Positions 1 to 47,445 of a DNA stretch of 47,445 nt are shown here, in pieces (positions within the stretch are counted from its first letter, which is position 1; every line of letters begins with the position of its first letter). The stretch is from the NCBI GenBank assembly GCA_015711755.1, contig JACVIY010000005.1, positions 1 to 47,445 of the forward strand, in the 5' to 3' direction. The translations under genes were made by a program, and so were the position numbers. The notes beneath the pieces were generated by a model, which was not told where the DNA came from, did not search any database, and saw nothing but the letters and a program-made list of their open reading frames with translations. Source of the DNA: Candidatus Geothermincola secundus (GTDB lineage Bacteria > Actinomycetota > Geothermincolia > Geothermincolales > Geothermincolaceae).

Positions 1-630
1 AAGAGCGGAGCAGGCCCGGCGAGAGAAGGCGCCGAGCACAGGTTCGACCGCTGGGCGCGCACCTATGAGAGGGGCATCCTCTGGAAGAGGTTCTTCCTGC
101 CCCTTTACGAACAGCTGCTCGAGGCGATGCCCGACGTGAGGGGGATGAGAGTGCTGGACGTCGGCTGCGGCACGGGAGCCCTGGCTCTGCGGCTGGCCGA
201 GCGGGGGGCCAGCGTCACCGGGATAGATGCCAGCGCGGGCATGATCGAGGTCGCCCGGGGTCGGGCGGAGAAACGCGAGGATCTGGAGTTCTTCCTGTCC
301 GGAGCGGAGGCCCTCCCTCTGGACGACTCCTACGCCGACCTGGCGGTATCCAGTATCGCCTTCCACCATTTCGAGGACCCGGAGGCGGCCTTGCGGGAGG
401 TCATGAGAGTCCTCAAACCAGGTTGCGGCTTCTACCTCTGCGACATGTGCGGCGAGGGGGTGCTGGGAAAGGCCTCCCTGCGATACGGGCGCATCGTGGG
501 TACCGATTACCGTTATTACTCTCGCCGGGAACTGTCGGAGATGATGAGCGCGGCGGGTTTTGCGGTGCGGGAGGTGGTCCTGCTGCGAAGGATACCGCCG
601 GTGATGCTGGCGGTGGGGTCGAAGGTTTGA
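1..630 (+). CDS. Class I SAM-dependent methyltransferase (5' partial)
   Basis: The reading frame is open from base 1, so the true start lies upstream of the window. The visible part begins with residues typical of the N-terminus of UbiE/COQ5-like methyltransferases (HRFDRWARTYERG), followed by a Rossmann-fold SAM site (VLDVGCGTGALALRLAERG). An acidic residue at the end of strand 2 (TGIDAS) and a post-II segment (AFHHFEDPEAALREVMRVLKPG) complete the family pattern. The methyl acceptor cannot be told from sequence. The downstream neighbour is convergent and about 180 bases away, with no clear gene between. The family is secure; the substrate is unknown. Confidence 0.85.
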   Translation, partial: KSGAGPAREGAEHRFDRWARTYERGILWKRFFLPLYEQLLEAMPDVRGMRVLDVGCGTGALALRLAERGASVTGIDASAGMIEVARGRAEKREDLEFFLSGAEALPLDDSYADLAVSSIAFHHFEDPEAALREVMRVLKPGCGFYLCDMCGEGVLGKASLRYGRIVGTDYRYYSRRELSEMMSAAGFAVREVVLLRRIPPVMLAVGSKV

Positions 631-808
631 GGGACAGCGCCAACCCTTCCGCCAAGACGGCCTAGAGGATGCGGAGCGAATTCCACGGCATCATGTAAGC
701 GCGGGCCGGCCCTCGTTTCGATTTCCGCGGCGGCCGCTCTTGCACAACCCCGGGGTCGAGCAGAAAGGTGAAGGTTTGGGCCAGGCCCCAATGTGAAGGC
801 CGGAAGGA

Positions 809-1438
809 TCAGACCCCCAACAGGAAAGGGTTGGTCTTCTTCTCCCATCCCACCACGGTCGGATCCATATGTCCCGGCAGCACCCGGGTGTCCGAGGGCA
901 GGGTGAAAACCTTCTCCTTGACCATGCGGGCCAGCGTCTTGAAGGAGCCACCCGGAAAATCGGTGCGGCCGACGGAGCCGCGGAAGAGCAGGTCCCCGGT
1001 GAAGATCAGCCCGTCGGTTAGGAAGCACACGCTCCCGGCGCTGTGGCCCGGGGTGTGCAATACCTCGAAACGCATACCCGCGAGTTCCAGCACTTGGCCG
1101 TCCTCCAGGGGAAGGAACTCGTCGGGCAGCTCCAGGGAGCTGAGGCCGAGCATGCGCAGGAGCATGGGCGGCAGGGCCCGCACCAGGGCCACGTCTTCGG
1201 GGTGCATGTAGCAGGGGGCTCCGGTGGCGTCGACCACGCCCTTCAACCCCAGCAGGTGGTCGGGATGCCCGTGGGTCAACAGCACCGCGGCCAGAGCGGC
1301 CCCGCTTTCCTCCAGCCGCTGCAGCAGCTCCTGCGGCTGCATGCCCGCGTCTACGAGCACCGCGCCTTCCCCCGAGTCGTTGATCACCAGGTAACTGTTG
1401 CTGCCGAAGGACCAGTCGGTAAGGGTTATTATCTCCAA
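809..1438 (-). CDS. MBL-fold metallo-hydrolase (glyoxalase II-like)
   Basis: A predicted 209-residue cytosolic hydrolase of the metallo-beta-lactamase superfamily. It carries the dinuclear metal motif LTHGHPDHLLG, a second metal ligand region HTPGHSAGSVCF, the bridging aspartate in LIFTGDLLF, and a C-terminal histidine in LPGHMDP. These are the usual ligands of hydroxyacylglutathione-hydrolase-like enzymes. I place the start at a TTG at 1436-1438, because AGGAGG lies just upstream and the homologous region begins there. The frame stays open upstream to 1525, but that extension does not look coding. The ribosome-binding site sits in a hairpin loop (separate entry). The substrate is unknown; a small thioester or lactone is plausible. 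Confidence 0.85.
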   Translation of the reverse strand: MEIITLTDWSFGSNSYLVINDSGEGAVLVDAGMQPQELLQRLEESGAALAAVLLTHGHPDHLLGLKGVVDATGAPCYMHPEDVALVRALPPMLLRMLGLSSLELPDEFLPLEDGQVLELAGMRFEVLHTPGHSAGSVCFLTDGLIFTGDLLFRGSVGRTDFPGGSFKTLARMVKEKVFTLPSDTRVLPGHMDPTVVGWEKKTNPFLLGV

Positions 1439-1459
1439 TTTTCTACCTCCTGTAGAAAA
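1439..1459 (-). promoter_or_regulatory. Hairpin presenting the Shine-Dalgarno site of the MBL gene
   Basis: On the minus strand, arms TTTTCTAC and GTAGAAAA form a perfect 8-bp stem whose 5-base loop is AGGAG, the core of the ribosome-binding site. The TTG start codon follows the stem directly. A -10-like TATACT (plus-strand 1484-1489) lies 24 bases upstream of the hairpin, so the hairpin would be near the 5' end of the transcript. A role in translation control is inference. Confidence 0.5.
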
Positions 1460-1683
1460 ATGTCCTTGTCCGCACGTCAGGTAAGTATAGCGCAAGGCCC
1501 TCTTACCGACCAGTTCCGCGGTCATGGCGGGAACCTCCCCCTTGAACGCACCGCGGTTTACCCATCCTGCTCCCGCGACCTCGGTTCCGTTCGAAAAGAG
1601 GGCGCTTTCCCCGCCGCCCCGGCCGTTATATCCTATGAGGGCGGAGAACGCCGGGCGCTCGGCCGGTAGGCGAGGGGGATGAC

Positions 1684-1998
1684 GTGGACGAGGGAAAAGC
1701 GGAAGGCGGACGGGGACAAGAGAGAGGGAGGCAAGCCGGCTCTTCGGGTGAGGCTGCCGGGGAAGCTCGGGAGGCGCTGGAGGAAGTCCGGGCCACCCTC
1801 AACCACGACTTGAGGACCCCCCTGACCGTGATCATCAGCTATGCTCAGACCCTGGCCCAGGGCAAGGCGGGGGAACTGAACCCCGTACAGCGGGAGATGC
1901 TCGAGGTGATGGTGAGCGAGGGTTACCGCATGGACGGCCTCATACGCGAGACGGTCGCGCTGCTGCGCAAGGCGATGGGGGAGGGAGGGGGCGGATAA
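1684..1998 (+). CDS. HisKA-domain protein lacking a kinase ATPase domain
   Basis: A 104-residue protein starting at GTG after a weak GAGGGGG ribosome-binding site. The first 30 residues are Gly/Glu/Arg-rich and look disordered. Residues 31-98 match the histidine-kinase dimerisation and phosphoacceptor domain, with the H-box NHDLRTPLTVIISYAQTL and phosphoacceptor candidate His41. A second helix (QREMLEVMVSEGYRMDGLI) follows. The protein ends immediately after this helical hairpin, and no HATPase domain follows in any nearby frame. It could be a phosphotransfer or dimerisation partner of another kinase, or a remnant. No neighbouring response regulator is present. Confidence 0.65.
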   Translation: MDEGKAEGGRGQERGRQAGSSGEAAGEAREALEEVRATLNHDLRTPLTVIISYAQTLAQGKAGELNPVQREMLEVMVSEGYRMDGLIRETVALLRKAMGEGGGG

Positions 1999-2024
1999 GA
2001 GCGGACTTCTCCCTGCCGCCGGGC

Positions 2025-2831
2025 TCAGACCGTTCCCCGTCGCTCCATGCGGGTTGCTCCCTGAGGACAGGCGGCGGCGCAGAGGCCGCATCCGTAACAG
2101 TCGTACACGAAAGAACTTCCCCCCAATATGCGGCGTTCCCCGAAGGGGCAGACCGCCTCGCACTCTCCGCAGGCCGCGCAAGCCTCCTCGTCCACCCGGG
2201 CGATCCAGTCCCCCCGCATCAGGCGGAAGCGACGCTGGCCGAAGGTTCGGTTGGCGATGTAGGGGACGCAGCCGTCCTTGCAGCAGTTGCAGATGACGTA
2301 TTCGTTCACCGCGCCTCCCAGCATGCAGTGCATGAAAACCATATGGAACATGCCCAAATCGGCGCAACCCTCCACAATGGCCAGGGCCTCCTGCCGGGAG
2401 ATGACCCTGTACTGCCGGGGGAAGGCCTTGAGCCAGACACCGGCCCCGGTGCGCATGACGATGTCGGTCTCCAGGGGGTGGCCGCAGGCGCGGTGGCCGA
2501 TGCGGCAGCGGCAGGGGCCGACGGCGACATCGCCCTGAAGGCTCTTTACGTATTCGGTAAGGGCGTCGAGGGGCATCGGCTTGCCGGTGTCCCCCCAACG
2601 GCTTAACGGGTAAGCCACCGTTATGCCCAGAAGCGAGCGCAGCGGTTCAAAACGGGTCAGGAAACGCAACCTGCCCGCGCAGCCCTCGTAGGTCAGGCGC
2701 AGCAAAGGGACCTCCACCCATCTGGCGAAAACCCTCATGAGCAGTATCCGCAGGGGGGAGTTTTCCCCGGATATGAGGTGGGCGAGGAGCAGAGAGGGGA
2801 CCAGCAGGGTCGCCCCGACGAACGACTTCAT
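2025..2831 (-). CDS. Membrane-anchored 4Fe-4S ferredoxin-type protein
   Basis: A 268-residue protein with a hydrophobic N-terminus (residues 5-19), probably a signal anchor. A Cys-rich middle section follows, with a CRCR motif and a CNCC..C group. The C-terminal third holds two ferredoxin-type 4Fe-4S motifs (CAACGECEAVCP and CYGCGLCAAACP). The start ATG has GGAGAGGCGAG just upstream. The middle CRCR region resembles ferredoxin-like proteins of anaerobes with no assigned function. It lies 73 bases upstream of the co-directional flavin reductase, so it may supply electrons to it; that is inference from position only. Confidence 0.7.
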   Translation of the reverse strand: MKSFVGATLLVPSLLLAHLISGENSPLRILLMRVFARWVEVPLLRLTYEGCAGRLRFLTRFEPLRSLLGITVAYPLSRWGDTGKPMPLDALTEYVKSLQGDVAVGPCRCRIGHRACGHPLETDIVMRTGAGVWLKAFPRQYRVISRQEALAIVEGCADLGMFHMVFMHCMLGGAVNEYVICNCCKDGCVPYIANRTFGQRRFRLMRGDWIARVDEEACAACGECEAVCPFGERRILGGSSFVYDCYGCGLCAAACPQGATRMERRGTV

Positions 2832-2904
2832 GCTCTCGCCTCTCCTGCACGTATGGGATAAAGCGGAAGAAAGGGCCGGACCCCTTGTGCCCTAACCCTC
2901 ATCA

Positions 2905-4914
2905 TCATATCCTCAGCCCTGTTTCCAGGCCTTCCTGTATGGCCTCGAAGGCCTTGCGGGGCTGGCGGGCGTCCCCGATGAGGTGCACCTCCACACCCGC
3001 GTCCTTCAGATCCTCATAGAGTCCGTTCACCGAGCAGGTCCCTGCGGCGATGATCACCGTGTCCGCGGGGATCTTCTCCTCGCACCCTTCGACCTCCACC
3101 ACCACCCCGTCCGGCTCGATGCGACGGGCGGGGGCGTTGCTGACGAGCCTGACTCCCAGGCCGCGCAGGTCCTGCAGGAGCACCCACCGCGTGGACATGC
3201 CCACGTCCCGGCAGACCTTGGGGAGCATCTCCACCACGGTGACTTCTTTAACGCCCCTGGTGCTGAGTTCGCGCAGGGTCTCCGGATCCTCTCCCCCATT
3301 GACCAGGAGGAACTGCAGGGTGTCGCCGGAGATGGTCCCCATGCCCGCAACGTAGATGGCCGTCTCCGCCCCCACGGCGCCCCCGCCGATTATCACCACC
3401 CGATGCCCCGCGGGGTCCGCCTTTCCTTCCAGGACATCCCATGCCTGCAGGACATGGGGCTGATCGATCCCCGGGATGGGGGGGATGACCGGGCGGCCGC
3501 CACTGGCCACCACCACCGCCTCGAAGCCCTCCTCGATCAACTTGGCGGCCGTGGCCTCCTCCTCCAGGCGGACTTCCACTCCCTCCCATTCCAGATGGGA
3601 TTGGAGGTCCTCCACCGCTGTCCAGAACTCCTCCCTGCCCGGGGGCACCGCCGCCAGGTTCAGCTGGCCGCCGAGAACAGGCTCTTTCTCGAAAAGGGTC
3701 ACGCGGTGTCCGCGCCCCGCCGCGGTGGCCGCCGCCTTCATCCCCGCGGGCCCGCCGCCCACCACCGCTATCCTGCGGCTGATCGGGGCCGCGGAAAGGG
3801 GCAGCTCCAGCTCCCTCCCCGCTCGGGGGTTGATGGTGCAGGTGACCGGCTTGAGGTAGAGGACGTGGTCGAAGCAGCCCTGGTTGCAGCCGATGCAGTG
3901 GTCGATCTGCTCGAAGTGGCCGGAAGCGGCCTTCTCCGGAAGATAGGGGTCGGCGATTAGGCCGCGGGCCATGCCCACCAGGTCGGCCATGCCCATACGC
4001 AGAATCTCGTCGCCCACGAAGGGGTCGTTGATGCGGTTGCAGGCCACCACCGGCAGGCCCACCGATCTCTTCACCCCGGCCGCCAGCCAGGCCAGGCCGC
4101 CCCGCGGAAGGGACATGGGCAGCTGGGGAACCCGCGTCTCGTGCCATCCCCCGGTGACGTTGACCATGTCCACCCCGTGCTTCTCCAGCTCCGCCGCGAA
4201 GAGGGCGGCCTCGCGGTTGGTGTTGCCCCCCTCCATGAAATCGTGGCCGGCTATCCGGAAAGACACCAGGAAGTCGGAACCCACCGCCTCCCGCACCGCG
4301 TCGGCCACTTCCAGGCCGAAGCGCATGCGGTTATCCCAGGAACCGCCGTATTCGTCGCTGCGCTTGTTGGTCAGCGGGGAGAGGAACTGGGTTATGAGAT
4401 AGCCGGCGGCCGCCAGCACCTCGACGCCGTCGTATCCTGCCCTCTTGACCCTGACCGCCGCAGCGGCGTAATCGCTCACCGTCTGCTTTATCTCCTCCCG
4501 GGAGATCTCCCGGGGCGTCTCCCGGGTGAAGCGCGAGGGCACAGCGGAGGGGGCCACCGCCTGCTTCCCTCCGATGCTGATGGAATGGGCGTAACGGCCG
4601 GCGTGATAGAGCTGGCATACAGCTGCCGCACCGTGGCGCCGGATGGCGTCGGCCAGCATGGAGTGGCCTTCCACCGTGTCGTCCCCGCGGATGTCGATCA
4701 GCCAGTAGGGTCCGGCCAGGTCGTTGATGATGCAGCCGCCAACGATGATCATTCCCGCGCCGCCACGCGCCCTCTCCTCGTAAAAGGCGATCAGCCGGTC
4801 GGATACGCGGCCGTCCGGGGTGAAGTTGAGATGCATGGCGGTCATGACGATACGGTTGCGCAACCGCCTCCCTTTTACCTCTATGGGGCTGAGCAGAAGC
4901 TTCAGTTCTTCCAT
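2905..4914 (-). CDS. NADH:flavin oxidoreductase / 2,4-dienoyl-CoA reductase family
   Basis: A 669-residue enzyme of the old-yellow-enzyme/FadH/BaiCD family. Residues 1-340 form the FMN-binding TIM barrel (LSPIEVKGRRLRNRIV; CQLYHAGRYAH; SPLTNKRSDEYGGS). A linker carries the 4Fe-4S ligands (CIGCNQGC, then a Cys at TCTINP). The C-terminal half is an FAD/NAD(P) disulfide-reductase-like module with two dinucleotide sites (AVVGGGPAGMKAA and VVIIGGGAVGAETA). Length and order match 2,4-dienoyl-CoA reductases (about 670 residues). I chose the ATG at 4914 because AGGAGG lies four bases upstream; a more distal ATG at 4932 lacks one. It likely reduces an enoyl or dienoyl substrate. The gene is divergent from a CoA-transferase. 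Confidence 0.9.
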   Translation of the reverse strand: MEELKLLLSPIEVKGRRLRNRIVMTAMHLNFTPDGRVSDRLIAFYEERARGGAGMIIVGGCIINDLAGPYWLIDIRGDDTVEGHSMLADAIRRHGAAAVCQLYHAGRYAHSISIGGKQAVAPSAVPSRFTRETPREISREEIKQTVSDYAAAAVRVKRAGYDGVEVLAAAGYLITQFLSPLTNKRSDEYGGSWDNRMRFGLEVADAVREAVGSDFLVSFRIAGHDFMEGGNTNREAALFAAELEKHGVDMVNVTGGWHETRVPQLPMSLPRGGLAWLAAGVKRSVGLPVVACNRINDPFVGDEILRMGMADLVGMARGLIADPYLPEKAASGHFEQIDHCIGCNQGCFDHVLYLKPVTCTINPRAGRELELPLSAAPISRRIAVVGGGPAGMKAAATAAGRGHRVTLFEKEPVLGGQLNLAAVPPGREEFWTAVEDLQSHLEWEGVEVRLEEEATAAKLIEEGFEAVVVASGGRPVIPPIPGIDQPHVLQAWDVLEGKADPAGHRVVIIGGGAVGAETAIYVAGMGTISGDTLQFLLVNGGEDPETLRELSTRGVKEVTVVEMLPKVCRDVGMSTRWVLLQDLRGLGVRLVSNAPARRIEPDGVVVEVEGCEEKIPADTVIIAAGTCSVNGLYEDLKDAGVEVHLIGDARQPRKAFEAIQEGLETGLRI

Positions 4915-4972
4915 GAAACCTCCTATCGACACTTCCGTCGGTATCCGCCCCGGGCGGATGCCGGCTCCGGGG

Positions 4973-4995
4973 CGCGTTGATATATTATAAACGCG
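4973..4995. promoter_or_regulatory. Palindrome in divergent promoter region
   Basis: Perfect 6-base arms CGCGTT and AACGCG flank an 11-base A+T-only core except for its first G (gatatattata). The core contains a -10-like TATAAT on the minus strand (4984-4989) and TATAAA on the plus strand. It lies between the divergent reductase and CoA-transferase genes. It looks like an operator overlapping a promoter, but I see no good -35 hexamer in either direction. Confidence 0.45.
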
Positions 4996-5054
4996 TAAAC
5001 GGGTACTCCTCTGTGCCGTTCATGACGGCGATGGCCGTACAAGGAGGCGTAAGC

Positions 5055-6854
5055 ATGGGATCTGCCGGGTTTTTCGGCGAATACGGGGAGAGGGTGGAGG
5101 AGCTGCTGCGCCTGGCCGAGTCGCCCGCCTCGCAAGACAAAGTAATGGGCCTGAGGGAGGCGGTTGAGCTCCTCATCCAGCCGGGCATGCACCTGCACGT
5201 GGCCCAGCCCTACATGAGGCCCTCCGCCGCCATATACCAGATCTGCCGGCGCTTCTGGGGCGGTTCCCCCGACCTCACCATAAGCTCGCTGGGCTTCATC
5301 GCCAACATGGTCCTGTTGGTGCACGGGGGCCTGGCGAAAAAGATCATCACCTCCTTTTGCGGGGATCATTACCCTTTCCCCGGCCCCAACCGCGTCTATC
5401 AGGAGGCATGGCGGGAGGGGCGGCTGGAGATCGAGAACTGGACGGTGCTCACCCTGCCGCAGCGCCTTCTGGCGGGGGCCATGGGGGTGGAATGGATGCC
5501 CACCCATTCCCTGCTGGGAAGTTCCATGGTCGAGGAGAATCGGGAGGATGTCTGGGTCACCGCGGGGCCGGGAGGAGAGCCGCTGTGCCTGATCAGAGCG
5601 CTGCGCCCCGACCTGACCGTCCTGCATGCCTGGGCGGCCGACCCTGCGGGGAACGTGCTCATGCTGCCGCCGTACGCGGAAGGCGTGTACGCGGCGTATG
5701 CGGCGCGCGAGGGCTGCCTGGTCACCGTGGAGAGAGTGGTGGACACCGCCTTTCTGCGGCGCCATTCCCACCTGGTGAAGATCCCGGGCTATCTGGTGAG
5801 AGCGGTTTGCCCGGTGCCCATGGGGGTGCATCCTTCGGGGGCTTCCAACCAAGGCATGCCGGAACTGGAGGCATACGCGGAGGACGAGGCGTTCCTGTTG
5901 GAGCTGCGCGAAGCCTGCCGCAGCGAAGAGGGGATGCGGCGCTGGGAGGAGGAATGGCTTACGGGCTGCCCTGACCATGAATCCTACCTGAGGAAGCTGG
6001 GGCACGAGCGGGTCTGGCTCCTCAAGGGGCGGGCCGCCCCCGACGCCTGGCGCAGCGAACTGGCTGACCGCGTCCCGGCCATGCGCACCGAGGGGGAGGC
6101 CAATCCGGCCGAGCTGATGATCACCGCGGCTGCCCGCCTCATCCGCGAGAAGGTTCGGGAGCGCGGATACGCGACCCTGCTGGCAGGCATCGGGACCTCC
6201 AACCTGGCCGCCTGGAAGGCCGCCTACGACCTTCGGAGGGAGGGGGTCGCGGCGGAGCTCATCGCCGAGGTCGGTTTCTACGGATACGCGCCCCTTCCCG
6301 GCGACCCCTTCATCTTCGGGTTCCGCAACATCCCCACCAACACCATGCTCTGCGAGGTGCTCACCGTGCTGGGGGGGATGGTGGGGTCGCGGAGCAGCCG
6401 CTGCATCGGCGCTCTGGGCGCGGGGCAGGTGGACCGGCTGGGGAACGTCAATTCCACTTGCATACCCTCCCTGGGCCTCTGGCTGGTGGGCTCGGGAGGG
6501 GCTTGCGACGTGGTCACCGGCGCAAGGGAGACTGTGGTGACCATCCCTCTGAACAAACTGAGATGCGTGGAAAAGGTCGATTACGTCACCGCCCCGGGGC
6601 AGCGGGTGAGCGCGGTGGTGACCGATCGGTGCATATTCGAGAAGGTGCCGGGAAGGGAGGGCCTGGTCCTCACCGCTTACTACTCGGCCTGCGGTTACCG
6701 AGACGGCCGCGAGGCGGTCGGGGACATCGCCTCGCGCTGCGGTTGGGAGTTGGAGGCGGCCGGGGATCTGCGTGCGGTGGAGCCGCCCGCGCGGGAGGAG
6801 CTCATGGACATACGCCTATTCGACCCCCGCGGCTACTTCCTGTCACAGGAATAG
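5055..6854 (+). CDS. Fused alpha-beta family I CoA-transferase
   Basis: A 599-residue protein combining both halves of a heterodimeric CoA-transferase of the glutaconate-CoA-transferase/IpdAB kind. The N-terminal ~300 residues resemble the alpha subunit (GMHLHVAQ; LGFIANMVLLVHGGLAKKI; GASNQGMPE). The part after about residue 340 resembles the beta subunit (LLAGIGTSNLAAWKAA; a candidate catalytic Glu in AELIAEVGFYGY; GALGAGQVDRLGNVNST). The start is ATG 5055 with AGGAGG eight bases upstream. It would move CoA between carboxylic acids, presumably in fatty-acid, sterol or aromatic breakdown together with the divergent enoyl-reductase. The specific acid is unknown. Confidence 0.8.
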   Translation: MGSAGFFGEYGERVEELLRLAESPASQDKVMGLREAVELLIQPGMHLHVAQPYMRPSAAIYQICRRFWGGSPDLTISSLGFIANMVLLVHGGLAKKIITSFCGDHYPFPGPNRVYQEAWREGRLEIENWTVLTLPQRLLAGAMGVEWMPTHSLLGSSMVEENREDVWVTAGPGGEPLCLIRALRPDLTVLHAWAADPAGNVLMLPPYAEGVYAAYAAREGCLVTVERVVDTAFLRRHSHLVKIPGYLVRAVCPVPMGVHPSGASNQGMPELEAYAEDEAFLLELREACRSEEGMRRWEEEWLTGCPDHESYLRKLGHERVWLLKGRAAPDAWRSELADRVPAMRTEGEANPAELMITAAARLIREKVRERGYATLLAGIGTSNLAAWKAAYDLRREGVAAELIAEVGFYGYAPLPGDPFIFGFRNIPTNTMLCEVLTVLGGMVGSRSSRCIGALGAGQVDRLGNVNSTCIPSLGLWLVGSGGACDVVTGARETVVTIPLNKLRCVEKVDYVTAPGQRVSAVVTDRCIFEKVPGREGLVLTAYYSACGYRDGREAVGDIASRCGWELEAAGDLRAVEPPAREELMDIRLFDPRGYFLSQE

Positions 6855-6958
6855 GAACCTCCATTCGATCGGGGCGGGTACCGGACCTTCCTGATCCGGG
6901 GCTGCGCCGGTAGGTAACCATGGTCGAACGGCGGTCTTCATCCTTTCCCAGCGGACGG

Positions 6959-7288
6959 TCAGGCCAGGAGGATGCTCTCGCCGAGCATGGAGTCCCAGCG
7001 CGAGCCGCCGCGCTTTTCGTTCAGCTCCTCGCGGGTCAGGGGGACGAGGTCCACTCCGATGGGCAGGTCGAAGAAGGCCAGGTAGCGCCGGATCCTGTTC
7101 GATGGGTCGAGTCGGCTCTCCCTCAACACCAGAAGGATGTCGGCATCGCTGGTGCCGGTATGGTCCCCGCGGGCCAAAGAGCCCATCAGCAGCACCTCTT
7201 CCACTTCCGGGCAGGCCGATTTGAGCCGATTCGCCGCTGTGGCCAGGCTCCGCAGCGCCTGATCACGGTCGAGCCATATGGCTTTCAC
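6959..7288 (-). CDS. MNT-type minimal nucleotidyltransferase (HEPN partner)
   Basis: A 109-residue protein with the DNA polymerase beta-like nucleotidyltransferase signature GSLARGDHTGTSDADILLV: Gly-Ser, then the Asp-x-Asp metal pair. A third acidic residue candidate is in LPIGVDLVPL. The start is taken as GTG 7288, which overlaps the end of the upstream HEPN gene by 26 bases and begins just before the conserved fold. Known MNT antitoxins of this kind neutralise HEPN partners, in studied cases by adenylylation. A toxin-antitoxin role here is inferred from the pairing. Confidence 0.75.
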   Translation of the reverse strand: MKAIWLDRDQALRSLATAANRLKSACPEVEEVLLMGSLARGDHTGTSDADILLVLRESRLDPSNRIRRYLAFFDLPIGVDLVPLTREELNEKRGGSRWDSMLGESILLA

Positions 7289-7655
7289 AGAACCGGATGA
7301 TCTTATCCGCCGCATCCAGGGCCTCCCCCGCCATCTTCTGGTTGTAGTAGTCCGCGGGTTTCCCGGAATAGAAACCGTTGGGGTAACGAGACGGTATGTA
7401 ATAGGAATCGAGCAGCTGCGCATAGGAGATGATGTCCTCGGGCAGGTCAACATCGCCCGCGAGGGAGCGCAGGATGGCGCTGACCGCATGCCCCCACACA
7501 TCGATACCCAGGCTCAACCCCAGCGCTTTCGCCGCTTTCTCCGCTGCCTGCTGGGCCGTGAAACAGGCCCATTCATGGTAACCGTGCTCCCTGTCCAAAG
7601 AGGCTTTGGTCAAGTCGCGGCGGGCCTGTTCCAGCCCGTCGGAAGACCTGTTCAT
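7263..7655 (-). CDS. HEPN-domain protein (MNT partner)
   Basis: A 130-residue all-helical protein of the HEPN family, with the typical CFTAQQAAEKAAKALGLSLG helix, a conserved His in WGHAVSAILRSL, and the SRYPNGFY segment common in MNT-associated HEPN proteins. An Arg-x4-His string occurs near residue 22 (REHGYH), but it is not at the usual position of the RNase motif. Nuclease activity is therefore uncertain. It sits 37 bases downstream of the GH57 gene on the same strand and overlaps the MNT gene. The pair could be a toxin-antitoxin module or a stand-alone regulatory pair. Confidence 0.75.
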   Translation of the reverse strand: MNRSSDGLEQARRDLTKASLDREHGYHEWACFTAQQAAEKAAKALGLSLGIDVWGHAVSAILRSLAGDVDLPEDIISYAQLLDSYYIPSRYPNGFYSGKPADYYNQKMAGEALDAADKIIRFCESHMARP

Positions 7656-7692
7656 CCGCCTCTCCCCTCACCTCGATAATATGCGACCGCCG

Positions 7693-9213
7693 CTAGGCTT
7701 GTCTTGCGGGGGCGCCGAGCAGTTCGGGCGGGAAAGGGTTGTCCGTCTCCTCCAGCATGGCCAGCTCCCCGTCGCAACGGCCCTCGAGGGCCAGCTTAAG
7801 GCAAAGGTCGAAACGGCGGCAGTGCTCCCGCAACCGCTCTTGCGCGTAACCGCTGCCTTCGCCCTGACCCATCATATAGAACCAGTCGCTGGATTCCATG
7901 AGCAGGAGTTCCCGGAGGGCCTGGCGCATGGCCCGCTCCCCGGACGAGGGGATATCCGTTCCCGAGGCGACCTCGGCGTATCTCTTTTCCCGTTCGAGGA
8001 GCTCCCGGCGGCCTGCCTCGGTATGCGGGCAGATCCAGGTGGAAAAATCGTGGTTCCTGCCCCAGGAGGTCATCGCCGGGGAGATGGTCCGGAGGGGAGC
8101 CTCCCCGCATCCGTCCAGGAACCCCGCTGCGGTCGACAGGTTCAGGGAGGGGTGGGATTCCAGCAGACGCAGGGTCTCCTCCAGCCAGGCCATCCCCTCG
8201 GACCACCAGTGCCCGAAGATCTCGGCGTCATAAGCGGCGAGCAGCAATGAGCGCCCCGGGTCCTTAAGACTCGAGGCCCTTTTCTCCAGTTCGCCCACGA
8301 AGAAAAGAGCGTCCTTCCTCACCCTCTCCAGCGCCTCCTCCCGCCGGTAACATTCTTTCTCGTCCAGAGGAACGCCGGGGCCGGAGATGCGCCAGTACTG
8401 GAAGCCATGGCCTTCCAGGTCGCGCTTGTGGAACTCGCGGTACTGAGGATGGGAGGGGAGGCCCTCCCAGGCCCACACCAGCTCGTGGAGGACGCGGTCG
8501 CGCAGCAGTACGCGCGGGCCGGCGCCGCACAGCGTCCTGGGTACGGAGGTGTCCTCTTCCATAGAGGCGGCGGAGAAGTTGAGGACCACGTAATCCGCCT
8601 CCTTGCTCAGCGACTCCGCCAGGTCCTCCATGCCCTCCGCCCAGGCGCATTCCGGAAGCCAGAAGCCGCGGGGTTTGGCCCCGAACCATTCCCGGTGATG
8701 GCGCGAGCCCAATCGCACCTGCCGCTCCCGCTCCTTCCCGCCGCGCAGCATAGGGAGGAAGGCGTGGGTGGCCGCGCTGGCCAGAATCTCCAGGCGGCCG
8801 GAGTCGCTGAGCTCCCGGAAGACGGAACGCATCCGCCCCCTATATCGGGAACCCCACAACTCCAGCAGCCGATGGTAAAAGGCGAAGTAGTGGCGGTTGA
8901 CCCGGCGCCGCTCCAAATCCCTCATCCTCTCCAGGCGGACCCTCTCCTCCTCGCATTGGCGCAGTTTGTTCTCCAGGTACTGATGGAACCGCTCCTGCAT
9001 GTAGGGGTCATCCAGCTGTTCCGCCAAGATGGGGGTTAGGGTGATGGACAGGCGGCCCCAGCCCTCCAGGGCCATGCGGCGCAGCATCTCCAGCAGGGGA
9101 AGGTAGCATTCCGCCCACGCCTCCAGCAGCCATTCCTCTCCCACCGGCCAGTCGCCGTTGCGGCGCACGTAGGGCATGTGGGCATGCAGCAGGAAAACCA
9201 CGTTGGCCTTCAA
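7693..9213 (-). CDS. Glycoside hydrolase family 57, 1,4-alpha-glucan branching enzyme-like
   Basis: A 506-residue enzyme close to the usual length of GH57 branching enzymes (about 520). Conserved regions in order are HAHMPYV at residues 10-16, ATHAFLPML, and WLPECAW with the candidate nucleophile Glu188. YDAEIFGHWWSEG follows, with candidate acid/base Asp329, and the C-terminus is helical. The start is TTG 9213 with GAGGGG upstream, nine bases after the methyltransferase gene. A branching role in glycogen or a methylated polysaccharide is inferred from the family and from the adjacent methyltransferase, an arrangement like mycobacterial Rv3030-Rv3031. Confidence 0.85.
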   Translation of the reverse strand: MKANVVFLLHAHMPYVRRNGDWPVGEEWLLEAWAECYLPLLEMLRRMALEGWGRLSITLTPILAEQLDDPYMQERFHQYLENKLRQCEEERVRLERMRDLERRRVNRHYFAFYHRLLELWGSRYRGRMRSVFRELSDSGRLEILASAATHAFLPMLRGGKERERQVRLGSRHHREWFGAKPRGFWLPECAWAEGMEDLAESLSKEADYVVLNFSAASMEEDTSVPRTLCGAGPRVLLRDRVLHELVWAWEGLPSHPQYREFHKRDLEGHGFQYWRISGPGVPLDEKECYRREEALERVRKDALFFVGELEKRASSLKDPGRSLLLAAYDAEIFGHWWSEGMAWLEETLRLLESHPSLNLSTAAGFLDGCGEAPLRTISPAMTSWGRNHDFSTWICPHTEAGRRELLEREKRYAEVASGTDIPSSGERAMRQALRELLLMESSDWFYMMGQGEGSGYAQERLREHCRRFDLCLKLALEGRCDGELAMLEETDNPFPPELLGAPARQA

Positions 9214-9222
9214 GCCGACCCC

Positions 9223-10017
9223 TCATCCCGCCTTGAAGCAGAAACCCATGAAATCCTGCGCACTCTCCAGGTCGCGGCGCCTCCAGGAGAAGTGGCGGAT
9301 GCTCAGGGAGGGGATGAACCAGCGTCCGTAGATCAAGCGGTTTAGGGCGGCGGGCATGCGGAAGCGCCAGTATCGCCGGTCCCAGGCCATGATGCGCTCG
9401 TGCCACTCCAGCATGCCCGAATGGAAGAGCCCCCAGACCTCCACCTCCTCGAAGAAACGGCGCAGGAACACCTCGAACTGCCGGTGGTCGAACTCGAAGA
9501 TATGGAAGGGATTTATCGGAGTCTCTCTTCCCGGGGAGAGGATCAGTCGGTTGGGTGTGGTGACCATGAGAAGGCCCCCCGGCTCCAGCAGCCTCAGCGC
9601 TTCTTCCATGAAACGCTCGGGATGGTGCAGGTGCTCGATGACTTGGAAGGAGACGGCCGCTTGGAAGGAAGCGTCCATCAGCCCGGTTTCGTAGATGTCG
9701 GCATAGCGGAAGGACAGGTTGGGCCGCCGGTACTTGCGCCGGGCGTGGTAGACGGCCTCCGGCGCCAAGTCCACCCCCACCGCCTCCCGCGCCGCGCCCG
9801 CCAGCAGGTCGGTGCCGTATCCCTCCCCGCATCCCAGGTCCACTACCCTCTTTCCCCTCACGAAGGACAGAGCGAAACGGTAGGCGACCAGATGGCGCTG
9901 AAACCAGTAGTTCTCCTCGTCGATATCCGGAAGGGTGCGTTCCCCGGTGAGCTCGAGGGGCGGGTATTCGGAGCAGGGCAGATCGGCGGCGATGTCGCTG
10001 TGATTATCTTCGATCAC
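9223..10017 (-). CDS. SAM-dependent methyltransferase beside GH57 gene
   Basis: A 264-residue class I methyltransferase, GTG start with GGCGGAGG upstream. It shows motif I VVDLGCGEGYGTDLLAG, the acidic post-I residue in GVDLAP, and a motif II/III region SFQVIEHLHHPERFMEEALRLL followed by PGGLLMVTTPN. N-terminal ERTLPDIDEENYWFQRHLVAY resembles the methyltransferases paired with GH57 enzymes in actinobacteria; Rv3030 acts in methylglucose lipopolysaccharide synthesis. It is probably co-transcribed with the GH57 gene, with a nine-base gap. Sugar O-methylation is a reasonable guess, not shown. Confidence 0.8.
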   Translation of the reverse strand: MIEDNHSDIAADLPCSEYPPLELTGERTLPDIDEENYWFQRHLVAYRFALSFVRGKRVVDLGCGEGYGTDLLAGAAREAVGVDLAPEAVYHARRKYRRPNLSFRYADIYETGLMDASFQAAVSFQVIEHLHHPERFMEEALRLLEPGGLLMVTTPNRLILSPGRETPINPFHIFEFDHRQFEVFLRRFFEEVEVWGLFHSGMLEWHERIMAWDRRYWRFRMPAALNRLIYGRWFIPSLSIRHFSWRRRDLESAQDFMGFCFKAG

Positions 10018-10127
10018 GGCCCTCCGCCCCCCTTCATCTTCCTTTTACGAAGGTCATCCGGTTCTCCGCCTTGTGCGGGCCCCGCGGTGCGGCAGGGCTC
10101 TCCTCGGCCATGCCTCCGCCCGTTCCC

Positions 10128-10682
10128 TCACTTCACCAGTTTGAGGATCTGCTTGAAGAGGTCGGTATCCGCCCTCTCCACCAGCTCGTATACCGCCATC
10201 TCGGTCGAGGCGATGACGGCCCCGGAATCCCGCATCTTCTCCAGGCCCAGGGCATGGTCGGCGGGGAATCGGGTCCCGCAGGCATCGGCCAGCACGTGCA
10301 CCTGATAGTCGCGGTGAAGAAGATCGTGCACCGTCTGGCTTACGCATATATGGGTCTCGATGCCCGCGACCATCAGCTGGGTCTTGCCGGTGGCCTCCAC
10401 CGACCGCACGAAATCGTCCACTCCGCAGCAGCTGAAGATGCGTTTGATCAACGGCCGGTACTCGGGGAGGCGTTCCTTCACCTCTTCAACCGTATAACCC
10501 AGCCCCTGCGGGTAGTGTTCGGTCATGACCATGGGTATGCCGCAGGCCTTGGCCGTCTCGATTATCAGGACGGCCCGCTTCAGCAGTCCCTCCCGGTCAT
10601 GTACCATGTTCACCAGCTTCTCCTGCAGGTCGATGACCACCAGGGCCGCGTCTTCCAGGCGCAGTAGACGGGGATGCCTCAT
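10128..10682 (-). CDS. Isochorismatase-like cysteine hydrolase
   Basis: A 184-residue cytosolic hydrolase of the isochorismatase/nicotinamidase fold. The catalytic triad is readable: Asp18 in LVVIDLQ, Lys80 in PLIKRIFSC, and Cys113 in GIETHICVSQT. The length is typical of YcaC-like members. The ribosome-binding site AGGAGGAAAGG lies directly before the ATG. Substrates in this family range from nicotinamide to isochorismate and ureides, and nothing nearby narrows the choice. It lies upstream of the methyltransferase/GH57 pair on the same strand, 110 bases away. Confidence 0.85.
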   Translation of the reverse strand: MRHPRLLRLEDAALVVIDLQEKLVNMVHDREGLLKRAVLIIETAKACGIPMVMTEHYPQGLGYTVEEVKERLPEYRPLIKRIFSCCGVDDFVRSVEATGKTQLMVAGIETHICVSQTVHDLLHRDYQVHVLADACGTRFPADHALGLEKMRDSGAVIASTEMAVYELVERADTDLFKQILKLVK

Positions 10683-10794
10683 CCTTTCCTCCTTTCACGG
10701 CGCCGGTCCTCTTCTCAGGTGTCGGGGGCCAGGCAAGATAATACAACCCTCCGCCCCGCGGCGCCACGTGCCCCTGAACGAGGCCGTGTCCCTT

Positions 10795-12090
10795 TTATGC
10801 CCCAAGGTAACTCCGGACCAGCCCGCTGACCTCCATGGCGGAATATATGGCGGCATCACCGCCGGTGCCCATCGCGGCAGTGCCGTCGCCGGCGATGAAG
10901 AGGTTCTCCAGTCCTTCCACCCGGTGTCCGGGACGTCGAGGGCGCGACTGCCCCGGAGAGGGCAGAAAGCCGTCCACCATGCGCAGATGCATTATCCTCT
11001 CCCATTCCGCCTTTTCCTCGATGCCGGGGAACATCTTGCGGAGAAGAGCCCGCATCCTCTCCTCCTCCCTCCGCACCGCCTCTCCGTCGTCCATAAGGGC
11101 GAAGGGGAGCGGCTGGAACCAGGAGATGAGCTGTTTTCCCGGGGGAGCGGCGGAGGGGTCGATGTTGGAGGTGAACTGCCCCATGGAGAAAGGGTCGTCG
11201 GTCACCAGTAACCCCCGCCTCTCGGATACGGGGGCGCTCAGCGCCATCTCCAGGGAGATGCCCGCCGTCGGCAACATCTCCTCCGCCATCCTCCGGAAAA
11301 GCGTGGGGATGTCGCGGCGGTCCAGGAGAGAGGGGAGCGTCTGAACCGGAACGGCGCTTATCACCGCCGAAGCCCTGAAGATACCTTGGGATGAGACCGC
11401 TTCCTCGATCCTTCCTTTGCGCGGGACAATCCTCTCCACGCGCGTGCCCGTGCGGATCTCCCCGTTCTCCTCAAGGGCTCTCCTCAGGCCCTCGATGATT
11501 GCGCGCGTGCCCCCGCGAGGATAACCCGCCCTGCGCGGCGACCTCATCGCCTTTTGCAGAAAGGCGGCGAACTCACCGGCGGAGGCCTCATGGAGGTCGG
11601 GGGCTATGATCCCCAGGCCGGACAGGAGGGACAGGAGCCGCTTGACGCGCGGGCGGGGACGCTTGCCCAGGATCTCTTCCAGACTGCGGTGATAGAGGCG
11701 GCGGGGTGGCAGCAGTGCCAGAGGGAGAAAGGCCCTGGCCGCGGCGGCGCTGTCCCGGGGGCCGAGGAGGGGGGAGCGCAGGATGCTTGTCAAGGCTGCG
11801 GGGAGCGGGACGAAGGAATCGCCGTCCCACAGCTCCGTTTCCCCGAGTTCGAGGAATTCAAGCTCCATTCCCAGCTTACGGAAGACCGCAGCCGCCGCGC
11901 CTCTCTCCGCGAAGCGGTTGTCGTGCAGGCCGTGCTCAAGCAGGAAGCCCTCTCTTTCTTCCCAGGCGGCCCTACCCCCCGGACGAGATGATGCTTCCAG
12001 CAAGAGGACGTCAATTCCGGAGCGAGCCAACAGCGCGCCCGCGGATAGCCCGGCGTAACCGCCCCCGATGATGAGCACTTCGGCGTCCAC
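10795..12090 (-). CDS. FAD-dependent oxidoreductase, phytoene desaturase-like
   Basis: A 431-residue flavoprotein with an N-terminal dinucleotide site (VLIIGGGYAGLSAG, then LEASSRPGGRA) and a C-terminal FAD-contact region (GLENLFIAGDGTAAMGTGGDAAIYSAMEVSGL). This is the layout of phytoene desaturase and protoporphyrinogen oxidase relatives. The start is set at GTG 12090, where the FAD site begins. The frame remains open far upstream, but that stretch is antisense to the lipid-kinase gene and does not resemble protein. No Shine-Dalgarno precedes the GTG, and a TATAAT lies seven bases upstream, which suggests a leaderless mRNA. The substrate is unknown, and no carotenoid genes are nearby. Confidence 0.75.
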   Translation of the reverse strand: MDAEVLIIGGGYAGLSAGALLARSGIDVLLLEASSRPGGRAAWEEREGFLLEHGLHDNRFAERGAAAAVFRKLGMELEFLELGETELWDGDSFVPLPAALTSILRSPLLGPRDSAAAARAFLPLALLPPRRLYHRSLEEILGKRPRPRVKRLLSLLSGLGIIAPDLHEASAGEFAAFLQKAMRSPRRAGYPRGGTRAIIEGLRRALEENGEIRTGTRVERIVPRKGRIEEAVSSQGIFRASAVISAVPVQTLPSLLDRRDIPTLFRRMAEEMLPTAGISLEMALSAPVSERRGLLVTDDPFSMGQFTSNIDPSAAPPGKQLISWFQPLPFALMDDGEAVRREEERMRALLRKMFPGIEEKAEWERIMHLRMVDGFLPSPGQSRPRRPGHRVEGLENLFIAGDGTAAMGTGGDAAIYSAMEVSGLVRSYLGA

Positions 12091-12097
12091 GGTTCCG

Positions 12098-12103
12098 ATT
12101 ATA
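12098..12103 (-). promoter_or_regulatory. -10 element for leaderless FAD oxidoreductase
   Basis: TATAAT on the minus strand ends seven bases before the GTG start, so transcription would begin at or next to the start codon. I do not find a convincing -35 hexamer at the standard distance. Confidence 0.45.
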
Positions 12104-12182
12104 AGGGAAGGCAGAACGACTTTTGCCGGGAGGCTGGCCAATCGCCGATCGAGCCCGCTCTCCCGCATAGGCGTGGGGTGCC

Positions 12183-12212
12183 TTGGCGCGCCCTCGCTGC
12201 GAGTATTAGAAT
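12183..12212 (+). promoter_or_regulatory. Sigma70-type promoter candidate for lipid kinase
   Basis: TTGGCG (12183-12188), an 18-base spacer and TAGAAT (12207-12212) precede the lipid-kinase start at 12244. Predicted initiation near 12219 would give a leader of about 25 bases containing the GGAGGTG ribosome-binding site. Confidence 0.45.
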
Positions 12213-12243
12213 GGCTATGCGAGCTGTTCTGCTGGAGGTGGGG

Positions 12244-13167
12244 ATGGAAAGGCCTCTTTTCATCGTTAATCCCGCTTCGGGCGGGGGGAAGACCTGCCGG
12301 CAACGCTGGCCGGAGGTGGAGGGACTGCTGCGCCGCTGGGGCGTCGGATACGACTGCGAGATGACCGGACATCCCGGTCATGGCATGGACCTGGCGGAGG
12401 AAGCGGCACGGGAGGGTAGGCTCCGCGTGATATCCGTGGGGGGCGACGGCACCCTCAACGAGGTGGGGAACGGGCTGCTGCGCGGGTCGGCGGGCGGTGA
12501 GCCGCCTGTGCTGGGTATGGTGCCCGGAGGCAGGGGCAGCGATTTTCACCGGGCTCTGGGGCTTCCTCAGGACGCCGAGGGGTCGCTGCGGGTGGCCCTG
12601 GAAGGAGAGCCGCGGGCGGTGGATGCCGGCCTGATGCGCTTCGTCCTCGACGGCAGGGAGAGGGAGCGCTATTTCTTCAACATCTGCGGCACCGGTTTTG
12701 ACGCCGAGGTGACCGCCAGGGCCAACCGCATGCCCGGATTCATGGGAGGCACCCTTCCCTACCTGCTCTCCACCCTCATCTCCCTCTTCTCGGTGAAGCC
12801 CAAGCGCGTGCGCATGACCGTTGACGGGGAGGAGATGGACCTGGGGGAGATAGCCGGGGTAGTGGTGGCCAACGGCAAGTATTACGGTGGGGGGATGATG
12901 GTATCTCCCCATTCCCGCCTGGACGACGGTGTCTTCCACCTCATAGTGATGGGGCGGCGGGCTCCGCGCAAGCTGGCCCTGCACCCGACATGGATATACA
13001 AGGGCACCCATCTGCGCGTCCCCGAGCTGCGTGAACTGACCGGCAAAGAGGTGGAACTGGTCTCGGAGGAGCGCATGCTCCTTCAGCCCGACGGAGAGGT
13101 ATTCGGCGAGGCGCCCTTCAGGTTCACCTGTTGCCCCGGGGCCCTCCGCGTGGCCGCGGGGCGATGA
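12244..13167 (+). CDS. Diacylglycerol kinase-family lipid kinase
   Basis: A 307-residue member of the DagK/YegS/sphingosine kinase family. It has the N-terminal NPASGGGK motif, the nucleotide-binding GGDGTLNEV motif, a MVPGGRGSDFHRALG segment corresponding to the usual GTxNDFAR region, and the C-terminal DGE motif (QPDGEVFGE). The start is ATG 12244 with GGAGGTG upstream, placing NPASGGG at residue 8 as usual. It presumably phosphorylates a lipid alcohol at the inner membrane face using ATP. It is divergent from the FAD oxidoreductase. The family is firm; the lipid is unknown. Confidence 0.85.
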   Translation: MERPLFIVNPASGGGKTCRQRWPEVEGLLRRWGVGYDCEMTGHPGHGMDLAEEAAREGRLRVISVGGDGTLNEVGNGLLRGSAGGEPPVLGMVPGGRGSDFHRALGLPQDAEGSLRVALEGEPRAVDAGLMRFVLDGRERERYFFNICGTGFDAEVTARANRMPGFMGGTLPYLLSTLISLFSVKPKRVRMTVDGEEMDLGEIAGVVVANGKYYGGGMMVSPHSRLDDGVFHLIVMGRRAPRKLALHPTWIYKGTHLRVPELRELTGKEVELVSEERMLLQPDGEVFGEAPFRFTCCPGALRVAAGR

Positions 13168-13447
13168 GGGGGTGCTGGACGGGGCTTTCCGGCCATCCGT
13201 CTCCGACGAGCCCGCAACAAGCCGGAAGCCTCGTTCGCCTCTAGGAAAGATGCTGTCCCTGGAGGGAAAGAGGTGCCCGCCGGCAAGAGGGGGCAGGGGG
13301 GCATCGGCGCCCTCGGGCGGACGGCGGGCCGCGCAACCGCTATGCACCGCTGCCAGCCGCGGTATCGTGGGAGGCATAGCGGTCCGGCTTGGAGGTTGAC
13401 CGCCCGCGCGGCGCCGCTGACAAGGGGAAGGAGGAGGACGGAGGCAC

Positions 13448-14395
13448 ATGATGCTCCCCGAGGAGATAAAAGAGAAGTACGGGGGCCTTCCATATCTGAC
13501 GCCCTATCAGTCCATCTACGCCCTGACCGACGAGGAAGGCCGCGTAGTGGAGCTGCACGAGTTCCATGCCCGAGGAAGGGCGGTCGGGGGCGCCGCATGG
13601 GAGGTTTACCATTACCCGCGGACTTCCCCTCTCATCCTGGAGGCGAGGAGGGAAGGCCCACGCAACATCTTCCTCTGCCGCGCGGGGGTCTGCGAGCTCG
13701 ACCTGATCCCGGGCCTGGCGGGGGCGGGCCTTGAGCGGGTGAACGTGCTGGAGGACCGGGTTGAGCTGACCTACGCGGGGCTGGCGGGTGGCGGGGTGGC
13801 CGCCACCGTCTGCAGGGGGATGGCTGAGGGTGTGCTGGGCATGGAGATAGAGTCGCTGGGCGGCGGGGCCCGCCTGGGACGTGCCACCCTTTACCTGCCC
13901 CGGCTGCGCAAGCTGACCGTGGGAGTGGACGATACCGACGACGAGGAGAGGGGTGCTACCTGGGCGGCGGTCAATGAATCGGCCTGGCACACGGAGAGGG
14001 AGGGGCTTGCCGCCTACCTCTCCCATTGCATCGTGCAGCTGTTCCCGCAGAACCCTTACCGCACCACCAACTGCTGTTCCACTGCAGTGGTGCTGGGGGT
14101 CAGAGAGGGCGCGGAAGTAGGGGCGGTGGAGCATTTCCTTGAAGGCGTGAGGAAAAGGACCTACAGCGAGGAGGCCGCCGCCGCGGTCCACGCGAGGATG
14201 CGGCCGCCGGAGGAACTGCAGCGCTTCACCAGAGCCGCCAAATCGCGCATGGTGGAGGAGGAGGAGGCGGAGGACCTGGCCTTATGGTTGGGGGTGGAGC
14301 TGCGGGAGATAACCGGGTCGCGCGGGCGCATCGGCGCTTTGGCCGCTTTGGGCATGGGCGACCGGCCCGACGATGCCGTCCTTCCCTACGGTTGA
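13448..14395 (+). CDS. Methanogenesis marker protein 11-like / TiaS-fold protein
   Basis: A 315-residue protein. Residues 20-75 (VVELHEFHARGRAVGGAAW; HYPRTSPLILEARREG) and residues 155-260 resemble methanogenesis marker protein 11. The latter part carries the motif KLTVGVDDTDDEERGATW and NPYRTTNCCSTAVVLGV, which also resembles the GIDDTD motif of TiaS, the archaeal tRNA(Ile2) agmatidine synthetase. It lacks the C-terminal OB and zinc-ribbon domains of full TiaS. Two tandem ATGs begin the frame; GGAGG precedes them. The biochemical role is unknown. The family call is from memory of motifs and is moderately sure; a nucleotide- or divalent-metal-binding role is plausible from the DDTD cluster. 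Confidence 0.6.
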   Translation: MMLPEEIKEKYGGLPYLTPYQSIYALTDEEGRVVELHEFHARGRAVGGAAWEVYHYPRTSPLILEARREGPRNIFLCRAGVCELDLIPGLAGAGLERVNVLEDRVELTYAGLAGGGVAATVCRGMAEGVLGMEIESLGGGARLGRATLYLPRLRKLTVGVDDTDDEERGATWAAVNESAWHTEREGLAAYLSHCIVQLFPQNPYRTTNCCSTAVVLGVREGAEVGAVEHFLEGVRKRTYSEEAAAAVHARMRPPEELQRFTRAAKSRMVEEEEAEDLALWLGVELREITGSRGRIGALAALGMGDRPDDAVLPYG

Positions 14396-14406
14396 ACCGC
14401 GTCGCA

Positions 14407-15075
14407 TCACGGAGCTCCGCCCCGCTCGCCGCCGAGGAGGAAGCGGGATGCCCTGCGGGCGACCTCCCTCTCCCTGCCGAAGAGGAAGTGGTCCGCGCCC
14501 GGCAGCAGCTCTAAATCCGCGCCGAGGCGGGATGCCAGTTCCCGCAGCCTCCCGGCCCCGGAGAACTGATCGTGCTCGCCGGCGATGATCAGTTTACCCA
14601 TCTTCGGTCGGATATCCGCGCTTTCCAGAAAATGGAAGAAGTCGAAGCCCACCAGCGGGGGGCTCACCAGGACCAGGCGGGAGGGGACGCCTCCTTCCAG
14701 GGCCCAGCGCAGCCCCACCCAGGAGCCGAAGGACCATCCCGCGAGGAATATGCTGCGCGGCAAGGGCGCCCCTCTGTCTTCCAGCCAACGCATGATCCCC
14801 TGCACGTCATCGGTTTCCTTGAGCCCGCCGGAAGATATGCCGCTGCTGCGCCCCACTCCCCGGAAGTTGAAGCGCAGTGCGGCGATGCCCCTTTCCGCCA
14901 ACGCTTCGGCCATCTCCACGATTAGGGGGACATCCATGCTCCCTCCGCCTATGGGATGAGGGTGGCAGAGGATGGCCAGGGGGACGTCCTCGGGCGCGTC
15001 CTCTCTCCTATGCAGCACGCCCTCCAGGCGGATGATCTCGCTCCCCTCGGCGTAAAAGGTCAGGTGTTCCTCCAT
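14407..15075 (-). CDS. Alpha/beta hydrolase (dienelactone hydrolase-like)
   Basis: A 222-residue serine hydrolase. It shows HPHPIGGGSMD (oxyanion region), FNFRGVGRSSG, the nucleophile elbow GWSFGS with Ser115, a candidate Asp in IAGEHDQFSG, and the catalytic His in GADHFLFG. The ATG at 15075 is chosen because GAGAGGAG precedes it and the beta strands start soon after; the open extension upstream is low-complexity. It is convergent with the upstream marker-11-like gene (11-base gap) and follows the radical SAM gene on the same strand. The substrate is unknown. Confidence 0.8.
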   Translation of the reverse strand: MEEHLTFYAEGSEIIRLEGVLHRREDAPEDVPLAILCHPHPIGGGSMDVPLIVEMAEALAERGIAALRFNFRGVGRSSGISSGGLKETDDVQGIMRWLEDRGAPLPRSIFLAGWSFGSWVGLRWALEGGVPSRLVLVSPPLVGFDFFHFLESADIRPKMGKLIIAGEHDQFSGAGRLRELASRLGADLELLPGADHFLFGREREVARRASRFLLGGERGGAP

Positions 15076-15181
15076 CGAAGAGCTCCTCTCTCCGTTGCCC
15101 TCGGTCGACCGCCCGAGAGCCGTGTCCGCGTCCGCGTCCTTCGAGCGCGCGGGCGGGCTGAGAGCCACTCCCCAGCGCTTG

Positions 15182-16234
15182 CTATCCCGTATAGTCGGTT
15201 ATGCAGCTGCACGCGCCGCATCGCACGCAGCCCGCGGAAACCCGCGAGGCCTCGAGACCTGCCCTTTGGACGATCGACGCCACCCTCTCGTAAAGACGCA
15301 TCATCCGTGAGAAAGGGGGCGGGGATTTCTCGCCCAGGGGGGTCCCGGGCACCGGACGCAGCGGCAGCACGAAGGGATATACCCCCAACTCCGCGAGCAC
15401 TCGGGCGCCCTCCAGCACCGAGCGGTCGTCTTCCCCCAGACCGACCAGGAGAAAGCTGGAGACCTCCCCGGGACCCCAGAGTTCCACCGCCCTGCGCCAG
15501 CACCTGAGGTAATCCTCCGAGCTGCGGTCGCATTTACCGGGGGTGGCCCTCTCCCTGATCCTCTGGTCCCAACTCTCGATATTGATGCCTATGCTGTCGC
15601 TCACGCTCGCCAGCTCCTCCAGAAGATCGGGGTCTCGAGGCGGTTCGCACTGCACCTGTACCTTTAAGCCCGCCGCCCTGACCGCCTCCGAGCAATCGCG
15701 CAGCAGCTTCAGGCCCGCCTCCTCCCGGTCGGGGGTGCCCGTGGTCAGCACGGCGTGCTCGAACCCCTCGGATGCGGCCGCCGCGGCGACCTCGGCCAGC
15801 TGTGAGGGGCGCTTCACGGCGGTGGTGGCCCCGCTGCTCAGACTGAGGTCGATGGCGCAGAAGGAGCAGCGGGGGCTGCGGGAACAACGCTGCAGTACGG
15901 TGGAACCAAGGCAGGAAGCGGAGTGGCGCAGGGCTAACTTGCGCATGCTCGTCCCGTCCTCGGTGCGGAGGCCGTAGAAGAGGGGCGCCTCCGGGATTTC
16001 CACCTCGGCCAGCTGCCGACCCCCCCATTTCAAGACCCGCCTCCTCCCCTCGCCTTCAAGGAGGAAGGGGGAGCTGCGGGTAAAGACCGCTGATGCCGGG
16101 ACCGTGGCTTCCACGCCCCCCATCCGCAGGGAAAGCCCCTCCGCGGGGCCGGCGCCCCCCCTGCGCCCCTCAGCCGGGGGTTCGGTCCTGACGCCCCGCG
16201 CCTGCAGACGGGCCTTCAACTCTCTCGGATCCAT
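15182..16234 (-). CDS. Radical SAM protein, MSMEG_0568-like
   Basis: A 350-residue protein. The 4Fe-4S/SAM cysteines are spaced Cys117-x5-Cys123-x2-Cys126 (CSRSPRCSFC) rather than the common x3-x2, a pattern I associate with the MSMEG_0568 family. AIDLSLSSGATTAVKRP and HAVLTTGTPDREE continue the match, and the C-terminus has another Cys cluster (GCVRCGACSC) that may bind an auxiliary metal or cluster. The start ATG 16234 has AGGAAGAAG upstream. MSMEG_0568 proteins occur with nitrilase-related genes in some actinobacteria, but none is adjacent here. The reaction is unknown. Confidence 0.7.
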   Translation of the reverse strand: MDPRELKARLQARGVRTEPPAEGRRGGAGPAEGLSLRMGGVEATVPASAVFTRSSPFLLEGEGRRRVLKWGGRQLAEVEIPEAPLFYGLRTEDGTSMRKLALRHSASCLGSTVLQRCSRSPRCSFCAIDLSLSSGATTAVKRPSQLAEVAAAAASEGFEHAVLTTGTPDREEAGLKLLRDCSEAVRAAGLKVQVQCEPPRDPDLLEELASVSDSIGINIESWDQRIRERATPGKCDRSSEDYLRCWRRAVELWGPGEVSSFLLVGLGEDDRSVLEGARVLAELGVYPFVLPLRPVPGTPLGEKSPPPFSRMMRLYERVASIVQRAGLEASRVSAGCVRCGACSCITDYTG

Positions 16235-16358
16235 CTTCTTCTTCCTGAACGAAAGGCTCGAAGGCCCCGTTTTTTCCGACAGCCGTAACCCTGTTCGCGC
16301 TACCCGATCGCCCGCGGGACCTGCCGCTTTTTCACCATATACTACCACGCTGGGCGTA

Positions 16359-16387
16359 TTGAACCGCTTAAGAGCCTTTAATATAAT
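16359..16387 (+). promoter_or_regulatory. Promoter of the acetyl-CoA pathway locus
   Basis: TTGAAC (16359-16364), a 17-base spacer and a perfect TATAAT (16382-16387) form the best sigma70-type promoter in the window. Predicted initiation near 16394 leaves a leader of about 150 bases before fhs. The leader contains a GCGGGC/GCCCGC hairpin candidate (16482-16507), and no known riboswitch class was recognised in it. Confidence 0.7.
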
Positions 16388-16546
16388 GTTTCGAGCATGG
16401 CTTCCCGGGGATGAGGAAGACGCGTTAGCGGTGATCGGTCCGGGAAAGGATCTCGTCCCCTGACGCCGGCTGATGCACCTTGCGGGCGGTATCGAGCATA
16501 TGCCCGCGCTTCCAGCAGGAACGGACTACAGAGAAAGGAGAGAGGG

Positions 16547-18253
16547 ATGACCGTACCCAGCGACCTTGAGATCGCTCAGGCAGCGGAGCTCCTGCCCATC
16601 TTGGAGATAGCCAAGAAACTGGGCCTCGAGGAGGACGAGATAGACCTCTACGGAAAATTCAAGGCCAAGATAGATTTCGAGAGGGTGTTGGAGAGGCTGA
16701 AGGACAGGCCCAACGGGAAGTACATCGACGTCACCGCCATAACCCCCACCCCTCTGGGCGAGGGGAAGACGGTGACCTCCATCGGTCTGACCGAGTCCCT
16801 GGCCAAGATCGGCAAGAACGTGGTGCTGACCCTGCGGGAACCCTCGCTCGGCCCGGTCTTCGGCATCAAGGGCGGGGCTGCCGGAGGAGGTTATTCACAG
16901 GTGGTCCCCATGGAGGACCTCAACCTCCATTTCACCGGGGACATCCACGCGGTGGGGGCGGCCAACAACCTGCTGGCGGCGATGATCGACACCAGCATCC
17001 TCCTGGGCAACCCCCTCAAGATCGACCCCATGACCATCTCCTGGCGACGGGTGGTGGACATCAGCGACCGCGCTCTGCGGGACATCGTCATCGGGCTGGG
17101 CGGCCGGGAGAACGGATACCCCCGCCAGACCGGCTACGACATCACCGTGGCCTCCGAGGTCATGGCCATCCTGGCCCTGGCCACTTCCCTCAAGGACCTG
17201 CGCCAGCGCCTGGGGCGCATCGTGGTGGCTTATACCTATGAGGGCAAACCGGTGACCGCCGAGGATCTCAAGGCCGCCGGGGCTATGACCGTCCTGCTGA
17301 AGGAAGCCCTCAAGCCCAACCTCATCCAAACCCTGGAGCACAACCCCTGCATCATGCACGCCGGACCCTTCGCCAACATCGCCCACGGGAACAACTCCAT
17401 CGTGGCCGACCTCGTCGCTCTGAAGTGCGGTGACTACGTGGTCACCGAGTCCGGTTTCGGGGCGGACATGGGGGCGGAGAAGATGATGAACATCAAGTGC
17501 CGCTACTCTGGGGTAACCCCCGACTGCGTGGTCATCACCTGCACCATTCGGGCCTTGAAGATGCACGGCGGCGCCTTCGAGGCGCGGCCCGGCAAGCCGC
17601 TGGACGAGGAACTGGTGAAGAAGGAGAACATGCCGGCGCTGGAGGAGGGGACCGGCAACCTCATCAAGCAGATAGAGAACATGAAGCTGTTCGGCGTGCC
17701 CGTGGTGGTGACCATCAACCGCCGCGTCACCGATACAGAGGCGGAGATAACCCTGGTGAAGAAGCTGGCCGAAGCGGCCGGGGTGGTGGCCTGCGTGCCC
17801 ATAGATGTATGGGCCAAGGGCGGAGAGGGCGGAAAAGAAGCGGCCGAAGCGGTGGTCTCTGCCTGCGATCAGCCCAAGGACTTCAAGTTCCTGTATCCCC
17901 TGGAGGCCTCCATCAAGGAGAAGATCGAGGCCATCGCCACCAAGATCTACGGAGCTGACGGCGTTGATTATTCCCCGCTGGCCGAGCAGAAGATAAAGCA
18001 GTACACCGAGGCCGGCTACGACAAGCTCCCCATCTGCATGGCCAAGACCCATCTGTCCCTCTCCCACGACCCCAACCTCAAGGGAGCTCCCAAGGGATTC
18101 CGCCTGCCGGTGGTGGACATCCGCCCCTCCATCGGGGCCGGCTTCCTCTATCCCCTCTGCGGAGCAATGCGCACCATGCCCGGCTTGCCCTCCCGCCCGG
18201 CGGCGGTGGACGTGGACATCGACGAGAACGGAAGGACCATGGGCCTGTTCTGA
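16547..18253 (+). CDS. fhs: Formate--tetrahydrofolate ligase
   Basis: A 568-residue enzyme, close to the usual 556-560. It activates formate on tetrahydrofolate using ATP to give 10-formyl-THF, the first committed methyl-branch step of the Wood-Ljungdahl pathway. It shows the ATP-binding loop TPTPLGEGKTVTSIG near residue 65, LREPSLGPVFGIKGGAAGGGY, and FTGDIHAVGAANNLLAA, all hallmarks of the family. The N-terminal segment PSDLEIAQAAELLPI is standard. ATG 16547 follows AAAGGAGAGAGGG. It is the first gene of the locus, with its own strong promoter, and is followed by a GNRA-capped hairpin before acsV. Confidence 0.97.
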   Translation: MTVPSDLEIAQAAELLPILEIAKKLGLEEDEIDLYGKFKAKIDFERVLERLKDRPNGKYIDVTAITPTPLGEGKTVTSIGLTESLAKIGKNVVLTLREPSLGPVFGIKGGAAGGGYSQVVPMEDLNLHFTGDIHAVGAANNLLAAMIDTSILLGNPLKIDPMTISWRRVVDISDRALRDIVIGLGGRENGYPRQTGYDITVASEVMAILALATSLKDLRQRLGRIVVAYTYEGKPVTAEDLKAAGAMTVLLKEALKPNLIQTLEHNPCIMHAGPFANIAHGNNSIVADLVALKCGDYVVTESGFGADMGAEKMMNIKCRYSGVTPDCVVITCTIRALKMHGGAFEARPGKPLDEELVKKENMPALEEGTGNLIKQIENMKLFGVPVVVTINRRVTDTEAEITLVKKLAEAAGVVACVPIDVWAKGGEGGKEAAEAVVSACDQPKDFKFLYPLEASIKEKIEAIATKIYGADGVDYSPLAEQKIKQYTEAGYDKLPICMAKTHLSLSHDPNLKGAPKGFRLPVVDIRPSIGAGFLYPLCGAMRTMPGLPSRPAAVDVDIDENGRTMGLF

Positions 18254-18276
18254 TGAGGCCCTGAAGAGAGAAAAAG

Positions 18277-18306
18277 CGGTGCCCTGGTCGAGAGACCGGG
18301 GCACCG
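18277..18306 (+). other. GNRA-capped hairpin between fhs and acsV
   Basis: Arms CGGTGCCCTGGTC and GACCGGGGCACCG form a 13-bp stem (one G-U pair) closed by a GAGA tetraloop. No T-run follows, so it is not a classic intrinsic terminator. It could attenuate transcription, protect the fhs message from 3' decay, or be a processing site. Confidence 0.6.
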
Positions 18307-18359
18307 TCAATTAAGCGGTCAGCAAAAGGCCTACGGAGAGAGCGAGGAGTGCGAGGTAG

Positions 18360-20333
18360 ATGGAGGATGGCAGGGTAAGGATACTCTTCCTCCCCGAGAA
18401 CCGCTACATAACGGTGGATCGAGGAGAGAACCTCTTGAAAGCGGCCATGCTCGCCGACGTCCACGTGAATGCCTCCTGCGGCGGGGCGGGTTCCTGCGGC
18501 AAGTGCCGAGTGGTGGTGGAGAAGGGCGAGGTGGAGAGGGAGCCCAACCCCAAGCTCAGCGAGGCCGAGGCCGCTCAGGGTTTCGCCCTGGCCTGCCGGA
18601 CCCGCGTCCTCAGCGACCTGGAGGTGCGCATACCCCTGGAGTCCCGCATAGGAGATAAGCGGTTCTTCGAGCGGGCGGAGCCGCAGCCGGCGGTGGGACA
18701 CCTGCTCTCCGCGGACGAGTGGGAGAAGCGCCTGCCGGCATGGGAGCCGGACCCGCCGGTGCGAAAGGTCCATCTCAAGCTGAATCCCCCTACGCTCGAC
18801 GACAACACCGCCGATGCGGAGCGGGTCAAGCGCGGCCTGGCGGTGCAGGAGGGGATAAGGGACGTGGTCATCGACTACCGGGCCCTGCAGCGGCTTCCCA
18901 ACCTGCTGCGCCAGAGCGGTTGGGACATCACCGTCACCCTCATCAACACCGAGGAGGAGCGGCGGGTGGTGCGGGTGGAACAGGGCGACACCACCGGCAG
19001 GCAGTCGGCCATAGCCATCGACGTCGGCACTACCACCATCTCGGCGGAGCTTCTGGACTTGAAGTCTGGCGAGGTCCTCGCCCGCGCCTCCGATTACAAC
19101 GCCCAGGTGGCCTTCGGGGAGGACGTCATCACCCGCATCATCTATGCCACCAAGGGGACGGGGCTGGCCAAGCTGCAGTCGGTGGTCACCGGCACCATCT
19201 GGAACCTCATCGTCAGCCTGGTGGAGAAGTCCGGCGTGGAGTACGGCGACATCACCCATCTGGTGGTGGCGGGCAACACCACCATGACCCACCTCCTCCT
19301 GGAGCTGAACCCCCGCTATATCCGCGAGGAGCCCTACATCCCCTCGGCCACCTTCTTCCCCTGGACCAAGGCCTCGGAGTTGGGCTTGCGCATCGCTCCC
19401 GGGGTCTACCTCTACCCCATACCCTGTGTGGCCTCCTATGTCGGGGGAGACATAACCGCGGGCATCCTGGCCTCCGGCGTGTTCAACACGGACAAACTCA
19501 CCCTGTATATCGACATAGGCACCAACGGAGAGATGGTCCTGGGCAACCGCGAGTGGCTGCTGGCGTGTTCCTGCTCCGCCGGACCCGCCTTCGAAGGCGG
19601 AGGGGTCAAGCACGGCATGCGGGCCACCCGGGGGGCCATCGAGCAAGTGAGGATAGACAAGTTCAACTACGAGCCCATGATCATCACCGTGGAGAACCAT
19701 AAGCCGGTGGGCATCTGCGGCTCCGGACTCATAGACGCCCTGGCCGAGCTGTTCCTGGCGGGGGTCATCAACGAGAAGGGGAAGTTCGAGAGGGACCTCC
19801 CCACCGACAGAGTGAGGGTGACCGAGAACGGGGCGGAATACGTGCTGGTGCGGGCGGAGGACAGCGCCACCCGGCGCGACATCGTCATCACCGAGGTGGA
19901 CATAGACAACCTCATGCGGGCCAAGGCGGCGGTGTATGCGGGCATAGAGATACTCCTCTCCTCCATGGACATGGAGGTGGGGATGGTGGAGGAGCTGCTG
20001 ATGGCCGGGGCCTTCGGGCGCTACCTGGAGATAGACAAAGCCGTGACCATCGGGCTGCTGCCGGACATCGGTTACGACCGCATAAAGTTCGTGGGAAACG
20101 GCTCCCTTCTGGGCGCCCATCTGGCGGCTCTTTCCCGCGGTATGCTCTCCCGCACCCAGGACATCGCCCGGCAGATGACCTACCTTGAGCTCTCCAAGAA
20201 CCCTGATTTCATGGAGAAATACGTGAGCGCTCTCTTCTTCCCCCACACCGACTTAGACGCCTTTCCCCGCGTCCGGGAGGAGCTGGAGCGCATCCGGTCG
20301 GAACGCAAGCTGTACTCTGAGGGGGGCGGCTGA
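18360..20333 (+). CDS. acsV: Reductive activator of corrinoid protein (RACo/AcsV)
   Basis: A 657-residue metalloprotein that reduces the inactive Co(II) form of the corrinoid iron-sulfur protein with ATP hydrolysis. The N-terminus is a plant-type 2Fe-2S domain with Cys40, Cys46, Cys49 and Cys79 (CGGAGSCGKC, then LACRTR). After a linker, the C-terminal ASKHA-type ATPase domain starts near residue 218 (AIAIDVGTTTISAELLDL) and continues through VAGNTTMTHLLL and DIGTNGEMVLGN. Size and order match characterised RACo proteins. ATG 18360 is preceded by GAGGAG and GAGG. It lies one base upstream of cooC. Confidence 0.93.
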   Translation: MEDGRVRILFLPENRYITVDRGENLLKAAMLADVHVNASCGGAGSCGKCRVVVEKGEVEREPNPKLSEAEAAQGFALACRTRVLSDLEVRIPLESRIGDKRFFERAEPQPAVGHLLSADEWEKRLPAWEPDPPVRKVHLKLNPPTLDDNTADAERVKRGLAVQEGIRDVVIDYRALQRLPNLLRQSGWDITVTLINTEEERRVVRVEQGDTTGRQSAIAIDVGTTTISAELLDLKSGEVLARASDYNAQVAFGEDVITRIIYATKGTGLAKLQSVVTGTIWNLIVSLVEKSGVEYGDITHLVVAGNTTMTHLLLELNPRYIREEPYIPSATFFPWTKASELGLRIAPGVYLYPIPCVASYVGGDITAGILASGVFNTDKLTLYIDIGTNGEMVLGNREWLLACSCSAGPAFEGGGVKHGMRATRGAIEQVRIDKFNYEPMIITVENHKPVGICGSGLIDALAELFLAGVINEKGKFERDLPTDRVRVTENGAEYVLVRAEDSATRRDIVITEVDIDNLMRAKAAVYAGIEILLSSMDMEVGMVEELLMAGAFGRYLEIDKAVTIGLLPDIGYDRIKFVGNGSLLGAHLAALSRGMLSRTQDIARQMTYLELSKNPDFMEKYVSALFFPHTDLDAFPRVREELERIRSERKLYSEGGG

Positions 20334-20334
20334 G

Positions 20335-21105
20335 GTGGGCCTGGTCATCGCCACTTCGGGCAAGGGGGGCACCGGCAAGACCACCTTCTCCGCCCTTACG
20401 GTGCGCTATCTGAAAGAGAGATACGGCAGGCAGGTGCTGGCGGTGGACGCCGACTCCAACGCCAACCTGGACGCGGTCCTGGGGGTGCGGGCGGAGAAGA
20501 CGGTGGGGCAGCTGCGCGAGCACATCACCGAGAACGTCAACCGGGCTCCGGCGGGCATGTCCAAGGACATGTGGGTGGAGATGATGCTGCAGCAGGCCCT
20601 GGTGGAGGCGGACGGGTTCGACCTGATATCCATGGGTAGGCCGGAGGGCCCGGGCTGCTACTGTTATCTGAACAACGTCTTCCGGCGCTACCTGGACATA
20701 ATGGTCAACAACTACGATTTCGTGGTCATGGACAACGAGGCGGGGATGGAGCATCTCTCCCGCCGCACCACCCGGGGAGTGGACATCATGTTCATCCTGA
20801 GCGACGCCACGGTGAGGGGGGTGGAGACGGCCCTGCGCATCCGCGACCTGGCGCGGGAGATGAAGCTGGAGCTGAAGCGGCTGGCGCTGGTGGTGGCGCG
20901 GGTGGGGGGAGAGGGCCTGCCCGAGGCGTTGCGGGAGAGGGCGGAAGAGGGCAACCTGGCCGTGGCCGGCTGGATACCCGACGACCCCCTGGTGAGGCGG
21001 ATGGACGAGGAGGGCAGGCCGCTGCTGGAATTGCCGGAGGACAGCGCCGCCTGGATGGCGGTGAGAGGCATACTCGACGCCTGGCTGGAGGTAAAGGCGC
21101 CCTGA
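20335..21105 (+). CDS. cooC: CooC/AcsF-type nickel-insertion ATPase
   Basis: A 256-residue MinD-family P-loop ATPase. It has the deviant Walker A SGKGGTGKTT at residues 8-17 and the metal-binding Cys-x-Cys of CooC at Cys108/Cys110 (EGPGCYCYLNN). A Walker B-like FVVMDNEAGMEHLSRR is also present. CooC proteins deliver nickel to carbon monoxide dehydrogenase; the AcsF form serves acetyl-CoA synthase. Which target is served here cannot be told, since both cooS and acsB are downstream. GTG 20335 begins one base after the acsV stop, with GAGGGGGG inside the end of acsV. Confidence 0.93.
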   Translation: MGLVIATSGKGGTGKTTFSALTVRYLKERYGRQVLAVDADSNANLDAVLGVRAEKTVGQLREHITENVNRAPAGMSKDMWVEMMLQQALVEADGFDLISMGRPEGPGCYCYLNNVFRRYLDIMVNNYDFVVMDNEAGMEHLSRRTTRGVDIMFILSDATVRGVETALRIRDLAREMKLELKRLALVVARVGGEGLPEALRERAEEGNLAVAGWIPDDPLVRRMDEEGRPLLELPEDSAAWMAVRGILDAWLEVKAP

Positions 21106-21127
21106 TGGGTAAGGCACGAGAGATGAC

Positions 21128-21170
21128 CGTTTTCCCTCGCACGCGCTTCATGCGCGCAGCGATGAAAACG
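21128..21170 (+). terminator. Long imperfect hairpin after cooC
   Basis: Three stacked stems, CGTTTTC/GAAAACG, TCGC/GCGA and CGCGC/GCGCG, with small internal loops and a TTCAT apical loop, give about 16 paired bases. It begins 23 bases after the cooC stop. No T-tract follows. Placed between cooC and a new promoter candidate, it probably marks a transcript boundary. Confidence 0.5.
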
Positions 21171-21219
21171 ACACTTGGACTACCCGGGCGCGAGACTTTA
21201 TCATTATTAAGATCCGTCA

Positions 21220-21249
21220 TTGGATTTGAGCGTGGTCTGGTGCGATAAT
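21220..21249 (+). promoter_or_regulatory. Promoter candidate for fchA and downstream acs genes
   Basis: TTGGAT (21220-21225), an 18-base spacer and GATAAT (21244-21249) lie 26 bases upstream of the fchA start, leaving a short leader with the ribosome-binding site GGGAGGAAG. Confidence 0.5.
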
Positions 21250-21274
21250 ATGGACTCGGACCGGGAGGAAGACG

Positions 21275-21901
21275 ATGTACGTTGAGAAGCCCATGATCGT
21301 GTTCCTGGACAGACTAGCCTCCAGGTCGCCGGAGCCGGGGGGAGGAAGCGTGTCCGCGTTGGTGGGGGCGCTGGGAGCGGCCCTGGTGTCCATGGTGGGA
21401 AACCTCACCCTGGGCAAGGAGAAATACGCGGACGTCCAGGACCGCGTGGAGGAACTGCTCAAGTCCTCGGAGAGGGCCCGCAGCGAGCTGCAGGACCTCA
21501 TCCAGAAAGACACCGAGGTCTACGCGGAGGTGTCCGCCGCCTTCAAGCTGCCCCGGGACACCGAGGAGCAGAAGGAGGAGAGGAAGGCCAGGGTGCAGGA
21601 AGCCCTGAAGGCCGCCACCGAGGTGCCCTTCCTCATAACCGAGAAGTGCCTGGAGGTGGCCCGGCTGTCGCTGACCGCCGCGGAGATCGGCAATGTGGGC
21701 GCGGTTAGCGACGCCGGAGTTGCTGTGTTGCTGGCCGAGGCGGCGGCCCAGAGCGGCGCCCTCAACGTGAAGATAAACGTGAACAGCATCGAGGACGAGG
21801 CTTTCTGCTCGGAGAAGTGGCGGCGGGTACAGGAGATACTGGAGGAAGCGGCCGAGCTGCGCGAGAAGGTGATGCGCCTCACCTATGAGAAATTGGGTTA
21901 A
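21275..21901 (+). CDS. fchA: Methenyl-THF cyclohydrolase (formiminotransferase-cyclodeaminase family)
   Basis: A 208-residue all-helical protein of the FTCD_C/FchA family. The signature LASRSPEPGGGSVSALVGALGAALVSMVGNLT covers residues 13-44; a second conserved segment is GNVGAVSDAGVAVLLAEAA. It is expected to interconvert 10-formyl-THF and 5,10-methenyl-THF. The neighbouring FolD appears to have lost its own cyclohydrolase residues, which makes this the likely cyclohydrolase of the pathway. ATG 21275 follows GGGAGGAAG. Confidence 0.88.
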   Translation: MYVEKPMIVFLDRLASRSPEPGGGSVSALVGALGAALVSMVGNLTLGKEKYADVQDRVEELLKSSERARSELQDLIQKDTEVYAEVSAAFKLPRDTEEQKEERKARVQEALKAATEVPFLITEKCLEVARLSLTAAEIGNVGAVSDAGVAVLLAEAAAQSGALNVKINVNSIEDEAFCSEKWRRVQEILEEAAELREKVMRLTYEKLG

Positions 21902-21989
21902 GATCCTCGAGGGCGGCTCGTGGAGTGGATGTTAGGAGCACGTAGGCCGTGGCGACACGGCGAGGCCTGACCGAAAGGAGCGCTGAGAC

Positions 21990-22928
21990 ATGGCACTGGT
22001 GATCGACTGCGTGGCCATCGGCGATGAGCTGATGAAGGAGATCGTGGCGGAATGCGAGGCCCTTAAATCCAAGGGCATCACCCCGGGCATAGCCACCCTG
22101 CTGGTGGGCGACGACTTCGGGGCCAACATGTACCGCGGGCAGGTGGAGAAGTTCTGCGAGGAGGCCGGCTTCAACTACGTCAACGAGAACCCGCCCGCCG
22201 ACATCACCGAGGAGGGGGTCATCGAGATCGTCAAGCGCCTCAACGCCGACCCCGCCGTCTCCGGCATACTGCCCCTGCGCCCCTTCCCCGAGCACATCTC
22301 CGACAGCGCCGTGATCAATTCCATAGACGTGAACAAGGACATCGACTGCTTCCACCCCTTCAACATGGGCAAGCTGGCCCTGGGGGAGCCCACCTTCCCG
22401 CCGGCCACTCCCTCGGCGGTGGTGGAGATACTGGACCGCTACGCGCGAGATGTGGAGAAAGTCGACCCCAAGGACTTCTACGAGGGAGCGGAGATAGTGG
22501 TGGTGGGCCACTCCAACATCGTGGGCAAGCCGGTGGCCTTCCTCATGCTCAACCGCAACGCCACCACTTCCGTGTGCCACGTCTTCACCAGCATGAAGGG
22601 CAACCTGGCCAAGCACACCACCGGAGCGGACATCCTCATCGTCGCGGCGGGCAAGGCCGATCTCATCGGCCCCGATCTGGTCAAAGAGGGGGCCGTGGTG
22701 GTCGACGTGGGCATCAACCGGGTGAAGGTCTTGGACGAGAACGGCCAGCCCGTGCTCAACGAGAAGGGCAAGCCCAAGACCAAGACGGTGGGCGACGTCT
22801 CCTTCGACGCGGTGAAGGACAAGGTCAAGGCGATAACCCCGGTGCCGGGGGGCGTGGGCTCGGTGACCAACCGCATGCTCATGAAGAACGCCCTTCGCGC
22901 CTGCAAGATACAGAACGGTCTGGATTAG
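21990..22928 (+). CDS. folD: FolD-type methylene-THF dehydrogenase with altered cyclohydrolase site
   Basis: A 312-residue FolD homologue that should reduce methenyl-THF to methylene-THF. The C-terminal PGGVGSVTNRMLMKNAL and the Rossmann loop VVGHSNIVGKP are clear. Aligned by motif, the catalytic Tyr is kept (Tyr48). The cyclohydrolase Lys (Lys56 in E. coli FolD) is Val52 and the active-site Gln (Gln98) is Leu96. KDIDCFHP keeps the Asp but has Cys where Gly is usual. His174 replaces the Arg of the common GRS loop, which may affect NADP versus NAD choice. A charged insertion lies near residues 247-266. ATG 21990 follows AAAGGAG. It is likely a dehydrogenase only. Confidence 0.88.
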   Translation: MALVIDCVAIGDELMKEIVAECEALKSKGITPGIATLLVGDDFGANMYRGQVEKFCEEAGFNYVNENPPADITEEGVIEIVKRLNADPAVSGILPLRPFPEHISDSAVINSIDVNKDIDCFHPFNMGKLALGEPTFPPATPSAVVEILDRYARDVEKVDPKDFYEGAEIVVVGHSNIVGKPVAFLMLNRNATTSVCHVFTSMKGNLAKHTTGADILIVAAGKADLIGPDLVKEGAVVVDVGINRVKVLDENGQPVLNEKGKPKTKTVGDVSFDAVKDKVKAITPVPGGVGSVTNRMLMKNALRACKIQNGLD

Positions 22929-22967
22929 GAGCGGCGCGCTCTCATAAGACTGGAAAGGAGTGTGAAG

Positions 22968-23906
22968 ATGGCTTTCAACCTGCCGGTGGATACGGCCAAG
23001 GGAAAGATACGCGAGGTGGTCTTGGGCTCGGGCGATAAGTCCAGGAAGGTCGGTGGGGAGAACATCCTGCCCTTCCATACCTGGGAAGGGGAGATGCCCA
23101 ACCGACCGCTGCTGGCGGCTGAAGTCCTGGACGAGCCGGGCGAGCTGGTCCCCGCCCTGGAGAAGGCGCTGGGAGAGGTGAAGGGCGACCCGGTGACCTG
23201 GGCCAAGAAGGCCCAGGACGAATGGGGAGTCGACGCCATAGCCCTCTTCCTCACCTCCACCGACCCCAAAGGTACCGACGCGCCGGCCGACGCTGCGGCG
23301 GAGACGGTGGCCAAGGTGGCCGAGGCGGTGAACATCCCGGTCATCGTCTACGGCACCGAGGACCTGGAGAAGGACGCCGAGGTGATGAAGGCCGTGGCCA
23401 CCAGGGTAGAGGGGATGAACGTGGTGCTGGGGCCGGCCAAGGAGGAGAACCACAAGACCATCGGGGCGGCGGCCATCGGATACAAGCAGGACGTGGCGGC
23501 CATGACCCCCATAGACGTCAACCTGGCCAAGCAGCTGAACATACTCCTCACCAACCTGGGCATGGAGGCGGACCGCCTGATCATCGACCCCACCACCGGG
23601 GCTCTGGGCTACGGCCTGGAGTACACCTACTCGGTGATGGAGCGCTTGAAGATCGCCGCCCTCTACCAGGACGATTCCATGACCCAGATGCCCTTGCTGG
23701 CCAACATAGGTCAGCAGGCCTGGAAGACCAAGGAGGCCAAGAGCTCCGAGGATGAATACCCGGAGTGGGGTGACCCGGAGAAGCGGGGGATCATGTGGGA
23801 GGCGCTGACCGCCACATCTCTGCTCATGGCGGGAGCAGACCTGTTGATCCTGCGCCACCCCGAATCCATCCGCCTGATGAAGAAGCTCATCGCGGATCTG
23901 TCATAG
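22968..23906 (+). CDS. acsD: CODH/ACS corrinoid iron-sulfur protein small subunit
   Basis: A 312-residue TIM-barrel subunit that pairs with AcsC to form the corrinoid iron-sulfur protein carrying the methyl group. Family features seen are LGSGDKSRKVGGENILPFH near the N-terminus, DAIALFLTSTDP, and RLIIDPTTGALGYGLEYTYSVMERLK. Its length matches Moorella AcsD. I use ATG 22968, seven bases after AAGGAG, rather than the GTG two codons earlier. It is placed ahead of cooS instead of beside acsC. Confidence 0.95.
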   Translation: MAFNLPVDTAKGKIREVVLGSGDKSRKVGGENILPFHTWEGEMPNRPLLAAEVLDEPGELVPALEKALGEVKGDPVTWAKKAQDEWGVDAIALFLTSTDPKGTDAPADAAAETVAKVAEAVNIPVIVYGTEDLEKDAEVMKAVATRVEGMNVVLGPAKEENHKTIGAAAIGYKQDVAAMTPIDVNLAKQLNILLTNLGMEADRLIIDPTTGALGYGLEYTYSVMERLKIAALYQDDSMTQMPLLANIGQQAWKTKEAKSSEDEYPEWGDPEKRGIMWEALTATSLLMAGADLLILRHPESIRLMKKLIADLS

Positions 23907-23978
23907 CGGAGCGAGAACGCCGGCAGGGAGGGGACCTGGAGAACGGGAACCCGACACGACAGGAGGAAGAAGAGAGAC

Positions 23979-25925
23979 ATGGCAGAGATCGAGGACTTCG
24001 GAGAACTCACGTCCTGTGAAGCGAGCATCGAAATGCTCAGGAAAGCGGCGGAGGAGGGGCAGGAGACCGCCTTCGACCGGGTGGCGCAGCAGAAGGGGTG
24101 CGCCTTCGGGGAGGCGGGGAGCTGCTGCCGCATCTGCGCCATGGGTCCGTGCCGCATCAACCCCAAGAAGCCCGACGAGTCCAGGGGCGTGTGCGGCGCC
24201 ACCATGGACACCATTGTGGCCCGCAATTTCGCCCGCATGATCGCCGGGGGATCCTCCGCCCATTCCGACCACGGCCGGGCGGTGGCCGAGACCCTGATCA
24301 TGGCGGCCAAGGGGGAGACGGCCGACTACGAGGTGAAGGACCGCATCAAGCTGCTGGAGGTGGCCGCCGACCTGGGCGTGGAGGTGGGCGACCGCGACAT
24401 CAACGACATCGCCCTGGAGGTGGGGGAGCGGTGCCTGGCCATGTTCGGGCAGCAGGAAGGCGAGCTGGCCTTGGCCCAGCGCGCCCCCGAGCCCCGCAAG
24501 GAGATATGGCGCAAACTGGGCGTATTCCCCCGCGGCATCGACCGCGAGGTGGTGGAGATGATGCACCGCACCTCCATCGGGGTGGACCAGGATTATGAGA
24601 ACATCCTGCTGCAGGGCACCCGCTGCGCCCTGGCGGACGGCTGGGGCGGCTCCATGATCGGGACCGAGCTGCAGGACATCCTCTTCGGGACCCCCACTCC
24701 GCTGGAGAGCAAGGTGAACCTGGGGGTGCTCAAGGAGGACGAGGTCAACATCGTGGTGCACGGCCATGAGCCGCTTCTCTCGGAGATGATCGTTCTGGCC
24801 GCCTCCCTCCCGGAGATGCTGGAGAAGGCCAGGGCCGCCGGGGCCAAAGGCATCAACCTGGCGGGCATCTGCTGCACCGCCAACGAGGTCCTCACCCGCC
24901 ACGGCGTGCCCATCGCCGGAAACGTGCTGCAGCAGGAGCTGGCCATCCTCACCGGGGCGGTGGAGGCCATGATCGTCGACGTGCAGTGCGTCTATCAGGG
25001 CATCGGCCAGATCGCCAGCTGCTTCCACACGGACATCATCACCACCTCGCCGCGAGCCAAGATGCCCCATGCCAAGCACATCGAGTTCCACGAGGACCAC
25101 GCCCTGGAGACGGCCAAGAAGATCGTCTCCGAGGCCATCGACAACTTCAAGAACCGCGGCAAGGTCCAGATCCCCTCGAACACCGAGTCGCTCATCGCCG
25201 GCTTCAATCACGAGTACATCAACTACATGCTGGGCGGGCGCTATCGCGCTTCCTACCGCCCCTTAAACGACGCGGTCATCGACGGGCGCATCCGCGGCGT
25301 GGTCGGGGTGGTGGGCTGCAATAACCCCCGGGTCAAGCACGACGACATCCACACCCGGGTGGTGCGCGAGCTCATAGCCAACGGCTGCCTGGTGCTGATG
25401 ACCGGCTGCGCCGCCCAGTCGGTGGCCAAGGCCGGGCTGATGCTGCCCGAGGTGGCCCGGGAGATCTGCCCGCAGGGGCTGTGGGAGGTATGCGAGGCGG
25501 TGGGCATCCCGCCGGTCCTTCACTGCGGCTCCTGCGTGGACAACAGCCGCATCCTCATCGCCGCCACCGCCATGGTGCACGAGGGGGGCTTGGGCGATGA
25601 CATAAGCGATCTGCCCGCGGCGGGCTGCGCCCCCGAGTGGATGAGCGAGAAGGCCATCGCCATCGGGCAGTACTTCGTCACCTCCGGCGTTTACACGGTG
25701 TTCGGGGTGAAGTGGCCCACGCTGGGCAGCAAGGCGGTCACCGACCTGCTCTTCGAGAAGTACAAGGACCTCTACAAGAACTGCTGGGACTACGAGCCCG
25801 ACCCGGAGAAGATGGTGGGCAAGATCCTCAACGTCATCGACAACAAGCGCGAGGCGCTGGGCATCTCCGCCAAGCGGGAGAGGGTCCTCTTCGACATGGC
25901 CATGAGAAGAGAGCTGGAGGTCTGA
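23979..25925 (+). CDS. cooS: Nickel carbon monoxide dehydrogenase, catalytic subunit
   Basis: A 648-residue Ni-Fe-S enzyme (AcsA/CooS) that reduces CO2 to CO for acetyl-CoA synthase. The N-terminal D/B-cluster cysteines are in KGCAFGEAGSCCRICAMGPC and GVCGAT. C-cluster ligands are visible in VHGHEPLLSEM (His), GICCTANE, VDVQCVYQ, VVGCNN, TGCAAQSVAK and HCGSCVDNSR. Length and order match bacterial homodimeric CODH. It is three bases upstream of acsB, so the two are tightly coupled and probably form the bifunctional CODH/ACS complex. Confidence 0.97.
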   Translation: MAEIEDFGELTSCEASIEMLRKAAEEGQETAFDRVAQQKGCAFGEAGSCCRICAMGPCRINPKKPDESRGVCGATMDTIVARNFARMIAGGSSAHSDHGRAVAETLIMAAKGETADYEVKDRIKLLEVAADLGVEVGDRDINDIALEVGERCLAMFGQQEGELALAQRAPEPRKEIWRKLGVFPRGIDREVVEMMHRTSIGVDQDYENILLQGTRCALADGWGGSMIGTELQDILFGTPTPLESKVNLGVLKEDEVNIVVHGHEPLLSEMIVLAASLPEMLEKARAAGAKGINLAGICCTANEVLTRHGVPIAGNVLQQELAILTGAVEAMIVDVQCVYQGIGQIASCFHTDIITTSPRAKMPHAKHIEFHEDHALETAKKIVSEAIDNFKNRGKVQIPSNTESLIAGFNHEYINYMLGGRYRASYRPLNDAVIDGRIRGVVGVVGCNNPRVKHDDIHTRVVRELIANGCLVLMTGCAAQSVAKAGLMLPEVAREICPQGLWEVCEAVGIPPVLHCGSCVDNSRILIAATAMVHEGGLGDDISDLPAAGCAPEWMSEKAIAIGQYFVTSGVYTVFGVKWPTLGSKAVTDLLFEKYKDLYKNCWDYEPDPEKMVGKILNVIDNKREALGISAKRERVLFDMAMRRELEV

Positions 25926-25928
25926 TAT

Positions 25929-28109
25929 ATGAGCAGGATAATCGCAACCGCGGCTATCAAGGGCGCCTATAAAGAGGTCGCCGAGGCGAAAAGGATGTTC
26001 AACGAGACCCTGGAGGCGGCGGGGGCCACCGCCAAGGTGGAGTTCCCCAACACCGCCTACTACCTGCCCATCATCTACGGTCTTTCCGGCATCAAGGTGG
26101 AGAAGGTGGAGGACATGGCCAAGGTACTGGAGCTGTGCGATCAGCTTCTCCCCCCCATGCCCAAGGCCCGCCACTGGGTCCCCTATCTGGGGCATACCCT
26201 GGACGCGGGCATCGCCACCCTCTTCGCCGGGGAGATCATCGAGGGATGCAAATACGTCACCAACCCCCCCGTGGACGACGTGTGGCTGGGGGCGGCTGAC
26301 GACGTCATCATGCGGGAGCGCGGGGTGGAGTTCGTGGACGGCACCGCCCCCGGGTTCTGCGCCCTCACCGGCCTGGCCTCCAGCGCGGAGATGGCCGAGA
26401 AGATCGTCATCGAGCTGCTGGAGAAGAACCTTTACGTGTGGATGAGCGGCCACATCGACGGCAAGACCATCACCGAGCAGCTGCTGGAGCGGGAGCGGCA
26501 GCTGGGTTGGGACACCCGCACCGTTCCCTACGGCAAGGAGATGTCCTCCGCGGTGTACTCCCTGGGGTTCGCCGCCCGGGCGGCCATGAGCTTCGGCGGC
26601 GCCCAGCCCGGCGATTTCAGGAAAGTGCTCCGCTACAACAAGAACCGCATCTTCGCCTTCGTGCTGGCCCTGGATTACGTGGACGAGCAGAAATACGCGT
26701 ACGCGGCGGGGGCCATCAACTACGGATTCCCCACCATCGCCAACACCCCCATACCTCAGATCTTGCCCACCGGCGTGTGCACCTATGAGCACGTCGTGTC
26801 CAACGTGCCCGAGGAGGAGATCGTCCAGAAATGCGTGGAGGTGCGCGGCCTGAAGATCCAGATCACCAAGGTCCCCATCCCCATGGCCTACGGCCCCGCC
26901 TTCGAGGGCGAGCGCATCGGCAAGGCGGATATGTACGTGCAGTTCGGCGGGAACATCACCCCCGCCTTCGAGTACGTGCGCATGCGGGAGATGGACGAGG
27001 TCACCGACGGCAAGATAGAGGTGATCGGTCCGGAGATCGACGACGTCGAGGAAGGCAGCGCCCTGCCCCTGGGCATCGTGGTGGAGGTGGCCGGCCGCAA
27101 GATGCAGGAGGATTTCGAGTCCATCCTGGAGCGCCAGTGCCATCACCTCATCAACGGGGCGGAGGGCATCTGGCACATGGGCCAGCGCGACATCGTCTGG
27201 ACCCGCATCAGCAAAAAGGCCAAGGAGAAGGGCTTCAAGATCCGCCACTACGGCGAGATCCTCCACGCCAAGCTGCTCTCCGATTTCCCCGCCATCGTGG
27301 ACAAGGTGCAGGTGACCATCTACACCGACCTGGCCGAGGTGGAAAAGTGGCAGGAGATCGCCCGACAGGCCTACCGCTATCGCGACGAGAAGACCGCGGG
27401 CATGACCGACGAGTCGGTGGACACCTTCTATTCCTGCACCCTCTGCCAGTCCTTCGCCCCCACCCACGTCTGCGTGATCACTCCCGAGCGGCTGGGTCTG
27501 TGCGGCGCCTACAACTGGCTGGACGGCAAGGCCGCCTACGAGATAGACCCCACCGGGCCCAACCAGCCCATCAAGAAGGGCGAGCCCATCGATGAGGTCA
27601 AGGGGCAGTGGAAGAACGTCAACGAGTTCGTGAAAGAGAAATCAGGGGGAGTCTCCGAGGCCTTCAACGCTTATACGATGATGGAGGACCCCATGACCTC
27701 CTGCGGATGCTTCGAATGCATAGTGGCCTTCCTGCCGCTCTGCAACGGGGTGATGATCGTCAACCGCGAGTACACCGGCATGACCCCCTGCGGCATGACC
27801 TTCTCCACCTTGGCCGGATCGGTGGGCGGCGGGGCCCAGACCCCCGGCTTCATCGGCATCGGCAAGGTCTACATCACCTCCAAGAAGTTCATCAGCGCCG
27901 ACGGCGGCTTCCAGCGCATAGTGTGGATGCCCAAGGCGCTGAAGGAGATGCTGCACGAACAGCTGGTGAAGCGCTGCGAGGAGATCGGCGACCCCGACTT
28001 CATCAACAAGATCGCCGACGAGGACGTGGGGGTGGACGAGGAGACCCTGCTCCCCTGGCTGGAGGAGAAGGGCCATCCCGCCCTGACCATGGATCCCATG
28101 CTGGCCTGA
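25929..28109 (+). CDS. acsB: Acetyl-CoA synthase, CODH/ACS alpha subunit
   Basis: A 726-residue enzyme that joins a methyl group, CO and CoA at the A-cluster. Ligands are readable: Cys503, Cys506, Cys515 and Cys525 for the 4Fe-4S cubane, and the Cys592-Gly-Cys594 motif (TSCGCFEC) for the distal nickel. Each is offset by exactly three from Moorella thermoacetica (506, 509, 518, 528, 595, 597). The N-terminal CooS-interacting domain is present, so this is the full bacterial form and not the shorter archaeal one. ATG 25929 lies directly after the cooS stop. Confidence 0.98.
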   Translation: MSRIIATAAIKGAYKEVAEAKRMFNETLEAAGATAKVEFPNTAYYLPIIYGLSGIKVEKVEDMAKVLELCDQLLPPMPKARHWVPYLGHTLDAGIATLFAGEIIEGCKYVTNPPVDDVWLGAADDVIMRERGVEFVDGTAPGFCALTGLASSAEMAEKIVIELLEKNLYVWMSGHIDGKTITEQLLERERQLGWDTRTVPYGKEMSSAVYSLGFAARAAMSFGGAQPGDFRKVLRYNKNRIFAFVLALDYVDEQKYAYAAGAINYGFPTIANTPIPQILPTGVCTYEHVVSNVPEEEIVQKCVEVRGLKIQITKVPIPMAYGPAFEGERIGKADMYVQFGGNITPAFEYVRMREMDEVTDGKIEVIGPEIDDVEEGSALPLGIVVEVAGRKMQEDFESILERQCHHLINGAEGIWHMGQRDIVWTRISKKAKEKGFKIRHYGEILHAKLLSDFPAIVDKVQVTIYTDLAEVEKWQEIARQAYRYRDEKTAGMTDESVDTFYSCTLCQSFAPTHVCVITPERLGLCGAYNWLDGKAAYEIDPTGPNQPIKKGEPIDEVKGQWKNVNEFVKEKSGGVSEAFNAYTMMEDPMTSCGCFECIVAFLPLCNGVMIVNREYTGMTPCGMTFSTLAGSVGGGAQTPGFIGIGKVYITSKKFISADGGFQRIVWMPKALKEMLHEQLVKRCEEIGDPDFINKIADEDVGVDEETLLPWLEEKGHPALTMDPMLA

Positions 28110-28117
28110 TCGCGTGA

Positions 28118-28139
28118 GGGGGAGCATCATCCCTCCCCC
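28118..28139 (+). other. Small GC hairpin between acsB and acsC
   Basis: GGGGGAG and CTCCCCC form a 7-bp stem with an 8-base loop, eight bases after the acsB stop. No T-tract follows. It may tune expression of acsC relative to acsB; its function is not shown. Confidence 0.4.
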
Positions 28140-28197
28140 GGGCGTGGAGAGGAAGGACATACGCAGGTAGCGAGGTCTTGAGAGGAAGGAGAAGGAT

Positions 28198-29547
28198 ATG
28201 GGACTTTCGGGCCTGGATATCTTCAAGAAGCTGCCAAAGACCAACTGTAAGGAATGCAACTTCCCCACCTGCCTCGCCTTCGCCATGAAGCTGGCGCAGG
28301 GCCAGGCCAACCTGGACGACTGCCCCTATGTCTCCGACGAGGTGAGGGCGGAGCTCTCCGAGGCCAGCGCGCCGCCCATCCGCGGGGTCACCGTGGGAAC
28401 GGGCGATCAGGCCTTCAAGGTGGGGGAGGAGCTGGTGCTCTTCCGCCACGAGAAGACCTTCTTTAACCCCACCGTTTTCGGGGTGCTCATTTCCGACGAC
28501 ATGCCCCAAGACCAGGTGGAGAAACTGGTCAAGCAGGCGGAAGAATGCGAGCACGAGAGGGTGGGCGTCATCCTCAAGGTGGGGGTCTTGGCCCTGAAAT
28601 GCGCTTCCGGCGACGCTTCCAAGTTCGCCTCGCTGGTGGAGAAGGTCAAAGGGCTCTCCGCCAAGCCCCTCATCCTCATGAGCGAGGACCCCGCGGTGCT
28701 CAAGGCGGGAGCGGAGGCGGCGGGGGACGTGAACCCGCTGCTGTACGCGGCCACCGAGGCCAATATCGAGGCCGTGGGCGAGCTGGCCAAGGAGAAGGGC
28801 CTGCCGCTGGCGGTCAAGGACGCTGATCTGGGCAAGCTGGCCGAGCTCTCCGAGAAGCTCACCGGCATGGGGCTCAAGGACATGGTGCTGGACCCGGCGC
28901 CGCGCAGCCCCAAGGACAGCTTCACCGACCTGGTGGCCATAAGAAGGGCGGCGCTCAAGGACAAGTTCAAGCCCTTCGGCTTCCCCGTCATAACCTTCCC
29001 CTGCGAGGAGACCGACGACGAGCTCTACGAGACGGTTCTGGCGGCCCTGTACACCTGCAAGTACGGCGGCATCGTCATCCTCTCCCACGCCGAGCAGTGG
29101 AGGATGTACCCCCTGCTGGTGCTGGCCTTGAACATATACACCGACCCCCAGCGCCCCATGGCCGTGGACTCCAAGTTCTACGAGATCGGTGCTCCCGACG
29201 AGAACAGCCCGGTCCTGGTCACCAGCAACTTCTCCCTGACCTACTTCATCGTCTCCGGGGAGATCGAGGGGAGCAAGGTGCCGGCCTGGCTGGGAGTTGT
29301 GGACACCGACGGACAGTCCGTGCTCACCGCCTGGGCCGCGGGAAAGTTCGTCCCCGAGGCCATCGCCAAGTTCATCAACACCTCGGGAATAGCCGACAAG
29401 GTCAAACACCGCAAGCTGATCATACCCGGCTACGTGGCCCAGATCTCCGGCGAACTGGACGAGGAACTGCCGGACTGGGAGATCGTCATCGGCACCCGCG
29501 AGGCGGCGGACCTGCCTGCTTTTCTCAGGCAGTTCTCGACCTCGTGA
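28198..29547 (+). CDS. acsC: CODH/ACS corrinoid iron-sulfur protein large subunit
   Basis: A 449-residue subunit that binds the corrinoid and one 4Fe-4S cluster. The N-terminal cluster ligands are Cys17, Cys20, Cys25 and Cys42 (NCKECNFPTC then DDCPY). The central TIM barrel follows, and the C-terminal Rossmann-like corrinoid domain begins around residue 320 (VTSNFSLTYFIVSGEIEGSK). Size and cluster spacing match Moorella AcsC. ATG 28198 has AGGAAGGAGAAGG just upstream. It accepts methyl from methyl-THF through AcsE, is reactivated by AcsV, and donates to AcsB. Confidence 0.97.
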   Translation: MGLSGLDIFKKLPKTNCKECNFPTCLAFAMKLAQGQANLDDCPYVSDEVRAELSEASAPPIRGVTVGTGDQAFKVGEELVLFRHEKTFFNPTVFGVLISDDMPQDQVEKLVKQAEECEHERVGVILKVGVLALKCASGDASKFASLVEKVKGLSAKPLILMSEDPAVLKAGAEAAGDVNPLLYAATEANIEAVGELAKEKGLPLAVKDADLGKLAELSEKLTGMGLKDMVLDPAPRSPKDSFTDLVAIRRAALKDKFKPFGFPVITFPCEETDDELYETVLAALYTCKYGGIVILSHAEQWRMYPLLVLALNIYTDPQRPMAVDSKFYEIGAPDENSPVLVTSNFSLTYFIVSGEIEGSKVPAWLGVVDTDGQSVLTAWAAGKFVPEAIAKFINTSGIADKVKHRKLIIPGYVAQISGELDEELPDWEIVIGTREAADLPAFLRQFSTS

Positions 29548-29655
29548 TGGCCGCGGGGCGCAAGAAAGACCCTGTTGGCGCAGGGAGGTCGGCGCCGTGG
29601 TAATGGGAGTCGGCGCATGCGGCAAATATCGGAGCGATAAGAGGAGGAACGACAG

Positions 29656-30318
29656 ATGATCATCACCAAGTCCAAGCCCTTCGAGGAGGTGCTCAAGGAG
29701 CTGGAAGGCCAGGATAAGGTCTTCATCATAGGCTGCGGCTCCTGTGCCACCACCTGCGAAACGGGGGGCGAGCCCCAGGTGGCGGAGATGAAGGCCCGGC
29801 TGGAGGCGGAGGGCAAGACCGTCACCGGGACCGTGGTCTACGAGGAGGTCTGCCACGAGCTCAACACCAAGCGCAAGTTCCGCGAGAACAAGGAGGCGGT
29901 GGAGGCGGCCGAAGGCTTTCTGGTAATGTGCTGCGGGGCCGGCTGTCAGTCGGTGCGAGAGGCCACGGAGAAGGCGGTGCACCCCGCCTGCGACACCGTC
30001 TTCCTGGGCAACATCCTGCGCCTGGGCAACTTCCAGGAGAAGTGCTCTCTCTGCGGGGAGTGCGTGCTGGAGGAGTTCGGGGCCATCTGCCCGGTGACCC
30101 GCTGCCATAAGGGCATCCTCAACGGGCCCTGCGGGGGCACCGACAACGGCAAGTGCGAGACCGACCGGGAGAAGGACTGCGCCTGGACCCTCATCTACCA
30201 GCAGCTGGAGAAGGAAGGCAAGCTGGACCGCTTCCGCAAGATCTACGGGCCCAAGAACTGGCAGGCCAACATGAAGCCGGGACGGGTCATCTTCGAGAAG
30301 AAGGGGGGCGAGGAATAA
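29656..30318 (+). CDS. metV: Methylene-THF reductase partner, zinc-finger-like MetV
   Basis: A 220-residue Cys-rich protein. The N-terminal group is Cys27, Cys30, Cys34 (GCGSCATTC), followed by VMCCGAGCQSV and a C-terminal cluster CSLCGECVLEEFGAICP with CHKGILNGPCGG. This is the MetV pattern. MetV is the Fe-S partner of the acetogen-type MetF that passes electrons to its flavin. ATG 29656 follows AAGAGGAGG, and metF begins at the base after its stop codon. No HdrABC, MvhD or RnfC2 genes, which accompany metVF in Moorella, occur here. Confidence 0.92.
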   Translation: MIITKSKPFEEVLKELEGQDKVFIIGCGSCATTCETGGEPQVAEMKARLEAEGKTVTGTVVYEEVCHELNTKRKFRENKEAVEAAEGFLVMCCGAGCQSVREATEKAVHPACDTVFLGNILRLGNFQEKCSLCGECVLEEFGAICPVTRCHKGILNGPCGGTDNGKCETDREKDCAWTLIYQQLEKEGKLDRFRKIYGPKNWQANMKPGRVIFEKKGGEE

Positions 30319-31248
30319 ATGACGCTGCTCATCGAAAAACACGCCAAGCCTTCCATCCAGGAGGTCCTGGAGTCGGGGACCTTTCTGGTCACCGGGGAGA
30401 TAGGCCCGCCCAAGGGCACCGACATCGACGAGATGATCCACCATATCGACCTGCTCAAGGACAAGGTGCACGCCATGAACATCACCGACAACCAGTCCTC
30501 GGTGATGCGCTATCCCTCCCTGGCCACCGCCCTGATAATCAAGGAGAGGGGAGGCGAGCCCAATCTCCAGGTGACCTGCCGGGACCGCAACCGGCTGGCC
30601 ATAGAGGCCGACCTGCTCTTCGCCTACACCCGGGGCATACGCAGCGTCCTCTGCCTCACCGGCGATTCCATCCCGGTGGGCGATCACAAGGACGCCAAAG
30701 CGGTCTTCGACCTGGAGAGCGTGCAGCTGCTGCAGCTGATAAGGTCCATGGAGGAGGGCAAGGACTTGGGGGGGAACGACCTCAACGGGCCGGTGAAGTT
30801 CTACAAAGGAGCCATCGTCACCCCCGAGGCCAATCCCATCGAGCCCCAGATGATCAAGTTCGAGAAGAAGATCGAGGCGGGGGCGCAGTTCTTCCAGACC
30901 CAGGCCGTCTACGACATGGACAACTTCAAGCGCTTCATGGAGAAGGCCCGCAAGATAGACGACAAGGTGAAGATCTGCGCCGGCCTGGTGCTGCTGACCG
31001 GCCCGGGGCAGATAAAGTACATGAACAACAACGTCCCCGGCGTCTTCGTCCCCGAGGACCTGGCCAAGGAGATGGAGGAGGCGCCCAAGGAAGAGCGGCT
31101 GGCCACGGGTATCCGCATCATGGCTCGCCAGATCCGCATGTGCATCGACGAGAAGCTCTGCGACGGCGTGCACATCATGGCCATCGGCAAGGAGGATGTG
31201 GTCCCGCGCATCCTGGAAGAGGCCGGCGTGGACATCAACGAACTGTGA
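30319..31248 (+). CDS. metF: 5,10-methylenetetrahydrofolate reductase
   Basis: A 309-residue FAD-containing TIM-barrel enzyme reducing methylene-THF to methyl-THF. Seen are the GEIGPPKGTDI catalytic-Glu region near residue 28, MNITDNQSSVMRYPSLATA, and QVTCRDRNRLAIEADLLFA. LCLTGDSIPVGDH and FFQTQAVYDMDNFKRFM continue the match. These are family hallmarks of MetF-type reductases from acetogens. ATG directly abuts the metV stop (TAAATG), implying translational coupling and a MetVF complex. A GC-rich hairpin follows the gene. Confidence 0.95.
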   Translation: MTLLIEKHAKPSIQEVLESGTFLVTGEIGPPKGTDIDEMIHHIDLLKDKVHAMNITDNQSSVMRYPSLATALIIKERGGEPNLQVTCRDRNRLAIEADLLFAYTRGIRSVLCLTGDSIPVGDHKDAKAVFDLESVQLLQLIRSMEEGKDLGGNDLNGPVKFYKGAIVTPEANPIEPQMIKFEKKIEAGAQFFQTQAVYDMDNFKRFMEKARKIDDKVKICAGLVLLTGPGQIKYMNNNVPGVFVPEDLAKEMEEAPKEERLATGIRIMARQIRMCIDEKLCDGVHIMAIGKEDVVPRILEEAGVDINEL

Positions 31249-31257
31249 CGGTTTGAA

Positions 31258-31278
31258 CGGGGGGCCGCCGGCCCCCCG
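31258..31278 (+). terminator. GC-rich hairpin after metF
   Basis: CGGGGGGCC and GGCCCCCCG form a 9-bp stem with a 3-base loop, and GACGG/CCGTC can extend it with a bulge. It begins 10 bases after the metF stop. No T-run follows, so termination may be partial. I see no promoter in the 48 bases before the next gene. Confidence 0.5.
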
Positions 31279-31326
31279 CCGTCATTCATCGAGGGAGAAT
31301 ATCGGCACCGATCACAGAGCAAAGGC

Positions 31327-32364
31327 ATGCGCACCTTCAGCGGGCAGTGGACGGCTACCGCCATCGGCAGCCTCCCGCATACCGACGCGGCTGAGGCCTG
31401 CCGTTTGACTCTTTCATGCCTGAAAGAGGCCCCGACCTGGCCGCAGCTGCCCCGGCGTTCCTTCCTGGAGAACATGTACGTCCAATACGGCGAAGGCCTG
31501 CCGGGCCTGGTGGTGGACGAGGAAGGGCGCCGCGTATATTGCGAGGACCCCGACGACCACTGGGACGATGTTGAGGAATTCCTGCGGGATTGCGAGGAGG
31601 GGAGGTCGGAGCGCTTCGCCATATCGCCCCATCGCGCCGCGGGCCTGCATTCTTTCGTCGAGGCCTTAAAGGGAGGGGAGGGGGCTTACCCGCTTGTCAA
31701 AGGGCAGGTCACCGGGCCCTTCAGCTTCGGGCTCACCGTCACCGGGGCGGACGGGCGGCCCATCATCTACGATGAGACCTACGCCGACCTGCTGGTGCGG
31801 CTGTTGGGCGCCAAGGCCCGTTGGATGAGGGACCTGCTTGCTTCCACCGGCAGGGCGCGCCGGGTGCTGATCTTCTTCGACGAACCGTACCTCTCTATGG
31901 TGGGGTCGGCTTTGGTGAGCGTGCGGCCTGAGTATGTGGTGGAGGCGCTTGACCGCTGCATAGCCGATGCGGGATGCCTGACCGGCGTCCACTGCTGCGG
32001 CAACACCGACTGGTCGCTGCTGATGCGGACGAGGGTGGACGTCCTCAATTTCGACGCCTATGAATATCTCGAGAACTTGGCCCTGTATCCACGGGAGATG
32101 ACCTCGTTCTTGGAGAGAGGGGGGATGCTGGCCTGGGGAGTGGTGCCCAACGACGGCCGGGTTGAGGCGGAAACCCCCTCCGGCCTGAGGGAACGGCTGG
32201 AGGAAGGGCTGGCCCTCCTGGAAAAGCGCGGCGTTCCCTCGTCCCTGCTGGAAAGGGGCATGTTCGTCACCCCCAGCTGCGGCTTGGAAGGGACGGATGA
32301 GGGGACGGCGGAGTCCGTCTATAGGATGCTCAAAGCATTGGTGGAGGAGTTGAACCGGGGATGA
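31327..32364 (+). CDS. Core methionine synthase, MesB-like (MetE C-terminal-domain type)
   Basis: A 345-residue protein of the UROD/MetE TIM-barrel superfamily, about the size of the catalytic half of MetE. The N-terminus (TATAIGSLPHTDAAEACRL) is typical. Probable zinc ligands for homocysteine are His and Cys in GVHCCGNTDW and the distal Cys in VTPSCGLEG; NFDAYEY is also conserved. Published work on core methionine synthases links the MesB family to anaerobes with the Wood-Ljungdahl pathway, predicting methyl transfer from the corrinoid iron-sulfur protein. The location between metF and acsE fits that. The stop overlaps the lipA start (ATGA). The ribosome-binding site is weak (AAAGG). Confidence 0.75.
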   Translation: MRTFSGQWTATAIGSLPHTDAAEACRLTLSCLKEAPTWPQLPRRSFLENMYVQYGEGLPGLVVDEEGRRVYCEDPDDHWDDVEEFLRDCEEGRSERFAISPHRAAGLHSFVEALKGGEGAYPLVKGQVTGPFSFGLTVTGADGRPIIYDETYADLLVRLLGAKARWMRDLLASTGRARRVLIFFDEPYLSMVGSALVSVRPEYVVEALDRCIADAGCLTGVHCCGNTDWSLLMRTRVDVLNFDAYEYLENLALYPREMTSFLERGGMLAWGVVPNDGRVEAETPSGLRERLEEGLALLEKRGVPSSLLERGMFVTPSCGLEGTDEGTAESVYRMLKALVEELNRG

Positions 32365-33269
32365 CGGCGGCTGGAGAGGCGGCGGCGAAGAAGGAGCGGG
32401 GGAAGGCCTCGGGCGGAGTGGATGAGCGCCTGCCCCGCTGGTTCCTGCAGCCGGTGCGGGCGGGCCGGGACATGAGGCGGGTGGAGGACGCCCTTTCCCG
32501 CCACCGCCTCAACACCGTGTGCAGAAGCGCCCGCTGTCCCAACCGCATGGAATGTTTCTCCCGCGGGACCGCCACCTTCATGGTGCTGGGAGACGTCTGC
32601 ACCCGCAGATGCCGCTTCTGCGGAGTGGACAAGGGGACCCCGGGGCCGGTCGATCCGCGGGAGCCGGAGCGGCTGGCGGAGGCGGCGGCTTCCCTGGGCC
32701 TGCGGTACGTGGTGGTGACCTCGGTGACCCGCGACGACCTGCCGGACGGTGGTGCGGGCCACTTCCGCCGTACGGTGGAGGAGCTGAGAAAGCGGCTCCC
32801 CGAGGCGGGCATAGAGCTGCTGGTCCCGGACTTCGCAGGGAGGCGCGAGTCGCTGGAGGCGGTCTTGGGAAGCCGTCCCCTGGTGCTCAACCACAATGTG
32901 GAGACGGTGGAGCGGCTCTACGAGAGAGTCCGTCCGGGGGCCTCGTACGCCAGGTCGCTCGAACTGCTGAAAAGGTCCGCTGAAGAGCCTGAAGGGCCCA
33001 TGGTCAAGAGCGGGTTGATGGTGGGACTGGGCGAGAGCAGGCGGGAACTGCGCAGGACCTTCGCCCAACTGGCGGGGGTCGGATGTGATATCCTGACGCT
33101 GGGACAGTACCTGCGCCCGCGCGCGGGATGCCTCGATGTCCAGAGATTCTATCCCCCGGAGGAGTTCGAGGAACTCAAGGCGGAGGCGGAGGAAGCGGGG
33201 ATAAACAGGGTCTTCGCCTCACCCCTGGTGCGGAGTTCCTACCGGGCGGAGGAGGGAGCGGTACGGTAA
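32361..33269 (+). CDS. lipA: Lipoyl synthase
   Basis: A 302-residue radical SAM enzyme inserting two sulfurs into octanoyl groups. The auxiliary cluster ligands are Cys54, Cys59 and Cys65 (CRSARCPNRMEC), the radical SAM cluster is Cys80-x3-Cys84-x2-Cys87 (CTRRCRFC), and the C-terminal serine ligand is in LVRSSYRA. Length and spacing are standard. ATG overlaps the preceding methionine synthase stop by four bases. A role in lipoylating glycine-cleavage H protein, which connects to methylene-THF, would fit the locus, but no gcv genes are in the window. Confidence 0.93.
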   Translation: MTAAGEAAAKKERGKASGGVDERLPRWFLQPVRAGRDMRRVEDALSRHRLNTVCRSARCPNRMECFSRGTATFMVLGDVCTRRCRFCGVDKGTPGPVDPREPERLAEAAASLGLRYVVVTSVTRDDLPDGGAGHFRRTVEELRKRLPEAGIELLVPDFAGRRESLEAVLGSRPLVLNHNVETVERLYERVRPGASYARSLELLKRSAEEPEGPMVKSGLMVGLGESRRELRRTFAQLAGVGCDILTLGQYLRPRAGCLDVQRFYPPEEFEELKAEAEEAGINRVFASPLVRSSYRAEEGAVR

Positions 33270-33307
33270 GCAAGGCCAAGAAGGCCGCAAGGAAAAAGGA
33301 GGAAGGA

Positions 33308-34192
33308 ATGATCATCATCGGGGAAAAGGTCAACGTGATGATGAAAGTCATCGGCAACGCCATCAAGGAACGCGACAAGAAGCCCATCCAGGAGATGGCC
33401 CTGCTGCAGGCGGAAGGGGGGGCCAACTGGCTGGACATCAACCTGGGGCCGGCCACCAAGGAGGGCCCGGAGAAGATGCGTTTCGTGGTGGAAGCCGTTC
33501 AGGAAGTGACCGACCTGCCGCTGGCCCTGGACACCATGAACATCGAGGCCATGAAGGCCGGCCTGGAGGCGGTGAAGGGCGAGGTGATGATCAACTCCAT
33601 CAACTCCATGCCCGAGCGCATCGAGGCGCTGATGCCCCTGGCCAAGCAGTACGACGCCTGGGTGGTGCTCCTCACCCTCAACGCCGAGGGCAACGTGCCC
33701 CGCGACGCCAACGAGCGCCTGGAGGTGGCCTACAACCTGGTCACCGCGGCCCAGGAATACGAGATACCCCTCTCCAAGTGCCTGATAGACCCCATTGTCC
33801 TTCCCATCAGCGTGGCCCAGGACCAAGTGCACGCCCTCATCGACACCATGGACATGCTGCAGGGCCTCAACGCCGAGTTCCCCGAGCCTCCCGGTTCGGT
33901 GGTGGGGCTCTCCAACGTCTCCAACGGGGTTACCGACAAGGAAGTGGCGGAGATAATCAACCGCACCCTGCTGGGCGTGCTCATGGCCAAAGGTCTCACC
34001 GCGGCCATCGTCGACCCCAACGACGAGAAGCTCATGGGCGTCGCCAACCGCAACGAGGAGTACGCCGTCATCGAGAAGGTGGTCAACGGGGAGAGCGTGG
34101 ACGAGAGCGACCCCCTGGCGCAGCAGGTTATCAAGACGGTACGGGTCCTCACCGAGGAGACCCTTTACTGCGACGCCTATCTCCAGCTGTAG
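33308..34192 (+). CDS. acsE: Methyl-THF:corrinoid iron-sulfur protein methyltransferase
   Basis: A 294-residue pterin-binding TIM barrel that transfers methyl from methyl-THF to AcsCD. Conserved strings are IIIGEKVNVM at the start, GANWLDINLGPATKEGPEKM, LALDTMN, MINSINS, CLIDPIVLPISVAQD, VVGLSNVSNG and a C-terminal TLYCDAYLQL. It is about 30 residues longer than Moorella AcsE (262). The extra residues lie between DEKLMG and the final TLYCD segment. ATG 33308 follows GGAGGAAGGA. An open extension upstream overlaps lipA and is not used. Confidence 0.93.
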   Translation: MIIIGEKVNVMMKVIGNAIKERDKKPIQEMALLQAEGGANWLDINLGPATKEGPEKMRFVVEAVQEVTDLPLALDTMNIEAMKAGLEAVKGEVMINSINSMPERIEALMPLAKQYDAWVVLLTLNAEGNVPRDANERLEVAYNLVTAAQEYEIPLSKCLIDPIVLPISVAQDQVHALIDTMDMLQGLNAEFPEPPGSVVGLSNVSNGVTDKEVAEIINRTLLGVLMAKGLTAAIVDPNDEKLMGVANRNEEYAVIEKVVNGESVDESDPLAQQVIKTVRVLTEETLYCDAYLQL

Positions 34193-34231
34193 GCGGCGGG
34201 TGCAGGCTCGGGAATGCAGGGAGGAGCGCAG

Positions 34232-34759
34232 ATGGCGGAAAAGTGCGCGTGCGGGCAGCGTTTCGCCCCGGTGGACGACTTGGGACCTCTGGAGGAGATA
34301 CTCCGGAGATACCGGGACGAGAAGGGTGCGATCATCCCCATGCTGCAGGACGCCCAGGAGGCCTACGGCTATCTGGACGAGGGCATCATGCGGGAGATGG
34401 CCCGCAGGTCCGGTTACCAGCTGAGCCAGCTTTACGGGGTGGCCACCTTCTACACCCAGTTTCGGCTGCAGCCCATAGGGGAGTACCTGATCAAGGTATG
34501 CCACGGGACCGCCTGTCACGTGGCCGGGGCGCCGCTCATCACCGATGAGGTCAGCAACCAGTTGGGCATCAAGGAAGGGCAGACCACTCCCGACGGCAAG
34601 TTCACCCTGGAATCGGTGATGTGCGTGGGCGCCTGCTCGCTCTCTCCCATCATGATCGTGGGCGAGGACACTTACGGCAAACTCAAGCCGACCTCGATTC
34701 GAAAGATACTTAAGGGTTACTACGGGGAAGCGGCTGGATCGGAGGTCGAGGATGAGTAA
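34232..34759 (+). CDS. nuoE: NuoE/HydC-like 2Fe-2S subunit
   Basis: A 175-residue thioredoxin-like ferredoxin of the 24-kDa complex I subunit family. 2Fe-2S ligands are Cys90, Cys95, Cys131 and Cys135 (VCHGTAC and CVGAC). The N-terminal helical domain (IIPMLQDAQEAYGYL; LYGVATFYTQF) is intact. Cys5 and Cys7 at the extreme N-terminus (CACG) are unusual. ATG 34232 with GGGAGGAGCG upstream is preferred over ATG 34214. The gene overlaps nuoF by eight bases. It pairs with NuoF to exchange electrons with NAD(P)H. Confidence 0.9.
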   Translation: MAEKCACGQRFAPVDDLGPLEEILRRYRDEKGAIIPMLQDAQEAYGYLDEGIMREMARRSGYQLSQLYGVATFYTQFRLQPIGEYLIKVCHGTACHVAGAPLITDEVSNQLGIKEGQTTPDGKFTLESVMCVGACSLSPIMIVGEDTYGKLKPTSIRKILKGYYGEAAGSEVEDE

Positions 34760-36548
34760 AGGGGCGGTTAAAGAGAAGAGATACAAGCTGGTCCTCGGCT
34801 ACGGGACTTGCGGGATAGCGGCGGGTGCCGCCGCGGTAAAGGAAGCGCTGGAGGAAGCGGCGGGCTCTTATGACGCGGAACTGGATATCGCCGGGTGTAT
34901 GGGGTTCTGCTTCCGCGAGCCCCTCGTCGAGGTCATCGACCGACAGACCGGTTGTTCGGTCACCTACGGGGACCTGGACGCCAAGAAGGTGGCCCAGCTC
35001 CTCGAGGAGCACGTGGGCCGGGGCCGCATCATCGAGGACTGGGTGGTGCGCAAGAGCGACGACGCCGCCTGTGGGGAAGGAGACTTCATCTCCAACCAGC
35101 ACCGCGTAGTCCTGCGTCACTGCGGGCTGCTCAACCCGGAGAGCATCGAGGAGTACCTGGAGCAAGGCGGATACGAGGCGGCACGCAAGGCCCTGACCGC
35201 CATGACCCCCGAGGAGGTCATCGAGGAGGTCGCCAAGTCGGGGATACGCGGGCGCGGCGGGGCGGGCTTTCCCACCGGCACCAAATGGGGCTTCGCCCGC
35301 CGCGCAGCGGGGGAGATCAAATACCTCATATGCAACGCCGATGAGGGGGACCCCGGCGCCTTCATGGACCGCAGCGTGCTGGAAGGCGATCCCCATGCGG
35401 TGATCGAGGGGATGATCATAGCCGGATACGCCATAGGCGCCAAACAGGGTTACATCTACTGCCGGGCCGAGTACCCCCTGGCCCTGAAGCGCCTGGAGAT
35501 CGCCATAGCCGCCTGCCGCGAGCGCGGCTTTCTGGGAGAGGGCATCTTCGGGACCGACTGGGGGTTCGACATCAAGATAAAGAAAGGGGCCGGGGCCTTC
35601 GTCTGCGGCGAGGAGACCGCCCTCATCGCCTCCATAGAGGGAAAGCGCGGCATGCCCCGCCCCCGTCCTCCCTTCCCCGCCAACCAGGGGCTGTGGGGCA
35701 AACCCACCAACATAAACAACGTGGAGACGCTGGCCGCCATACCCTGGATAATCGAGCACGGGAGCGAGGCCTACGCGGCGCTGGGCACGGAGAAGAGCAA
35801 GGGCACCAAGGTCTTCTGCCTGGCCGGCAAGGTGAGGCGGAGCGGGCTGGCAGAGGTGCCCATGGGTTACACCCTGCGCCAGGTCATCTTCGACGTGGGG
35901 GGCGGGGTCCGCGAGGGTAAGCAGTTCAAGGCGGTGCAGATGGGAGGGCCGTCCGGGGGATGCCTGCCGGCGGAGCTTTTGGATACCCCGGTTGACTACG
36001 AGGCCATCACCGCCACCGGGGCCATCATGGGCTCGGGGGGAATGATAGTGGCCGACGACTCCACCTGCATGGTGGACCTGGCTCGCTATTTCCTCTCCTT
36101 TACCCAGGAGGAGAGCTGCGGAAAATGCGTGCCCTGCCGCATCGGGACCAAACGCATGTTGGAGATCCTCACCAGGATCTGCGAGGGGCGGGGTGAGCCC
36201 GAGGACATCGAGCGCCTGCAGACCCTGGCCGGCGACATCAAGGCGGCGAGTCTCTGCGCCCTGGGAGGGACCGCGCCCAACCCGGTGCTCACCACCTTGA
36301 GGTATTTCCGCAACGAGTACGAGGACCACATCCTGAATCACCGCTGCACCGCCGGCGTTTGCCCGGCCCTCATCACCCTCTCCATCGACGCGGAGACCTG
36401 CAGCGGCTGTGGGGCCTGCGTCAAGGTATGCCCGGTGGAGGCCATCAGCGGGGAAAAGAAGCGGCCGCACGTGATCGACGCGGAGAAGTGCATCCGCTGC
36501 AAACTGTGCATGAGCCGCTGCCCCACCGCGTCCATATACGCTTCCTGA
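34752..36548 (+). CDS. nuoF: NuoF/HydB/HndC-like NADH-binding flavoprotein with extra ferredoxin domain
   Basis: A 598-residue protein. Residues 10-95 are a thioredoxin-like 2Fe-2S-type domain retaining only Cys20, Cys49 and Cys53. The NuoF core follows, with the NADH/FMN motifs GRGGAGFPTGTKW and NADEGDPGAFMDR. The N3-type cluster is Cys456, Cys459, Cys462 and Cys502 (CGKCVPC; LCALGG). The C-terminus has two 4Fe-4S motifs beginning at Cys550 (CSGCGACVKVC; CIRCKLCMSRC). This architecture is that of bifurcating hydrogenase and formate dehydrogenase beta subunits. No catalytic partner gene follows. Confidence 0.92.
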   Translation: MSKGAVKEKRYKLVLGYGTCGIAAGAAAVKEALEEAAGSYDAELDIAGCMGFCFREPLVEVIDRQTGCSVTYGDLDAKKVAQLLEEHVGRGRIIEDWVVRKSDDAACGEGDFISNQHRVVLRHCGLLNPESIEEYLEQGGYEAARKALTAMTPEEVIEEVAKSGIRGRGGAGFPTGTKWGFARRAAGEIKYLICNADEGDPGAFMDRSVLEGDPHAVIEGMIIAGYAIGAKQGYIYCRAEYPLALKRLEIAIAACRERGFLGEGIFGTDWGFDIKIKKGAGAFVCGEETALIASIEGKRGMPRPRPPFPANQGLWGKPTNINNVETLAAIPWIIEHGSEAYAALGTEKSKGTKVFCLAGKVRRSGLAEVPMGYTLRQVIFDVGGGVREGKQFKAVQMGGPSGGCLPAELLDTPVDYEAITATGAIMGSGGMIVADDSTCMVDLARYFLSFTQEESCGKCVPCRIGTKRMLEILTRICEGRGEPEDIERLQTLAGDIKAASLCALGGTAPNPVLTTLRYFRNEYEDHILNHRCTAGVCPALITLSIDAETCSGCGACVKVCPVEAISGEKKRPHVIDAEKCIRCKLCMSRCPTASIYAS

Positions 36549-36574
36549 GGCCGTCTTTGATCCGGGTAGAGGGC

Positions 36575-36613
36575 AGAGGCGCGGGGGCGGGGAAGGGAGA
36601 CGACGCCTCTCCC
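36575..36613 (+). terminator. Possible terminator after nuoF
   Basis: AGAGGCG (36575-36581) can pair with CGCCTCT (36604-36610), or GGGAGA (36595-36600) with TCTCCC (36608-36613). The two structures are mutually exclusive and no T-tract follows. This is weak evidence for an end of the acs locus, supported mainly by the promoter just downstream. Confidence 0.3.
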
Positions 36614-36621
36614 TATCGAAC

Positions 36622-36655
36622 TTGCGCACCATGAACGGGGGAAAGATAATATAAT
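36622..36655 (+). promoter_or_regulatory. Promoter candidate for acyl-CoA-synthetase-like gene
   Basis: TTGCGC (36622-36627) lies 17 bases before GATAAT (36645-36650), which overlaps a perfect TATAAT (36650-36655). The overlapping -10 elements make this an A+T-rich initiation region about 60 bases upstream of the gene. Confidence 0.5.
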
Positions 36656-36716
36656 GTGAACCGGGAACGGAGAGAATGCATGACCGGGGATACGGAACAG
36701 ACAGGGGAGATGTGAC

Positions 36717-38222
<1,506 letters not shown>

Positions 38223-38549
38223 CCCATCGGGGTCAGCCGCCCCACATCCTCATCTGAGCGAATCGGCGCTAGGCCCGGGACCGCGCGCATCTTGAGCCGC
38301 CATGGGCTATCTCTTCGTCGAGGAGGCGCCGGTTCTCCTTTTGGCGGATGAGTCCTTGAGCGATCCTTCGGAAACGGTCCTGGGAGATCGGCCGCGGGAA
38401 AAAGACGGCATAACCTTTTATTTCTTCACAGCATGCCCTGGAGGTGTTAGAATATGCGCATTATTGCTGCTTGAGTAGCTGCTTCCGACCTTTGAGGTTC
38501 GCTTGGCGTTATTTGGCTTTTGAGGATGAGTCGGATCATAGGAGAAGGT
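38223..38549. other. Intergenic region upstream of antiporter operon
   Basis: A 327-base stretch between the acyl-CoA-synthetase-like gene and mrpE. It becomes more A+T-rich towards its right end, where the mrp promoter candidate lies (38425-38453). I see no convincing gene or RNA in the remainder; a 58-codon open frame at 38302-38478 has no good ribosome-binding site. Confidence 0.5.
38425..38453 (+). promoter_or_regulatory. Promoter candidate for mrp operon
   Basis: TTCACA (38425-38430), one base from the TTGACA consensus, a 17-base spacer and TAGAAT (38448-38453) lie about 95 bases upstream of the chosen mrpE start. Confidence 0.6.
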
Positions 38550-39074
38550 ATGCAGCAGGGGACGCGGTCAAGTACCGGCAAAACGCTGGGGTTCATCCTC
38601 CTTTTCATCTTCTGGCTCATCCTCAGCGCGTCCTTGATGGCAGCGGACCTGGTGCTGGGGGCCATCTCCTCCGCGGTGGCGGCCTGTTTCGCCGTGCTGG
38701 CACTGGGACGCGCCCTGGACAACGGCTTCACGCTGCCGGTTCTGCTGCGCCTCCCCTTTTTCGGTGCGGCGCTGGTCTGGGAGATAATCAAGGCCAATAT
38801 CGACGTGGCCATGATCATCCTGAACCCCCACCTCCCGATCGACCCGAGGGTAACGTCTTACCGCACATTTCTGAGAGGCGATCTGCAGAAGACCTTCTTC
38901 GCCGACTCCATCACCCTGACCCCGGGGACGGTGACCCTGGAGGTGGATGGGGATATCCTCCGTGTGCACTGCCTTGCCGCCCACCACGAGGAAGGCCTGC
39001 ACGAGGGAAGACTGGAACGCATGGTCGCCTGGCTCTTCGGAGTCTGTAATCAAGAGGGGATCACCTCGAGATGA
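38550..39074 (+). CDS. mrpE: Mrp cation/proton antiporter subunit E
   Basis: A 174-residue membrane protein. Two closely spaced N-terminal hydrophobic helices (LGFILLFIFWLILSASLMAADLVLGAISSAVAACFAVLALG) and a third (LRLPFFGAALVWEIIKANIDVAMIIL) precede a cytosolic domain. That domain has the MrpE signature LTPGTVTLEVDGDILRVHCL. I choose ATG 38550 with AGGAGAAGG upstream; ATG 38526 and TTG 38520 are open but have poorly spaced sites. It is the first gene of the antiporter operon, with a 73-base gap to mrpF. Confidence 0.85.
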   Translation: MQQGTRSSTGKTLGFILLFIFWLILSASLMAADLVLGAISSAVAACFAVLALGRALDNGFTLPVLLRLPFFGAALVWEIIKANIDVAMIILNPHLPIDPRVTSYRTFLRGDLQKTFFADSITLTPGTVTLEVDGDILRVHCLAAHHEEGLHEGRLERMVAWLFGVCNQEGITSR

Positions 39075-39147
39075 GGCTTCGGATGGATGAGCGGGATGCC
39101 CGCACCTGGGCTGCCGCCACAGCGGATAAGGGGAGCTGGATAAGGAT

Positions 39148-39426
39148 ATGAGGGATTATCTATTGGGAGTGGCTCTGGTCATAGCCATAAACGCCTTTAT
39201 CTGCATATATAGGGCGGTGATCGGCCCCACCGTGCAGGACCGCCTGCTGGCGGTGAACGTCATCGGGACCAAGGCGCTCATCGTGGTGGTGCTGGTCACC
39301 TTCATCTTCCACGAGAGCTTCTTCCTCGATGTGGCCATGGTATACGCCTTGTTGAACATGGTGGTTACCGTGGTGCTCTCGCGCTATCTGGAGACCGAGG
39401 GATGGAAAGGGAGGGAGGCGAGGTGA
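39148..39426 (+). CDS. mrpF: Mrp antiporter subunit F
   Basis: A 92-residue protein with three transmembrane helices (YLLGVALVIAINAFICIYRAV; ALIVVVLVTFIFH; FFLDVAMVYALLNMVVTVVLS). The MrpF signature IGPTVQDRLLAVNVIGTKA lies between helices 1 and 2. Size is typical. ATG 39148 follows GATAAGGAT. The stop overlaps the GTG of mrpG. Confidence 0.9.
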   Translation: MRDYLLGVALVIAINAFICIYRAVIGPTVQDRLLAVNVIGTKALIVVVLVTFIFHESFFLDVAMVYALLNMVVTVVLSRYLETEGWKGREAR

Positions 39427-39761
39427 GCGCGAGGGAGATCGTCGCCGGGGCTTTCTGCGCTGTGGGGGCGCTGTTCTTCGTCATCGGGACCACCGGCCTG
39501 CTGCGCATGCCCGATTTCTTCAGCCGCCTGCACCCATCCACCAAGTGCGACACATTGGGTGGATGCTCGGTGCTGGTGGGGATGATGGTGTATTCCGGAT
39601 GGACCTGGGAGATACCGCGGCTGCTGGTAATCGCGGGATTCCTGCTGATCTACAGCGCCACCTGCGGCCACGCCATGGGTCGCTCCGCCTTCCTGCGGGG
39701 CATGGCGGTGTGGAGGAGGGCTCCGTCTTCCGGGGACGGGGAAGGGGTGGAGCGGGCATGA
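39423..39761 (+). CDS. mrpG: Mrp antiporter subunit G
   Basis: A 112-residue three-helix membrane protein with the MrpG signature GLLRMPDFFSRLHPSTKCDTLG after helix 1. GTG 39423 overlaps the mrpF stop (GTGA) and has GGAGGGAGGCG upstream. An in-frame ATG at 39402 is possible but lies inside mrpF without a site. Its own stop overlaps the next start (ATGA). Confidence 0.9.
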   Translation: MSAREIVAGAFCAVGALFFVIGTTGLLRMPDFFSRLHPSTKCDTLGGCSVLVGMMVYSGWTWEIPRLLVIAGFLLIYSATCGHAMGRSAFLRGMAVWRRAPSSGDGEGVERA

Positions 39762-40057
39762 GCGACGCCCTCAGCCTTGTTTTGCTGGCCCTGCTGGTGG
39801 TCACCGCTTTGGCCGCCACGTTCTCCAGAGACCTGCTGGCGGCGGTGATCGTCTTCAGCGGATACAGCTTGGTCATGGCCCTGCTCTGGCAGCGCCTGCA
39901 GGCCCCCGATCTGGCGCTGACCGAGGCGGCGGTGGGAGCGGGGGTGACAACCGTGCTCTTCGTGACGGCCATATTCAAGACCCAGCGCATGGAGGAGGAG
40001 GGCGGGGATCGCCACCGCAGGGGAGGAGCAAACGAAAAGGAGAGCGTCGAGAAATGA
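39758..40057 (+). CDS. DUF4040/MbhD-like antiporter subunit
   Basis: A 99-residue membrane protein with three predicted helices and the conserved segment GYSLVMALLWQRLQAPDLALTEAAVGAGVTTVLFVTAIF. This is the DUF4040 domain, which forms part of MrpA's C-terminus in standard Mrp systems and is separate (MbhD) in Mbh-type complexes. ATG 39758 overlaps the mrpG stop, and AGGGGTGGAG lies upstream. Its stop overlaps the next ATG. Confidence 0.85.
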   Translation: MSDALSLVLLALLVVTALAATFSRDLLAAVIVFSGYSLVMALLWQRLQAPDLALTEAAVGAGVTTVLFVTAIFKTQRMEEEGGDRHRRGGANEKESVEK

Positions 40058-40803
40058 AGAAGGTCGTCTCCCTTTGCTTCATCGGGGCTCTCGGCGTGCT
40101 GCTGCTGATGCTGGTCTCCTCTATGCCCCGCATGGGCGACCCGGGGTCGCCCACCAATAGGCGGGTGGTGGACCGGTACCTGGAGAAAGCCGAGGAGGAG
40201 ACGGGAACGGAGAACGTGATAACCGGGGTCATACTCAACTACCGCGGTTATGACACCATGGGGGAAGTCACCGTCATCTTCACCGGATTGGCGGCGGTGC
40301 TGGCGGTCCTGGGGAGGGAGAAGAGGGGCAGGGTGTATGCCTACCCCGACCGCTCCCCCGTCCGCTCCAGCATCATAGTGCGCAGCGCGGCCGGGTTCCT
40401 GCTTCCCTTCATCGCCCTTTTCTCCCTTTACACCGTTCTGCACGGGGAGATATCGCCGGGAGGCGGTTTCCAGGGAGGCGCGGTGATGGCGGCGGGCATG
40501 TTCCTCTTCGCCGCGGCTTTCGGGTTGTGGAAGGCGGGGAGGACGGTGCCGCCCCGCCTGCGCTTCGCGGTGGAGGGCGCGGCCCCCATCACCTTCTTCC
40601 TGGTGGGGGTGGCCGGGCTGTTGGGCGGAGGCGAGTTCCTCGCCTACATGCTCCCCAGGGTCTCGGCGGGTTTGCAGCCGGCCCTGCGCACCTGGTTGAC
40701 CCTGCTGGTGGAAGGAGGGATCGGGGCGGGCGGAGCCATGATCTTCATCTCCGTGCTCATGGCCCTGGCGCGCGAGGAGGTCGGCGGTGGGCAGGCTGCT
40801 TGA
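40054..40803 (+). CDS. mrpB: MbhE-MrpB fusion antiporter subunit
   Basis: A 249-residue protein. Residues 1-90 resemble MbhE (N-terminal helix; TENVITGVILNYRGYDTMGEVTVIFTGLAAVLAVL). Residues 105-245 are the MrpB/MnhB domain (SIIVRSAAGFLLPFIALFSLY; HGEISPGGGFQGGAVMAAG). Mbh-type systems carry these as separate MbhE and MbhF proteins. ATG 40054 overlaps the previous stop (ATGA). Its end overlaps mrpC by 17 bases. Confidence 0.87.
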   Translation: MKKVVSLCFIGALGVLLLMLVSSMPRMGDPGSPTNRRVVDRYLEKAEEETGTENVITGVILNYRGYDTMGEVTVIFTGLAAVLAVLGREKRGRVYAYPDRSPVRSSIIVRSAAGFLLPFIALFSLYTVLHGEISPGGGFQGGAVMAAGMFLFAAAFGLWKAGRTVPPRLRFAVEGAAPITFFLVGVAGLLGGGEFLAYMLPRVSAGLQPALRTWLTLLVEGGIGAGGAMIFISVLMALAREEVGGGQAA

Positions 40804-41182
40804 CAACTACCACTACGCTGTGGCGGCGGTGCTCTTCTGCACGGGCTTCTATTCGGTGATCATGCGCCCCAACATAATCAAGAAGATAATCGGGCTCAAC
40901 ATCATGGAGACCTCCGTTTTCCTCCTCCTGGTTTCCCTGGGCTGGAAGGAAGGGGGCATCGCCCCCATACATGCCGGCGGAGCGGAGGCGGCGTCCATGG
41001 TCAACCCCCTGCCTCAGGCCCTCATCCTCACGGGTATCGTGGTGGCCGTGAGCACCACCGCGGTGGCCTTGTCCCTGGTGATCCTGCTCTACCGCCAGTA
41101 CGGAACCCTCGACGTGGACCGCCTGATGAGGGAAGAGGAGCTGGAGGTGCCCGCCGCGGGGCCGGAAGGCGGGGAGGGGTGA
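40787..41182 (+). CDS. mrpC: Mrp antiporter subunit C (NuoK-like)
   Basis: A 131-residue protein with three helices, homologous to NuoK/MrpC: YHYAVAAVLFCTGFYSVIMRPNIIKKIIGLNIMETSVFLLLV and NPLPQALILTGIVVAVSTTAVALSLVILLYRQYGT cover residues 8-51 and 71-105. NPLPQALILTGIVVA is the diagnostic string. GTG 40787 lies inside the end of mrpB with GAGGAGG upstream. The C-terminal acidic tail is variable. Confidence 0.9.
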   Translation: MGRLLDNYHYAVAAVLFCTGFYSVIMRPNIIKKIIGLNIMETSVFLLLVSLGWKEGGIAPIHAGGAEAASMVNPLPQALILTGIVVAVSTTAVALSLVILLYRQYGTLDVDRLMREEELEVPAAGPEGGEG

Positions 41183-42669
41183 TGGGAGCTTACCGCCACT
41201 TCCCTATCTTGATAATCACGGTGCCCCTGGTCACTGCCGTGCTTATGCCCGCCCTCTCCCACCGCAGGGAGAGGTTGTGCATGCCCCTGGCCGCCGCTGC
41301 CCTGAGCGCGTCAACGGTGCTCACCTTTCTGCTCTACAGGGTGATCAGGCCGGCGGCGGACTGCTTCCTCTCGTATCGGCTGGGGGGATGGGAGCCTCCC
41401 TGGGGCATCGAGATAAAAGTGGATTTCGCCGGGCTCTTCATGCTCTCGGTAATATGCTCCGTCAGCCTGCTCTGCCTGGTGTATTCCCGAAAATATATAT
41501 CCAAAGAGGTCGAACCGGGAAAGGCCTTCGCCTACTACTCTCTTTTTCTGCTCCTGTCCGCGGCCATGCTCGGCTTCACCGCCACCGGCGACGTTTTCAA
41601 CATGTTCGTCTTCATGGAGATCCTTGCGCTTTCCTCATACGCGCTGGTGGCGGTCACCGGGCGGCGCGACGCGGTGAGGGCCGCATTCAAATACCTGCTC
41701 ATGGGGGCACCCTCCAGCATAATGGTGCTGTTGGCCATCGCCTTGCTGTATTCTTCGACGGGTTCCCTGAACATGGCCCATCTAAAGGAGCTCTTGGCCG
41801 AGGGGGCCTATTCCCGAGTGGTCTTCGCCTCCCTGGTCTTCATGATCATGGGATTCGGGGTCAAAGCGGCTCTCTTTCCCCTGCACGGCTGGCTTCCCGA
41901 TGCCCATTCCATAGCGCCATCCCCCATAAGCGCCATGCTCTCGGGGCTGGTGGTCGAGGTGGCCGTCTTCGCCCTGCTGCGGCTCTTCTTCACGGTTTAC
42001 GGGGCCGCTTCGGGGGCGGTCTCCGGCACTTCGGAAGCCCTGGGGGTCACGGCTGCCGCGGGAGTACTTTTCGGCGGGGTGATGGCCGTACTGCAGAAAG
42101 ACTTCAAGATGATGATCGCCTATTCCACCGTGAGCCACATCGGCTACATCGCATTGGGCATATCAATCATGAACGAACAGGCGCTTACCGGAGCCCTGTA
42201 TCATCTTCTGGACCATGGGCTGGCCAAGGGCTGCTTCTTCCTCTGCGCCGGTGCCTTCATCTACGAGAGGGACTACCGGCGGATCGAGCAGCTTAAAGGA
42301 GCGTCGAGGCGCATGCCCCTGACCTGCGCGGCCTTTGCCGTGGCCGCTCTCTCGGTCATCGGCATACCCCCCACCTCAGGGTTCATCAGCAAATGGTATC
42401 TCATTTGGGGGAGCGTGGCCGGAGGAAAGTACCTCTACGCGGCGGTATATCTCATCGGAAGCATCCTGGCCGCGACCTACTGCCTGAGGGTGATCTACTA
42501 CATGTTTTTCTTGCCCCCGCAGCCGGGAACCTGGGAGGGCGGCGGTGAGGCCCCCGTTCTCATGCTCGTTCCCGCCTGGGTTCTTTCTCTGGGGACCCTG
42601 CTCATGGGGGCGCTCTCCTTCGTGATAATCGGCCGGGTACAAGAGGCGGCGGGGCTTCTGCTGAGATGA
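41179..42669 (+). CDS. mrpD: Mrp antiporter subunit D (NuoM/N-like), first copy
   Basis: A 496-residue membrane protein of the proton-antiporter-M family with about 14 predicted helices. Key strings are VFMEILALSSYALVAVTG with the conserved Glu of helix 5, FGVKAALFPLHGWLPDAHS with the helix 7/8 Lys and His, LQKDFKMMIAYSTVSHIGYI, and the helix 12 Lys in PPTSGFISKWYLI. GTG 41179 overlaps the mrpC stop, and an ATG immediately follows. It is expected to move cations or protons as part of an Mrp/Mbh-type complex. Confidence 0.9.
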   Translation: MMGAYRHFPILIITVPLVTAVLMPALSHRRERLCMPLAAAALSASTVLTFLLYRVIRPAADCFLSYRLGGWEPPWGIEIKVDFAGLFMLSVICSVSLLCLVYSRKYISKEVEPGKAFAYYSLFLLLSAAMLGFTATGDVFNMFVFMEILALSSYALVAVTGRRDAVRAAFKYLLMGAPSSIMVLLAIALLYSSTGSLNMAHLKELLAEGAYSRVVFASLVFMIMGFGVKAALFPLHGWLPDAHSIAPSPISAMLSGLVVEVAVFALLRLFFTVYGAASGAVSGTSEALGVTAAAGVLFGGVMAVLQKDFKMMIAYSTVSHIGYIALGISIMNEQALTGALYHLLDHGLAKGCFFLCAGAFIYERDYRRIEQLKGASRRMPLTCAAFAVAALSVIGIPPTSGFISKWYLIWGSVAGGKYLYAAVYLIGSILAATYCLRVIYYMFFLPPQPGTWEGGGEAPVLMLVPAWVLSLGTLLMGALSFVIIGRVQEAAGLLLR

Positions 42670-42741
42670 TGACGGAGCTTGTTGGAGCGCGATGAAGGGA
42701 AGATCCGCGGCGGGATAGGATCGAAGACAGGAGGGAGATGA

Positions 42742-44238
42742 ATGGAGAAGAACTCGGTGATGCCGCTGGTGGCCATGCTCTTACCCTGGTTATCCCTGGC
42801 GGTGATAATCGCCATCCCCAAACAGCGGCGCGCCCTCCGGTTATGGCTATGCGTCCTGGGCAGCGCAGCCGCCTTCGCGGCGGTGTTGAGCATGGCCGGT
42901 GACGCGCTCGACGGCAGGGTGCTGACCATGAACATCGCCTCGGTGGTGGAGGGAATAGAGATCACTCTGCGCATGGACACCCTGGGATATTACTTCGCCC
43001 TGGTCATCTCGTTCATCTGGCTGTTGGCTACCGTCTATTCCGTTCGCTACATAGACCACAAGGAGAACCGCTTCTTCGCCTTCTTCGCCCTCTGCGAATC
43101 CTTCCTGATGGGCTGCGCATTCTCCGCCAACATGTTCACCTACTTCATCTTCTACGAGATGATGACCTTCGGCTCCTACCCGCTGATAGTGCACGAGGAG
43201 ACGGCCATAGCCCGCCGCGCCGCCTATAAGTACCTGGTGTACGCGATATGCGCGGGAACCGTGCTCTTCTTCGCCATAGTCGCTCATTATTTCTGGGGCG
43301 GGGGTGATCTGAGCTTCGGCCATTGGGAGGGGGTCATGAGCTTGGAGACCGCCTCCCGAGCTGCCCTCATGACCGTTTTCTTCACCTATTTGGCTGGTTT
43401 CGGGGTAAAGGCGGCCATAATGCCTCTGCACGGCTGGGTGCCCGATGCTCACCCGGCCGCTCCCTCGCCAGCCAGCGCGGTTCTCTCGGGCGTCATCCTC
43501 AAGGCCGGGGCCTTCGGCATCATGAGGGTGGTGTTCAATGTCTTCGGCGTCGATCTCCTCAGGGAACTCAAGGCGTACATACCCTTCGCGGTGCTGGCCT
43601 CCGTCACCATCGTCATGGCCTCGGTCTTCGCCCTCACCCAGGACAACCTCAAGCGCCGGCTGGCCTATTCCTCCATCGGGCAGGTCTCGTATATACTGCT
43701 CGGCCTGGCCCTCCTGGCCCATGACGGTGAGTTGGGGGGGATCATGCACCTGGCTCACCATGCCCTGATGAAGGGGTGCCTGTTCCTCTGTGCCGGCATC
43801 ATCCTGGTGAAGACGGGCAAGAAGAACATAAGCGAGATGAAGGGGATAGGATATCAGCTGCCCCTGACCATGATCTGCTTCACGATATGCGCGCTGGCCA
43901 TGATGGGGACCCCTCCCAGCGTCGGATTCATCAGCAAATGGCTTCTGGGGAGCGGGGCCCTGCAGTCGGGCAATCCCGTATATCTCATCGTGCTTCTGGT
44001 GAGCGCCCTTCTGAACGCCGCGTATTTCCTTCCCATCGTCTACACCGCCTTTTTTCAATGGGAGGGCGAGGAAGAGGAGCATCCCAAGCTGCAGTGGGGT
44101 AGGGAGACCGACCTGGAGATGCTGGTCCCGGTGGTGGTCCTGGCCGTGCTGGTGTTGGTCGTGGGCATCTGGGTGAAGGTGCCCGGCTTCCCCCACAGTT
44201 TCGCCGATGTGGTGGTGAAGCTGATCTTCCCGCATTGA
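42742..44238 (+). CDS. Antiporter subunit, second MrpD/NuoM-like copy
   Basis: A 498-residue paralogue of the preceding subunit with the same fold: FIFYEMMTFGSYPLIVH (helix 5 Glu), FGVKAAIMPLHGWVPDAHPAAPSPASAVLSG, LTQDNLKRRLAYSSIGQVSY, and GTPPSVGFISKWLLGS. The full set of proton-channel Glu/Lys/His residues is present, so it is probably active. ATG 42742 follows AGGAGGGAG. A 72-base gap separates it from mrpD. Confidence 0.88.
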   Translation: MEKNSVMPLVAMLLPWLSLAVIIAIPKQRRALRLWLCVLGSAAAFAAVLSMAGDALDGRVLTMNIASVVEGIEITLRMDTLGYYFALVISFIWLLATVYSVRYIDHKENRFFAFFALCESFLMGCAFSANMFTYFIFYEMMTFGSYPLIVHEETAIARRAAYKYLVYAICAGTVLFFAIVAHYFWGGGDLSFGHWEGVMSLETASRAALMTVFFTYLAGFGVKAAIMPLHGWVPDAHPAAPSPASAVLSGVILKAGAFGIMRVVFNVFGVDLLRELKAYIPFAVLASVTIVMASVFALTQDNLKRRLAYSSIGQVSYILLGLALLAHDGELGGIMHLAHHALMKGCLFLCAGIILVKTGKKNISEMKGIGYQLPLTMICFTICALAMMGTPPSVGFISKWLLGSGALQSGNPVYLIVLLVSALLNAAYFLPIVYTAFFQWEGEEEEHPKLQWGRETDLEMLVPVVVLAVLVLVVGIWVKVPGFPHSFADVVVKLIFPH

Positions 44239-44343
44239 GGAGGCCTTCGGGTGAGGAGGAGTAATGCCTTTATCGGTGCGCCTCTCCGGACGCATGCCGT
44301 GGGGTCGTCCTTTTGAGGCCGAAGAGAGGATGAGGATGCGGAA

Positions 44344-46533
44344 GTGAGCGGACACGCCGCCTCCGCCGCAGCGGCTGCCTCCTCGACCCTGCCCCCGCTG
44401 GCCCTCCTGCTGCCCTCTCTGGGAGCGGCCGCGGCGGCATGGGCGGGGGAGAGGAGGCCGCGGGTCAGGGGATGGGCGGCGGTGCTGTCCACCGGCGCCG
44501 CCTTCGGGGTCGTGCTGGCCTTGTTGGTGAGGGTGCTGGATGGGGGCGCGGTGTCCTTCCATCTCGGGCTACTGGACCTGGGCGGATCCTTTCTGCTGGA
44601 TCTGGGGGTGGACGCGGTGGGAGCGTTCTTCGGGCTGTTCGCCTCCATACTCTGGTTCGCGGCCTCATTTCACTGCCTCCGCTATCTGGAGCACGAGGAG
44701 CGGCGCACTCGCTTCTACCTCTTCATGCTGCTCACCGAGACGGCCACCCTCGGGGTCTTCTTCGTGCAGGATTTCTTCAGCCTCTTCGTTTTCTTCGAGG
44801 CCATGGGCCTTCTCGCCTACATGCTGGTGATCCACAACGAGTCGGAGAAGGCGCGGGCGGCGGCGAGGAAATATCTGGCCATGACGGTGGTGGGCGGGTT
44901 GAGCTTGCTGGGGGGCATATGGCTCTTCCTCTATTACAGCGGCGGAGTGGCCTTTTCTCCTTCCGCGGAGAGCGCTTGGACGACCGGGCCGGTGAAGGCG
45001 CTGGCTCTGGTTTTCCTGCTGGCGGGATTCGGGGTGAAAGCGGGCATGGTACCGCTTCACGTATGGCTGCCCGACGCCCACCCGGCCGCTCCCTCCCCCG
45101 CCAGCGCCCTGCTCTCGGGGGTGATGATAAAGGCGGGCGCTTACGGCATCATCAGGACCGCTCTGACCTTTCTCTCCCAGCCGGCTTCCCACGGGATGGA
45201 GGGCGGCGGCCACGCGGTGCTGGGAAGGGGGGCCCTATCCCTGATCGCCTCGGGGCACGGAGCGGGGGGCGAGGCGGCCGCGGGGCATGCCGCCTCGGGC
45301 ATGACCGGCGTACAGGCGCTGGGCTTCGCGGTCATCTGGCTGGGCATTGCGACCATGTTCACGGGGATGCTGCTGGCCCTGGTTCAAAGCGATGTGAAGA
45401 GGACCCTGGCGTATTCCAGCGTGAGCCAGATGGGATACATATTGCTGGGCGCGGGGTGCCTTTCCTTCCTGGGAGCCGAGGGATCCATGGGCATGGGCGG
45501 CTTCCTCTATCACGTCATCAACCATGCCTTCTTCAAGGGCTGCTTCTTCCTCGCGGCGGGATCGTTGCTGTTCCGCTCTCATGAGCTGGACATGTACAGG
45601 ATGGGGGGGCTGTGGCGGAAGATGCCGCTTACCTGCCTGTGTTGGTGCCTGGCGGCCCTGGGGATCATGGGGATCCCCCTGCTCAACGGCTTCGTCTCCA
45701 AGACGCTGCTGCATCATGCGGTGGTGGAGGCCCATCACCTGGCAGGGGAATCCCATCTCTGGGCGTCAGGGTGGATAAAACTGGCGGAAATACTCTTCAT
45801 CGTCACCAGCGGCGGCACCATCGCCTACATAAGCAAGATGACCTATTATGTGTTCTTCGCACGACCGACGGAAGGAGGACATCACCAAGGGGATTTGAGG
45901 GAAGCTCCCGCCTGGATGGTGGTGGGCACCTCCCTGTTGGCGCTGGGCGTCCTCTTCAACGGGCTTCTCCCGGGGGTGATGCTCAGGAAGCTGGTGACTC
46001 CGGTGCTATCCTCGGTGCCGGGGCTGGACCAGCACGGGGTTGAGCATCTGGCGCATATGGCCGTTTTCAGCTGGGCCAACCTTAAGGAGGTCCTGCTGCC
46101 TCTGCTTATCGGGGCCGCTCTCTTCACCTTGGGAGCGCGCAGGGAACTCTTCCGCTTGAAGAGGGTGCGCCTGGACCTCTTCCGCCTGCGGCTGCCGTCC
46201 TGGATGGGGGTGGACTGGTGGTACCTGCATGCGGCGAGAGCTTCCCTGGCTTTCCTGTACATCGGCCGGAGAGTATATGGGGATGCGGAGGATGGCCTGG
46301 TAAAGACGGCGAGATCCGTTGCTTCCCGCCTGGTGCGACTGGTGCGCGTGGACATGAAGCGCCTGCTCTGGTACAGGCCGATGGAGGCGGCAAGCGGACT
46401 GTGCGGGGAGGTCTGGACGGCTTTGCGGCGGCGCGCGCTGCCCGCCGTAAGGGAGTATCAGGGAGACCTGGCCATGGGGGCACTGGCCCTGGCGGTGGCG
46501 CTCACCCTTTTCCTTATAATGAGATTGTTGTAG
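44344..46533 (+). CDS. Antiporter subunit, NuoL/MrpA-like with long C-terminal extension
   Basis: A 729-residue membrane protein. The N-terminal ~560 residues carry the antiporter domain: FVFFEAMGLLAYMLVIH, FGVKAGMVPLHVWLPDAHPAAPSPASALLSG, VQSDVKRTLAYSSVSQMGY, and IPLLNGFVSKTLLHH. Residues about 280-322 are a Gly/Ala/His-rich insertion (HGMEGGGHAVLGRG; SGHGAGGEAAAGH). After residue ~598 comes an amphipathic basic region ending in a single helix (LAMGALALAVALTLFLIMRLL), reminiscent of NuoL's lateral helix and anchor. GTG 44344 has GAGGATGCGG upstream. It is likely the third ion-translocating subunit of the complex. Confidence 0.87.
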   Translation: MSGHAASAAAAASSTLPPLALLLPSLGAAAAAWAGERRPRVRGWAAVLSTGAAFGVVLALLVRVLDGGAVSFHLGLLDLGGSFLLDLGVDAVGAFFGLFASILWFAASFHCLRYLEHEERRTRFYLFMLLTETATLGVFFVQDFFSLFVFFEAMGLLAYMLVIHNESEKARAAARKYLAMTVVGGLSLLGGIWLFLYYSGGVAFSPSAESAWTTGPVKALALVFLLAGFGVKAGMVPLHVWLPDAHPAAPSPASALLSGVMIKAGAYGIIRTALTFLSQPASHGMEGGGHAVLGRGALSLIASGHGAGGEAAAGHAASGMTGVQALGFAVIWLGIATMFTGMLLALVQSDVKRTLAYSSVSQMGYILLGAGCLSFLGAEGSMGMGGFLYHVINHAFFKGCFFLAAGSLLFRSHELDMYRMGGLWRKMPLTCLCWCLAALGIMGIPLLNGFVSKTLLHHAVVEAHHLAGESHLWASGWIKLAEILFIVTSGGTIAYISKMTYYVFFARPTEGGHHQGDLREAPAWMVVGTSLLALGVLFNGLLPGVMLRKLVTPVLSSVPGLDQHGVEHLAHMAVFSWANLKEVLLPLLIGAALFTLGARRELFRLKRVRLDLFRLRLPSWMGVDWWYLHAARASLAFLYIGRRVYGDAEDGLVKTARSVASRLVRLVRVDMKRLLWYRPMEAASGLCGEVWTALRRRALPAVREYQGDLAMGALALAVALTLFLIMRLL

Positions 46534-46640
46534 GAGATGAAGACTGCGACTGGGCGGTCGGCCGTCCCGCAGGCCAATCACCGGCAGGGGCGGCTCGGCT
46601 ACGAGATAATCTGGAGCTACAGGAGGAAGTCCTGGCGGCG

Positions 46641-47033
46641 ATGAGCGGAGCACAGAAGGACCTGCTGGCAACCCTGGTGGCGTTGGCCGGGGCCGCTGGG
46701 GTGATCCTGTACGCCGCTTCATCCGAACTGTTCGACCTCAAGCTGTTCAAGTTCGATCCCACGCGGATGCGTTGGCCCCAGGAGGCGCGCATAGAACATT
46801 GGTACGCCGGATTGGCCAGGAGATGGTTCGATTTCCTGTTCAAAGGAGGTTGGAGATACGCCAGCACCAAGAAATCCGCGAAGGTCGGCATGAAACGGGG
46901 ATTCCGCGATCTCCGCAGGCTGATGCGGAAGAGAATGCCGGAGGAATTCCGGCGCATGAACCGGGACATGGCTTTGGGAGCGCTGGTCCTTCTGCTGATG
47001 GCGGTGGCGTTCCTTCTCCTTAAGTTGCTCTGA
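46641..47033 (+). CDS. Membrane protein homologous to tail of the preceding antiporter
   Basis: A 130-residue protein with an N-terminal helix (LLATLVALAGAAGVILYAA), a basic amphipathic middle and a C-terminal helix (MALGALVLLLMAVAFLLLKLL). It aligns by eye with the last ~130 residues of the preceding 729-residue subunit. Matching anchors are ELFDLKLFKFD versus ELFRLKRVRLD, then HWYAGLARR versus WWYLHAARA, then DMALGALVLL versus DLAMGALALA. It thus looks like a detached copy of that tail. ATG 46641 has AGGAGGAAG about 12 bases upstream. No outside family is recognised; a structural role in the antiporter complex is inferred. Confidence 0.7.
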   Translation: MSGAQKDLLATLVALAGAAGVILYAASSELFDLKLFKFDPTRMRWPQEARIEHWYAGLARRWFDFLFKGGWRYASTKKSAKVGMKRGFRDLRRLMRKRMPEEFRRMNRDMALGALVLLLMAVAFLLLKLL

Positions 47034-47053
47034 ATGCGGGGAGGTGTTCGCTG

Positions 47054-47323
47054 ATGTTGTTGATGGCGCGAGGCGACTTCAAGTCTTCCGCGTTGCGCTT
47101 CGTCCTGGTCGCGTTGACCGCCGCCGTTCTCATGTGGGGCGGCATCGCCTGGGCGGCTGAGGGAGAGGGTGGGGCCTCTGGAGGCGGCTGGAAGATAGTA
47201 GTGGTCCTGGCCCTCTTCTGGCTGGTGATCATCGCGGCCATCCTCCTCAACGTCTACCGCATCAGGCGCCGCGAGCGCAAAGAGGAGGAAGCCGGCGTGG
47301 AGTTCAAGGGAAAGGAGCTCTGA
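47054..47323 (+). CDS. Small membrane protein, antiporter-associated
   Basis: An 89-residue protein with an N-terminal signal-like helix ending in AWAAEG (possible signal-peptidase site after AWA), a Gly-rich linker, and one transmembrane helix (IVVVLALFWLVIIAAILLNVY). A strongly charged cytosolic tail (RIRRRERKEEE) follows. GAGGTG precedes ATG 47054 at good spacing; the gene lies 20 bases after the previous one. I do not recognise a family. Membership in the antiporter operon suggests an accessory subunit. Confidence 0.65.
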   Translation: MLLMARGDFKSSALRFVLVALTAAVLMWGGIAWAAEGEGGASGGGWKIVVVLALFWLVIIAAILLNVYRIRRRERKEEEAGVEFKGKEL

Positions 47324-47325
47324 TC

Positions 47326-47445
47326 CTGGGAGAGCGGTCTCCCCGCGAAGCCGGACGTTACCGCGAACGCCTCTACCGCCTGGAAACGGAAGCGCGCGGG
47401 TTGGTGTCTTTCCGCGTCCGATGGATGGAGAGCGACCTGCTGGTA
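47326..47445 (+). CDS. 5' part of a gene running off the window, UPF0280-like
   Basis: From about 47326 one frame is open to the edge and reads like protein: GRYRERLYRLETEARG then LVSFRVRWMESDLLV. This resembles the N-terminus of UPF0280 proteins, an ApbE-like family of unknown function found in methanogens and other anaerobes, where an aromatic/Arg-rich stretch precedes a S-F-x-V and a (E/T)-(S/T)-D-L motif. The start codon is unclear (CTG 47326 or a start overlapping the previous stop). AAAGGAG lies at 47311-47317. Confidence 0.4.
   Translation, partial: MGERSPREAGRYRERLYRLETEARGLVSFRVRWMESDLLV

Follow-up and report, generated by a model that had tools for sequence, protein, structure and literature searches.

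Directly downstream of the gene for an MrpA/NuoL-like antiporter subunit (T), we found a small gene (X) whose product, on the evidence of pairwise and profile comparisons, is homologous along its full length to the C-terminal tail of T, which consists of transmembrane helix 15 (TM15), a surface helix and TM16. X is a genuine gene that is conserved and evolves under purifying selection. We consider it probable that the X protein is a structural subunit of an Mrp-type antiporter, in which it would form a second, detached lateral helix strapping the antiporter-like subunits. Both genes lie in a 47,445-nucleotide stretch of DNA from Candidatus Geothermincola secundus, which we call the window (Table 1).

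Table 1. Features of the antiporter operon in the window, with predicted parts of T and X.
Feature	Position	Strand	Basis
MrpE (38520), MrpF (39148) and MrpG-position protein (39402)	38520..39761	+	PF01899, PF04066; MrpG by position
MbhD	39758-40057	+	PF13244/PF20501/PF04039 scan of 39758..40803
MbhE-MnhB	40054-40803	+	PF13244/PF20501/PF04039 scan of 39758..40803
MrpC / NuoK-like subunit	40787..41182	+	PF00420
D, MrpD-like antiporter subunit	41179..42669	+	PF00361, E 5e-68
D', second MrpD-like antiporter subunit	42742..44238	+	PF00361, E 1e-55
T, MrpA/NuoL-like third antiporter subunit, 729 aa	44344..46533	+	PF00361; own lateral-helix tail
T tail homologous to X	46072..46527	+	AlphaFold2, HMM alignment to MrpA
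X, 130 aa, predicted TM - surface helix - TM, separate polypeptide	46641..47033	+	T-tail homologue
X first TM helix (predicted), residues 3-27, TM15 counterpart	46647..46721	+	AlphaFold2, hydrophobicity, profile alignment
X surface-helix region (predicted), residues 48-107	46782..46961	+	helix 48-67, GG break, helix from 71
X last TM helix (predicted anchor), residues 108-129, TM16 counterpart	46962..47027	+	profile alignment, AlphaFold2, controls
89-aa membrane protein behind X	47054..47323	+	no family above cut-off

Gene X and the C-terminal tail of T

A preliminary description of the window had proposed that X mirrors the C-terminal tail of the NuoL-like subunit, and our searches bear this out. 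BLASTP matches X to T with an E-value of 4e-5 across 63 amino acids, and in a search of its own whole genome the T tail (E = 1.8e-4) is the sole match apart from X. The profile-profile alignment on which the claim had been made to depend was significant: with profiles built from 17 orthologues each (Neff about 2), hhalign aligned X and the T tail over 123 of 131 columns with a probability of 99.1% and E = 1.6e-18, leaving a single 27-column gap mid-way. Because transmembrane helices inflate profile scores, we ran reversed and shuffled controls. The real score of 110 compares with 14.5 (E 0.15) for the reversed T profile and with 22.5 (E 0.006) for the best of 100 block-preserving shuffles. Sub-segments of X also match the T tail separately (middle, E 1e-9; last helix, E 3e-11), and in genome G001 residues 15-130 of X match the adjoining T tail in a direct comparison (E = 5.5e-11). 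The reading frames and motifs listed in the description are all present in the window–ELF-R-LK and ELF-D-LK as forms of ELF-x-LK, WY-x4-R in both proteins, and DLAMGALALA and DMALGALVLL in the final helices. Its starting point for the block, position 46139, has to be moved, as the homology in T begins at about 46066, in TM15.

X adjoins T on its downstream side at all 17 loci that make up our X/T set (16 genomes of the order Geothermincolales, window included). The loci that carry a title come from Candidatus Geothermincola, Candidatus Solincola and other actinomycetotal MAGs. The gap from T to X, measured to the start of homology, ranges from 48 to 305 nt. Between close pairs of X genes dN/dS is mostly 0.07-0.2, with a maximum of 0.41, and six positions (P46, W54, Y55, N107, R108 and D109) are invariant in X. 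The ATG of X in the window has AGGAGGAAG just ahead of it. A scan of X against Pfam and NCBIfam gave no match, and sequence searches found no relatives of X in the PDB. One genome (G016) carries the operon twice, with a separate X in both copies (L037 and L038). In the window, a 34-codon ORF (46537-46643) lies between T and X, its stop overlapping the X start codon (ATGA); this arrangement may reflect translational coupling or chance.

AlphaFold2 predicts helices at residues 3-27, 48-67 and 71-129 of X (mean pLDDT 66.5), the end part of the last being the anchor, and in the T tail it predicts TM15 at 577-597, helices at 623-674 and 680-703, and TM16 at 706-728 (pLDDT about 50). From these helices, X would be a TM15 - surface helix - TM16 unit without the antiporter, a topology that we infer from the model together with hydrophobicity. 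The characterization of X as a free lateral-helix and anchor protein in the preliminary description agrees with this conserved, predicted layout and with the purifying selection. The stretch 40-108 of X has a net charge of +15, which fits a location on the cytoplasmic side, and the surface-helix region is the part that varies among relatives, in steps of about 25 residues. Foldseek returned no match for the X model, whose confidence is low (pLDDT 66.5). The best fold match of T is MrpA (7qru_A), and in the profile alignment TM15 and 'gvdywy' of T pair with TM15 and 'LNFFYD'/'LNWFYD' of MrpA; TM15 and the FY segment are the only parts through which the T tail aligns with MrpA.

Origin of X and lengths of the surface helices

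The X sequences form one clade with support of 100/100. When the T-core tree is rooted outside the class, f4 and f5, two families of the class that have no X, branch first, followed by G002 (family f2, also without X) and then by all the X-bearing genomes. A single origin of X before the split between f1 and f3 is well supported by these sequences, and X may have been lost in f2. Among the T tails, the point where X branches off is a polytomy with long branches. Of the tandem partial duplication suggested in the preliminary description, the homology and the tandem position hold up, but the T-tail polytomy does not place the duplication within this lineage. It is plausible that X was derived from T within this order. 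The system would also illustrate how part of a core subunit can become an accessory subunit.

To compare surface helices we took the distance between the conserved WY and the D that precedes the last helix, adding 2 to the X values for a common end point; this measure was picked post hoc, with the data already seen. In the order, the T tails mostly measure 82 residues, the exceptions being 55 in G001 and 107 in G014; in the class they measure 81, and 108 in G022; that of G002 measures 129. X mostly measures 55, with 80 in G006 and G015 and 105 in G001. The steps between these lengths are about 26 residues, and all significant internal repeats have a lag of 25-27 or 50: 25 in X of G006/G015 and in T of G014 (p about 0.04, uncorrected), 27 in T of G022, 50 in X of G001, and 26 in tandem copies in G246, a member of a different family of the phylum. 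Together these repeats amount to about five independent events. The profile of the ordinary 55-residue X has no periodicity at lag 26. The T tails of G246 (L124:8699-9457 and L125:758-2869) carry tandem 26-residue repeats (GKVLDRLVDGVASAGQKASGIAAYVD / MRLVDKAINGVAGLGQKTSKAANLFD ...) and appear to differ by one repeat copy; a 253-aa match in this genome that looked like a standalone protein is really T interrupted by a contig end.

We put forward, tentatively, that the lateral element is a modular ruler of ~26-residue units (~39 Å each if helical), repeatedly gained or lost in T and X, and that Geothermincolales divide the rail between two proteins able to exchange length. In G001 (L043:1494-4276) the T helix is cut to 55 while X has grown to 105 through a 50-residue duplication, as if T and X could, in this one case, trade length or substitute for one another. 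With 100 degrees of turn per residue, the helix phase survives a step of 25 but is lost with 26 or 27, so that a module of helix plus kink would fit better than a phase-keeping one. The lengths of X and T do not add up to a constant, as relatives in the class have a T of 81 and no X. A strict ruler throughout the phylum was also rejected, because tails in f12 measure 110-114 and those in two further lineages 293 and 351, the latter two exceeding what a straight rail allows. In G014 and G022 the T helix is longer, with no change in the three antiporter subunits. Four antiporter-like subunits occur in a row in G182 (L120:2414-9560) and G128 (L127:7929-16014), where the last such subunits have 887 and 1000 aa and a very long tail (about 293 in G182).

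An Mrp-type operon and the possible role of X

In order, the operon comprises MrpE, F, G, MbhD, MbhE-MnhB, C, D, D', T, X and the 89-aa membrane protein, and so brings together a Mrp-type subunit set (PF01899, PF04066, PF04039, PF00420 and three copies of PF00361, with MrpG assigned by position). MbhD and MbhE-MnhB are the counterparts of what comes after TM16 in MrpA, and are separate genes here. The three PF00361 proteins are the only ones in the 83%-complete genome. PF00146 (NuoH type) was found neither in this genome nor in any of the 18 genomes of the order that were searched, while 11 of 14 control genomes were positive. From the three PF00361 proteins and the lack of PF00146, the operon looks, by its gene content, like a stand-alone (redox-less) Mrp-type cation/proton antiporter and not part of a hydrogenase or complex I; a redox partner (complex I or a group 4 hydrogenase) was rejected on the same absence of PF00146 from the genome and the order. 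The 89-aa protein may belong to the operon; locus L032 has a 90-aa ORF at the equivalent site. In open-access full texts we found nothing relevant on the antiporters of these organisms, nor on Mrp operons that carry mrpD three times.

Several other features were seen around these operons. CODH/ACS-type genes lie upstream in the window, among them 25929-28109, which by eye we take to be an AcsB-like protein. An open frame at 47361-47445 runs into the contig end and looks, by eye, similar to the UPF0280 (ApbE-like) family; in G002 a similar protein sits behind T (L119:1255-2118). In G011 (L036:5926-7737), G015 (L044:1033-2844) and G006 (L045:11293-13104), D' is extended at its C-terminus by a domain of about 95 aa, which we take by eye to resemble an SdrD/Cna-B-type surface domain (VSGHVYEDENGNGIYDDDDPGVAGV), odd in an antiporter subunit.

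In the role that we favor, X would descend from a copy of the C-terminal tail (TM15 - lateral helix - TM16) that an MrpA/NuoL-like subunit carries, would join a redox-less Mrp-type complex with three antiporter-like subunits, and would clamp some of these subunits together; being homologous to the lateral-helix tail, it should act as a second strap. The lateral helix of MBS, along with TMH16, keeps two antiporter-like subunits joined, and its length varies with the number of such subunits (PMC7684303). Truncation of NuoL makes complex I fragile, and pumping falls when 6-7 residues are inserted at a single site of the lateral helix (PMC3274701). The homology with its controls, the synteny at 17 of 17 loci, the low dN/dS, the Mrp operon, the absence of PF00146, the predicted helix layout of X and the single case of G001 all argue for a strap. 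Against it, the X model is of low confidence and has no Foldseek match, T retains its own tail, and f4, f5 and G002 manage without X, so X would be dispensable to the machine in general. Whether the lateral helix serves as a coupling rod or as a mere strap is debated for the relatives of complex I. A detachable copy of the strap, with a natural series of helix lengths in near-constant steps, could test between the two while leaving the pumping subunits untouched.

The full-length strap that T already has in most genomes, with X coming on top of it, gives some room to the rather doubtful alternative that X links two copies of the complex, or links the row of antiporters to the E/F/G/B module or some other partner, instead of strapping D, D' and T inside a single complex; the HL of MbsH' is part of the MBS dimer contact (PMC7684303). 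What X keeps best, however, are its last helix and the start of its surface helix, the parts that in T would be expected to touch antiporter subunits. It is unlikely that X is instead an assembly or stability factor, present non-stoichiometrically and only temporarily at the strap site during biogenesis: nothing hints at a transient role and X stands next to T at all 17 loci of the order, even though it shares the operon, is missing from relatives with the same machine, and is homologous to a part of T that would be expected to join the subunits last. A chance likeness of two proteins built as TM - basic loop - TM, or a degenerating remnant of a duplicated T, is highly improbable despite the low complexity of transmembrane helices and the small profile diversity (Neff about 2), for the reversed and shuffled controls fail, the middle of X matches on its own, the six positions of X are invariant, and dN/dS is well below 1; the controls reject a chance or compositional similarity, and dN/dS rejects a pseudogene.

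Comparison with known lateral-helix subunits

Free lateral-helix subunits as such are already known. The preliminary description had stated that no standalone version was described, but MbhI of the Pyrococcus furiosus MBH is a separate subunit bearing the lateral helix HL (PMC7684303). Like X as its layout is predicted, MbhI (PDB 6CFW) is a small lateral-helix subunit beside an antiporter-like subunit. It differs in having two TM helices and Loop 1 before HL, where X has one TM helix (residues 3-27, from the model and hydrophobicity), and in linking the hydrogenase arm, whereas X has no NuoH-type partner (PF00146 in 0 of 18 genomes of the order). Searching the 17-sequence X profile against all PDB chains to E 10 found no 6CFW chain, a search that has little power when the TM protein is short. 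On these grounds–the single TM before the helix, the lack of a 6CFW match and the lack of a NuoH/hydrogenase arm–orthology of X to MbhI is not supported.

The tails of MrpA, NuoL and MbsH' have the element order TM15 - HL - TM16, as in X, but there the strap is fused to the antiporter core, whereas X would be a free second copy without PF00361. The Mrp complexes of Bacillus and Anoxybacillus (7QRU, 6Z16) share subunits A-G with this operon and differ in gene packing: they have two antiporter-like subunits (A and D) rather than three, the MbhD/MbhE-like parts are fused behind TM16 of MrpA, and X is lacking. In open-access full texts we found no description of a free strap beside a subunit that keeps its own, nor of strap lengths in ~26-residue steps. 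MBH has one strap, while here a fused strap and, in X, a putative free strap occur together. What is new here is that the surface-helix lengths change in steps of ~26 residues.
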